A stretch of DNA of 40,127 nucleotides from a virus. The notes under the pieces are model-generated. The model ran no database searches. It saw only the letters and a list, made by a program, of their open reading frames with translations, and was not told the origin of the DNA. Positions 1-40,127 of the stretch are shown in pieces. A program made the translations under genes and the position numbers. The DNA is taken from the IMG/VR virus record IMGVR_UViG_3300028556_000023, positions 1 through 40,127 of that record; one strand, 5' to 3'. The number at the start of each line of letters is the position of its first letter. Positions within the stretch are counted from its first letter, which is position 1.

Positions 1-466
1 CCCAAATATTCAAAGACTTATGTCTGTGGGGTTCATCTTTATGATGATTTAAGGCTCGAAGAGAACAATCTTTGTCCTGATATAAATTAGAGGCCAAGAC
101 ATATTCTAAATTGCTATTAAATCTTGCAATAAGAGTATTTTTATAGGTCCATGGTTTAGATGAATATTCTTTTAAAATATCACATATAACCACTGGTAAA
201 TTATTTTCTATATGTCCTCCTTCGCTAATGATTTTATGAGTGTACGTGCCCATTTCCCAATAAAGTTGCATTAATGTTTTTTCTTTTCTAGGAGCGGTCT
301 CATAGGTAACTAATAGATTTCCATCTACATCTAGAAGCTGCGGGGATTGGAATAATTTGCTTACAAGAATTAAATTATTTTTAAGACGGGATAAATCGAG
401 ATGTATGATTGCTGGAGGAGCATCTTTAGCACAGGGCGCTATAAAGCTTTTAACTATATTACCTAT
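1..466. repeat. Terminal direct repeat, left copy
   Basis: Matches 39664-40127 with about 20 substitutions, most of them between 180 and 275, and four T instead of two near base 450. Lies wholly inside the WD40-like gene. Best read as circular closure or terminal redundancy of a 39.66 kb unit with a poorly resolved or strain-mixed overlap. A pair of diverged tandem paralogues is the alternative. Confidence 0.85.
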
Positions 467-889
467 TTGATTGTAAATAGTTATACGTCCATTTTCTTCA
501 CCTACTGCAAAATGTTCACCCTGAGGATGAAATGCTACAGCAGTTACGCGTGTTGAATGTTTTAGTTTTATAGTAGGGAAAAATTTGATATCCGAAAACT
601 TCTTGCCAGAAGAAGACTCTGGGTCTGCTACCATAGCATCTTTAATAATAGTTTGGGTAGATGGGAATAGTTGTTGTACTTCCTCTAATTTAACTTTTTG
701 ATTCGCTATTTGTTGCCTGTACTTGCGCATAGCTAAGATGGCGAGCGAAGGAGGAGTCTTTGGTGCTCGATCTGCGGGAATTCTAAGAAGGCTAACAATT
801 GGTGCACCACCAGCGGGGAAAGTCATGAAGCCCATACTTTGAACTTGGGAAAAACATAGTCCTGACAATATTATGAAATACTTTTTCAT
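1..889 (-). CDS. Secreted WD40-like repeat protein, N-terminal part
   Basis: Reads from ATG at 889 with AAGGA upstream, and runs off the left edge of the window. Residues 1-18 form a Sec signal peptide (MKKYFIILSGLCFSQVQS). A helical stretch follows, and then around residues 105-145 a WD40-like blade (TRVTAVAFHPQGEHFAVGEENG). The remainder looks like further degenerate blades. Base 1 corresponds to base 39664, so the gene continues in frame into 39663-39287. The joined gene is 1266 nt, 421 aa. WD40 propellers are protein-binding scaffolds; an exported one in a phage genome suggests a lysogenic-conversion or host-interaction role, which is inference. It is divergent from the head operon starting at 1084. 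The repeat call is confident; the precise function is unknown. Confidence 0.75.
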   Translation of the reverse strand, partial: MKKYFIILSGLCFSQVQSMGFMTFPAGGAPIVSLLRIPADRAPKTPPSLAILAMRKYRQQIANQKVKLEEVQQLFPSTQTIIKDAMVADPESSSGKKFSDIKFFPTIKLKHSTRVTAVAFHPQGEHFAVGEENGRITIYNQIGNIVKSFIAPCAKDAPPAIIHLDLSRLKNNLILVSKLFQSPQLLDVDGNLLVTYETAPRKEKTLMQLYWEMGTYTHKIISEGGHIENNLPVVICDILKEYSSKPWTYKNTLIARFNSNLEYVLASNLYQDKDCSLRALNHHKDEPHRHKSLNIW

Positions 890-1034
890 GTATATCCTTA
901 TTTAATGTAGTTAATAACTGCGCGTGAAACATACACTCTAATTATTTTTTACCGTATTACAAGGGCTTTTTTAAACTCTCATTACACATTGAAATAAATA
1001 TTTAGTATTGGTTGAATATTTAGGTTTTTATATC

Positions 1035-1064
1035 TTTACGGGTAAGGAAAAAGAGGCGTATACT
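1035..1064 (+). promoter_or_regulatory. Putative sigma70-like promoter of the left head operon
   Basis: TTTACG, 18-nt spacer, TATACT (1059-1064), ending 19 bases before the start of the first head gene. The same TATACT -10 with an 18-nt spacer is found at 3607 and 13869. The -35 is weak. Confidence 0.45.
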
Positions 1065-1083
1065 AAAGAAAAAAGGAAAATGT

Positions 1084-1560
1084 ATGAAGCAAGATACCGT
1101 CGGTAAAGTTTCCTTAGAGTTATCTCAAAAAACACCAGATACACGAAGTCCCATAGAACAGATGAGAGAAAGTCTCACCGAATGGGATAGAAATATCTAT
1201 GAGTGTATAGACCGTTCTAAAAAAGACTTCTTAGGTGACTTTTATGTTATCGTAATCACTAAGAACGAACCTTTAATGCGTAATGTATTCCGTAACTATT
1301 TTTACGCTCGCCTATCCTGTCCTACCCCTGACTATGACCAAACCGTTTATAGATACAATAAAGTCCAAGATAAAATAGAGTTTATATGGGTAATACCATC
1401 CAGGGATGCTTCTTTTCATCTAAAAGATAATGCCCTGCAAGTAGCTAATGAAGAGCGGGGTTTACTAAATTTTGTCCTGAAATTTGCCGATGGTACCTTA
1501 TTTAAATTAGCTAAAAAGTTAAATGGTGAAGAACTAGAAACACCTTTATTGGAGAAGTAA
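1084..1560 (+). CDS. Conserved phage head-cluster protein, unknown function
   Basis: 158 aa, soluble, no membrane segment. The central part has a compact mixed alpha/beta look, with FYVIVITKNEPLMRNVFRNY followed by PTPDYDQTVYRYN and then IEFIWVIPSRD. I recall similar proteins beside portal and scaffold genes of N4-gp56-type phages, without an assigned role. It is first in the operon that leads to the scaffold, and on the circle it lies downstream of the portal block, so a head-assembly or virion role is likely. Start ATG follows AAAGGA. It overlaps the next start as TAATG, which suggests translational coupling. Confidence 0.7.
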   Translation: MKQDTVGKVSLELSQKTPDTRSPIEQMRESLTEWDRNIYECIDRSKKDFLGDFYVIVITKNEPLMRNVFRNYFYARLSCPTPDYDQTVYRYNKVQDKIEFIWVIPSRDASFHLKDNALQVANEERGLLNFVLKFADGTLFKLAKKLNGEELETPLLEK

Positions 1561-1805
1561 TGGCAAGCAAGGATCTTATAAATAAAGTAAACCAGGCTAT
1601 TGTTAGAGATTTGATGAAGATTAATGAGATGTTATCCCAGCTTCACAATTTTCATGATAATGCCCAGGCTGTAGCTAAGAATATAGAAACTACATTTGAA
1701 TTTTTTTTAAAAGATATAGGACAGTTTGCGCCTAAACCATGGACTGGCGACGCTACAATCTTAGAGAAGATAGATACTTTATTGAAATTTTATGAAATAA
1801 AATAG
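1560..1805 (+). CDS. Small helical head-cluster protein, unknown function
   Basis: 81 aa, almost entirely predicted helix, with the heptad-like stretch INEMLSQLHNFHDNAQAVAKN. Its ATG overlaps the upstream stop (TAATG), and an AGGAG site for the scaffold gene follows 8 bases on. Size and position between a conserved head protein and the scaffold suggest an assembly accessory factor. I recognise no family. Confidence 0.65.
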   Translation: MASKDLINKVNQAIVRDLMKINEMLSQLHNFHDNAQAVAKNIETTFEFFLKDIGQFAPKPWTGDATILEKIDTLLKFYEIK

Positions 1806-1812
1806 GAGAAAA

Positions 1813-2595
1813 ATGTTTGATAGTAATGAAAGCTTTCAGTTGAAACAGGAAAAAGGTTTATCAGTGGTCCAAGAACCACCAGCCGAAGAAACTCTCCAGC
1901 AAACCGAAGCAGCTGAAGTAGAACCGGTAGATATTCCCCTCGCACAAGAATCTACCGCTTCAGCTTCTTCTAAAGAACCTGCCGATAGTTTCCGTGAGCT
2001 ACGTGAAAAAGCTGATCGTGCAGCACGCGAGCGTGATGAGCTCTTAAGCATTGTGAAAGAATTTAAACAACAGAATGTTACTGCGCAACCTTCGGAGCCA
2101 GAAGATTACGATCTTAATTTGAAGCCTGATGACCTTGCTGAGGGTAAACACTTAACCAAGGTTCAAAAAGAGATTAAGAAGCTTAAAGAAGAGCTTAATA
2201 CCTACAAAAAACAATCTTATGAGTCTATAGTAGAAGCTAAGCTTAAATCTAACTACAATGATTTTGATAAGGTTGTTAACCCTGATACTATACGCTCATT
2301 AAGTTCTATATACCCTGAGCTTGCAGCTACTCTTAACTCTTCAGCAGATTTATATAATAAAGCTGTATCTGCGTATACAATGATTAAGAAGTTAGGAATT
2401 TACCAAGAGGATATTTACATGGCTGATAAGAAAAAAGTACAAGAGAACGCCGCTAAACCAAAAACACTCTCATCTATTTCACCACAGCAAGCAGAAAGCC
2501 CACTATCCAAAGTAAATGCATTTGCTAATGGATTAACACCAGAACTGCAAAAACAATTACGTAGAGAGATGGAAGAGGCTAGAAAGGCTATATGA
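1813..2595 (+). CDS. Capsid assembly scaffolding protein
   Basis: 260 aa. It has the usual build of a phage scaffold: an acidic, low-complexity Glu/Pro/Ala-rich N-terminus (residues 10-55), a long charged coiled coil (about 58-140, FRELREKADRAARERDELL), a helical middle, and a short basic C-terminal helix (QLRREMEEARKAI) of the kind that contacts the coat protein. It is the last head gene before the major capsid gene, which is where scaffolds normally sit. Scaffolds line the inside of the procapsid and leave before or during packaging. Here it is unusually separated from the coat gene by four small accessory genes and a terminator. Start follows AGGAGAAAA. Confidence 0.8.
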   Translation: MFDSNESFQLKQEKGLSVVQEPPAEETLQQTEAAEVEPVDIPLAQESTASASSKEPADSFRELREKADRAARERDELLSIVKEFKQQNVTAQPSEPEDYDLNLKPDDLAEGKHLTKVQKEIKKLKEELNTYKKQSYESIVEAKLKSNYNDFDKVVNPDTIRSLSSIYPELAATLNSSADLYNKAVSAYTMIKKLGIYQEDIYMADKKKVQENAAKPKTLSSISPQQAESPLSKVNAFANGLTPELQKQLRREMEEARKAI

Positions 2596-2798
2596 GTTTA
2601 AAGCAATGCCGTGGATGTCAAAAAGATTTTGAGTTTCTAACGCTTGTGGGAAATGATGAATGTTATCCTAAAATACCATATTTAGTTTTATGTGATAAAT
2701 GTGTAGAGGGATGGCTTAAAATATGTGAAAAACATCATAATAATTTATATATAGAATTAAATAATTTTATTCATCCTAAGCCTCCCAATATAGAGTAA
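2592..2798 (+). CDS. Small zinc-ribbon-like protein
   Basis: 68 aa. Two cysteine pairs (CRGC near residue 6 and CDKC near 36) are spaced like a treble-clef or rubredoxin knuckle. The rest is helical. ATG overlaps the scaffold stop (ATGA). It resembles in layout the protein encoded in intron 1 of the capsid gene (CTKC ... CKPC). Function unknown. Confidence 0.65.
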   Translation: MSLKQCRGCQKDFEFLTLVGNDECYPKIPYLVLCDKCVEGWLKICEKHHNNLYIELNNFIHPKPPNIE

Positions 2799-2810
2799 TG
2801 GATCATCCAA

Positions 2811-3209
2811 ATGGAAAGAGATAAATTCTTTGTAAGCAAGTTATTAAAGCTTCCTGTGCCTATTTTAAAATTCAATAGGAAAAATAATGAGTGGGGTTTG
2901 CATAGATGTTCATGTGAGCCTTTATGTTCTAACGATAACATTAAATCTTCTAAACCATGGATATCTTTTGGGGAGAAAAAACCTCCCGTTAATTGTGGAT
3001 TATTGATAATAATTGATGATAATAACGATGAGGATCCTTGGAATGTTAGAGATCAACTGTTTTATGGGTTTATGTGGCCTCATGAATATATTTATATAAC
3101 ATTGAATATTACTGAGAATGTTAGAATGGGATGGAAAGCACATAAAGAGTTTGATTTGAAAGATATATATTGGTTTAATGGAATAGAATGTGGATCGCCC
3201 AATATGTAA
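2811..3209 (+). CDS. Divergent DUF551-like protein
   Basis: 132 aa. The C-terminal 85 residues follow the DUF551 pattern: a Trp-Ile start with a PP pair (PWISFGEKKPPVNCGLLIII), a central YG strand, and the closing YW motif (LKDIYWFNGIE). The N-terminal 45 residues hold a CSCEPLC cysteine cluster that is not part of the family. DUF551 proteins are small phage and prophage proteins of unknown function. Relatives here lie in two capsid-gene introns and in the early region. Assignment is by pattern only. Confidence 0.5.
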   Translation: MERDKFFVSKLLKLPVPILKFNRKNNEWGLHRCSCEPLCSNDNIKSSKPWISFGEKKPPVNCGLLIIIDDNNDEDPWNVRDQLFYGFMWPHEYIYITLNITENVRMGWKAHKEFDLKDIYWFNGIECGSPNM

Positions 3210-3360
3210 AATATGCCTAATGGAGTGTAAACCACCTGATTGTGAGTGCTGGTTAGATAAGCCAGTATGCAAAGAATGTAAGATCAGGTGTGTTCCTAAT
3301 GATGTAGATTCATTAGGTGAGTGTTGGATAGAGTTAATACAGAAAGATTTGTCTAAATGA
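3190..3360 (+). CDS. Cys-rich microprotein, probable zinc binder
   Basis: 56 aa from a GTG at 3190 that lies inside the end of the previous gene; ATG 3220 is an in-frame alternative. It has nine cysteines in paired spacing (CKIC, CECW, CKEC, CVPN, GECW). Its TGA overlaps the ATG of the next gene (ATGA at 3357), which supports it as a real, coupled gene. No family recognised. Confidence 0.5.
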   Translation: MDRPICKICLMECKPPDCECWLDKPVCKECKIRCVPNDVDSLGECWIELIQKDLSK

Positions 3361-3542
3361 ATAAAATAAGTTGTACCAATTGTCACAATAGAATATATGC
3401 AGAAATAGGGATATTTTGGAGACATACGCTTACTTTACAGGTTTATCCTTGTTCTTATAAAATTGATGGCAAAACATGTTATCGGCGATTCTTGGAATGG
3501 TATGAAGGCCATATTCAAAGAGAACTCGCGCAATATAAATAG
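3357..3542 (+). CDS. Small zinc-ribbon-like protein
   Basis: 61 aa with CTNC near residue 6, then C32 and C41, and a helical basic C-terminus (RFLEWYEGHIQRELAQYK). Last gene of the scaffold operon; a terminator follows 12 bases after its stop. Function unknown. Confidence 0.55.
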   Translation: MNKISCTNCHNRIYAEIGIFWRHTLTLQVYPCSYKIDGKTCYRRFLEWYEGHIQRELAQYK

Positions 3543-3553
3543 ATCTTTCATAT

Positions 3554-3605
3554 GGAGTCTCACATGTCTTTGCTCTCCTTTTTGACTGTGAGCTCCCTTT
3601 TTTTT
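3554..3605 (+). terminator. Rho-independent terminator after the scaffold operon
   Basis: GGAG(T)CTCACA at 3554-3564 pairs with TGTGAGCTCC at 3587-3596 (10 bp with one bulged T), followed by eight T. It isolates the coat gene from the scaffold operon. Confidence 0.7.
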
Positions 3606-3606
3606 C

Positions 3607-3636
3607 TTGAATTCTTCTTATTTAATTATATATACT
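3607..3636 (+). promoter_or_regulatory. Promoter of the major capsid gene
   Basis: TTGAAT, 18-nt spacer, TATACT (3631-3636). Lies directly after the terminator and puts the transcript start near 3643, just ahead of the three leader hairpins. Same -10 hexamer as at 13893 and 27304. Confidence 0.65.
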
Positions 3637-3652
3637 AATTTATCGGCGCAAC

Positions 3653-3726
3653 TGAGTCTCGCCAGCTCATTCTGACGAAAATTGAGTCTCGTCAACTCAG
3701 TGACGTACGTAAGTCTCGTCAACTTA
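3653..3726 (+). promoter_or_regulatory. Three tandem covarying hairpins in the capsid mRNA leader
   Basis: Three 17-nt units at 3653-3669, 3683-3699 and 3710-3726. Each is a 5-bp stem around the loop CTCGYCA. Stems are TGAGT/GCTCA, TGAGT/ACTCA and TAAGT/ACTTA. The paired bases change together (A-T, G-T) while the loop stays, so they are RNA or DNA structural elements and not chance repeats. They end 40 bases before the capsid start. Possible roles are mRNA stability, coat-protein binding or translational control. Confidence 0.7.
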
Positions 3727-3766
3727 AGATATATAAAAAATGAAGCTATATACTTAAGGAGATGTC

Positions 3767-6700
3767 ATGTCTATAACGACTACATCAACGCTTCCGGCTC
3801 CGGTCCAGCAAAGTTTTAGTTATAAATTACTTTCGGTACCAGTGCCAAATATGATTCATAAAATCCCTGCGATGAAGAAGAACATGCCTAGAAACGGCGG
3901 TACAACTCTTCGTATGAGACGATAAAATTATGTCGTCTTTAAATCTTCTCTGATAGACTTGGAAGCCTTAGCGTAAAGACGAAGGTAACAAGGGGCAAGA
4001 ATGAAAAAAAACGTAAACTGTACGAAATGTAATATTGAATTAAAATTAAAAGATGGAAATTTCATGGAAGCAATAGATAGTTCTGGATATCTTTGTAAGC
4101 CATGTTTTGCAAATCTTAATAAATATTTACACGAATGCTATTTACAATTCATTCAGCCTGAACGTAGCAAGCGAGAAGACTTAGATTGTAAAGAATGTGA
4201 AAGAATCAAGGAGAACGTATATTCTCAAATATGTACTCATTGCGATATCGATCAATATCTTGATGAATCTAAGATGCGGTGCTCTGAACATTGTGGAAAC
4301 ACAGTGAGGGAAGTGCAATAAACTTCCTCGCTCTTCATTTCCCGAAGAAATGAAGAGTCATAAAAGTAACAGATTTGATAATCCCTTAGCAACAGCTATG
4401 GTTCCACTAGGAAATAGCGGAGTAACACCTCCACCACAAAACCTAACAGCTGTGGATAAACACTATGTCCACATTAAATCTTCTCTGATAGACTTGGAAG
4501 CCTAAACGTAAAGTCGTAGGTAACAAGGGGCAAGATTATGAAATGGATAAAAACATCAGATAAATTACCAACATTATATAAATCAGTTCTTATTTATGGA
4601 AATGGCATTAATAATGCAATGGATATAGGTTGGTTATTTAATAATGATGGAAAAATAGAATGGACGACAGAAGAATATTTTATTCCTACTCATTGGATGT
4701 TATTACCAGAGATTCCTAATCAGCCTGAACGTAGCAAGCGAGAAGACTTAGATTGTGAAAAATGCAAAGATATTAAAAAAGGAATTGAATGGGAATGCCC
4801 TTCAAGATTTATTGATTATCTTGATCAATCTAAGATGCGGTGCTCTGAACATTGTGGAAACACAGTGAGGGAAGCTCAATAAACTTCCTCGCCTAAAGAA
4901 ATTTAGAGGTAACAATAACGGGATTAGCCGCGTACTATTACAGCGCCGTTAACGAGTGCATTTGGAGAAATCCATAAAGTCTACTGACATCGTTGCCAGG
5001 CACCTGTGAGTTACCTTCAAAAAACTAGGTCACAAAAGTAACAGATAGATAGATGCCAAGCTCAGTTTTTATGGCACATACGTGACCATCAACGAGCAGG
5101 TTAATGATAGCCTGCTTTAAATCAGCCCTAATTGAGGTGGAAGTCCTATTAAATAGGATGACACTGCGCAAGGTGACTGAATTATAAGGATTAACGAATA
5201 TGAAGAGATTTCATTTTATGAAACAAAGAATAACGAAGTTCAAGAACCTCCTGCTCAATAGGTTGGGTTCCTTGTTGACCTTTTCGCATTCTTGTTTTTT
5301 CAAAAGTATCTCTCATTTGAATCATAACTTTTGCTTGTTCAATCTTGATTACAAGATAAGGAATCATTATTTCACACAAATGCTTAACTCGATCAGAATG
5401 TGCTGTCCAGCGATAAACAGCTTTACGAGAATTTTTAGGGGTTTGTTTAGCAGAATAATGCTGCAACCTTCCTCCAAAATTATCGACAAGCCAATTTATC
5501 AACGAAATATCTGTAGAACTTACTTGCATAGTTGTGTGAAAATGTGGAGTTCCTGTTTTAGGATTTTTGGCATAGGCGCCTATAAGAAAAGCTCCTTCTC
5601 CGTCCATAATTCCTGCAAGATAAGCAATTTGAGCAATGGTATATTCTTTACGTACATATTTGCTAATCATATAATATCCTTTACGATTAATAGTCATACA
5701 CTAGTTTATCGTAAATTAAAGCCAGCGTAAACGACTAAAGCGGGTAGACACCATAAGGTGAAGCGATAGTCTGAACTCTATGGAAACATAGAGAGGGAGA
5801 TCCGAAGAGGTTTCCCCGCCTCGTAAGAGGTCACAAAAGTAACAGATTGTACCTTGCAGAACCAAGATCCAGTATTAAACGAATGTGCGGCTCGACTTGG
5901 AGTTTCACTTCGTCAAACAGAAGATCAACTTACACGTGATATGTTAGCCTCAACAGCTAGCTTTATTAACTGTACAGGTGGTGTAAACGGTGATAACCCA
6001 ACAGAAATCACACGCTCTGATGTTGATACAGTTGTAAGAACATTATTAGGTAATAATGCTTACACGATAAAAATTGTCGTGTCTAAATCTTCTCTGATAG
6101 ACTTGGAAGCCGTAGTACAAGCGTAACCGGTAACAAGGGGCAAGATTATGAAATGGCGTTCAATAGAAGAAGAACCTAAATTAAATCAATTATTATATCT
6201 TTGTGATAGAAATGGTTTTATACATAAAGGATGTTTAATTGAAAAATCTACAGGGATTCCGGGTAAAATAGGAAAATATTGGCAAATATTTCAAGATACT
6301 TCTTTTGGAAATATAGAACACTGGGAAATATTTGTATCATATGATATTTGTAGATTTAATTGGGTTCTTGTAGAAGAAATGCCTTTACCTAATCAGCCTG
6401 AACGTAGCAAGCGAGAAGACTTAGATTGTTGTAAAAAGTTAAAAAAATTAGAATATCTTCGCCAAATAATAATCGATGAAAATATTGATTGTGGAGAATG
6501 GCATAACGACTATGCAGATATAGTTGAAATTTTTAATGAACTTATACAAGAATCTAAGATGCGGTGCTCTGAACATTGTGGAAACACAGTGAGGGATAAG
6601 TAGAGAAAGTCCCCGCTCTTCATTTCCCAAAGAAATGAAGAGTCACCAAAGTAACAGATTTGAATGGATAACATCGAGGGTGAAGATAAGTTTGGTACAG

Positions 6701-7101
6701 CGCCAGTTCGTGATGCTTACTTTGCATTATGTTCAACTCAACTAACAGGTAACTTGGATAACGTACAAGGCTTTATCCAAAAGAACCAATACCCAGCTCC
6801 TATGAACGCTCTTAGAAGCGAATGGGGTGCTATTGGTAACCTAAGATTCCTAATATCATCCATTGGTTCTATTTCTGCTAATGCTTCTGCATTAGGAGCA
6901 GATATATACAATATCTTCTGTGTTGGTATGGAAGCTTATGCATGTATTGAACAAGATGGATACAGCGCAACCTTTATATATCGTCCACCAATCTATGATG
7001 GCCCATTAGCTCTTAATGCTTCTGTTGGATATAAATTCGCAGAAGTTCCAAGAATTACTAATGATCAATGGGTAATCAATTTAAGAGCTACATTAGCTTA
7101 A
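3767..7101 (+). CDS. Major capsid protein (N4-gp56 family), five exons split by four group I introns
   Basis: Exons: 3767-3923, 4378-4457, 5049-5101, 5850-6068, 6663-7101; joined 948 nt, 315 aa. Start ATG has AAGGAG five bases upstream. Joined junctions read MRR-YNPLATAMVPLG, TAVD-IDAKLSFYGTY, INEQV-TLQNQDPVL and NAYTI-MDNIEGEDKFG. This is the conserved order of N4-gp56-type coat proteins: TLR.RRYNPL, the GVTP loop, YGTY, NQDPVL, RQTEDQLTRDML, NGDNPTEIT, then GEDKFGTAPVRDAYFA. The coat protein forms the icosahedral shell. All four introns lie in the N-terminal 170 codons, in the most conserved blocks. Without splicing the first exon stops after 52 codons (CGA TAA). No intact coat gene lies elsewhere in the window. 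Confidence 0.93.
3924..4377 (+). ncRNA. Group I intron 1 of the capsid gene
   Basis: 454 nt. P1: exon end AGACGAU (3917-3923) pairs with GUCGUCU (3932-3938), with the diagnostic terminal U.G at the splice site. P10: intron AUUAU (3927-3931) pairs with exon 2 ATAAT (4378-4382). P7: AGCA (4166-4169) with TGCT (4280-4283). P8: CTTAGATT (4180-4187) with AATCTAAG (4266-4273). P9: CATTGTG-GAAA-CACAGTG (4289-4306), a GNRA-capped stem. A distal hairpin CTCTTCATTTC/GAAATGAAGAG lies at 4331-4357. The intron ends AACAGATTTG with the terminal G at 4377. Confidence 0.9.
4001..4321 (+). CDS. Zinc-ribbon-like protein encoded in intron 1, read through the ribozyme core
   Basis: 106 aa. The N-terminal part has CTKC (about residues 7-10) and CKPC (about 31-34), like the small protein at 2592. 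From residue 52 the peptide (QPERSKREDLDC) is the translation of P7/P8, and residues 89-103 (SKMRCSEHCGNTVRE) of P8/P7/P9. The same peptides end the proteins in introns 2 and 4. A segment with CKECERIKE and CTHC sits in the P8 loop. It is not a homing endonuclease. AGGGG stands five bases before ATG. Translation could only come from unspliced RNA or free intron. Function unknown. Confidence 0.65.
   Translation: MKKNVNCTKCNIELKLKDGNFMEAIDSSGYLCKPCFANLNKYLHECYLQFIQPERSKREDLDCKECERIKENVYSQICTHCDIDQYLDESKMRCSEHCGNTVREVQ
4458..5048 (+). ncRNA. Group I intron 2 of the capsid gene
   Basis: 591 nt. P1: TGTGGAU pairs with GUCCACA (4467-4473), with terminal U.G. P10: CTAT (4463-4466) with exon 3 ATAG (5049-5052). 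It shares with introns 1 and 4 a 28-nt block after P1 (4475-4502), a 36-nt P7/P8 block (4721-4756) and a 46-nt P8/P7/P9 block (4827-4872). An extra 150 nt after P9 (about 4885-5030) holds further stems, for example AACGG/CCGTT enclosing CGC/GCG, consistent with a P9 extension. Ends AACAGATAG, with G at 5048. Confidence 0.88.
4538..4882 (+). CDS. DUF551-like protein encoded in intron 2, read through the ribozyme core
   Basis: 114 aa. Residues 1-62 match the DUF551 pattern from end to end: MKWIKTSDKLP, a VLIYG strand, a GW turn, then THWMLLPEIPNQ. The rest is encoded by the ribozyme core: QPERSKREDLDC (P7/P8), a P8-loop segment with CEKCKDIKK, and SKMRCSEHCGNTVREAQ (P8/P7/P9). The domain is therefore inserted in the loop that normally hosts homing endonucleases. 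AAGGGG lies nine bases before ATG. DUF551 has no known biochemical role; the intron location is, as far as I know, unreported. Confidence 0.75.
   Translation: MKWIKTSDKLPTLYKSVLIYGNGINNAMDIGWLFNNDGKIEWTTEEYFIPTHWMLLPEIPNQPERSKREDLDCEKCKDIKKGIEWECPSRFIDYLDQSKMRCSEHCGNTVREAQ
5102..5849 (+). ncRNA. Group I intron 3 of the capsid gene
   Basis: 748 nt. P1: AGCAGGU (5095-5101) pairs with GCCUGCU (5110-5116), with terminal U.G; P10 is weak (2 bp). P7: GACTA (5733-5737) with TAGTC (5767-5771). P8: CACC-ATAA-GGTG (5749-5760). P9: CTCTATG-GAAA-CATAGAG (5776-5793). A CCTC-GTAA-GAGG hairpin lies near the 3' end. Ends AACAGATTG, with G at 5849. Its core sequence differs from introns 1, 2 and 4 but keeps the same element order, including AAGCG between P7 and P8 and TGAAC after P7. 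The endonuclease fills 5191-5670 on the other strand. Confidence 0.9.
5191..5670 (-). CDS. LAGLIDADG homing endonuclease, antisense within intron 3
   Basis: 159 aa from ATG 5670, which has AAGGA seven bases upstream; ATG 5697 is an in-frame alternative without such a site. One dodecapeptide motif, AYLAGIMDGEGAF, is near residue 15, carrying the acidic metal-binding residue. One motif and this length are typical of homodimeric I-CreI-type enzymes, which cut intronless alleles to spread the intron. The C-terminus is a long basic helix. It is coded against the capsid transcript, so it needs its own promoter and cannot be made from the capsid mRNA. It is the only recognisable endonuclease in the four introns. 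Confidence 0.88.
   Translation of the reverse strand: MISKYVRKEYTIAQIAYLAGIMDGEGAFLIGAYAKNPKTGTPHFHTTMQVSSTDISLINWLVDNFGGRLQHYSAKQTPKNSRKAVYRWTAHSDRVKHLCEIMIPYLVIKIEQAKVMIQMRDTFEKTRMRKGQQGTQPIEQEVLELRYSLFHKMKSLHIR
6069..6662 (+). ncRNA. Group I intron 4 of the capsid gene
   Basis: 594 nt. P1: ACACGAU (6062-6068) pairs with GUCGUGU (6076-6082), with terminal U.G. P10: AUU (6073-6075) with exon 5 AAT. Core blocks at 6084-6111, 6394-6429 and 6551-6596 are nearly identical to those of introns 1 and 2. The distal hairpin CTCTTCATTTC/GAAATGAAGAG (6616-6642) matches intron 1 with only its loop changed. Ends AACAGATTTG, with G at 6662. Confidence 0.9.
6148..6603 (+). CDS. DUF551-like protein encoded in intron 4, read through the ribozyme core
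   Basis: 151 aa. Residues 1-83 look like a DUF551 domain: MKWRSIEEEPKLNQLLYLCD, a central KGC strand, W residues, then FNWVLVEEMPLPNQ. Then QPERSKREDLDC from P7/P8, a 41-residue helical P8-loop segment (LKKLEYLRQII, IVEIFNELIQE), and SKMRCSEHCGNTVRDK from P8/P7/P9. AAGGGG lies nine bases before ATG, as in intron 2. The P8-loop part is longer than in introns 1 and 2, so that loop accepts variable inserts. Function unknown. Confidence 0.7.
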   Translation: MKWRSIEEEPKLNQLLYLCDRNGFIHKGCLIEKSTGIPGKIGKYWQIFQDTSFGNIEHWEIFVSYDICRFNWVLVEEMPLPNQPERSKREDLDCCKKLKKLEYLRQIIIDENIDCGEWHNDYADIVEIFNELIQESKMRCSEHCGNTVRDK

Positions 7102-7111
7102 GGAGAGTAGA

Positions 7112-8335
7112 ATGGACGGAACTATAATAGGACAAGGTACATTTGTTGCTAACTCTACTGGATTAGCTAACCCTAACCCTGGAGTTGCCTCAATAGGACA
7201 AGCTAACCCTTGGATAATCCAAATCCCTTCTAATGCCGATTGGGTATCAGTAGTTAACTATACTCAATACGGAACAGTAGGAACCACAGGTGCTTATTTT
7301 AATGGAACAGCGAACGCTTCCAATGCGCAAGAGTTCTATTGGCAACGTGGAATGGCTGCGGGTACAGGTATCGTTAGATATAAAGGTGCAGCATCTGCTG
7401 TTCTTGATGGTGATACACTTGTATCAGGTGGATTTACTCTTTATGATCCATCAGCTCAATCATTAGGAGCTCAACCATTACTCGGGCCTGCCGTAGCAAC
7501 AACAGCTTCTACTAATGCTACAAGACCTGTAGTAAGCACAGCTAGCACAGCTGGCGTTTCTGTTGGTACAGTAGTTAGACTAAGTAATACAGCTCAAAGT
7601 GATATTAATGGTCAAGACTTTGTAGTAGGTGCTGTTACTGTTAATACAAGCTTTACACTCATGACAGCAACAAACGCTCTAGCTACTGCTCCAGGTGCTA
7701 TAGGTGGTGCTGGGTTCTATCGTATTGTTTACAATGCTAATAACCCACTGTTCTACCCAAGACGTAGATTAATAACAAACATTACTCAGGCAACAAATGC
7801 TCAGGTAAGTACTGCTATTGCTCACGGATTGACACCAGGACAAGAGATTAGGTTTAGTATTCCTGCGGTTTCGGGAATGATCCAACTTAACCCACAAATC
7901 CTAAACAACTATTTCCCAACAGGGTCTGTTGCTAGCGCTATTATTCTAACTGTTGTGGATGACTACAATTTCACAATAAACATAGATACAACTGGCTATA
8001 CAGCATTCACATTCCCAACAATTGCACAGCAACCAAGCTCGTTCCCAATTGTTGTACCTTTTGGTGAAGATACTGCTACCTCTCTAGTTAACATGGGTAA
8101 CCAAGTTCCAACTATTGCTGGTCAGCAAATATTTAATACCAACTCAGGTATTCTAGCGGATTCTACTGTTAACACTGGCTTCCTTGGCATGATCCTTGGA
8201 ACAGGTGGTAACGGTACTGCCCTAACCACACCAATCCTAGGACCATCTGGTTCTATAGCTTGGTCTTCAGGAAACGTAGCTACTGGAGATGTGATGTACT
8301 GGCGTGCTGGTAAATCAACATATGGCGGTCTATAA
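7112..8335 (+). CDS. Virion structural protein with C-terminal beta domain shared with the 8789 gene
   Basis: 407 aa, rich in Ala, Thr, Asn and Gly, with almost no Lys, like exposed capsid or tail proteins. Residues about 225-340 (ATNAQVSTAIAHGLTPGQEI ... DDYNFTINIDTTGYTAF ... VVPFGEDTA) form a beta domain that recurs in the 117-aa product at 8789. This FCCH-like fold is common in phage structural proteins. The gene is directly downstream of the capsid gene with GGAGAGTAG. Head decoration or an adaptor role is likely, not proven. Confidence 0.65.
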   Translation: MDGTIIGQGTFVANSTGLANPNPGVASIGQANPWIIQIPSNADWVSVVNYTQYGTVGTTGAYFNGTANASNAQEFYWQRGMAAGTGIVRYKGAASAVLDGDTLVSGGFTLYDPSAQSLGAQPLLGPAVATTASTNATRPVVSTASTAGVSVGTVVRLSNTAQSDINGQDFVVGAVTVNTSFTLMTATNALATAPGAIGGAGFYRIVYNANNPLFYPRRRLITNITQATNAQVSTAIAHGLTPGQEIRFSIPAVSGMIQLNPQILNNYFPTGSVASAIILTVVDDYNFTINIDTTGYTAFTFPTIAQQPSSFPIVVPFGEDTATSLVNMGNQVPTIAGQQIFNTNSGILADSTVNTGFLGMILGTGGNGTALTTPILGPSGSIAWSSGNVATGDVMYWRAGKSTYGGL

Positions 8336-8345
8336 AAAACACGAT

Positions 8346-8372
8346 GGATGGCCCGCAAGGGCCTCCTTCTTT
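8346..8372 (+). terminator. GNRA-capped hairpin, possible terminator
   Basis: GGA(T)GGCCC-GCAA-GGGCCTCC followed by TTCTTT. GC-rich stem of 8 bp with one bulge. The T-tract is short, so partial termination or mRNA stabilisation is as likely. Confidence 0.5.
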
Positions 8373-8389
8373 AAATTAAAGGATTAGTA

Positions 8390-8785
8390 ATGTCAGAAGT
8401 AAAAACTAAAAAAGAACCAGTTAAGCACAATCTTAGATATCAACGTGATAAAGATAGAGAAATGGTAAAGGGGATCTTCCGATTCCATGAAGTCCCAGGC
8501 GGAACAATGAGCTTTAACTTTAAGGCTTATAAAGAAGATCCAGTAGAAGCTTTTACCCTTGTTGATGGAATGATCTATAGTGTCCCATTGGGAGTAGCTA
8601 AACATTTAAATAAGAATTTATGGTATCCAATACACTCTTACTCTATGAGTGAAGATGGCCATCATATACAAAAGATAGGCCAAAGAGTAAGACGTTGCAG
8701 TTTCCAAAGTCTTGAGTTTATTGAAACAGAAGATCTGACACCAAACGGACAACCTTTGGTTACTGTAGAAATGTCAGGAATATAA
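8390..8785 (+). CDS. Conserved phage structural-cluster protein, unknown function
   Basis: 131 aa with a basic N-terminus (KTKKEPVKHNLRYQRDKDRE) and a compact domain containing GIFRFHEVPGGTMSF, then DGMIYSVPLGVAKHLNK. I recall similar small proteins downstream of N4-gp56-type coat genes. No membrane or enzyme motif. Position suggests a head completion or decoration role. Confidence 0.65.
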   Translation: MSEVKTKKEPVKHNLRYQRDKDREMVKGIFRFHEVPGGTMSFNFKAYKEDPVEAFTLVDGMIYSVPLGVAKHLNKNLWYPIHSYSMSEDGHHIQKIGQRVRRCSFQSLEFIETEDLTPNGQPLVTVEMSGI

Positions 8786-8788
8786 ACT

Positions 8789-9142
8789 ATGGCAGGTCCT
8801 TGTACAATCATTTCTAATCCAGTCTTCGGCCCATCTATTAGCATAATAGCTTCTATAACTAATGCAAACCCAGCACTCGTTACAACCAGTGCTAACCATA
8901 ACTATATTAGTGGAAACATAGTTCGCATGGATATCCCACTAGGGTTTGGAATGCAGCAAATAAACCAACAAGCCGGTGAAATAACGGTGAGGGGTAATAC
9001 TACATTTACCATCAGTATAGATACTACTCACTATGATGTATTTGCATACCCTATGAGCTATGAACAATGCCCTATTTGTACACCATTTGCCGAAGATAAT
9101 GCCCAGCTTACTGCCGCAGTTCAGAATATTTTAATCCCTTAG
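8789..9142 (+). CDS. Small virion beta-domain protein, paralogue of the 7112 C-terminal domain
   Basis: 117 aa. Aligns with residues about 225-340 of the 7112 product: SITNANPALVTTSANHNYIS, FTISIDTTHYDVFAYP and a closing CTPFAEDNAQ against FPIVVPFGEDTA. Probably a structural protein made by duplication of that domain. Start is three bases after the upstream stop; the GGAGAGAG site follows for the next gene. Confidence 0.65.
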   Translation: MAGPCTIISNPVFGPSISIIASITNANPALVTTSANHNYISGNIVRMDIPLGFGMQQINQQAGEITVRGNTTFTISIDTTHYDVFAYPMSYEQCPICTPFAEDNAQLTAAVQNILIP

Positions 9143-9151
9143 GAGAGAGTA

Positions 9152-10366
9152 ATGGCAACGTATCCTACAAATCCTCCAGCTAATACCCTAGCCGCTATCC
9201 AACAAAAAGTTAGAAGGCTAACCCGAAGCCCATCCGAGTCTCAGCTGACAACTGATGATCTAAATAATTATATTAATACTTTTGTGGTATACGACTTCCC
9301 TGAACATTTACGGATGTTTAACCTTCGTACCACATTTACATTTATTACTAACCCTTTTCAGGATACTTACCCTACTGATACTGCATCTTTTGGATGGTCC
9401 GATCTTTCGGGAGGTACGACTACTAATGCTCCAAATCAACCACTGTTTAACTTTCAGAATAAATATATAAGTATACACTCCCCAGTTTATATAGCTGGAT
9501 ACCAATCCTTCTTCTCACAATCAAGAGAGCAGTTCTTTGGCATATACCCTATGACTAATAGTATCCAATCTATAGGTGTAACTGGAGATGGCGTAACTAC
9601 TTCCTTTCATGGAAACGTAATAAACAACCAAAACAATTTTACTAATGTAACTTCTAGCGCAACCTCTATCCAAAGTGCATCTATCCTACAAAACGAAGTC
9701 CTCTTTGACTCTGTAGATATTAATGAAAACGGCCTTAACCTTGTTGACGTACCAGTTATAGATAGCGTCACCGGTAACCCTACAGTCTGGGGTAACCTGT
9801 ACCCACGAGACGCTCTTCCTACTACTCCACCAGTTGGCATAGCACCATATACTTTTGTAGATCCGGCCATAAGCCCTAATGCAGGTCCATACTTTAATAA
9901 CTATATAAACTACTATACAGGAGCATTTGTAATAACATTTGGAACTGCTCCTAAGAGTGGCCAGCCTATTAATAGCCAAGTTGTTACCGGCACTACTACT
10001 CTTCCGCAGGCATTATTGTTTTATGATGACAAGATCACTCTAAGACCTATTCCAGATCAGCCCTATCGTGTTCAGTTTGAAGCTTATGCCCGGCCTACCA
10101 GATTACTTGAAACCACTTCTGCTCCAGCTTTAGAAGAGTGGTGGCAGTACATCGCTTATGGCACTGCAAAGAAGGTATTTGAGGATCGGCTAGACATGGA
10201 TAGTGTTCAACTTATTCTTCCAGAGTACCGCAAACAAGAAACTCTATGTCTTAGAAGAACAATAGTTCAATACACAAATGAGCGTACAGCTACTATCTAT
10301 ACCGAGCAGACTGGATTATTAGGATCTAGCTGGGGTGGATGGGGCCAAACAGGCGGTAATTTTTAA
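9152..10366 (+). CDS. Probable head-tail connector / tail structural protein
   Basis: 404 aa. The N-terminus (AAIQQKVRRLTRSPSESQLT, DDLNNYINTFVVYDFPEHLR) is a helical adaptor-like segment conserved in phages of this type. The rest is Thr/Asn/Pro-rich beta structure, with a C-terminal helical part (ALEEWWQYIAYGTAKKVFED). Position between head genes and the long 761-aa protein fits a connector or upper tail role. The exact class is not certain. Confidence 0.6.
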   Translation: MATYPTNPPANTLAAIQQKVRRLTRSPSESQLTTDDLNNYINTFVVYDFPEHLRMFNLRTTFTFITNPFQDTYPTDTASFGWSDLSGGTTTNAPNQPLFNFQNKYISIHSPVYIAGYQSFFSQSREQFFGIYPMTNSIQSIGVTGDGVTTSFHGNVINNQNNFTNVTSSATSIQSASILQNEVLFDSVDINENGLNLVDVPVIDSVTGNPTVWGNLYPRDALPTTPPVGIAPYTFVDPAISPNAGPYFNNYINYYTGAFVITFGTAPKSGQPINSQVVTGTTTLPQALLFYDDKITLRPIPDQPYRVQFEAYARPTRLLETTSAPALEEWWQYIAYGTAKKVFEDRLDMDSVQLILPEYRKQETLCLRRTIVQYTNERTATIYTEQTGLLGSSWGGWGQTGGNF

Positions 10367-10381
10367 TTTTAGGAGAGTAAA

Positions 10382-10933
10382 ATGGCATACCAACCCAACA
10401 TTCCAAACGCAAGTGATGCTTTTGCGCAATCCCAGGGCGATGTTAAAGGTAATTTTCAAGCATTAAATCCTGTATTTACACAATTTCAGAACTTTGTTTT
10501 ATTAGGAACCCAAGGATCTGATCCAGCAACAGCTGGAAACCAAATGGCCCTTTATGTTAAAACCGGCTTAGATACTAATCCTCAGATGTTTATAGAACGT
10601 CAGAGTGGATCTACTGATACTCCCGTGATTATAGAGTTTACAGGCTCAGCTAAAGCTACTAATGGCTGGACACGGCTACCATCAGGTATCCTTTTAAAGT
10701 GGGGAACCAGTGTTGCTACTGCTAATGCGGCGACTGCTATAACATTTCCAGTAGGAGCTACAATACCTGCGTTTACTATTGCTCCTTTTAACATCCAGGT
10801 TACACTGCAGGGTAATACTGCATCTCATGGAGGAGCTATATTCTTGCAAAGTATAGATTCAGCTACTCAGTTTACAGTTTATTCTGCTTCAGGTACCTCT
10901 AAAACTGTGTGGTATTTTGCCATAGGAGTCTAA
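10382..10933 (+). CDS. Tail protein, fibre-like C-terminus
   Basis: 183 aa. The N-terminus (PNASDAFAQSQGDVKGNFQA) has the S-Q-x-D-x-x-x-N-F signature seen at the start of many phage fibre or tail-tip proteins. The C-terminus (GWTRLPSGILLKWG ... TVWYFAIGV) resembles trimeric fibre tip domains that end in a Trp/Phe-rich strand. Preceded by TTAGGAGAGTAAA. Probably exposed on the virion. Confidence 0.6.
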   Translation: MAYQPNIPNASDAFAQSQGDVKGNFQALNPVFTQFQNFVLLGTQGSDPATAGNQMALYVKTGLDTNPQMFIERQSGSTDTPVIIEFTGSAKATNGWTRLPSGILLKWGTSVATANAATAITFPVGATIPAFTIAPFNIQVTLQGNTASHGGAIFLQSIDSATQFTVYSASGTSKTVWYFAIGV

Positions 10934-10934
10934 T

Positions 10935-13220
10935 ATGCCATTTGATAGGTTTATGATAGCTCCATTTAATAGTGGACTTCAAACCGATGTGAAACGGTTT
11001 CTTATCCCTGAAGATGCCTTCTCACTATTAAACAATGCTTATGTATTCCGAGGACGAGTAAAGAAACGTTTTGGCTCACGATTACTTGGTGGAACCCAAC
11101 TTACTGCCCGCTTTAGAATCGCGCTTACTGGAGGTGCGGCTGTTGGTATAACCGATGCATCAGGTAATGCAACTGGTACTGTTCCCGGAGCCATCTTTAA
11201 AGTAGGACAGATGTTTTCTATCGGAGCTCAGTTATTTACAGTATCTGTTTTAGGAACTCCTGCAGCGATGCTTAATACTGGAAGTGGAACGGGAACCTAT
11301 AATACCACTACAGGTGTTTATACCTTTACTGGTGCTACAGCCCTTACACAAATATTCTTCTATCCTGCTGAGCCTGTAATGGGATTTGAAGTATACGACT
11401 CGGGAAGCCTTAATAACTATTTTACACTAGGTTGGGATACTCAGTTTGGGTATATATTTACTGGTGGTGCTTGGCAGCGTATAGGAACTACCGTCTGGAA
11501 AGGTAATAACCTTAACTTCTTTTGGGCTACTAACTTCCGTGGAGTAGGTGCTAATAATAGTTATATATTTGTTACTAACTTTAATGCTACCGTTCCAACG
11601 CCAGCGGTAAGTGATGATCCTATGTATTATTATAATGGATCTACTTTTACTGCATTTACTCCCACAGTTATAACCGCTTCATCTACTACCATCCAAACAG
11701 CCCGTATTATAGTAGGTTTTAAGAGTCGGCTAGTTCTCCTAAATACAGTAGAACAAACCGGAGGAACTAATAGTGCCTATGTTAATAGAGCCCGGTTTTC
11801 CCACGTTGGAGATCCTACAGCGGCTAATGCTTTCTTAGAGCCTGATCAAACAGGATATGATGGTGGTGGTTTTATAGATGCGGCTACAAAAGAGCAAATA
11901 ATAAGCGCAGAATTCATCAAGGACCGCCTTATTGTTTACTTTGAGGCAAGTACTTGGGAGCTAGCTTATACAGGCAACCAGGTTGAACCATTTATATGGC
12001 AGAAGATTAATACCGAGCTTGGGGCTATAGCTACATTTAGTACAGTACCATTTGACCAAGAAGTAGTTACTATAGGCTCTACTGGTGTACATAGCTGTAA
12101 TGGTGCTAACGTAGTTCGTATAGACAATAAGATACCTGATGAGATATTTGATATAAAGAACTCTTCAGGAAGTGTAGAGCGGGTATTTGGTATACGTGAC
12201 TATGCCGCTGAAGTAGTTTATTGGAGCTTTCCTAACTATGGAGAAACAGTTGGCGAGAACTATCCCAACAAGATACTACTCTACAATTACCGTAATCAAA
12301 CATGGGCTAACCTTGATGATTGTATAACTGCTTATGGCTACTTTCAGCAGCAAACTGCGCCTACATGGGCATCTATTGGTCTAACCTGGGAGCAGGCAGG
12401 TTCTACTACCTGGGCTGATGGATTCCTGCAACCTCAACCAAGGCAGGTAATAGGTGGTAACCAAGAAGGGTTTACCTTTACCATAGAAAGAGATACAGTG
12501 CGCAATGCTCCTGCTATGCAGATATCTAATATGGTTAATACAACTATACTTAATGTTCCATACGCTACGCTTACCATAGTAGATCATACACTTTCTAACA
12601 ATGAAGATAGTAGTGCGCCTGTAGCTACATCCCAGGACTATATAGCTATAGAGAATGCCCAAGGTGTTAGTGGTATCAATGTAAACTATACAACAGGCAT
12701 AGGTATCTATCCGGTTGCTGCAGTAGTGGATGCTAATACAGTAGTGATCGGACCCCTTAATGCTGCATTTACTGGGACATATACCGGTGGTGGTCAGGCA
12801 ACAAGGGTATCTAACTATAGTATTATCTCTAAGCAGTGGAATCCCTACCTTGATAAGGATCGTAACTTTTATCTTCAGCGTATAGATTTTGGTGTATTTA
12901 AAACTGAATCAGGACAAGTCACAGTAGACTACTCTCCATCTGATACTGAACTATCCATGATAGAAGAAGGCCAGATTAGCGGAGCTATTATGGGTGATAA
13001 TATCCTAGAAACTAGCCCTTATGATATTACTTTATATCCCTTAGAACAGGTCCAAGATAGGTTATGGCATCCTATATATTTCCAAACTGATGGTAACTGT
13101 ATAGAGATACTAATTTATATGAATGATACGCAGCTTCGGAATCCTAATATAGCTTGGGAAAACCTTGAGATCGAGGCTATTATTTTATATACACAGCCTA
13201 CAACTTCAAGGATGCAATAA
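10935..13220 (+). CDS. Large tail hub / DNA-stabilisation-like protein
   Basis: 761 aa. The N-terminal signature MIAPFNSGLQTDVKRFLIPE, then AFSLLNNAYVFRGRVKKRFG, is conserved in podovirus-type genomes at this position. The body has repeated Trp-containing strands (for example ITAYGYFQQQTAPTWASIGL) and could be a propeller-like hub. P22 gp10-type packaged-DNA stabilisation proteins have a similar size, opening and neighbourhood, so a head-plug or tail-hub role is likely. Assignment is by layout, not by a catalytic motif. Confidence 0.6.
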   Translation: MPFDRFMIAPFNSGLQTDVKRFLIPEDAFSLLNNAYVFRGRVKKRFGSRLLGGTQLTARFRIALTGGAAVGITDASGNATGTVPGAIFKVGQMFSIGAQLFTVSVLGTPAAMLNTGSGTGTYNTTTGVYTFTGATALTQIFFYPAEPVMGFEVYDSGSLNNYFTLGWDTQFGYIFTGGAWQRIGTTVWKGNNLNFFWATNFRGVGANNSYIFVTNFNATVPTPAVSDDPMYYYNGSTFTAFTPTVITASSTTIQTARIIVGFKSRLVLLNTVEQTGGTNSAYVNRARFSHVGDPTAANAFLEPDQTGYDGGGFIDAATKEQIISAEFIKDRLIVYFEASTWELAYTGNQVEPFIWQKINTELGAIATFSTVPFDQEVVTIGSTGVHSCNGANVVRIDNKIPDEIFDIKNSSGSVERVFGIRDYAAEVVYWSFPNYGETVGENYPNKILLYNYRNQTWANLDDCITAYGYFQQQTAPTWASIGLTWEQAGSTTWADGFLQPQPRQVIGGNQEGFTFTIERDTVRNAPAMQISNMVNTTILNVPYATLTIVDHTLSNNEDSSAPVATSQDYIAIENAQGVSGINVNYTTGIGIYPVAAVVDANTVVIGPLNAAFTGTYTGGGQATRVSNYSIISKQWNPYLDKDRNFYLQRIDFGVFKTESGQVTVDYSPSDTELSMIEEGQISGAIMGDNILETSPYDITLYPLEQVQDRLWHPIYFQTDGNCIEILIYMNDTQLRNPNIAWENLEIEAIILYTQPTTSRMQ

Positions 13221-13759
13221 TGGCTAATAATGCTAATCAAACAGGTATGTTTATACCGACGACTAATATATGGGATACGTCGAGCCTTGAGAGGGTAAAG
13301 TTCCCTAATCCTGAGATGAAAGAGCTTTTTGTACGCTTATACCAAAACCTGAACTTAACTTCAAATACGCTTAACTTAAGAGATGCTGGATACTACCCTA
13401 TAACTGAGTTTGTTAATGGACAGCTTTACTTTCCAAATCCTGCTTATAATTCGAGTACTTCTACTACTCCTACCTATCGGCAGGTTTATAGGAAGGTTAT
13501 TAACTTTGGGGCTCTTCCTAATACTGGTACTAAATCCGTAGCTCATGGAATAGTTATTACTTCAAGTGTTACCTTCACACGTATATATGCTACGGCTACA
13601 CAGCCAAGTACTTCGTTTATACCAATACCTTATGCAAGTCCTACCTTAGCTAATAACATAGAATTAAACGTAGATGCTACCAACGTGAATATAACAACCG
13701 GTTCAAATAGATCGGCTTATACAGTTACATACGTGGTATTAGAGTGGCTTAAACAATAA
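13220..13759 (+). CDS. Tail protein, unknown class
   Basis: 179 aa, ATG overlapping the previous stop (TAATG). Helical N-terminus (EMKELFVRLYQNLNLTSNTL), then a beta domain with VINFGALPNTGTKSVAHGI, IPIPYASP and NVDATNVNITTGSNRSAYT. This order is common in small phage tail or fibre-base proteins. Last gene of the operon; a hairpin follows. Confidence 0.6.
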   Translation: MANNANQTGMFIPTTNIWDTSSLERVKFPNPEMKELFVRLYQNLNLTSNTLNLRDAGYYPITEFVNGQLYFPNPAYNSSTSTTPTYRQVYRKVINFGALPNTGTKSVAHGIVITSSVTFTRIYATATQPSTSFIPIPYASPTLANNIELNVDATNVNITTGSNRSAYTVTYVVLEWLKQ

Positions 13760-13762
13760 AAA

Positions 13763-13787
13763 TAGGCCCTGCCGCAAACAGGACCTA
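13763..13787 (+). terminator. Hairpin at the end of the connector/tail operon
   Basis: TAGGCCCTG / CAGGACCTA with one mismatch around loop CCGCAAA, four bases after the stop. There is no clean T-run, so it may be a weak or Rho-assisted terminator. The next 80 bases before the promoter at 13869 are AT-rich with nothing else seen. Confidence 0.5.
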
Positions 13788-13868
13788 CATTATTCTTAAA
13801 AATTAATTCTAAGATAAGAATGAGACTTAGATAATATAAATAAGATTTAAAAAATTATAAGTAAAAAA

Positions 13869-13898
13869 TTGTAACCTTGATGTTAAGAGTTTTATACT
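13869..13898 (+). promoter_or_regulatory. Promoter of the ejection-protein operon
   Basis: TTGTAA, 18-nt spacer, TATACT, ending 25 bases before the ATG at 13923. Same layout as the capsid promoter. Confidence 0.6.
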
Positions 13899-13922
13899 AA
13901 ATAGAAACATTGGGAGATAGTT

Positions 13923-14462
13923 ATGGCAAATTTTCTTACAGGTAGCCCGGGTAAAATAAAACAAGTAAGTACTTTTACACCTCAGCAACAAGGTCTACAA
14001 AATCAAGGCATCCAACAACTAATGCAATTACTTCAAGGTGGATATGGATCTAAACCTGATATTAGTGGATATCAACCTTTTGCCCAAGAAGCAAGAAGAC
14101 AATATAACGAAGTCACGCTTCCTTCTATAGCAGAGAGATTTGCTGGGATGGGATCTAATGCAGGTTCCAGTGCATTTAATAGTGCCGTAGGAAGGGCCGG
14201 TGCTAATTTTGATAGACAATTACAAATGGATGCGGCACAGTTCGGCCAACAACAACAAGGCCTGCAGCAACAATTATTACAATTGTTAATGGGGTTAGGA
14301 ACTCAGCGAGGTTTTGAGAACGCATATCAACCTCAGCGACTAGGAGTTCTTCAGCCTTTCTTAGGAGGTTTGGGTCAAGGATTAGGTCAATTTGCCGGAA
14401 GTGGTGGAAATCCATTGTCAGGATTAATGGGATTATTAAGTGGATTTGGAGGAGGTCAATAA
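13923..14462 (+). CDS. Gln/Gly-rich internal virion (ejection) protein
   Basis: 179 aa, very rich in Gln, Gly and Leu, with an amphipathic helix around residues 100-125 (QFGQQQQGLQQQLLQLLMGL) and a Gly-rich hydrophobic C-terminus. P22 gp7-like ejection proteins have this size and composition and cross the envelope during DNA delivery. It is the first of three such genes with own promoter and GGGAGATAG. Function inferred from composition and position. Confidence 0.6.
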   Translation: MANFLTGSPGKIKQVSTFTPQQQGLQNQGIQQLMQLLQGGYGSKPDISGYQPFAQEARRQYNEVTLPSIAERFAGMGSNAGSSAFNSAVGRAGANFDRQLQMDAAQFGQQQQGLQQQLLQLLMGLGTQRGFENAYQPQRLGVLQPFLGGLGQGLGQFAGSGGNPLSGLMGLLSGFGGGQ

Positions 14463-15589
14463 TGGCTATACAGATATTACCTCAGGAGAAAGGTTTAGGG
14501 GCCTACCTTGGTGAAGGTCTTGGTAGTGGATTAAGTAGTGGTCTTCAAATGCTAGCGCAGCAAAAGCTAACTGAATTAGCTTCACGCCAACAACAAGCTA
14601 AATCTCAGCAAGGGTTTGCTGGTATAGGGTATACACCTCAAGAAGCAGCAGCGTTATCCCTGCTTCCAGAATCTCTTCAAAAATCCTATCTAGCTAATTA
14701 TGGACCCCTAGAACAACCGATGGGATTAGAACAACAGCTAGCAGGATTAGGTGGCGCACAAGGATCTCCTCTAGCGCAACAAGCATCCGCGCCTGGAGCA
14801 ATCACACCAGAAGGAGTTGGGGCTGCGCCTATAACTCAACCTGCTGCGCCTCAAAGAAGATTAACTCGAGAACAAGAAAAACAGCGTAAATTAGAAGAGT
14901 ATAGAGAGAACAAATTAGTCCAAACTGAAAAGCTAACTACTCGCAAGATGGTACAAAAAGGGGTAGAGGAAGAAATAGCTTCTGGGCAGCGTGCTCAAGA
15001 AATATTAAATACTCTTGGTGAAATGAGAGAACTTACTGCTAAAGGTACCTTAGACCATCCAGGATATTTAAATGCTCTAGAGCGACTAGGTTTAGATTAT
15101 GATGTTTTAAAAAATCCTGATACGCAGGTTTATCAATCTCTCGAAAAGGAATTCCTACGTGATCTTAAACCTATATTTGGAGGCCGTATAACTGATGCTG
15201 AAATGAAGCAATTCTTGCGATCTATACCTAAAGCTACTAATACACCCGAAGCTAGAAATAAGATTATAGATAAGCTAGAAAGACTTTATAGCGGTAAATC
15301 TTTACGTACCCAAGTATTACAGAGATTAATGGATGAAAATAATGGGGAAGTCCCTCACAACTGGAAAGCATTAGTTGAGAAAGAAGTAAAACCTGAATTA
15401 GATGAGTTAGCCAAAGAGTTTAAGTCTAGAGCGGGAGCTTATAGTGCTGGTCAAGAAGTAGGACTAGACTCTTTAAGGAATTTACCTTCGGGATCTGAAG
15501 CTGAAGATGATGAAGGTAATAAATATATGGTTAGAAATGGCGTTATATTTAAAAAACCTACTGGTGGTGGGTGGGCAAGGATGCAATAA
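14462..15589 (+). CDS. Probable ejection / internal virion protein
   Basis: 375 aa. The N-terminus is Gly/Leu/Gln-rich (LGAYLGEGLGSGLSSGLQML), a Pro/Ala linker follows (about 75-140), then a long charged helical domain (about 140-340). The C-terminus ends in an Asp/Glu patch and a GGGWARMQ tail. Layout resembles P22 gp20-type proteins. ATG and stop overlap both neighbours (TAATG), so the three genes are probably made together. Confidence 0.55.
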   Translation: MAIQILPQEKGLGAYLGEGLGSGLSSGLQMLAQQKLTELASRQQQAKSQQGFAGIGYTPQEAAALSLLPESLQKSYLANYGPLEQPMGLEQQLAGLGGAQGSPLAQQASAPGAITPEGVGAAPITQPAAPQRRLTREQEKQRKLEEYRENKLVQTEKLTTRKMVQKGVEEEIASGQRAQEILNTLGEMRELTAKGTLDHPGYLNALERLGLDYDVLKNPDTQVYQSLEKEFLRDLKPIFGGRITDAEMKQFLRSIPKATNTPEARNKIIDKLERLYSGKSLRTQVLQRLMDENNGEVPHNWKALVEKEVKPELDELAKEFKSRAGAYSAGQEVGLDSLRNLPSGSEAEDDEGNKYMVRNGVIFKKPTGGGWARMQ

Positions 15590-16878
15590 TGGCTATTAAA
15601 ATAACTAAGGTTGGAGATGCACAACCAGAAGGATTTGTAGGAAAAAGGGGATTAGCTCAATTAGGAGCACGTGCAACTGAATCTCTTTTAGGATTACCCG
15701 GCGATATAGCTAATCTTGGATTAGGTGCAGCTAATTGGGGCATTCAAAAACTAACAGGTGAGCCATCTCCTTTGCCAGGAAAAGTTCCTTTGCTACAAAC
15801 CAGTGAAGATATTAGGCAAAAAGTAACTGAACCTATTTCTGAATTGCTGGGAGGTTCAAAAGAATATATTGCTCCACAATCTCCTACCGAAGAATTTCTT
15901 GGAGAGCTTATTTCTGATTTTTCTACATTGGCATTGCCAGTTAAAGGTAAGATTCCATTTGCTAAGGCAGCTACGATTGCTGGCGCAGGAGCATTAGGAG
16001 GAAAAGCTGGAGAATTAATTGGTTCTGTTTTTGGAGGTCAAGAAACTGGGAAAACAGTAGGTAAGATAGGGGGAATGGTAACCGCCAGTCTATTAGGTGG
16101 ACGTAATATGCTACGTAATAGAATGCGTCAAGATTATCAAACAGCCCGTGAAATGGCCTCTAATGATCTTATAGATGTAAGGCCCCTCCGTCATAAGACC
16201 ACTAAGTTAATAGCTGATATCTCTAAGCGGGATTTTCCTAATAAAGATTTTGTATTAGATCGATTAAACACTTTGGATCAGGTAGTAGGACTAAAGGATA
16301 AGGTTCCAGTTGGCGAGCTTACTAATTTAAAGGCTGATCTTAATGAATGGTATCCAAGATCTTATGGTAAAACTAAGCATTACTTAGATCAAATTATAAG
16401 AGACATTAAAGAACCTATCAGTAACTATGAGAAACAAAACCCAGCTTTTGGAACTGCTTGGAGAAATGCCGAAGATACTTATAAAGCTATGGCAGAATCA
16501 CGTGGTATAAGAAGCTTTTTTGAAAGCAATCCTAAGATCCAAGAAAAAATATCTAATCCTACCCTTAAAGCTTTATTGAGTGGTGGAGCTGGAGTTGGAT
16601 TAGTAGGAAGCGCTCTGACCAAAGGAGTGTTGCCTACCGGAGCTACTGCGGCAGGACTAGGAGCAGCAGCCCTAGGAACTGATCAAATAGTTAAGTTCCT
16701 GCAATTAATATCCAAAAATCCAGCTGCTCGCAAAACCTACTCGGATATGCTTAAAAATGCTACTTTATTTAATGTTTCCAAGGTATCCCGTGATGCTCAA
16801 AAGCTAGATAATATTTTAAATAAAGAAGAAATGCCTACTGAGGGATTGAAGCTTAGGATTACTAAAGTAGGTGCTTAA
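15589..16878 (+). CDS. Probable ejection / internal virion protein with hydrophobic segments
   Basis: 429 aa from ATG 15589, which overlaps the previous stop; an upstream in-frame ATG at 15571 is less likely. Two Gly/Ala-rich hydrophobic stretches (about 128-160 and 335-370, for example LLSGGAGVGLVGSALTKGVL) flank a helical middle. The C-terminus (GLKLRITKVGA) repeats the N-terminal IKITKVGDA motif. Membrane-active internal proteins of short-tailed phages look like this. Ends against the opposing small-protein operon with a 4-base overlap. Confidence 0.55.
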   Translation: MAIKITKVGDAQPEGFVGKRGLAQLGARATESLLGLPGDIANLGLGAANWGIQKLTGEPSPLPGKVPLLQTSEDIRQKVTEPISELLGGSKEYIAPQSPTEEFLGELISDFSTLALPVKGKIPFAKAATIAGAGALGGKAGELIGSVFGGQETGKTVGKIGGMVTASLLGGRNMLRNRMRQDYQTAREMASNDLIDVRPLRHKTTKLIADISKRDFPNKDFVLDRLNTLDQVVGLKDKVPVGELTNLKADLNEWYPRSYGKTKHYLDQIIRDIKEPISNYEKQNPAFGTAWRNAEDTYKAMAESRGIRSFFESNPKIQEKISNPTLKALLSGGAGVGLVGSALTKGVLPTGATAAGLGAAALGTDQIVKFLQLISKNPAARKTYSDMLKNATLFNVSKVSRDAQKLDNILNKEEMPTEGLKLRITKVGA

Positions 16879-17000
16879 TACATATCAGAGTTATTATTTT
16901 CTGCGGAATATATGACCCATAGGCCTAATATACAAACCGCTAGCCAAAAAATAGGAGAGGTAAGCATGCAAACGCCTATTAATAATATAGTGGATAACAT
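16875..17000 (-). CDS. Small membrane protein (holin-sized)
   Basis: 41 aa, with strong GGAGG before ATG. Almost all hydrophobic: LSTILLIGVCMLTSPIFWLA and then VCILGLWVIYS, one or two membrane spans, with a short polar tail. Last gene of the regulated minus-strand operon; its ATG overlaps the upstream stop (TAATG). Could be a holin, toxin or superinfection-exclusion peptide. Confidence 0.6.
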   Translation of the reverse strand: MLSTILLIGVCMLTSPIFWLAVCILGLWVIYSAENNNSDMY

Positions 17001-17290
17001 TAGACCTCCATTAATTGCATTTCAAGTTTCCAAACTTTAGAACCAGGCTTTCTATAAGGCTCAAGATTCAAATTAAGCTCTTTTGTAGCTTTTTCTATAT
17101 CTATGGAGCCTTTACGTAAACTATAAGAATATACGAATTGTCCACCCATAGAAGATTGGTTTTCGCTTAATTCTTTAAGAATCTTTTCTACTTCGTTTTC
17201 TTCTTTTTCAATCTCTTTACGCTTTTGTTTAAGCTTAAAAAGTACTTTCGCTATTTCTATCCAATTCATATCTCTTTTTATGAAGTCCAT
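17000..17290 (-). CDS. Coiled-coil protein of the type found near phage recombination genes
   Basis: 96 aa from ATG 17290, which has GGGGGG four bases upstream; ATG 17305 is an in-frame alternative. N-terminal coiled coil (LFKLKQKRKEIEKEENEVEK), then KELSENQSSMGG, LRKGSIDIEKA and a closing PYRKPGSKVWKLE. I recall the RKGS-ID ... YRKP ... W pattern from small phage proteins that accompany exonuclease/annealing genes. Function unknown. Confidence 0.55.
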   Translation of the reverse strand: MDFIKRDMNWIEIAKVLFKLKQKRKEIEKEENEVEKILKELSENQSSMGGQFVYSYSLRKGSIDIEKATKELNLNLEPYRKPGSKVWKLEMQLMEV

Positions 17291-17307
17291 AATGCCCCCC
17301 GACATTT

Positions 17308-17325
17308 GTGCAACACCTGTTGCAC
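17308..17325. promoter_or_regulatory. Inverted repeat, possible second operator
   Basis: GTGCAACA-CC-TGTTGCAC, perfect 8-base arms, directly upstream of the coiled-coil gene. Shares the GTGCAA half-site with the palindrome at 18145, so the same regulator may bind both. Confidence 0.5.
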
Positions 17326-17331
17326 TATTAT

Positions 17332-17433
17332 TTATTTAAGACGTTTACCGATTTCTATGCCTACAATAAAGGCTATTCCTACGGCTACTGTTTGTGTTAT
17401 TGCTACCATGCAGCATGCTAATACGATATTCAT
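17332..17433 (-). CDS. 33-aa membrane microprotein
   Basis: A single hydrophobic segment (IVLACCMVAITQTVAVGIAF) followed by a short basic tail (GKRLK). Too short to assign. Placed 11 bases after a similar membrane protein gene in the same operon. Confidence 0.45.
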   Translation of the reverse strand: MNIVLACCMVAITQTVAVGIAFIVGIEIGKRLK

Positions 17434-17444
17434 TATTTATTTCT

Positions 17445-17621
17445 CTATCTTAGGTTAACTAATATTACACATAATAATGCGATAATTATTCCAGTTCCAT
17501 GCGGTGTTTCTAGAAAATACCCGCTTTTAAAATATGATATGATACTAGGAATCCACAATAATATATGAGCACTTACTATTAAAATAATTAAGCGTTTTGT
17601 CTTATCTGTATCATATTTCAT
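17445..17621 (-). CDS. Small two-span membrane protein
   Basis: 58 aa. A basic N-terminus (KYDTDKTKR), then two hydrophobic segments (LIILIVSAHILLWIPSIISY and TGIIIALLCVILVN). Its start is near the previous stop (TAATTATG). No family recognised. Confidence 0.55.
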   Translation of the reverse strand: MKYDTDKTKRLIILIVSAHILLWIPSIISYFKSGYFLETPHGTGIIIALLCVILVNLR

Positions 17622-17623
17622 AA

Positions 17624-17800
17624 TTATTTATCCATTGTAACGAAAATATTAAGTAATATTGCCGCTACTATTACTATTAACAATGTTATTATACAACTTT
17701 CTGCACTGGTATGTTCTCCTCTAAAAGTTCTATAAAAATTAAGAATAACCATTGGTAATAACCATATTACACTTAAGTAATAATATTTAAGAAAGTTCAT
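17624..17800 (-). CDS. Small two-span membrane protein
   Basis: 58 aa, spans YLSVIWLLPMVILNF and CIITLLIVIVAAILLNIF, with a polar loop between. ATG overlaps the stop of the Cys-rich gene (ATGA). Like the next gene in size and topology, so the pair may form one membrane complex. Confidence 0.55.
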   Translation of the reverse strand: MNFLKYYYLSVIWLLPMVILNFYRTFRGEHTSAESCIITLLIVIVAAILLNIFVTMDK

Positions 17801-17937
17801 AATTCAAAATCCTGACAAGCACATTCTTCATGGCATCCATCAAAACATATCTCAAAATGTAATTCACAATCTTCTATAAAGCCTACGCAATTCTCACTAG
17901 AATCATGGCAATGTGTTTCTTTAATAGTACAGTTCAT
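17797..17937 (-). CDS. Cys-rich acidic microprotein
   Basis: 46 aa with eight cysteines (CTIKETHC, NCVGFIEDC, CFDGCHEECAC), strongly acidic. Probably metal-binding or disulfide-bonded. Second gene of the operon, after the ribbon-helix-helix regulator. Confidence 0.5.
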   Translation of the reverse strand: MNCTIKETHCHDSSENCVGFIEDCELHFEICFDGCHEECACQDFEL

Positions 17938-17945
17938 TATTGTCC

Positions 17946-18110
17946 TTATTCATTTAACTTTTTATCATGTAAAACCTTAGGCACCAAAGCCTGCATTATA
18001 TATTTACACATAGGCATATTGTATTGAGCAGCCAACTTTTTAATATCTATATGCAAATCTAAAGGAAGCCATAATACTAAGCGCTTCATTGGTTCTTTAG
18101 CTGATTTCAT
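17946..18110 (-). CDS. Ribbon-helix-helix regulator
   Basis: 54 aa. The beta strand KRLVLWLPLDLH is followed by two helices (DIKKLAAQYN and CKYIMQALVPKVLHD): the Arc/MetJ/CopG fold, binding DNA as a dimer through the strand. A perfect 16-bp palindrome lies between the -35 and -10 of its own promoter, so it probably represses this operon. Start ATG follows GAGGATAAA. An antitoxin role is possible because small membrane proteins follow. Confidence 0.7.
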   Translation of the reverse strand: MKSAKEPMKRLVLWLPLDLHIDIKKLAAQYNMPMCKYIMQALVPKVLHDKKLNE

Positions 18111-18140
18111 TTTATCCTCACTTTGTATATTTCATATCTT

Positions 18141-18169
18141 AGTATTGCACAATTGTGCAAAGGAGTCAA
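18141..18169 (-). promoter_or_regulatory. Promoter with embedded palindromic operator
   Basis: On the minus strand TTGACT (18169-18164), 17-nt spacer, AATACT (18146-18141). The spacer holds most of the perfect palindrome TTGCACAATTGTGCAA (18145-18160). This is the classic position for a repressor that blocks polymerase. Confidence 0.7.
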
Positions 18170-18176
18170 CTATAAC

Positions 18177-18204
18177 TTGCAATCTACTTATTATTTTTTA
18201 TAAG
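18177..18204 (+). promoter_or_regulatory. Promoter of the tail-fibre operon
   Basis: TTGCAA, 16-nt spacer, TATAAG, 40 bases before the ATG at 18245. It diverges from the regulator promoter, so the operator at 18145 lies about 17 bases upstream of its -35 and could affect it. Confidence 0.5.
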
Positions 18205-18244
18205 CTGATTTTGAAGCAATTTAATCCTTTTATTGGAGATAGTA

Positions 18245-19081
18245 ATGACACCCCAATTCTTTAATACTGCGTATGGTATTACTAATGCCCTACAAAACGT
18301 TTTCCCAGCCCCTGTAGTAGCTAATAGAGCCCCGCTTACTAGTGATACAGGTTATCAAGTAGGTACTATATGGGTCTATAAAGCCATTAATGCGGCGTGG
18401 ATCCTAACCTCAGTAGCCTCAGCATCTGCTACTTGGGAAGCTATAACAGGTGCAGGCGGAGCGTTTACCTCCCTTACTGTCACTCCTGGACCTATATCCC
18501 TAACCGGTACAACCACTATTAATACAACCGGTGCAGCTACAACTTCTATAGGTTCTACAACTGGAGCTTCAGGTATAACTGACCTTGTTGGAACAGGTAA
18601 CTATAGTCTTGATGGAGTAGGTGCTTCTACTTATACCATTGGAACATCTACAACTACAGGTACTATAGCAATAGGCGGAACAGCCCAAACAGGTGCTATA
18701 ACCCTGGGCTCTTCTAGCGGTACTAACATAGTAAACCTTGGAACTGGAACTGGTGCGACTACCGTAAACGTGGCTACCGGTGCAACTAACGCTAAAGCTG
18801 TTAATATAGCTACAGGTGCGGTAGCTAATACAGTTATTATAGGAAGTACTACTGGTGCTGCTACTACCACCATCCGATCTGGAAGTGGTAATATTAACAT
18901 GGCAGGAACATTTGCTCTAAGCTCTACTGGCCCTCAAATACTTTTTGGTGCGGGTGCTCCCTCGGCTACTGTACCTAAAGGCTCTCTGTATATTAATACT
19001 AGTGCGACTACAACCACTACCAGATTTTATATAGCTACAGATGCAGCTGGTACATGGACTAACTTTACAACAGCAGCATAA
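18245..19081 (+). CDS. Tail fibre protein with Thr/Gly-rich repeats
   Basis: 278 aa. The start at 18245 is chosen for GGAGATAGTA just upstream. N-terminal domain of about 70 residues (PQFFNTAYGI, GYQVGTIWVYKAINAAWILT), similar to the start of the 22564 fibre. Then about 150 residues of short degenerate repeats (TIGTSTTTGTIAIGGTAQTG) that suggest a beta-helical or triple-stranded shaft. The C-terminus (KGSLYINTSATTTTTRFYIA) is a common fibre end. First gene of the fibre operon. Confidence 0.65.
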   Translation: MTPQFFNTAYGITNALQNVFPAPVVANRAPLTSDTGYQVGTIWVYKAINAAWILTSVASASATWEAITGAGGAFTSLTVTPGPISLTGTTTINTTGAATTSIGSTTGASGITDLVGTGNYSLDGVGASTYTIGTSTTTGTIAIGGTAQTGAITLGSSSGTNIVNLGTGTGATTVNVATGATNAKAVNIATGAVANTVIIGSTTGAATTTIRSGSGNINMAGTFALSSTGPQILFGAGAPSATVPKGSLYINTSATTTTTRFYIATDAAGTWTNFTTAA

Positions 19082-19103
19082 GATCACTTCATTATGTCCT
19101 TTA

Positions 19104-19133
19104 TCCTCCCATGCTTTAATTAGCGTGGGAGGA
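19104..19133 (+). terminator. Strong hairpin between fibre genes
   Basis: TCCTCCCATGC / GCGTGGGAGGA, 11 bp with one G.U pair, loop TTTAATTA, extended outside by ATCACT/AGTGAT. No T-run follows, so it may be a processing or stabilising element instead of a full terminator. Confidence 0.5.
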
Positions 19134-19176
19134 GTGATAGACTATCTTATCATTAATTGATAACAAGGAGTTTAAA

Positions 19177-19374
19177 ATGAACGTATCTAATATAGCCTTA
19201 ATTCAAGAAGAGCTTAATGGACGAGTATATTCGTTTACTATTCCACTTGGAGCTCCATATTTAGACTGTCACGAGATAGCATCTAGATTCTCAGCGGCCA
19301 TCGTTTCGATGGAAAAAGAAGCAGCCGAAGCTGTAAAAAAAGAGCAAGAGCGGCTCCAGCAGAAGCAGAATTAG
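19177..19374 (+). CDS. Small protein with C-terminal coiled coil
   Basis: 65 aa. A short beta part (NGRVYSFTIPLGAPYLD), then a charged helix (EKEAAEAVKKEQERLQQKQN). AAGGAG seven bases before ATG. Function unknown; in the fibre operon, so possibly a chaperone or small virion protein. Confidence 0.55.
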   Translation: MNVSNIALIQEELNGRVYSFTIPLGAPYLDCHEIASRFSAAIVSMEKEAAEAVKKEQERLQQKQN

Positions 19375-19397
19375 TTAGTTAATTTAGGAGAGTAGTA

Positions 19398-19739
19398 ATG
19401 GCAGTAAAAAATAGCGTCCAAGCGATAGCTCTGACCAATATCGCATCCTCTACGCTTACCACATCTTATCAAGCTATTAATCCCCTCGGATTAACACAAG
19501 CTTGCTTTCTGATTAGAGTAATGAACTCATCTACCCAGGCAGTTACCCTTAGTTATGATGGCGTTACTGATCATGAATTTATTCTTGCAAGCAGCACCCT
19601 TCAAATAGAATCCCAAACAAATTCCCAGCCTAATAACAATATAGCCAAGTTTGCTGCTAATACCGTTATCTATGTAAAAGGCACAGCAGGAACTGGTAAT
19701 ATTTACCTTTCAGGTTATTACCAACCTACTGCTAATTAG
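19398..19739 (+). CDS. Small virion beta protein, paralogue of the 19895 gene
   Basis: 113 aa. Shares order and motifs with the 114-aa product at 19895: a T-rich start, an isoleucine strand ending in N(S/L)T, then LSYDGVTDHEFILASS against FSFDGVNDHFPLPASG, and a final YLSGYYQP against YVSTFYGA. Likely a small tail or decoration domain. Confidence 0.6.
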   Translation: MAVKNSVQAIALTNIASSTLTTSYQAINPLGLTQACFLIRVMNSSTQAVTLSYDGVTDHEFILASSTLQIESQTNSQPNNNIAKFAANTVIYVKGTAGTGNIYLSGYYQPTAN

Positions 19740-19748
19740 GAGATAGTA

Positions 19749-19895
19749 ATGAACAAAAACACACCTTCACCACGAACCTCGGTGGTTTGTTTCTATACCT
19801 CTAAAACTAAAGGGGAAAGAACTCCCTGTATATTCTTAGGGTATAGCCTAGAGGGATGCATAAATACTGATCATAATCACCTTAGGGAGATATAA
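19749..19895 (+). CDS. 48-aa protein of unknown function
   Basis: Starts after GGAGATAGTA, the site used by its neighbours, and its TAA overlaps the next ATG. Contains SVVCFYTSKTKGERTPCIFL and a His-rich end (TDHNHLREI). No family recognised. Confidence 0.5.
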   Translation: MNKNTPSPRTSVVCFYTSKTKGERTPCIFLGYSLEGCINTDHNHLREI

Positions 19896-20239
19896 TGGCT
19901 ATAAATACTGCTGTAAGGCTAGCAGCTGAACCGGTTAGATCTTTGGCCTTTGGATCTATTAGCGGAACTTATGCAGGAATAGGAACCTCATTTGTATTTC
20001 CTTGCCGGATATTATTTATTCAAAATCTAACAGATGCTACTTTAATGTTTTCCTTTGATGGCGTTAATGACCATTTTCCCCTTCCAGCCTCAGGATTTTT
20101 ATTAGTAGACGTAGAATCTAATAAGACTACTACCGGAGGAGCCCTAAACCTTCCTATAGGGACTAGGGTCTATGTAAGGACCATAGGAACTCCTACCCTA
20201 GGATCTGTATATGTATCAACATTTTATGGTGCAAGCTAA
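19895..20239 (+). CDS. Small virion beta protein, paralogue of the 19398 gene
   Basis: 114 aa, all-beta look, with the shared core FSFDGVNDHFPLPASGFLLV and a C-terminal GSVYVSTFYG. The two copies differ widely, so the duplication is old. Coupled to the upstream gene through TAATG. Confidence 0.6.
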   Translation: MAINTAVRLAAEPVRSLAFGSISGTYAGIGTSFVFPCRILFIQNLTDATLMFSFDGVNDHFPLPASGFLLVDVESNKTTTGGALNLPIGTRVYVRTIGTPTLGSVYVSTFYGAS

Positions 20240-20248
20240 GGAGGTAAT

Positions 20249-20731
20249 ATGTCTCAAGCGGGTAGTTATCTTCATGGAACATTTCCTCCTGGAAGCGTAG
20301 TGCAAACCCTTACAGGTAATACAGGAGGAGCAGTTGGTCCAAGCGGGACTAATAATATAAATATAGTTGGTGCAGGTACAATAACAGTAAGTGGAAACCC
20401 CGGAACTAATACTCTAACCATTAGTAATAATGGAACTATTATTCTTAACTATACTTCTGTAACTACTACTCCTTATGTAGTATTAACTACAGATCAGTAC
20501 TTGGGAGTTAATACATCTAGTTTAGCTATTACCATAGAGCTTCCTAATGCTCCAGCAACTGGACGTACCTATACGATTAAAGATAGCACTGGAAATGCAG
20601 CAACTAATAATATTACCGTTACCACTCTTGGTGGAGCAGTCACTATAGATGGAGCTACTACATTTGTAATGAATACGGCATTCGAAGCAATAGATGTGAT
20701 CTTTAATGGCACAAGTTATGAAATTTTTTAA
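20249..20731 (+). CDS. Tail fibre-like protein
   Basis: 160 aa. The N-terminal motif VVQTLTGNTGGAVGPSGTNN, then VGAGTITVSGNPGTNTLTIS, is a common repeat in phage fibre shafts. The C-terminal half (YTIKDSTGNAATNNITVTTL) resembles the beta domain found at many fibre ends. GGAGGTAAT precedes ATG. Confidence 0.6.
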   Translation: MSQAGSYLHGTFPPGSVVQTLTGNTGGAVGPSGTNNINIVGAGTITVSGNPGTNTLTISNNGTIILNYTSVTTTPYVVLTTDQYLGVNTSSLAITIELPNAPATGRTYTIKDSTGNAATNNITVTTLGGAVTIDGATTFVMNTAFEAIDVIFNGTSYEIF

Positions 20732-20740
20732 GGAGATAGT

Positions 20741-21217
20741 ATGGCAATCACTTCAACAATCATTACTGATGGTATAGCAGGAACTATTATAGGAACTGTT
20801 AAACTTAATGGTACAACTCTCATAGATACGCTTACCTATGATAATGGAGTTCCTGATGTATCTTTTGTATCCACTAGCGATGTAACGCTTTCTATTACGG
20901 ATTTTTTAGCTCTTCTGCAATTTTATATAGCATTCAATAACGTTATTATTGCTTCTATATTTACACCAAGCCAAAACCAATACACCCCATTTAATGGGAT
21001 AGCTTCCCTAATCTCTAATAATGGCACTGATTTATTTCTTCTAATAGAGGATCTCGCAGGTGAGAATATATTCAACATTGATTGTACCTATCCTAGCGGA
21101 ACCATTCTTGTGGGTGGAAGATCTCCCGATACCTCTATGAGTTATGCGGAGTGGATCTATTGCATTAACACTATTTCTGGGTTTAGAAACTTTGTCCTCA
21201 ATGCCTACAACTTATAG
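20741..21217 (+). CDS. Tail-region protein, unknown
   Basis: 158 aa, beta-rich, ending in a helical part (SYAEWIYCINTISGFRNFVL). AAGGAGATAGT precedes ATG. No motif known to me. Its place between fibre genes suggests a virion or fibre-assembly role. Confidence 0.5.
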   Translation: MAITSTIITDGIAGTIIGTVKLNGTTLIDTLTYDNGVPDVSFVSTSDVTLSITDFLALLQFYIAFNNVIIASIFTPSQNQYTPFNGIASLISNNGTDLFLLIEDLAGENIFNIDCTYPSGTILVGGRSPDTSMSYAEWIYCINTISGFRNFVLNAYNL

Positions 21218-21226
21218 GAGAGTATA

Positions 21227-22552
21227 ATGGCGTATAAAAGAAAATCTCCGATGCCCGTAATAGAGGGCGGAACGGGTGATCAATCCCTAACCTCCTATGC
21301 AGTTCTATGCGGGGGTATTACTACAACCAGTCCTATACAATCAGTTGTAGGGACAGGAACCCTAGGGCAAGTGCTCACCTCTAATGGTGCAGCCCTCCTA
21401 CCCACCTGGCAACCTGGAGGTGGGGGCGGTAGTGGTATAACCACCCTTGATGGTAATACAGGCTCAGCGACTGGAGCAACGGTGACCATAAGTGGAACTG
21501 AAGGCTCTACTGTATTTACAGGCTCAGGCGCAGCCCTAACTCTCAGTTACACTTATCTTACCCAAAATACTTATGTGGGGAATTCTGCTGGAAACGTAGG
21601 AACCTCGACTGGAAGCTACAACTCGGGTTTTGGATGGCATGCTCTTGATACCCTAACTGGAGGGAATTTTAATTGTGCTCTAGGCCGATTTGCTCTTGGT
21701 GGAGGAATCACTGGAGGTGCTGGCGATTTTAACACTGGAGTTGGTTACTTTGCAGGCCAGGGCAATAGTGGTTCTCATAACTCTACAATAGGAGCCGTTG
21801 CTTTTGGATCTAATAATACAACAGGCTCGGACAATTGCTGCATTGGTTATAATACTGGATCGCTCTATAATAGCGCAGAATCTAGCAATATTTTGATTGG
21901 ATCTTCGGTAACTGGAACCACTGGTGAGAGCAATGTGCTTAGAATAGGCTCAGCAACTGGTACTGGGACTGCTCAAATTAATACTGCGTACATTGCTGGT
22001 ATTAATGGCAATACCGTAAGCAATACCCAAATGGTTACAATAAATTCTTCTACTAACCAATTAGGAACTGCTACTATACCAGCGGGACCATTTACAACAC
22101 AATTTTTTGCCTATAATCCCACTGCTAGTATTGCTAATGCGACAGGAGATGGTACTTTTGTTACGTCATCAGTAATGACTAGCACTCTTTTTAATAATGG
22201 AAGTGCATATAATACTGGAACTGGAGTATTTACAGCCCCTGCTACTGGTCTTTATTATTTTACAGTATCTTTTGCATTCGACAATATCACCTCTGCTCAC
22301 ACCTTATTTCAAATGATATTAGTAACGACTGGTCATACTTATGGTCTTCAAATTGGTAATCCATTTGCTGCAGGAGGTAATAATTCGGGAGACATCCAAT
22401 ATTTCGCTAATACTAGTGTGTTAGTTCCAATGACTTCTGGGGATACTGCTTCAGCAAGAGCTAACATAGCTAATGGTGCTAAAACCGTTAACCTTGATGG
22501 AACAGGAGCAGGAGCCCTTGCAACATATTTTAGTGGATTTAGAGTAGCTTAA
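21227..22552 (+). CDS. Tail spike/fibre with YadA-like head repeats and a C1q-like tip
   Basis: 441 aa. Residues 1-75 hold a short motif shared by fibres (GGTGDQSLTSYAVLCGG). Residues about 120-235 carry repeats of the N-x-x-(I/L)G-x-x-A type (NFNCALGRFALGG, HNSTIGAVAFG, SDNCCIGYNTG), as in trimeric adhesin heads. Residues about 300-441 match the C1q/TNF fold: FAYNPT, FNNGSAYNTGTGVFTAPATG, LYYFTVSFAF, and a final strand. C1q-like domains trimerise and bind surface ligands, so this is a good receptor-binding candidate. Confidence 0.7.
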   Translation: MAYKRKSPMPVIEGGTGDQSLTSYAVLCGGITTTSPIQSVVGTGTLGQVLTSNGAALLPTWQPGGGGGSGITTLDGNTGSATGATVTISGTEGSTVFTGSGAALTLSYTYLTQNTYVGNSAGNVGTSTGSYNSGFGWHALDTLTGGNFNCALGRFALGGGITGGAGDFNTGVGYFAGQGNSGSHNSTIGAVAFGSNNTTGSDNCCIGYNTGSLYNSAESSNILIGSSVTGTTGESNVLRIGSATGTGTAQINTAYIAGINGNTVSNTQMVTINSSTNQLGTATIPAGPFTTQFFAYNPTASIANATGDGTFVTSSVMTSTLFNNGSAYNTGTGVFTAPATGLYYFTVSFAFDNITSAHTLFQMILVTTGHTYGLQIGNPFAAGGNNSGDIQYFANTSVLVPMTSGDTASARANIANGAKTVNLDGTGAGALATYFSGFRVA

Positions 22553-22563
22553 AGGAGAAAGTA

Positions 22564-24012
22564 ATGAGTTTAGGATTATCAGGTATAAGTTCACTAGCCT
22601 ACGTAGGCACTAACGTAGCTACACCGGCCCCCATGTATTCTTTCCCCAGGGCCCCTACAGCTAACGACAATCAGAACTTTAACGTAGGATCATTCTGGTT
22701 AGATACCTCTATGGAGGTTCTTTATTTTTTAGCCTCTCTTGCTGGAGGCGTAGCCAACTGGGTTAATATCTCATCAAGCGGTGGAAGTGGTGTAACTACC
22801 ATCTTTACCGATTCTGGAATGGCAACTGAATCCGGAGGAGCTGTCTCTATTCTAGGAGGATCTAATATTACTACCAGTGGTTCTACCTCTATAGTTACCG
22901 TTAGTTTAACGGGTAGCCCTGTGTTTAGTGGTAACTTGACTGTAGATGGTAACCTACATGTATTAGGAACAACTACTCTTGATGGAACTACTACTCTTGC
23001 TGGTCTTAACCATGTTGGAGTCGTACAGACTAATGGAAGTGGCGTTTTATCATCTACTACAGGTACCAATGGTCAGGTTCTTATAGGAGGAGGTACTGCA
23101 CCGACTTGGGCTAATCTTACCTCAACAGGAGGAACAGTTACTATCACTAATGGAGCTAATAGTATTAATCTAGAAGCTAGTGGAAGTGAAACCCTCATAG
23201 ACTTACCCGATACTATAAGCCCTACCATCGGTGTACTTAGAATCAACTCTCTTCCCTTTGTGCATGCATATCCTGGAACCGCTAATAATAACGTATGGTT
23301 AGGACGCGCAGGTAGTACTTTTCAATCCGTTGCGGGCCAATCTGAGCGTAATACATGTATAGGTGTACAAGCTGGTAATGGGATCCAAACTTTTGCGGAC
23401 AACGTTATAGTTGGATTTAATGCTGGAGCATCTATGAATGGTGCGAACAATGTACTTTTAGGCTCAGGCGCTGGTTCTAATTATACAGCTAATGAAAGTT
23501 CTAATATTTGTATACGCTCTGTTGGTGTAGCTGGCGAGAACCTAGCTATCCACATAGGTGATCAATCAGGATCTACAGCAACTTCATGCTTTATAGGTGG
23601 GATTAGCGGAGTAGCTATAGCGGCAGGCGTGGCAGTTCAAGTAAGAGCTACTGGGCAACTTGGAGTAGCTGTATCCTCTATACGCTTTAAAGAGCATGTA
23701 AAAGACATGAGCTCTACCTCGGAGGCTATCTATAAACTAAGGCCTGTTACATTTATCTACAAGCATGATGAAGATAAGGTAAAGCAGTTTGGATTAATAG
23801 CTGAAGAAGTGAATGAGGTTCTTCCAGAATTAGTGTTTTATGATGATAGGGGTAAACCTCTTGGTCTTAGAGATCACCAGCTTCCTGCCTTACTCTTGAA
23901 TGAAATTCAAAAACAACAACGGATCATAAAGGAACAACAAAAGGCTATTACCAACTTAATAGACAGAATGGTTTCTATAGAAGAGAAGCTTTTAGATTTA
24001 CAATCAGTATAG
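22564..24012 (+). CDS. Tail fibre with C-terminal S74 intramolecular chaperone
   Basis: 482 aa. N-terminal domain similar to that of the 18245 fibre (SFPRAPTANDNQNFNVGSFW), a Thr/Gly-rich shaft, adhesin-type repeats around 240-320 (NVWLGRAGS, RNTCIGVQAG, NNVLLGSGAG), then from about residue 378 the S74 chaperone: SSIRFKEHVKDMS, YKLRPVTFIYKHDED, FGLIAEEVNEVLPELV, and a coiled-coil tail. In this family the chaperone helps trimer folding and then cuts itself off just before the serine; the SS-x-RFK site is present. Confidence 0.85.
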   Translation: MSLGLSGISSLAYVGTNVATPAPMYSFPRAPTANDNQNFNVGSFWLDTSMEVLYFLASLAGGVANWVNISSSGGSGVTTIFTDSGMATESGGAVSILGGSNITTSGSTSIVTVSLTGSPVFSGNLTVDGNLHVLGTTTLDGTTTLAGLNHVGVVQTNGSGVLSSTTGTNGQVLIGGGTAPTWANLTSTGGTVTITNGANSINLEASGSETLIDLPDTISPTIGVLRINSLPFVHAYPGTANNNVWLGRAGSTFQSVAGQSERNTCIGVQAGNGIQTFADNVIVGFNAGASMNGANNVLLGSGAGSNYTANESSNICIRSVGVAGENLAIHIGDQSGSTATSCFIGGISGVAIAAGVAVQVRATGQLGVAVSSIRFKEHVKDMSSTSEAIYKLRPVTFIYKHDEDKVKQFGLIAEEVNEVLPELVFYDDRGKPLGLRDHQLPALLLNEIQKQQRIIKEQQKAITNLIDRMVSIEEKLLDLQSV

Positions 24013-24047
24013 ATTTGTAATTTTTAGCTATAAAGTATATATTTAAA

Positions 24048-24080
24048 AGGTCACCTTATCCAGAAAGCATAAGGTGACCT
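24048..24080. terminator. Bidirectional terminator between convergent operons
   Basis: Perfect 12-bp stem AGGTCACCTTAT/ATAAGGTGACCT, loop CCAGAAAGC. Read on the minus strand it is followed by TTTT. It separates the fibre operon (+) from the recombination operon (-). Confidence 0.7.
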
Positions 24081-24150
24081 GTCATTCGTAACACAGTGTT
24101 CACATAACAGGAACATTTCTTAATACTACTTGTTCTGGCTATAGCCATTA

Positions 24151-24324
24151 CTATTTTGTAATCTTTTCCCAAGTAGAGATATTTGGATTCATACTCTTTT
24201 GAACATACCAAAACGGTTTACCATCGTGATCTTTGATGATGGCTATTTTGCCATAGGCAGATCGACAATATAGCGGACCTGGACATATATTGCAATTGCA
24301 TTTATTGGCTTGGGCTATCTCCAT
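24151..24324 (-). CDS. Small Cys-containing protein
   Basis: 57 aa. Contains CNCNICPGPLYC, probably a metal site, then KDHDGKPFWYVQKS. Starts inside the end of the DUF551-like gene, with AAGGAAAAAG before ATG. Last gene of the minus operon. No family recognised. Confidence 0.5.
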   Translation of the reverse strand: MEIAQANKCNCNICPGPLYCRSAYGKIAIIKDHDGKPFWYVQKSMNPNISTWEKITK

Positions 24325-24562
24325 CTTTTTCCTTATTTGGTAAATTAGGTACCCACATCCAGTATTTAACTTTACTTATATCTATCATAGAGGTTTGGAT
24401 GTTTGAGCACCAACCACTAAAACTGCGTTCATTCTCATTAGATCCAGCAGTAACCAGTCCACAACAGAGTGAGTATTGAGAAGTATATATCAGAAGAATA
24501 AGCGCATTGGTTGGGACTGGTTGTGCTGAAGGTTTATGCCAGGGATTACTCAATTGTTTCAA
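24302..24562 (-). CDS. DUF551-like protein
   Basis: 86 aa. Pattern: PWHKPSAQPVPTNALILLIY at the start, a W in the middle, ISKVKYWMWVPNLPN at the end, which matches the family closing motif. No true WI-start, so divergent. Starts within the end of the upstream signal-peptide gene. Function unknown. Confidence 0.6.
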   Translation of the reverse strand: MKQLSNPWHKPSAQPVPTNALILLIYTSQYSLCCGLVTAGSNENERSFSGWCSNIQTSMIDISKVKYWMWVPNLPNKEKDGDSPSQ

Positions 24563-25046
24563 GCTCTTCTAAGCTATGAGGACTTTTGCCCATTAAGGTA
24601 GAAAACTCAGCAAACTTCTTTTCAAAATCTTCTAAGTCTTTAGATGCCATAGAGCGGAATACTATTTCACCATTAATGCCATGCATTCTCTCATCAGTAG
24701 TATTAGCTTGGATCTTGGCAAACGAATCATCAAGCTCTTTGAACTGACCCCGGATTTGGTTAACTTTCACAAAGATTGTAGCCATCTTTTTAATGATGTC
24801 ATTAGCCTGATCTTTAGCGCCCTTGATCTTAGCATTTTCATTTTTAAGATCTTGGTTTTCTAGTGCTAAATATCCACATCCAAGACCCGTAGATACCACC
24901 AGGGCTATTATAGCTCCATGCTTAATAAGCTCTTTTTTATTTTCTAGCTTCGGCATAAGACTCTCCTTTGGAGTATTAACTTCTTTAGCACCACTAAGAT
25001 CGAGAGGAAGTAGGCACAATAAGGTTAAAAACATAGATTTGTTCAT
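24546..25046 (-). CDS. Exported/membrane coiled-coil protein
   Basis: 166 aa. Signal peptide 1-19 (MNKSMFLTLLCLLPLDLSGA), a linker, a membrane segment about 42-62 (HGAIIALVVSTGLGCGYLAL), then a coiled coil to the end. This order is the same as in the gene at 38755. Could act as an envelope spanner, but no spanin lipobox is seen. Placed between the ERF and DUF551-like genes. Confidence 0.6.
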   Translation of the reverse strand: MNKSMFLTLLCLLPLDLSGAKEVNTPKESLMPKLENKKELIKHGAIIALVVSTGLGCGYLALENQDLKNENAKIKGAKDQANDIIKKMATIFVKVNQIRGQFKELDDSFAKIQANTTDERMHGINGEIVFRSMASKDLEDFEKKFAEFSTLMGKSPHSLEELETIE

Positions 25047-25060
25047 CTGTTTCTCCTGGG

Positions 25061-25804
25061 TTATCGGTTACGGCTACTCTTGATTTCTCTTATACGTTGA
25101 AGAGATACCATGTATTTAGATTTTGGCATATCGGCGAGGGATTGTAACCTTAATTTATCCATAACTTCTTCAGCAAGATCTGGAACTGCCTCGAGCTCAT
25201 ACTCAAGCTCTTCTAATTGTTCTTTGGTTATTGTTTCAGGGCTCTCATCCTTAGGATTATACTTGTTGATAGTGGATGGCCCCTTGGCTATCATCTCCCG
25301 GGTATTAACCATCGCTACTTCGCCATCATCATCCTCATCTCCAGTAACTACACCCACCAGGGAAGCATACGCCATACGCTTTAAGTAAGTAGTATATGAT
25401 GAGATAGTCTGTATATCATTCTTTGGAGGATTAATAACCATACGTGACTCTAGGAACTGACCGCTGCTATGACCTAAGCGTGTATATAAAATACTCTGGC
25501 CATGCTCGTTATATATAATATCCTGTGTTACGCACAAGGTATACTTAGTCAAAGCAGGACGTGAAGCGCTGACAATAGATGCAAGATCAGCATAGCGTGA
25601 CTTAAAGTAAGGGTTACCCTTATTAAGAGCAGCTATGGGCATCTCTGCTTGGGCTTTAGCTAGAGCAGTAAAGAGATCCTTAAGATCAGTTGATCTTGTA
25701 GGTTCTTTAGAGGACTCCATGTGCTGTATTTGAGCTTCAAGTCGAGCTAGCTTAGCTGATTGAAGGCTTATAGTTTCTAGTATCTTTATAAAATCAATTT
25801 CCAT
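25061..25804 (-). CDS. erf: ERF-family single-strand annealing protein
   Basis: 247 aa. The family core is clear: FTALAKAQAEMPIAALNKGN, PYFKSRYADLASIVSASRPAL, TQDI, LYTRLGHSSGQFLESRM, YTTYLKRMAYASLVGVVTGD and EDDDGE. A short coiled coil comes before (LARLEAQIQHMESS). ERF proteins form rings that anneal complementary ssDNA in phage recombination and genome circularisation. Here it is central to the minus early operon. Confidence 0.88.
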   Translation of the reverse strand: MEIDFIKILETISLQSAKLARLEAQIQHMESSKEPTRSTDLKDLFTALAKAQAEMPIAALNKGNPYFKSRYADLASIVSASRPALTKYTLCVTQDIIYNEHGQSILYTRLGHSSGQFLESRMVINPPKNDIQTISSYTTYLKRMAYASLVGVVTGDEDDDGEVAMVNTREMIAKGPSTINKYNPKDESPETITKEQLEELEYELEAVPDLAEEVMDKLRLQSLADMPKSKYMVSLQRIREIKSSRNR

Positions 25805-26195
25805 TATCTTTCTCCAATGTTTTATCTATATACTCTTTTTCATTTTTTATATGTTCTAACCAAGCGTCTATAAATAGTTCTAGATATTTGGCATATTTAA
25901 GTCTAATGGGTACCTTAGCTTCTAACAAAGCAACTCTAAGAGGATTTTTAGATTCATCTTCGGTAATTAAAAACAATCTCCATGTTTTATTTTTAGGATC
26001 CGAAAGAGGTTCCCAGCTAAAATAAGAAGATTCAGTAAGGTGGGGAAGGTGCATTCTAAAAGGAGAGTGATATTTAACTTTATTTAGAGTACTTTCTATT
26101 TCATAGATTCGTTTTCCTAATAAAGTTAGTTTTTCAAATTTATTATTTGCTTCAGCTACTAACTCTTTTATTTTTATTTCTAAGTTAGTTTCCAT
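25794..26195 (-). CDS. Hypothetical early protein
   Basis: 133 aa, helical ends with a beta middle (FSWEPLSDPKNKTWRLFLIT). Overlaps the ERF start by 11 bases. No motif known to me; ERF-associated accessory by position. Confidence 0.55.
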   Translation of the reverse strand: METNLEIKIKELVAEANNKFEKLTLLGKRIYEIESTLNKVKYHSPFRMHLPHLTESSYFSWEPLSDPKNKTWRLFLITEDESKNPLRVALLEAKVPIRLKYAKYLELFIDAWLEHIKNEKEYIDKTLEKDNGN

Positions 26196-26226
26196 TACTT
26201 TCCTTTAATGATTTTGTGGATTCCAT

Positions 26227-26502
26227 TCATCTTCTCCCAATATCTTTTTTGCGAGTTCTTCCTTCATCAAATACTCGCTCTATTCTTTTATATTCTCTTT
26301 CTTCAAAAGTACCTTCTTCTTTAGGAGTCTTACCGGGAAGAGGTAAGAAGCTATCCTCCGGAGGAAACGAAAGAGATTCCTGGAAGCAAGGAACACATAC
26401 ATTTATTCCTTTGGGAAATTCATAATCATCAGGATATACAGGACGCATTTCAGTAAATGATTGTTTACATCCCGGACATTTAAATGTTATTTCTTTCTCC
26501 AT
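26227..26502 (-). CDS. Zinc-ribbon-like protein
   Basis: 91 aa. CPGC at about 10-13 and CVPC at about 36-39 form a four-Cys site; an RK-rich C-terminal helix (EREYKRIERVFDEGRTRKKD) follows. Possibly a nucleic-acid binder. In the early operon. Confidence 0.6.
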   Translation of the reverse strand: MEKEITFKCPGCKQSFTEMRPVYPDDYEFPKGINVCVPCFQESLSFPPEDSFLPLPGKTPKEEGTFEEREYKRIERVFDEGRTRKKDIGRR

Positions 26503-26599
26503 TCATCTTCTCCCAATATTTTATATAGCATAAATAACAACAACGTTTCCATTTATATCTAGTTTGTTGGTTACAGAAGGGGCAGATTTCTAATGACAT
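26480..26599 (-). CDS. 39-aa zinc-finger microprotein
   Basis: MSLEICPFCNQQTRYKWKR, then CCYLC: a CPFC...CxxC knuckle. Overlaps both neighbours by short stretches, as other genes of this operon do. Very small, so moderate confidence. Confidence 0.45.
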   Translation of the reverse strand: MSLEICPFCNQQTRYKWKRCCYLCYIKYWEKMNGERNNI

Positions 26600-26772
26600 T
26601 TTTGTTCCAACTTGTTCAAATCTTCGGAAAGTACACGCAGTGATACTTCATATACTCTTTGTATTTCCTTTAAAATTTCAAGTTGATGCTCAAGATCATT
26701 TATACGTTTCTCTTGTAATTCTACAATCTCTGAAAATGTAGCACTTGGTTTAAAAATTGATTTTTCAGTCAT
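26590..26772 (-). CDS. Small coiled-coil protein
   Basis: 60 aa. After a 15-residue lead, one coiled coil (VELQEKRINDLEHQLEILKE) with leucine heptads. It resembles its upstream neighbour in the KRI-x-x-LE motif, so the two may be paralogues. Function unknown. Confidence 0.5.
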   Translation of the reverse strand: MTEKSIFKPSATFSEIVELQEKRINDLEHQLEILKEIQRVYEVSLRVLSEDLNKLEQKCH

Positions 26773-26998
26773 TAGAATCCAACATATCTATACGTTTATT
26801 AAGGGCATCATCTATTTGAGCTAGCGTTTTAATATGGCTTAAAATTTCATTTAAAACGTTTTGATGATTTTTAATGGAATTTTCGAGATTAGTAATACGC
26901 TTAGTGTCTATTGTTATTATTTCTTTCAACGCCGCCACAATTTTTTTCATTGCATATAGATCTGAATTGATTTGATTTATTTGTTGTTGTTCAGTCAT
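26765..26998 (-). CDS. Small coiled-coil protein
   Basis: 77 aa, helical throughout (LYAMKKIVAALKEIITIDTK, TNLENSIKNHQNVLNEILSH). Starts within the end of the ribbon-helix-helix gene and overlaps the next start. Likely paralogue of the 26590 gene. Confidence 0.5.
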   Translation of the reverse strand: MTEQQQINQINSDLYAMKKIVAALKEIITIDTKRITNLENSIKNHQNVLNEILSHIKTLAQIDDALNKRIDMLDSND

Positions 26999-27173
26999 TA
27001 GAATCCTTGGATTTGGACTCTTTCGGAGGGAGTTTGCCTATTTTTTCGAAATACATTTCTAATCCACGCTCAACCATCCAGCTTACTAATAAACCGGTTT
27101 CTTGTTGATGATCCATCAATAATTTATATATAGGAATAGAAATTCGTATACTTGTGTGTTTTGTTGCAGCCAT
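26991..27173 (-). CDS. Ribbon-helix-helix regulator of the early operon
   Basis: 60 aa from ATG 27173 with AAGGA upstream; a longer in-frame start at 27230 lies in the promoter and is rejected. Strand TSIRISIPIYKLL, then helices MDHQQETG and LVSWMVERGLEMYF match the CopG/Arc fold. First gene of the minus early operon; an inverted repeat at 27241 is a candidate operator. Confidence 0.65.
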   Translation of the reverse strand: MAATKHTSIRISIPIYKLLMDHQQETGLLVSWMVERGLEMYFEKIGKLPPKESKSKDSND

Positions 27174-27206
27174 AATATCCTTCAAGTTTAAATAATACTT
27201 AAGGAA

Positions 27207-27235
27207 ATTATAACGAATCTTACAATACAAGTCCA
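27207..27235 (-). promoter_or_regulatory. Promoter of the minus early operon
   Basis: TGGACT (27235-27230), 17-nt spacer, TATAAT (27212-27207) on the minus strand, giving a leader of about 27 bases. Perfect -10, weak -35. Confidence 0.55.
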
Positions 27236-27240
27236 GAGGC

Positions 27241-27257
27241 TCCTAGGGAATCTAGGA
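27241..27257. promoter_or_regulatory. Inverted repeat between divergent early promoters
   Basis: TCCTAG-GGAAT-CTAGGA. Lies just upstream of the minus promoter and 25 bases from the plus -35. Possible operator for the regulator at 26991. Confidence 0.4.
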
Positions 27258-27281
27258 AATTAAAGAGAAAATCTTTTTAGA

Positions 27282-27309
27282 TTGACATCTATAAGATAAT
27301 AGATATACT
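27282..27309 (+). promoter_or_regulatory. Promoter of the replication/packaging operon
   Basis: TTGACA (27282-27287), 16-nt spacer, TATACT (27304-27309). Consensus -35 and the -10 used elsewhere in this genome. The strongest promoter I see in the window. Confidence 0.7.
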
Positions 27310-27331
27310 GCTAGTCATAATTTAATCCCAA

Positions 27332-27377
27332 AAGAGCTGAAACGATTGTTTCGCTCAGCTCTTAATGAAATTTTTTT
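27332..27377 (+). terminator. Leader terminator/attenuator 20 bases after the early promoter
   Basis: AAGAGCTGA / TCAGCTCTT (27332-27340, 27355-27363), with an inner stem GAAAC/GTTTC, then AATGAAA and seven T (27371-27377). A transcript from 27316 would be about 60 nt unless the terminator is passed. Could be an attenuator, an antitermination target or a small RNA. Confidence 0.6.
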
Positions 27378-27453
27378 GTCCACATGAACACAACTTTTCT
27401 GGTTGATTGGCATCGGCTAGGAAAGAGTTGGTCATTAACATAAGCGAATAATT

Positions 27454-27567
27454 ATGAAAGCTTTACAGATCATATTACCCGACGGAACATATTTGAAATT
27501 CTCCAATTACAAACATGAGGTTCATATTACAAACATGCGGTTCATACATGAGGTTCATATAATATGA
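27454..27567 (+). CDS. 37-aa leader peptide coupled to the replication gene
   Basis: ATG 27454 to TGA 27567; the TGA overlaps the ATG of the next gene (ATGA). Its C-terminal half is encoded by the direct repeats and reads KHEVHITNMRFIHEVHII. The start has no clear ribosome site. A regulatory leader is possible. Chance cannot be excluded. Confidence 0.4.
   Translation: MKALQIILPDGTYLKFSNYKHEVHITNMRFIHEVHII
27513..27559 (+). repeat. Three direct repeats before the replication gene (possible iterons)
   Basis: ACATGAGGTTCATA at 27513, ACATGCGGTTCATA at 27533, ACATGAGGTTCATA at 27546. Spacing 20 and 13. The flanks TGAAATTCTCC at 27494 and 27565 are also repeated. Iterons in front of an initiator gene mark origins in many phages and plasmids. 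Recent tandem duplication is the alternative. Confidence 0.5.
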
Positions 27568-28778
27568 AATTCTCCTATAGAAATCAAGCTTTTTATAAAA
27601 TAAATCCTGAGCCGATCCAAGATCTGATTTCTAATCCGGTATCTTATCTAGCTAAACGAGATATCCGATGTCCGTTCTATATAAAAATATTTAATATTAT
27701 AAATTGGTTTCATGATAGATATCATAATGCTCATCCTAGCCATGCTACGATAGCTAAGTATGCTCGTTGCCATATCAATACAGTTAAGAATGTCATTAAC
27801 CTTTTAGTGGAAGATGGGATCCTAGTAACTTTCTATAGGCATATGAGTTCTTGTATCTATAAGATCTCTTCCTATTTTTCTATACCCACAGTACGAGCCG
27901 CCCTCTCTAAATGGATACCCTCTTTTAAATATCTATCACTAGCGATCTTCTATTCATTTAGTAACATTTCTAATATAGAAAAATTTCACACTGACAAGTT
28001 GTCTACAATAACTAAGAGGAGGGAACATTCCTATGTTACCGACTCTCCTCCTTTCATAACTGATATTAAAAAATCGGATATATATACGGTAATAGATAAA
28101 AGATACAACGTAGAGAATAGTAAAATTCCTAAATCCTATAAATTTTTAGATAAAGGTGAAGTAGTAATGAAGATTTATGATTATAGACGTACTCATTCTG
28201 AGATAAAAGCTATTAAGGTTAAGGGATTACCCTTAACCATTTGGGGTAAGGTATCTCTAGCGGCGTATCCGCCTGAAGCTATCATACATGCAACTAGTAA
28301 GCTTTCTAATATCACAAATAGGGATACTGCGTTTAGATACTTTTTGAAGATTTGTGATAACTATTGCCTTAAAGGAAATATTACCCCTAACCATTCGTAC
28401 GTCAAAGAACTCTTCGAGCAGTTTAATGAACAACCACTCAACGCGCTTATGGTAGATTGGACACTTCCAATACCAACTGAAGCTTATAGTGAACCTAACT
28501 TTTTTGAGAATCCTACTAAGAGTTTCCAAAAAGGGGAAAGAGTGAGTTTGCGTCCACAGTTTGTATCTTATTGGCGCCCTCCTCGCAAACCCAAAGAGAA
28601 TTGGGAAACCCCCGAAGTTCTTGATGGTGTTCAGAAACTTGCTAAGCTATGGGGACAAGAAGCCGCGTTAGGATTTTTTAATCGGAATAAACGAAATATG
28701 ACTATTGAGGAGTTCCCGGCTGCCCTTAACGCGAACGAGGATGACCATAGTCAATCGATCACAGGAGAGATAGTATGA
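27564..28778 (+). CDS. Winged-helix replication initiator-like protein
   Basis: 404 aa. Residues about 52-95 contain a helix-turn-helix of the initiator type (HPSHATIAKYARCHINTVKN, VINLLVEDGILVTF). The C-terminal half has a basic region (KVKGLPLTIWGKVSLAAYPP). No helicase or primase motif is seen. Phage proteins with this domain near an origin start replication and load the host helicase. The repeats just upstream and RusA just downstream support that role. Start overlaps the leader-peptide stop. Confidence 0.6.
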   Translation: MKFSYRNQAFYKINPEPIQDLISNPVSYLAKRDIRCPFYIKIFNIINWFHDRYHNAHPSHATIAKYARCHINTVKNVINLLVEDGILVTFYRHMSSCIYKISSYFSIPTVRAALSKWIPSFKYLSLAIFYSFSNISNIEKFHTDKLSTITKRREHSYVTDSPPFITDIKKSDIYTVIDKRYNVENSKIPKSYKFLDKGEVVMKIYDYRRTHSEIKAIKVKGLPLTIWGKVSLAAYPPEAIIHATSKLSNITNRDTAFRYFLKICDNYCLKGNITPNHSYVKELFEQFNEQPLNALMVDWTLPIPTEAYSEPNFFENPTKSFQKGERVSLRPQFVSYWRPPRKPKENWETPEVLDGVQKLAKLWGQEAALGFFNRNKRNMTIEEFPAALNANEDDHSQSITGEIV

Positions 28779-29185
28779 ATGAACCAGCAAGGGGAAAAAC
28801 TTCGAGCATAGCCCAACTGTATGTGATTTTAGGTGAGCCGCAACCTTTTATGTATGCTAAGGCATCGACACCCCGATATCACATGATGTTGCGTAAGGCT
28901 AAGATGACTTATACTAACCAACTTTGGGATCAGCACGATGGCAAAGAAATCTACAGTGGGCCACTCAAGATGGATGTTACTTTTTATGTAGCCAGCGTAC
29001 CTTCTGTGCTCCGCGAAACTCCCCATCATGTTTACAGGCCCAGCTTAAATGATTTGCAAAAATACTTAGAGAAAGTTATAGAAGGAATACTCATACTTGA
29101 TCATTGTATTATAACCTCTATAACTTCTAGGAAGGTATATGACAAAGATAACCCTAGGACAGAATTTACTATTACGGAGCTTTAA
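28775..29185 (+). CDS. rusA: RusA-like Holliday junction resolvase
   Basis: 136 aa. Family traits: N-terminal VILGEPQPFMYAKAS, then the central HHVYRPSLNDLQKYLEKVIE, which corresponds to the PDxDNLxK metal motif, then ILDHCIITSI and a closing RKVYDKDNPRTEFTI. The usual first Asp of the motif is Ser here (RPSLND), so activity may depend on the shifted Asp. RusA dimers resolve branched DNA before packaging. ATG overlaps the previous stop. Confidence 0.8.
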   Translation: MNEPARGKTSSIAQLYVILGEPQPFMYAKASTPRYHMMLRKAKMTYTNQLWDQHDGKEIYSGPLKMDVTFYVASVPSVLRETPHHVYRPSLNDLQKYLEKVIEGILILDHCIITSITSRKVYDKDNPRTEFTITEL

Positions 29186-29454
29186 TGAAAAACATTCCTA
29201 TGAACTGGATTAGTGTAAAAGATCAATTACCTATTCATGGCCAGAAAGTTCTCTTAGTTATAAAAGATTACAAAGATATTTATACCGGAAAATACGAAGA
29301 GAATTGGAAGACTACTTCTACTATCCCAGAATATGTTAATTGTTTTTGGGTGACTTCGGATTGTTGTGCAGGCTCGAGTCCGGGAAGTCAGGTATATTTA
29401 AAAGATATTTTATATTGGATGCCTCAACCGGAGATGCCTAATGAAGAAAAATAA
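29185..29454 (+). CDS. DUF551 protein
   Basis: 89 aa, the best family match outside the introns: MNWISVKDQLPIHGQKVLLV, a YTGKY strand, WVTSDC, then VYLKDILYWMPQPEMPNEEK. Overlaps RusA (TAATG). Unknown biochemical role. Confidence 0.8.
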   Translation: MKNIPMNWISVKDQLPIHGQKVLLVIKDYKDIYTGKYEENWKTTSTIPEYVNCFWVTSDCCAGSSPGSQVYLKDILYWMPQPEMPNEEK

Positions 29455-29650
29455 GGCTTTTATTGAGGGACCTATTTTGGTTTTTATTTTTTTTATCACA
29501 CTCTTTTATGTTGGCTACAGACAATGGTGGTTAGAATATGAATTAGAGGTACGCCGAATAGAAGCTCTCGAAAAATTAGCTAATATTCAAAGGAAGAATA
29601 ATGAAGAAAACCAAAGCAGTTCAGGTCTTATCGTCACCCTTAGAGCTTAA
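29441..29650 (+). CDS. Small membrane protein
   Basis: 69 aa. One span (ILVFIFFITLFYVGYRQWW) followed by a coiled coil (EYELEVRRIEALEKLANIQR). The start lies inside the end of the DUF551 gene. The last 17 codons overlap the next gene. Function unknown. Confidence 0.55.
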   Translation: MKKNKAFIEGPILVFIFFITLFYVGYRQWWLEYELEVRRIEALEKLANIQRKNNEENQSSSGLIVTLRA

Positions 29651-30203
29651 TAACCCCATAAACCCCAACTATGAGTCATATGCACAACGTAAGGAACGTA
29701 AGGCTTTAGAAAAAAAAGCCCGTCAGGGATCGATATTGGTTAAAGAACCTGTGGAGAAATTGCCTAGTCTTGGTATAAAGAAGAAGTATGATCCCTTTAT
29801 GCACTATCCGCCTAGAGACACACTATCACAGAATGCACTAGCCGATGAAATGGTGGTTTGGAGCAAACGCGATGACTCAATAAATATAGCTGCTTTCCCA
29901 ATATCCAAAAACATTAACCCTTACAGATTCTATAAGCTTGCTGAACAAAATGATTACTTCAAAGAAGCTCTACAGTTAGCTAAGTACACTATAGGCTCAC
30001 GACTTAATAAAGAGTGGCATGATGAGAAGATAGGATCTGATTATGCTAAGTCTTTTATAGGTATATATGATCCTGAATATAAACAAGAATATACGTCTAA
30101 AGTTAGCCTTATGGCTGCTAAGAACCATAATGATAATAACCCTATAACGGTACAGATAGAAGCGTTCCCAGCTTCACCATTAGTACCAGAGAAGAAAGAA
30201 TGA
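29601..30203 (+). CDS. Candidate terminase small subunit
   Basis: 200 aa. The basic N-terminus (YAQRKERKALEKKARQ) is followed by a helical domain in which AFPISKNINPYRFYKLAEQN, FKEALQLAKYTIGSRLNKEW and YAKSFIGIYDPEYKQEYTSK resemble small-terminase-like DNA-binding domains. It is the only soluble protein of suitable size ahead of the large subunit. Ten small genes separate it from terminase, so the assignment is moderate. Confidence 0.45.
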   Translation: MKKTKAVQVLSSPLELNNPINPNYESYAQRKERKALEKKARQGSILVKEPVEKLPSLGIKKKYDPFMHYPPRDTLSQNALADEMVVWSKRDDSINIAAFPISKNINPYRFYKLAEQNDYFKEALQLAKYTIGSRLNKEWHDEKIGSDYAKSFIGIYDPEYKQEYTSKVSLMAAKNHNDNNPITVQIEAFPASPLVPEKKE

Positions 30204-30370
30204 ATAAGAAAACTATAACCTCTTATGTTTTAGATGAAAATGGCCACTGGCATGAAATAGAACGGGAGGTTAATGAAGATGTAACTAATGCTAAATTCGT
30301 AAGTACGGTTCCTATGAGATTCTTGACTAAAGATGGATGGCAAATAATAAATGAAGAAGAGAAAGAATGA
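30200..30370 (+). CDS. Small acidic protein
   Basis: 56 aa, coupled to the previous stop (ATGA). Contains DENGHWHEIEREVNED and a W in the tail; acidic end EEEKE. No family recognised. Confidence 0.5.
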   Translation: MNKKTITSYVLDENGHWHEIEREVNEDVTNAKFVSTVPMRFLTKDGWQIINEEEKE

Positions 30371-30542
30371 AGGAGACACGTGGATTGACATTCTTACCAG
30401 TAAAGTATGGCATTTGAAAGATCATTGGCATTTTGTAGGTAAGAAATCAGATGATGAGATTAGAAGCCTTGAATTTTATAAAGATGTGAATATACCATGT
30501 TCCGAAGAATGTTTACCTTGGGAAGAGGAGAAGAAAGAATGA
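30351..30542 (+). CDS. Small protein, unknown
   Basis: 63 aa. Trp/His-rich (WIDILTSKVWHLKDHWHFVG), acidic tail EEEKKE like the gene before. Overlaps both neighbours. Confidence 0.5.
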   Translation: MKKRKNEGDTWIDILTSKVWHLKDHWHFVGKKSDDEIRSLEFYKDVNIPCSEECLPWEEEKKE

Positions 30543-30793
30543 ATTGGCGTGAATGTATAGAATTTTTCCTGATATTGTTAGCTGTGGATTTTGTTTGGTA
30601 CTTTATTACTAAAATCCTTAATTATTATTGGCCTCCTTTTCCACGGTATGATTATTTATCATTAAAAATAGAAAGACTCGAAAAGGCTTTTAAAAAAGAG
30701 AATATTGAAGTTGAAAAGAAGTTTTACAGCATGAATAAGTTTCTTACAGATGTTCACATGAGATTAGATAAATTAGAGATGAAGGATAAGTAA
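30539..30793 (+). CDS. Small membrane protein with coiled coil
   Basis: 84 aa from ATG 30539, which overlaps the previous stop (ATGA); an upstream ATG 30497 is in frame but lies inside the preceding gene. Span IEFFLILLAVDFVWYFIT, then a coiled coil (YLSLKIERLEKAFKKENIEV, MRLDKLEM). Confidence 0.55.
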   Translation: MNWRECIEFFLILLAVDFVWYFITKILNYYWPPFPRYDYLSLKIERLEKAFKKENIEVEKKFYSMNKFLTDVHMRLDKLEMKDK

Positions 30794-30969
30794 TGACCTG
30801 GATATGTTTTTTTATGGGAATAGGAATAGGAATTTTTGTAGGTGCCTGTTTAAGTTTTAGAACAGGATGTAAATATGGATGTGAGATAATGCTGGAGAAA
30901 ACAGAAGCTCAACAAAAAAAAATTGAGCAATTAATTATAGAAGCTAAAAAACTAACGAAGGATAAGTAA
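30793..30969 (+). CDS. Small membrane protein with coiled coil
   Basis: 58 aa. Gly-rich span FFMGIGIGIFVGACLSF, then LEKTEAQQKKIEQLIIEAKK. TAATG overlaps at both ends support it as a gene. Same span plus coiled-coil layout as at 29441 and 30539. Confidence 0.55.
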   Translation: MTWICFFMGIGIGIFVGACLSFRTGCKYGCEIMLEKTEAQQKKIEQLIIEAKKLTKDK

Positions 30970-31220
30970 TGAACTGGAATAAAATAGACGAACAACAAAT
31001 TCCTCTTAATACAGATGTAGTTATTATAGATAAACTAAATAACTATTGGGTAGGAAGATTCAAGTTCCATAAATATAAATCAATAGAGGATTTAGATACT
31101 TATGATATTAATTGGGAATATCTAATTGAAGTAAATAAAGAAATATTAATTGAGCCTGAAGATGTAGTTTATTGGATTGAATTGCCAGCTAAGCCTACAA
31201 AAGATGAGGAAGTTAAATGA
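30969..31220 (+). CDS. DUF551-like protein
   Basis: 83 aa: MNWNKIDEQQIPLNTDVVII, YWVGRFKF, then ILIEPEDVVYWIELPAKP. Coupled to neighbours by TAATG/ATGA. Close in length and layout to the 31318 product. Confidence 0.65.
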   Translation: MNWNKIDEQQIPLNTDVVIIDKLNNYWVGRFKFHKYKSIEDLDTYDINWEYLIEVNKEILIEPEDVVYWIELPAKPTKDEEVK

Positions 31221-31321
31221 TATGGGTGGTTATAGGATTTATAGTAGGATTTATGTTACCTAATCATTTTCATATTTTAAATATTCGCGATCGATTAAAT
31301 AAATTGGAAAGTAAAAAGTGA
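31217..31321 (+). CDS. 34-aa membrane microprotein
   Basis: One span (WVVIGFIVGFMLP) and a short helix (IRDRLNKLESKK). Joined to both neighbours by 4-base ATGA/GTGA overlaps. Confidence 0.45.
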   Translation: MIWVVIGFIVGFMLPNHFHILNIRDRLNKLESKK

Positions 31322-31530
31322 CCTGGATATCAGTAAAAGACAAAGAGATACCCCTAGATACAGATGTGCTTGTATGGGCGAATGGATATTATTGGGTAAT
31401 AATCTTACGCAAAGATGAGAAAGAAGTAGATCTGGGATGTGGGTGCTATAATGGTGGAGAGGTAGAATTAGAAGAAATAAAATACTGGGCGGAATTACCG
31501 CCTAAACTTTCAAAGAGGATTTATCTATGA
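31318..31530 (+). CDS. DUF551-like protein, GTG start
   Basis: 70 aa: MTWISVKDKEIPLDTDVLVW, ANGYYWVII, then VELEEIKYWAELPPK. The GTG at 31318 overlaps the upstream TGA (GTGA) and gives the family WISVKD start, so it is chosen over any later codon. Confidence 0.65.
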   Translation: MTWISVKDKEIPLDTDVLVWANGYYWVIILRKDEKEVDLGCGCYNGGEVELEEIKYWAELPPKLSKRIYL

Positions 31531-31763
31531 AATGGATTAGTATTAAAGAACCACCCACAGATAATAATAATAATGGTGACGCATATGATTGTGTATTATT
31601 ATTTAATTCTTATAACAAAAGCATAGCTTTCGGACAGTACTTAGAAGGGGAATGGGTACTATTGAGTGATGGAGTTTATTCTGATGTAGGAACTATAGGA
31701 ACAGACTTAGAAAACATTACTCATTGGATGCCATTACCCCAATACCCCAGAAGAGGAAGTTAA
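31527..31763 (+). CDS. DUF551 protein
   Basis: 78 aa: MKWISIKEPPTDNNNNGDAY, a CVLLF strand, FGQYLEGEWV, then LENITHWMPLPQYP, the canonical ending. ATG overlaps the previous stop. Confidence 0.78.
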   Translation: MKWISIKEPPTDNNNNGDAYDCVLLFNSYNKSIAFGQYLEGEWVLLSDGVYSDVGTIGTDLENITHWMPLPQYPRRGS

Positions 31764-32024
31764 ATGAAATGGAATCCATCGATTAAAGATAAACCCGCAT
31801 GCAATAGAGAAGTATTGATAATAGATATATATGGAGATATGTACATAATTATGTACAAGAACGAAGAATATGGAGAGCCATTAGATTGGCCTGAAAAGAA
31901 ATTATTTCTTCCTAGCTTCTGGGTATACGCTAAAGATATAGAAGAGATGATAGATACTATATGTGAGGTGCGTAATAAAGCATATCCTCTGTATGAGAGA
32001 ATGGAGCTTAAGGAAGTTAAATGA
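31764..32024 (+). CDS. DUF551-like protein, C-terminally extended
   Basis: 86 aa: MKWNPSIKDKPACNREVLII, MYIIMYKNEEYG, FWVYAKDIEE. The normal HWMPLP ending is replaced by a helix (NKAYPLYERMELKEVK). Starts directly after the previous stop. Confidence 0.5.
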   Translation: MKWNPSIKDKPACNREVLIIDIYGDMYIIMYKNEEYGEPLDWPEKKLFLPSFWVYAKDIEEMIDTICEVRNKAYPLYERMELKEVK

Positions 32025-32209
32025 ATGAAAATGAATGTAATTGTATAGCTTGCAGTCTTTCAGAAGAATGTAAAAGATGCCTGGGCTTAAAAGATCTACT
32101 CATAGAAGTTAAATTACTTGAAGAACATATGACGAGTGGAATAATATATTTAGTTAAAACTCTAATTAAAGAACATTTAGAGGTGTGTAGATTAATAAAG
32201 AATAAATGA
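32021..32209 (+). CDS. Small Cys-rich protein
   Basis: 62 aa: CNCIACSLSEECKRCLG, then a helix (LIEVKLLEEHMTSGIIYLVK). Probably one zinc site. ATGA overlap with the gene before. Confidence 0.5.
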   Translation: MNENECNCIACSLSEECKRCLGLKDLLIEVKLLEEHMTSGIIYLVKTLIKEHLEVCRLIKNK

Positions 32210-32224
32210 AGCAAATGAGTAGTA

Positions 32225-33580
32225 ATGAAAGTAGAAACGGTTATTAAGCTAAACCGTTACAAGCCACGATTCTATCAATTACCTATAGTGGATGCGATAG
32301 AGAACAAAGGCTATAAGCGGGTCTTAGCTATCCTGCCACGACGTGCTGGTAAAGATATAACAGCATTTAACCTGGCTATACGCTTAGCCTTGAAGAAGGT
32401 CTGCGTAATCTATTATATATTCCCTACATATTCACAGGGAAAGAAGATCATATTTAATTCTGTAACTAATGATGGTGTATCGGTACTAGACTTTATACCT
32501 AAAGAAGTAGTTGATTCTATTAATACTACTGAGCTTACAATAAAGTTTAAGAATGGATCTATTATACAGATCGTGGGAAGTGATAACTATGATAGGCTTG
32601 TTGGAACTAATCCTTACATGTGTATATTTTCTGAATACGCTCTTCAAGATCCACGGGCATACCAATACATACGTCCTATACTTACGGCTAATGAGGGTAT
32701 CGCTATCTTTCTATCTACCCCTAGAGGAAAGAACCATCTGTGGGAACTTTATCAAATGGCCCAGCAGAATGATAACTGGTTTTGTTATAAACTAACCATC
32801 GAAGATACTAACCATATCCCTCTTTATGAGATAGAAAAAGAACGGGCTGAGGGTATAATGTCTGAGGATCTTATCCAACAGGAGTACTATACATCATTTA
32901 CTATGGGTGTAGAGGGAGCATACTACGCTAAGTATCTAGATAGAATGCGCCTTAATAGTAGGATCGGAGATGTGCCCTATGAAGCTGGGTTTAAGGTACA
33001 CTTAGCTATAGATATAGGAGTTAGAGACTCTACCACTATAATATGGTTCCAGGTAATCGGCCAAACGGTTCGCATAATAGACTGTTACGAGAACTCTAAG
33101 CAGGGGTTAGAACACTACGCTGCTATTATAAAGTCTAAGCCATACATTATGGGTAAATACATAGCTCCACATGATATAGCGGTTAAGGAATGGGGTTCTG
33201 GTATGACTCGTATAGAAAAGGCTAAGCAGCTTGGAATACCATTTACGATAGCTCCTAATATAGCAGTAGAGGATGGTATAGAGTCTGTACGGTCTACATT
33301 TAGTAAGATGTGGATAGATGAGAAGAACTGTGCTCCTCTTATTAAAGCTATAGAAAACTATAGGCAAGAGTATGATATAAAGCGTAAGGTATATATGTCT
33401 CAGCCATTACATGACTGGTCGAGCCATTTTTGTGACAGCCTACGGTATCTCTGTATAAGTTTGCCTAAGACACGTGATGGGCTAAGTGCTGAGGAGCTAG
33501 ATAAAAGATATAAAGAGGTTATGCTTGGGCCAAATGCTAATATGCCTTCAGTTTTTAGAGACGATTTACCTCAGTATTAA
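32225..33580 (+). CDS. terL: Terminase large subunit
   Basis: 451 aa. ATPase domain: Walker A PRRAGKD (38-44), Walker B MCIFSEY (about 134-140), coupling motif STPRG (about 161-165). Nuclease domain with its RNase H-like acidic residues in LAIDIGVRDS (about 260), PHDIA and WSSHFCDSLRYL near the end. The enzyme cuts concatemers and pumps DNA through the portal. Length and motifs are complete. It precedes the SPFH and portal genes. Confidence 0.93.
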   Translation: MKVETVIKLNRYKPRFYQLPIVDAIENKGYKRVLAILPRRAGKDITAFNLAIRLALKKVCVIYYIFPTYSQGKKIIFNSVTNDGVSVLDFIPKEVVDSINTTELTIKFKNGSIIQIVGSDNYDRLVGTNPYMCIFSEYALQDPRAYQYIRPILTANEGIAIFLSTPRGKNHLWELYQMAQQNDNWFCYKLTIEDTNHIPLYEIEKERAEGIMSEDLIQQEYYTSFTMGVEGAYYAKYLDRMRLNSRIGDVPYEAGFKVHLAIDIGVRDSTTIIWFQVIGQTVRIIDCYENSKQGLEHYAAIIKSKPYIMGKYIAPHDIAVKEWGSGMTRIEKAKQLGIPFTIAPNIAVEDGIESVRSTFSKMWIDEKNCAPLIKAIENYRQEYDIKRKVYMSQPLHDWSSHFCDSLRYLCISLPKTRDGLSAEELDKRYKEVMLGPNANMPSVFRDDLPQY

Positions 33581-33589
33581 AGGATAATA

Positions 33590-33757
33590 ATGAAGATTGT
33601 AAAAAAGAATTTTGTAGCATCTCCAATTAAAATGGATTGGCTTGAAAAATGTGGAGAAATGAAAATATTAACTGAAAATTGGAAACCATTAACTCCGGCT
33701 GAATGGGAAAAAGAAAAAACCCAGAGAAATATTCCATTTATAAAGGTTAAACCATAA
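33590..33757 (+). CDS. 55-aa protein, unknown
   Basis: Basic, Trp-containing. Starts after AAAGGATAATA. Its end PFIKVKP resembles the PFIRIKP end of the next protein, possibly from a partial duplication. Confidence 0.5.
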   Translation: MKIVKKNFVASPIKMDWLEKCGEMKILTENWKPLTPAEWEKEKTQRNIPFIKVKP

Positions 33758-33766
33758 GGATAAATC

Positions 33767-34621
33767 ATGATGAGAGAAGAAAGCAAAGATATACTTAAAA
33801 TAACTCTAGGTGTTATCGGAACAATTATATTTCTAATATGGCTATGGTGTTTTAATCTGATATCTCCGGGTTATGTAGGAGTAGTAGTAGATTTACTCGG
33901 AGATGTAAAAGGAGTTGAAGCTAAAGAATTACATGTGGGAATACATTGGATAGCTCCATGGAAAAAGATCTATCAATTTCCTGTCTTTGAGCAAAACCAT
34001 ACATGGGAAGCTAAAGAAGAATTTAACTTTCAAACATCTGAAGGGATGGCTATAAGTGCTGATATTGGTATTACATTCCATCTAAGGGCCGAAGCTATAC
34101 CTCTTATCTTTCAGAAGTATCGTAAGGGAATGGAAGAAATCACTCATATATTTATTCGTAATCATATCCGAGATAGTATTAATAAAGCCGCTTCTAAGAT
34201 GAAGATAGAAGATCTTTATGGAGTAGGTAAAGAGTTCTTCTTTGAAGAAGTAGAAACTCATGTTAGAAATGATCTTACGCCTATAGGAATAGATCTTACG
34301 CGTATTTACCTTATTGGAAGATTTCATTTTCCTACACAAGTAGTAAATGCACTTAATGCTAAGATAGAAGCTACACAAAGAGCTCAGCAACGTGAGAATG
34401 AATTACGAGAAGCTGAAGCCGAAGCTAAGAAGAAAATAGCTATGGCTGATGGTGATGCTAAATGTAAGATTCTTCAAGCATCAAGCCAAGCTCAAGCTAA
34501 TTTAACATTATCACAATCAATAACGGAACCTCTTATTCAATGGCAAGCAGTACAACGCTGGGATGGTAAGTTGCCTCAAGTTACTAGTGGAAATACTCCC
34601 TTTATAAGGATTAAGCCATGA
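33767..34621 (+). CDS. SPFH/prohibitin (Band 7) family membrane protein
   Basis: 284 aa. Membrane segment about 12-32 (LGVIGTIIFLIWLWCFNLIS), then the SPFH start ISPGYVGVVVDLLGDVKGVE, with HVGIHWIAPW, the GMAISADIGITFHL strand, FIRNHIRDSINKAASKM, and a coiled coil (EATQRAQQRENELREAEAEA). Bacterial HflK/HflC-type proteins form membrane cages that control FtsH. A phage copy could protect a phage protein, or change lysis or envelope. It is complete and in the late operon. Start may be ATG 33767 or 33770. Confidence 0.85.
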   Translation: MMREESKDILKITLGVIGTIIFLIWLWCFNLISPGYVGVVVDLLGDVKGVEAKELHVGIHWIAPWKKIYQFPVFEQNHTWEAKEEFNFQTSEGMAISADIGITFHLRAEAIPLIFQKYRKGMEEITHIFIRNHIRDSINKAASKMKIEDLYGVGKEFFFEEVETHVRNDLTPIGIDLTRIYLIGRFHFPTQVVNALNAKIEATQRAQQRENELREAEAEAKKKIAMADGDAKCKILQASSQAQANLTLSQSITEPLIQWQAVQRWDGKLPQVTSGNTPFIRIKP

Positions 34622-34701
34622 TGATCGGTGGAATAATAGTAAGCGGTATTTTTTTAGTTATAGCTATATATTTTCTGGTTCTAATAATACAGGATAAGTG
34701 A
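34618..34701 (+). CDS. 27-aa membrane peptide
   Basis: One hydrophobic span (IIVSGIFLVIAIYFLVLII) with QDK tail; overlaps the SPFH stop (ATGATGA). Position suggests a partner of the SPFH protein. Very short. Confidence 0.4.
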   Translation: MMIGGIIVSGIFLVIAIYFLVLIIQDK

Positions 34702-34747
34702 TACAATATTCCTGTATTCATTACTGGATACCTTTTATTTTTAAATT

Positions 34748-34786
34748 AACCCACGGTTTAAGTAGCACTTTGTCGTGGGTTTTTTC
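34748..34786 (+). terminator. Terminator of the terminase operon
   Basis: AACCCACG/CGTGGGTT, 18-nt loop, then a run of T. Typical rho-independent layout. Confidence 0.75.
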
Positions 34787-34868
34787 TTTACAATCTACAC
34801 ATATATATCTATGGTAATTAAGTTAATCTTAATTAAATCTCCATAATTTATTATGTTTAACTAGCTAC

Positions 34869-34920
34869 AAAATAATTAACCCCGAAGAGTGGTAAAACAT
34901 TTTTCGGGGTTAATTATTTT
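34869..34920. terminator. Long perfect hairpin, bidirectional terminator
   Basis: AAAATAATTAACCCCGAA (34869-34886) against TTCGGGGTTAATTATTTT (34903-34920), 18 bp perfect, loop of 16. T-run on both strands. Confidence 0.7.
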
Positions 34921-34958
34921 CTTGAATTTCTCTTGTTCTTTTTACTACACTCAGATAC

Positions 34959-35038
34959 GGATAGTAGTAAAGAAGAGGAGTAATCACTTTCATTTGGTAG
35001 TTAATAGAAATACTCTGCGCTTTTTTTCACTACTATCC
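34959..35038. promoter_or_regulatory. Distant inverted repeat before the portal gene
   Basis: GGATAGTAGT (34959-34968) and ACTACTATCC (35029-35038), perfect 10-base arms 60 bases apart. Might be a looping operator or packaging-related site. The intergenic stretch 34702-35073 otherwise holds two terminators and AT-rich DNA in which I cannot point to one clear promoter. Confidence 0.35.
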
Positions 35039-35073
35039 CTTATTTTATAAAATAAAAAATAGGGGAGAGTGCA

Positions 35074-37095
35074 ATTTTATTCCCACAGTTAGGACCGCAG
35101 TATTACGATGAAAAGGATCGTCCAATACTATCGCGAATGGAAGCGTTTTACGCTGAATCTATCACTATAAATCAATCTTTTTGGGCTGAAGCCGATACCG
35201 ATACGCGCTTTGAAGCTGGAGACCAAACTCTATGGAATGACCTTTATGGTAACCTTCCAGCTAATAGGCGACGCCAGTTTAACTTTAATCGCATACGCCG
35301 TGTTATAAACATGATCGGTGGTCACCAAAGACGTAACCGTATGTCTACTATCGTTACACCACTAGAAAATGCTGATAACGAAACCGCTGATCAATTTACA
35401 AAGATCCTAATGCATATAGCCCAACGGGAAGGAGTTCTTGAGACTATCTCTGAATCTTTCCATGGAGCTCTTGTAACCGGAATGAACTTCCTTCACCTTT
35501 GGGTAGACTATAGAAACGATCCAGTCTCCGGAGAGATCAAGGTTGATAACTGTTCCTACAATAGTTTTTTAGTAGATCCCTACTTTAGAAAGTCGGACCT
35601 ATCGGACTGTAATGCTATGTGGAAGCGATCCTATTTAACTAAACGGGAAGCTATATCATTACTCCCAGCACATGAAGAAGAAATATTAAACCTATGGGGT
35701 GGTGATAGTGGAACAGGTAGAGATGGTAAGTTCCAGTTCATGCCAGAAACATATAACTACGGCATGAAAAACCTACTATCGTACGATGAATATTATTATA
35801 GAGACTATCGCTCACAGACCCTTTTGGTGGATAGCCAGACCGGTGAAACCCAAGAATGGCGTGGCCAAGACGAGGATGCCCTTAGGCATTTTTTAACCCT
35901 ATACCCACAGGTTACCGTTACCGAGAATGAAGTACCAACAGTAAGACTAGCTATAGTAGTCCAAGGTAAGGTTATGTACCATGGTCCTAATCCTATAGGC
36001 ATAGATAAATACCCATTCGTTCCAGTACTAAGTTATTATAATCCGCAAATGCCCTATTTTCCATGGCGTATTTCTGGCGTTGTCAGAGGTTTACGTGACG
36101 CTCAATATCTATACAATCGAAGACGCGTAATAGAGCTTGATATACTTGAGTCTCAAATAACCTCTGGCTTTAAATATAAAGAGAACGCCCTTGTTAACCC
36201 TAAGGATGTATTCCTACAGGGCCAGGGTCGAGGTTTAGCTCTTAAAGACGAAGCCCAAATGACTGACGTGGAACAAATACAACCTCCACAAATCCCACCA
36301 TCCATGATCCAACTATCAGAACTATTAGCTAAAGAGGTAGAGCAAATCTCCGGCGTTAATGAAGAGTTATTAGGTAGCGCTTTGGATAGTAAGGCTGGGG
36401 TTCTATCCATGCTTAGGCAAGGAGCAGGGCTTACTACTCTTCAGGTATTATTTGATAACCTAGATAGAGCTCAGAAGCTTTTAGGTAACTTGATGATAGA
36501 TGTTATCCAGGCTAACTATACACCTGGTAAGATAAAGAAGATTCTAGAGGGAGCTGAGCCTACAGCTCAGTTCTATAACAAAGCGTTTGGTAAGTATCAT
36601 GCTGTTGTTGAAGAAGGGCTTAATACTGCTACTCAAAAGCAAATGCAGTTTGCTCAGCTACTACAATTGAGGGAAGCTGGAGTCCCGATCCCTGATGATG
36701 TCTTGCTTGATAACGCTACTCTTCAAAACAAGAAACAACTTATTGAAGCCGTTCAAGCTCAGCAGCAACAGGCCCAGCAAGCTCAACAAGCCCAAATGCA
36801 AATGGCTATGGCTGAACAAGAATCTAAGATCGAGCTTGCTAAGGCACGTGCAACTGCGGATCAAGGTCTTGGCTTAGAGCGTGTAAGCAGGGTTGAGGAG
36901 AATAGAGCGCTTGCTATAGAGCGTATAGCTGAGGCTAAGAAGGATCAGGAGATAGGTCTACTTAATCTAGTTAAGGCTCTTAAAGAAATAGATAGTGTAG
37001 ATATAGAACATGTTGAAAAGTTAATAGCACTCTCAAGGCTTGTTAAAGAGCCTATCGAGTCGGCAGCAATGCAACAACCTACTGAAAGGACATAA
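35074..37095 (+). CDS. Portal protein (P22-type), possible AUU start
   Basis: 673 aa if started at ATT 35074, six bases after AGGGGAG; 652 aa from ATG 35137, which has no ribosome site. The extra 21 residues (ILFPQLGPQYYDEKDRPILS) look like real coding sequence. Family marks: FWAEADTDTRFEAGDQTLWN, a QFNFNRIRRVINMIGGHQRR motif, NSFLVDPYFRKSDLSDCNAM, YPFVPVLSYYNPQMPYFPWR, EQISGVNEELLGS. The C-terminus is a Gln/Ala coiled coil (barrel-like). The dodecamer forms the DNA gate and terminase dock. Confidence 0.88.
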   Translation: MLFPQLGPQYYDEKDRPILSRMEAFYAESITINQSFWAEADTDTRFEAGDQTLWNDLYGNLPANRRRQFNFNRIRRVINMIGGHQRRNRMSTIVTPLENADNETADQFTKILMHIAQREGVLETISESFHGALVTGMNFLHLWVDYRNDPVSGEIKVDNCSYNSFLVDPYFRKSDLSDCNAMWKRSYLTKREAISLLPAHEEEILNLWGGDSGTGRDGKFQFMPETYNYGMKNLLSYDEYYYRDYRSQTLLVDSQTGETQEWRGQDEDALRHFLTLYPQVTVTENEVPTVRLAIVVQGKVMYHGPNPIGIDKYPFVPVLSYYNPQMPYFPWRISGVVRGLRDAQYLYNRRRVIELDILESQITSGFKYKENALVNPKDVFLQGQGRGLALKDEAQMTDVEQIQPPQIPPSMIQLSELLAKEVEQISGVNEELLGSALDSKAGVLSMLRQGAGLTTLQVLFDNLDRAQKLLGNLMIDVIQANYTPGKIKKILEGAEPTAQFYNKAFGKYHAVVEEGLNTATQKQMQFAQLLQLREAGVPIPDDVLLDNATLQNKKQLIEAVQAQQQQAQQAQQAQMQMAMAEQESKIELAKARATADQGLGLERVSRVEENRALAIERIAEAKKDQEIGLLNLVKALKEIDSVDIEHVEKLIALSRLVKEPIESAAMQQPTERT

Positions 37096-37370
37096 TGTTA
37101 AATAGACACGCCACCGAAGAAGATGAAAAAAATTTGATGAAATATTGTGAGGAAATGGACCAATTTAGGCCTCTAAAAGAGGTTCCTTCTAATTATTTAG
37201 AGATATATAACCACTATACTAAATTAAGTTTTGAGCAAGACTGGGAATTGATGCTTTTACGAAAAGAATGTGACAATAAAATTTACGCATTAAGAAATCA
37301 ATTTATAGAAGAAAATTTAAAGAAATATTCAAAAGTTCCTACTCAGAATAGTTCTGCTGTAGGTAGTTAG
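37095..37370 (+). CDS. Hypothetical protein after portal
   Basis: 91 aa, helical and charged (LMKYCEEMDQFRPLKEVPSN, EQDWELMLLRKECDN). TAATG overlap with portal. No family recognised; head assembly by position. Confidence 0.55.
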   Translation: MLNRHATEEDEKNLMKYCEEMDQFRPLKEVPSNYLEIYNHYTKLSFEQDWELMLLRKECDNKIYALRNQFIEENLKKYSKVPTQNSSAVGS

Positions 37371-37418
37371 ACGTATAACGTTGCCCCATAAGGCAATTTC
37401 TACCATAGGAGTAGTACA

Positions 37419-37712
37419 ATGGCAAAAAGATATCATCAATCCAAAAGAGATAGAATGAACGAATCCACAGGGATGAAGGGTTACTATGAAGGCGAGACTG
37501 GCCGGCGCACTCAAGAGATGGAAGATGCTGGCATGATCCATGAAGATAGATCAGCTATAGCTAATCTTCCTCAAGAAGTTATGTTTAAGACATATCCTAG
37601 AACTGGACCATACATGCCAGAGAACCTTGATGACACTATCAAAGGCGTAGACAAGCAGATGGATATGGATGATAGCAAGAGACGTGAACACATGGTACCT
37701 AAAAAGGTGTAA
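37419..37712 (+). CDS. Small protein, first of a tandem paralogous pair
   Basis: 97 aa. Core RRTQEMEDAGMIHEDRSAIA, then NLPQEVMFKTYPR. The next protein repeats this core. Hydrophilic, disordered-looking ends. Strong TAGGAGTAG site before ATG. Possibly a minor virion protein. Confidence 0.6.
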   Translation: MAKRYHQSKRDRMNESTGMKGYYEGETGRRTQEMEDAGMIHEDRSAIANLPQEVMFKTYPRTGPYMPENLDDTIKGVDKQMDMDDSKRREHMVPKKV

Positions 37713-37714
37713 CT

Positions 37715-37915
37715 ATGGATTTCTATAAAAGAATAGATCCTAGACGTAGGCAAGAGATCTCTGATGCTCGTATGATTAGTGAAGATCATAATAGTATTGC
37801 TAATCTTCCCCGACGAGAGATTAATCGACAGTACAATCCTGATAGGTTTAAGTTTGATTGTAATTCAGCTCCAGTGCCTTATGGTAATCAAACTGATAAA
37901 GTAGAGGATTTTTAA
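37715..37915 (+). CDS. Small protein, second of a tandem paralogous pair
   Basis: 66 aa. RRRQEISDARMISEDHNSIA, then NLPRREINRQYNPD, matches the upstream core over about 33 residues. Start two bases after the upstream stop. Confidence 0.6.
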   Translation: MDFYKRIDPRRRQEISDARMISEDHNSIANLPRREINRQYNPDRFKFDCNSAPVPYGNQTDKVEDF

Positions 37916-38064
37916 TGCCAGCAGCACCAAGATCTAATAAAAAAGCTACTAAGATAGCCTTCAAGATACTAGGAATCCCTGCCAATATAGCTTTTAGGCG
38001 TAATAAAAAGCAGAAGGCCGTTAATAAACGTCTCGTATTTGAAGAGACTATTAGAGTTAGGTAA
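37915..38064 (+). CDS. Small basic protein
   Basis: 49 aa, strongly basic (RSNKKATKIAFKILG, RRNKKQKAVNKRL). TAATG overlap with the gene before. Perhaps DNA-binding or packed in the head. Confidence 0.5.
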   Translation: MPAAPRSNKKATKIAFKILGIPANIAFRRNKKQKAVNKRLVFEETIRVR

Positions 38065-38090
38065 ATCTCATTAAACTCGTTTTATAATTG

Positions 38091-38109
38091 AGGGGACTCG
38101 TAGTCCCCT
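38091..38109 (+). terminator. Compact terminator-like hairpin
   Basis: AGGGGACT-CGT-AGTCCCCT then TTTAGTTTGG. Lies between basic-protein genes; probably partial. Confidence 0.55.
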
Positions 38110-38126
38110 TTAGTTTGGAGAAAATT

Positions 38127-38312
38127 ATGGCTAAGAAGAACTGGATCCAGGATGCTATTAAAAAACCTGGTGCCCTACGTGAAGAGTTACATATTAAAAA
38201 AGGTAAGAAGATTCCTAAAGCTAAGTTAGAAAAAGCAGCGAAGAAACCTGGAAAAGAGGGTAAACGTGCGAGGCTTGCTGAGACTTTAGGAAAACTTAAA
38301 AAGAAAAAATGA
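38127..38312 (+). CDS. Small very basic conserved protein
   Basis: 61 aa from ATG 38127 (GGAGAAAATT before it; an upstream in-frame start inside the hairpin is rejected). KKNWIQDAIKKPGALREELH, then KIPKAKLEKAAKK and GKRARLAETLGKL. This pattern is common in phage late regions. Role unknown, likely nucleic-acid binding. Confidence 0.65.
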   Translation: MAKKNWIQDAIKKPGALREELHIKKGKKIPKAKLEKAAKKPGKEGKRARLAETLGKLKKKK

Positions 38313-38437
38313 GCAAGTTGAGTAACTTAGAAAAAATATACTTGGTATTGCTGCAAAATGAGATAAGAGGGAATAAGATGGCTAAAAAGTGTGATAGTTG
38401 TGGTAAGTTCCACCTTGGTAAGTGTAAGGGTAAGTAA
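38309..38437 (+). CDS. Small protein with a CxxC...C site
   Basis: 42 aa, or 19 aa from ATG 38378, which has a better GAGGG site. C-terminal MAKKCDSCGKFHLGKCKGK looks like a minimal zinc knuckle. Overlaps both neighbours (ATGA, TAATG). Confidence 0.45.
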   Translation: MSKLSNLEKIYLVLLQNEIRGNKMAKKCDSCGKFHLGKCKGK

Positions 38438-38604
38438 TGGCTAAGAAGAAAACAAAAGCACAAAAGAAGATTAAAAAAGTAATGCATGAATTTGACGAAG
38501 GTAAGCTTCACAGTGGTTCTAAAAAAGGACCCGTAGTAACTAATCCTAAGCAAGGAATTGCGATTGCTTTAAGTGAATCTAAGAAGAAAAAGAAGAAGAA
38601 ATAA
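38437..38604 (+). CDS. DUF6496-like small basic protein
   Basis: 55 aa. KIKKVMHEFDEGKLHSGSKK, then GPVVTNPKQGIAIALSESKK fits the DUF6496 pattern (VMHEF-x-x-GKL-x-SG ... K-QAIAIALSE). Lys tail. Function unknown; found widely in phages and bacteria. Confidence 0.7.
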   Translation: MAKKKTKAQKKIKKVMHEFDEGKLHSGSKKGPVVTNPKQGIAIALSESKKKKKKK

Positions 38605-38633
38605 AAGATCATTCTAATCGCTACCTTCTCTTT

Positions 38634-38666
38634 AAGGACAGGCTATCCAAAGGGTCTGTCCTTTTT
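38634..38666 (+). terminator. Terminator of the portal operon
   Basis: AAGGACAG/CTGTCCTT with 14-nt loop, then TTTTTC. Confidence 0.75.
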
Positions 38667-38717
38667 CTATGTAACTGGTATAGTTACCTCTCTTATTTTC
38701 CCGATATTAGTACAAGT

Positions 38718-38750
38718 AAAAAGGGCTGCGTTTAGGCCGCAGCCCTTTTT
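38718..38750. terminator. Bidirectional terminator
   Basis: AAAAAGGGCTGCG/CGCAGCCCTTTTT, 13 bp perfect, loop TTTAGGC. Between convergent transcripts. Confidence 0.8.
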
Positions 38751-38754
38751 ACTC

Positions 38755-39240
38755 TTAGTCTTCTAATGCTTCTTTAAGAGCATCAATAGATCTTTGGACC
38801 TTTCTAATTTTTTCTCTGGTCTTTTTTCCAGCCGCCGAACCTTCTGGGACTCCACTCGAAGCTTGCACCAAATCAGCTTTGATCTTCTCAAATCTACGGA
38901 TTATTCGCTCGTTATGCTCATCTATACTATCCTCCATATTTCTATCATATATAATATCAGGATGCGTAACCATAGTGTCAGATAGCGCATGAACTTTAAT
39001 GAGGGTCTTTCGATTTGTATCATTTTGCCAAATGATATGATCATTCTGCTTGATTAGATGATCGGCAGCCATTCCCAGGGCTAGTAATGATCCTCCTAAG
39101 GCTAGAACTCCTGCTGCTTTTAGGGCTTTGGTTGCCTTACTAGATTCGCAACAGGGATGCCTGCTATCGCTAGGGGGTTTGGGTGGCTCACTCATAAGAG
39201 CCGTTGGTAATAGTAAACATAATGCTATTAGTTTTTTCAT
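38755..39240 (-). CDS. Exported/membrane coiled-coil protein
   Basis: 161 aa. Signal peptide about 1-17 (MKKLIALCLLLPTALMS), Pro-rich linker with two Cys (HPCCESS), membrane segment about 40-60 (LKAAGVLALGGSLLALGMAA), then coiled coil (ERIIRRFEKIKADLVQ, KIRKVQRSIDALKEALED). Same order as the 24546 product. Sits next to the secreted WD40-like gene, on the same strand. An envelope role is likely; spanin function is possible but unproven. Confidence 0.6.
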   Translation of the reverse strand: MKKLIALCLLLPTALMSEPPKPPSDSRHPCCESSKATKALKAAGVLALGGSLLALGMAADHLIKQNDHIIWQNDTNRKTLIKVHALSDTMVTHPDIIYDRNMEDSIDEHNERIIRRFEKIKADLVQASSGVPEGSAAGKKTREKIRKVQRSIDALKEALED

Positions 39241-39286
39241 ATGGATTATCCTTCTTAAAAGGCTTTATTATAAGGGTTTTTTATAA

Positions 39287-40127
39287 TTAAGAAACTGAGC
39301 AGCCCTTTTTTAATTTTCTCTCTTCTGCTAGGCATTCTTTTTTTATTTTAGAGCCTTCCTTTTTTGTTCTTATAGGAGACCATGCGGTATCTAAAAATAA
39401 AAGTTGTTCTAATGTAAAGTCTCTAGCCTTATTTTTTAGTGTTCCAATAAATAAAGATTGAAGATAGACTTTGTTTTTATGAACTGATAATGCGAATTTA
39501 CCAGTTTTAGCGATGGTGCGTAATTCATCATGTTCTTTTATAAATTTCTTCGAACCTACTAATTCTATATTAGCAGATAAATGAATAGTATCCTCTTCTT
39601 CCACAAAACTCATGCAATGATTATGAATTCGGGGAGAAACCTCGAAACGATTTCCATCGATATCCCAAATATTCAAAGACTTATGTCTGTGGGGTTCATC
39701 TTTATGATGATTTAAGGCTCGAAGAGAACAATCTTTGTCCTGATATAAATTAGAGGCCAAGACATATTCTAAATTGCTATTAAATCTGGCAATAAGAGTA
39801 TTTTTATAGCTCCATGGTTTAGATGAATATTCTTTTAAAATATCCCCTATAACCACTGGTAAATTATTTTCTATAGGTCCTCCTTCGCGAATGAGGTTGT
39901 GAGCATACTTGCCAGCTTCCCAATAAAGTTCCATAAATGATTTTTCTTTTCTAGGAGCGGTCTCATAGGTAACTAATAGATTTCCATCTACATCTAGAAG
40001 CTGAGGGGATTGGAATAATTTGCTTACAAGAATTAAATTATTTTTAAGACGGGATAAATCGAGATGTATGATTGCTGGGGGAGCATCTTTAGCACAGGGC
40101 GCTATAAAGCTTAACTATATTACCTAT
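39287..40127 (-). CDS. Secreted WD40-like repeat protein, C-terminal part
   Basis: Runs in from the right edge. Equivalent to the end of the gene that starts at 889. Contains SKPWSYKNTLIARFNSNLEY and LNIWDIDGNRFEVSPRIHNH, blade-like strands, then a basic Cys-containing tail (KKECLAEERKLKKGCSVS). Near 40112 two T are missing relative to the left copy, which shifts the frame at the very edge. This is more likely an assembly-end error than a real mutation. Confidence 0.7.
39664..40127. repeat. Terminal direct repeat, right copy
   Basis: 464 bases matching 1-466. Differences are concentrated at the positions matching 180-275 of the left copy; the outer parts are nearly identical. See the left copy. 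Confidence 0.85.

Follow-up and report, generated by a model that had tools for sequence, protein, structure and literature searches.

Can a viral shell gene that is cut into five pieces still specify a capsid, and what are the insertions that cut it? The question is raised by positions 3767 to 7101 of the window, by which we mean the complete 40,127-nt stretch of viral DNA that was analysed (IMG/VR record IMGVR_UViG_3300028556_000023), where an initial annotation, made without database searches, had placed a coat gene interrupted by four group I introns. This claim was supported as the best reading: the capsid gene very likely carries four group I introns that splice to yield the capsid protein, where splicing is inferred, there being no transcript, splicing or protein data.

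The joined capsid gene and its product

A spliced alignment placed the exons, all on the plus strand, at 3767..3923 (exon 1, residues 1-52 and the first base of codon 53), 4378..4457 (exon 2), 5049..5101 (exon 3), 5850..6068 (exon 4) and 6663..7101 (exon 5 with the stop codon), and excision of the intervening 3924-4377, 4458-5048, 5102-5849 and 6069-6662 left a single 948-nt frame of 315 amino acids plus stop. The five segments, the four insertions and the single 315-aa frame of the initial annotation therefore held, both by direct joining and by a separate spliced protein-to-DNA alignment that returned the same eight exon/intron boundaries. The aligner scored the capsid profile, P1 and the 3' motif and required a terminal G; its acceptor bonus was initially tuned to AACAGAT, so that independent backing for the intron ends comes from the protein join and from P10. 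The ends of the window introns were set by the protein join, independently of the terminal-G rule. As an example, the sequence at an exon junction reads ...GAGACGAT/ATAATCCC... (slash at the junction), and the peptide predicted to span one of the junctions is RRYNPL.

The joined product matched PHROG 1357 (major head protein, 1.1e-32) and scored 26.5 bits against Pfam Phage_capsid_4, slightly below the cut-off of 27; the N4-gp56 family assignment that had been proposed is thus only roughly right. A scan of viral contigs yielded 563 capsid relatives, among which uninterrupted 315-aa frames were at most 95% identical. In the alignment to homologues the joined capsid matched intact ones end to end, the residues at all four junctions agreed with intact relatives (nearby substitutions were only scattered), and comparison of the exons with five intact relatives gave a pN/pS of 0.10-0.13. 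The exact restoration of a conserved frame is thereby shown. A second intact coat gene being the one in use would have refuted the initial annotation; no second capsid copy occurs anywhere in the window record, so that this objection does not apply here.

Two side observations concern the same gene. Just 5' of it, at 3650-3726, lie three imperfect 20-nt direct repeats of the AACTGAGTCTCGCCAGCTCA type, with spacings of 30 and 27. Two related records hold a second capsid-like gene that is ~30% identical to the interrupted one and ~9-13 kb away from it, at 15666-16025 in L108 and, here also in separated pieces, at 21237-21614 and 23573-23746 in L124.

Anatomy of the four introns

The core helices were located in the window introns, all of which lie on the plus strand. 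Intron 1 (3924..4377, site 53.1, 454 nt) has P1 AGACGAU/GUCGUCU, P3 3944-3950/4173-4179, the P4-P6 strand CAAGGGGC at 3989-3996 with P6' at 4156-4160, P7 4164-4169/4279-4284, P8 4180-4187/4266-4273, P9 4289-4295/4300-4306 and a P10 of 5 bp. Intron 2 (4458..5048, site 80.0, 591 nt) has P1 TGTGGAU/GUCCACA, P3 4479-4485/4740-4746, CAAGGGGC at 4524-4531, P7 4731-4736/4840-4845, P8 4747-4755/4826-4834, P9 4850-4856/4861-4867 and a P10 of 4 bp. Intron 4 (6069..6662, site 170.2, 594 nt) has P1 ACACGAU/GUCGUGU, P3 6088-6094/6413-6419, CAAGGGGC at 6134-6141, P7 6404-6409/6564-6569, P8 6420-6428/6551-6558, P9 6574-6580/6585-6591 and a P10 of 3 bp. Intron 3 (5102..5849, site 97.2, 748 nt) belongs to the other P7 subtype (CGACTA 5732-5737 / ATAGTC 5766-5771); its P1 is AGCAGGU/GCCUGCU, P5 is at 5143-5149/5153-5159, P8 at 5749-5752/5757-5760 and P9 at 5776-5782/5787-5793, its P3 is weak and its P10 has only 2 bp.

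This anatomy is shown, and it bears out three earlier claims: 7-bp guides, each P1 ending in U.G at the splice site, were found in all four introns; P10 was confirmed in introns 1, 2 and 4, with intron 3 weak; and the insertions end in G after AACAGAT, more precisely as AACAGAT(N)G with the terminal G in 4/4. When the first 60 intron bases were shuffled, the observed P1 was matched in 48, 152, 25 and 44 of 20,000 shuffles for introns 1 to 4, respectively. Separately, a 131-nt stretch close to the 3' end of intron 2 (4905-5035), present among the loci compared only in the window phage and its near-twin L101, appears as a composite or inserted segment; it follows an earlier motif, AGAGGTAACAATAACG, that resembles an intron 3' end and stands ~130 nt ahead of the true one.

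Group I assignment through ORF-less relatives

The proposed Rfam covariance search was negative for the window itself: RF00028 gave no match there, neither at the gathering level nor at E up to 5, because the inserted ORFs split the ribozyme core. The group I status of the window introns consequently rests on their relatives. A 17-base core motif common to introns 1, 2 and 4 was found in at least 119 viral contigs, nearly every time inside or adjoining an interrupted capsid gene, and many of the related capsid introns are short (188-235 nt) and without ORF. One of these (L098), the only relative with an RF00028 match, scored 35.3 bits (E 1.2e-5), which is below the gathering score of 50.

We aligned 49 ORF-less capsid introns of relatives and folded them de novo with RNAalifold, which recovered P1, P3, P4, P5, P6, P8 and P9, with compensatory change in 32/34 pairs. 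P7 was added separately, since RNAalifold cannot predict the pseudoknot, and with its inclusion 36 of the 40 pairs changed on both sides; P1 covaried in 5/5 pairs. Of the cells assigned to pairs in this alignment 96% were paired, versus 71% after shuffling and ~43% after sliding. The guanosine-site G-C next to the bulge in P7 (columns 140-190) was present in 48 of the 49 introns, and P7 changed in concert between subtypes (ACTA/TAGT versus AGCA/TGCT). Covariation is thus shown. P10 averaged 3.14 pairs versus 1.05 with shuffled 3' exons. In every one of the four window introns, a covariance model built from the 49 relatives, with zero window sequence (R1), matched the 5' half as well as the 3' half, at E values between 2.5e-7 and 1.4e-29 (for intron 3, 5' half 1.1e-10 and 3' half 1.4e-29).

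Recurrence within the clade

The clade-wide recurrence of these introns, and the non-endonuclease ORFs overlapping the ribozyme that are described below, had been overlooked by the initial annotation. When phages were sampled through the gene that follows the capsid gene, by its similarity and independently of introns, 45 of 54 full-length capsid genes were found to be interrupted; once near-duplicates had been removed, the count was 36 of 43, or 33 by the strict criterion, and a single gene held as many as five introns (six at most in a less strict count). Over all loci we obtained 288 well-supported distinct introns, 90 of which have an empty-site allele (≤3 mismatches over 28 nt), a point that is shown; with P1 ≥5, introns occupied 82 positions, 45 of them recurrent. 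Within 42 whole records, 140 of the 145 model matches fell in or beside the capsid gene and the other five ~7 kb upstream, where in the two cases inspected an intron lies close to the start of a portal-like gene. As the 42 records were partly picked for capsid introns, this ratio describes intron-bearing phages. We conclude that, in a little-known environmental clade of ~40 kb phages, one ribozyme lineage has its hotspot in the capsid gene.

Beyond the clade, it is again virion genes that harbour the other P7 subtype (portal, tape measure and the capsids of other families). ORF-less introns of the same lineage were observed in portal, tape measure and other capsid genes of L258, L267, L309, L281, L280, L231, L218 and others, and the lineage thus seems to favour late virion genes generally. 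Genome contigs gave only three matches, all from metagenome bins that belong to unrelated groups; a host assignment based on them was rejected, the three contigs probably being mis-binned viral ones.

The shell gene presumably needs very high output, yet most copies in the clade rely on one to five self-splicing events, which makes the efficiency of splicing and the reason for the tolerance of introns directly testable. Capsid genes in metagenomes can evidently be fragmented, and thereby under-counted as markers.

ORFs in loop L6

Among the window introns only intron 3 contains an endonuclease gene, a LAGLIDADG homing endonuclease ORF of 168 aa that lies antisense in L6 (5191..5697, minus strand; PF00961, 2.9e-5; PHROG 5046, 1.5e-24). 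LAGLIDADG was likewise found in 19 of 28 long ORFs of related introns, and an intron ORF at site 173.0 of L143 (10662-11132) is recombination endonuclease VII-like, a possible further endonuclease type.

Introns 1, 2 and 4 had no endonuclease profile in Pfam or PHROGs. Each holds in L6 a plus-strand ORF, hereafter cargo: i) 106 aa in intron 1 (4001..4321), with a four-cysteine zinc-ribbon-like domain at ~aa 1-52 and a ribozyme-encoded tail, QPERSKRED...MRCSEHCGNTVREVQ; ii) 114 aa in intron 2 (4538..4882), with DUF551 (PF04448, 1.7e-8) and a ribozyme-encoded tail; and iii) 151 aa in intron 4 (6148..6603), with a DUF551-like pattern (MKW..P..HW) recognised by alignment only, again with such a tail. 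For two of the window cargo proteins, the predicted structure was confident in the N-terminal domain and of low confidence in the tail (for intron 1, pLDDT 72-93 and 50-62), and fold searches with the two models gave no significant match. DUF551 is a portable domain of phage and prophage proteins (PMC10834534).

Related capsid introns of ~300-600 nt similarly contain a 60-150-aa ORF in L6. In a sample of 100 introns with an L6 insert of 100-500 nt (core stops excluded from the count), the longest AUG-open stretch kept to one frame with respect to the core (CAG CCT GAA CG) in 96, and the first AUG, usually 2-4 nt past GGGGCAA, was open throughout in 90. The frame runs on across the ribozyme and gives the tails QPERSKRED...MRCSEHCGNTVR or QPERLSEKT. 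The core variant AAGGGG occurred in 100/107 cargo introns versus 24/74 ORF-less ones, a comparison that is uncorrected for the relatedness of introns. By class, the cargo was DUF551-like or four-cysteine, with many singletons besides; Pfam matches were limited to a few of the cargo ORFs, and about half were without detectable homologue. A pN/pS of 0.18-0.65 was obtained in 7 of the 8 cargo pairs compared, with several families below 0.5, and the remaining close pair gave 1.47 on very few changes. Free-standing relatives are encoded in the window itself, all on the plus strand: at 31527..31763 (64% over 75 aa with the cargo of the L322 intron at capsid site 13.0), at 2811..3209 (39% over 80 aa with the cargo of the L351 intron at site 145.0) and at 2592..2798 (a protein with four cysteines, alignable with the cargo group of intron 1).

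We also observed variable coding sequence that enlarges the loop of P8 in introns 1, 2 and 4 (4180-4273, 4747-4834 and 6420-6558), which gives their cargo ORFs a second variable stretch (L8) in addition to L6, between constant ribozyme-encoded ones.

On balance we lean towards the short cargo ORFs being real translated genes, by a modest margin and with translation inferred. A bolder reading, which we consider slightly more likely to fail than to hold, is that the ribozyme lineage serves as a gene-cassette platform, in which unrelated genes in L6 would be expressed from the capsid mRNA, the core would provide a start signal and an in-frame C-terminal tail, and folding would switch between capsid (spliced) and cargo (unspliced). 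Were it true, the introns would be retained for their cargo besides being selfish. The slot also brings to light putative small accessory proteins, which may have been overlooked or wrongly annotated by gene callers.

Proposed mechanism and exchange of introns

In the mechanism that we propose, each intron would excise itself from the late mRNA: the end of the 5' exon would pair with the internal guide (P1, U.G) and be attacked by the guanosine bound in P7, after which the 3' exon, positioned by P10 and the omega-G, would be joined. Many introns would hold a small accessory gene in L6, for which the ribozyme strand AAGGGGC(AAG) would act as a Shine-Dalgarno-like sequence just upstream of the AUG, and whose frame would continue across P6', P7, P3', P8 and P9 into the common tail. 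Since AAGGGG lies within P4 and P6 of the folded ribozyme, translation of the cargo and splicing are inferred to be mutually exclusive for each RNA molecule.

The cargo seems to derive from free-standing phage genes by capture and may be swapped between introns by recombination in the shared core, the guide remaining matched to its site; both steps are inferred. LAGLIDADG-bearing introns such as intron 3 could provide homing. Same-site introns of different phages shared cargo above 0.8 identity in only 1 of 249 pairs. Introns within a single gene can have identical or near-identical cores yet differ in guides and cargo (L124, L154); those of L124 at 82.0 and 182.0, for example, have identical cores, and the cores of window introns 1, 2 and 4, compared in the near-twin L101, were 93-96% identical. 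Near-identical cores within one gene were in excess by a small number only, and core identity as a whole showed no significant within-gene shift. We infer that the data are better explained by DNA recombination in the shared core with a local guide than by reverse splicing in which the guide is unchanged.

Alternative explanations

It remains possible that these are ordinary selfish group I introns, with short ORFs that are decaying remains of homing endonucleases or chance frames without product. In favour of this are the true LAGLIDADG genes of related introns (19 of 28 long ORFs), the endonuclease VII-like ORF, the top fold match of the zinc-ribbon model, which was T4 endonuclease VII although non-significant (E=0.27), and the scarcity of Pfam matches among cargo ORFs. 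Against it stand the fixed frame (96/100), the constant spacing of the first AUG, from which the frame is open in 90/100, the enrichment of the AAGGGG start motif among cargo introns, the several cargo families with pN/pS <0.5 and free-standing phage homologues, and the fact that DUF551 is not an endonuclease family.

A second alternative, in which introns reached new sites by reverse-splicing into capsid mRNA, an abundant target, and were then reverse transcribed, we consider unlikely. It would suit the expectation that capsid mRNA is the most abundant late transcript, the close intron relatives at many sites within one gene and the preference of the lineage for late structural genes in other phages too. 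However, the cross-site guide pairing of close relatives (3.71 pairs) had no excess over the background (3.69), and near-identical cores have different guides and cargo, so that this alternative is already weakened.

That the gene is a broken pseudogene and a different capsid gene is in use is very improbable: two related records do have a second, ~30% identical capsid-like gene, but the window record has none, the exons are under strong purifying selection (pN/pS ~0.10), every junction restores the frame and most of the clade is in the same state. Inteins, group II introns and translational bypass elements also interrupt reading frames but can be all but dismissed, as inteins are excluded by stops and frame changes within the insertions, the conserved elements are those of group I (P1, P3-P9, P7, U.G, omega-G), and 454-748 nt with a ribozyme core is unlike a bypass gap.

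Comparison with known systems

Four introns in a coat gene had been called exceptional by the initial annotation, which needs qualification, as multiple introns in capsid genes, and also single ones (LittleE, Tuc2009; PMC3706429), have been published. What appears to be undescribed is a clade-wide hotspot with an in-frame cargo slot, for which splicing and cargo translation are inferred from sequence. Neither a clade with the capsid gene as recurrent intron target nor a shared in-frame cargo slot was found in the open-access literature searched, which leaves subscription papers uncovered.

The major capsid ORF of a crAss-like phage (Zeta group) is in five fragments (Yutin et al. 2021, PMC7886860), with group I features in 3 of the 4 intervening segments, and is as such similar to that of the window. 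It differs in being a single example from a large gut phage with introns and inteins across many genes, without cargo ORFs or a shared in-frame slot in the relevant sections of that paper, whereas the clade of the window consists of ~40 kb phages in which the capsid gene is the near-exclusive intron target. The major capsid gene of Faustovirus E12 likewise has 12 introns, five of them group I, but in a giant virus of amoebae, with mixed intron types and GIY-YIG endonucleases (PMC6247863). Mycobacteriophage LittleE has a self-splicing capsid intron, probably of group I, for which splicing was shown by RT-PCR and which carries a bottom-strand LAGLIDADG ORF, as does window intron 3; it differs in being one intron, in another phage and capsid gene, without accessory cargo (PMC3706429).

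With respect to the cargo, homing endonuclease ORFs that overlap group I cores are known (PMC2988022, PMC3073962), and rps3 of fungal mitochondria is a non-endonuclease gene within a group I intron, a case that is also cited in PMC3073962. The closest parallel is T4 td/I-TevI, where the ORF is in a peripheral loop, its RBS is sequestered in RNA structure, translation opposes splicing, and the 3' end of the ORF overlaps the ribozyme ('core creep'). I-TevI is an endonuclease, however, and overlaps the core by only 20 nt (6 aa) (PMC2988022, PMC3073962), whereas the cargo of the window clade is not a recognised endonuclease, is different in almost every intron and, with few exceptions, reads through the core's 3' half in a single frame; the in-frame slot makes core creep a testable question, as it offers dozens of captures that arose independently.
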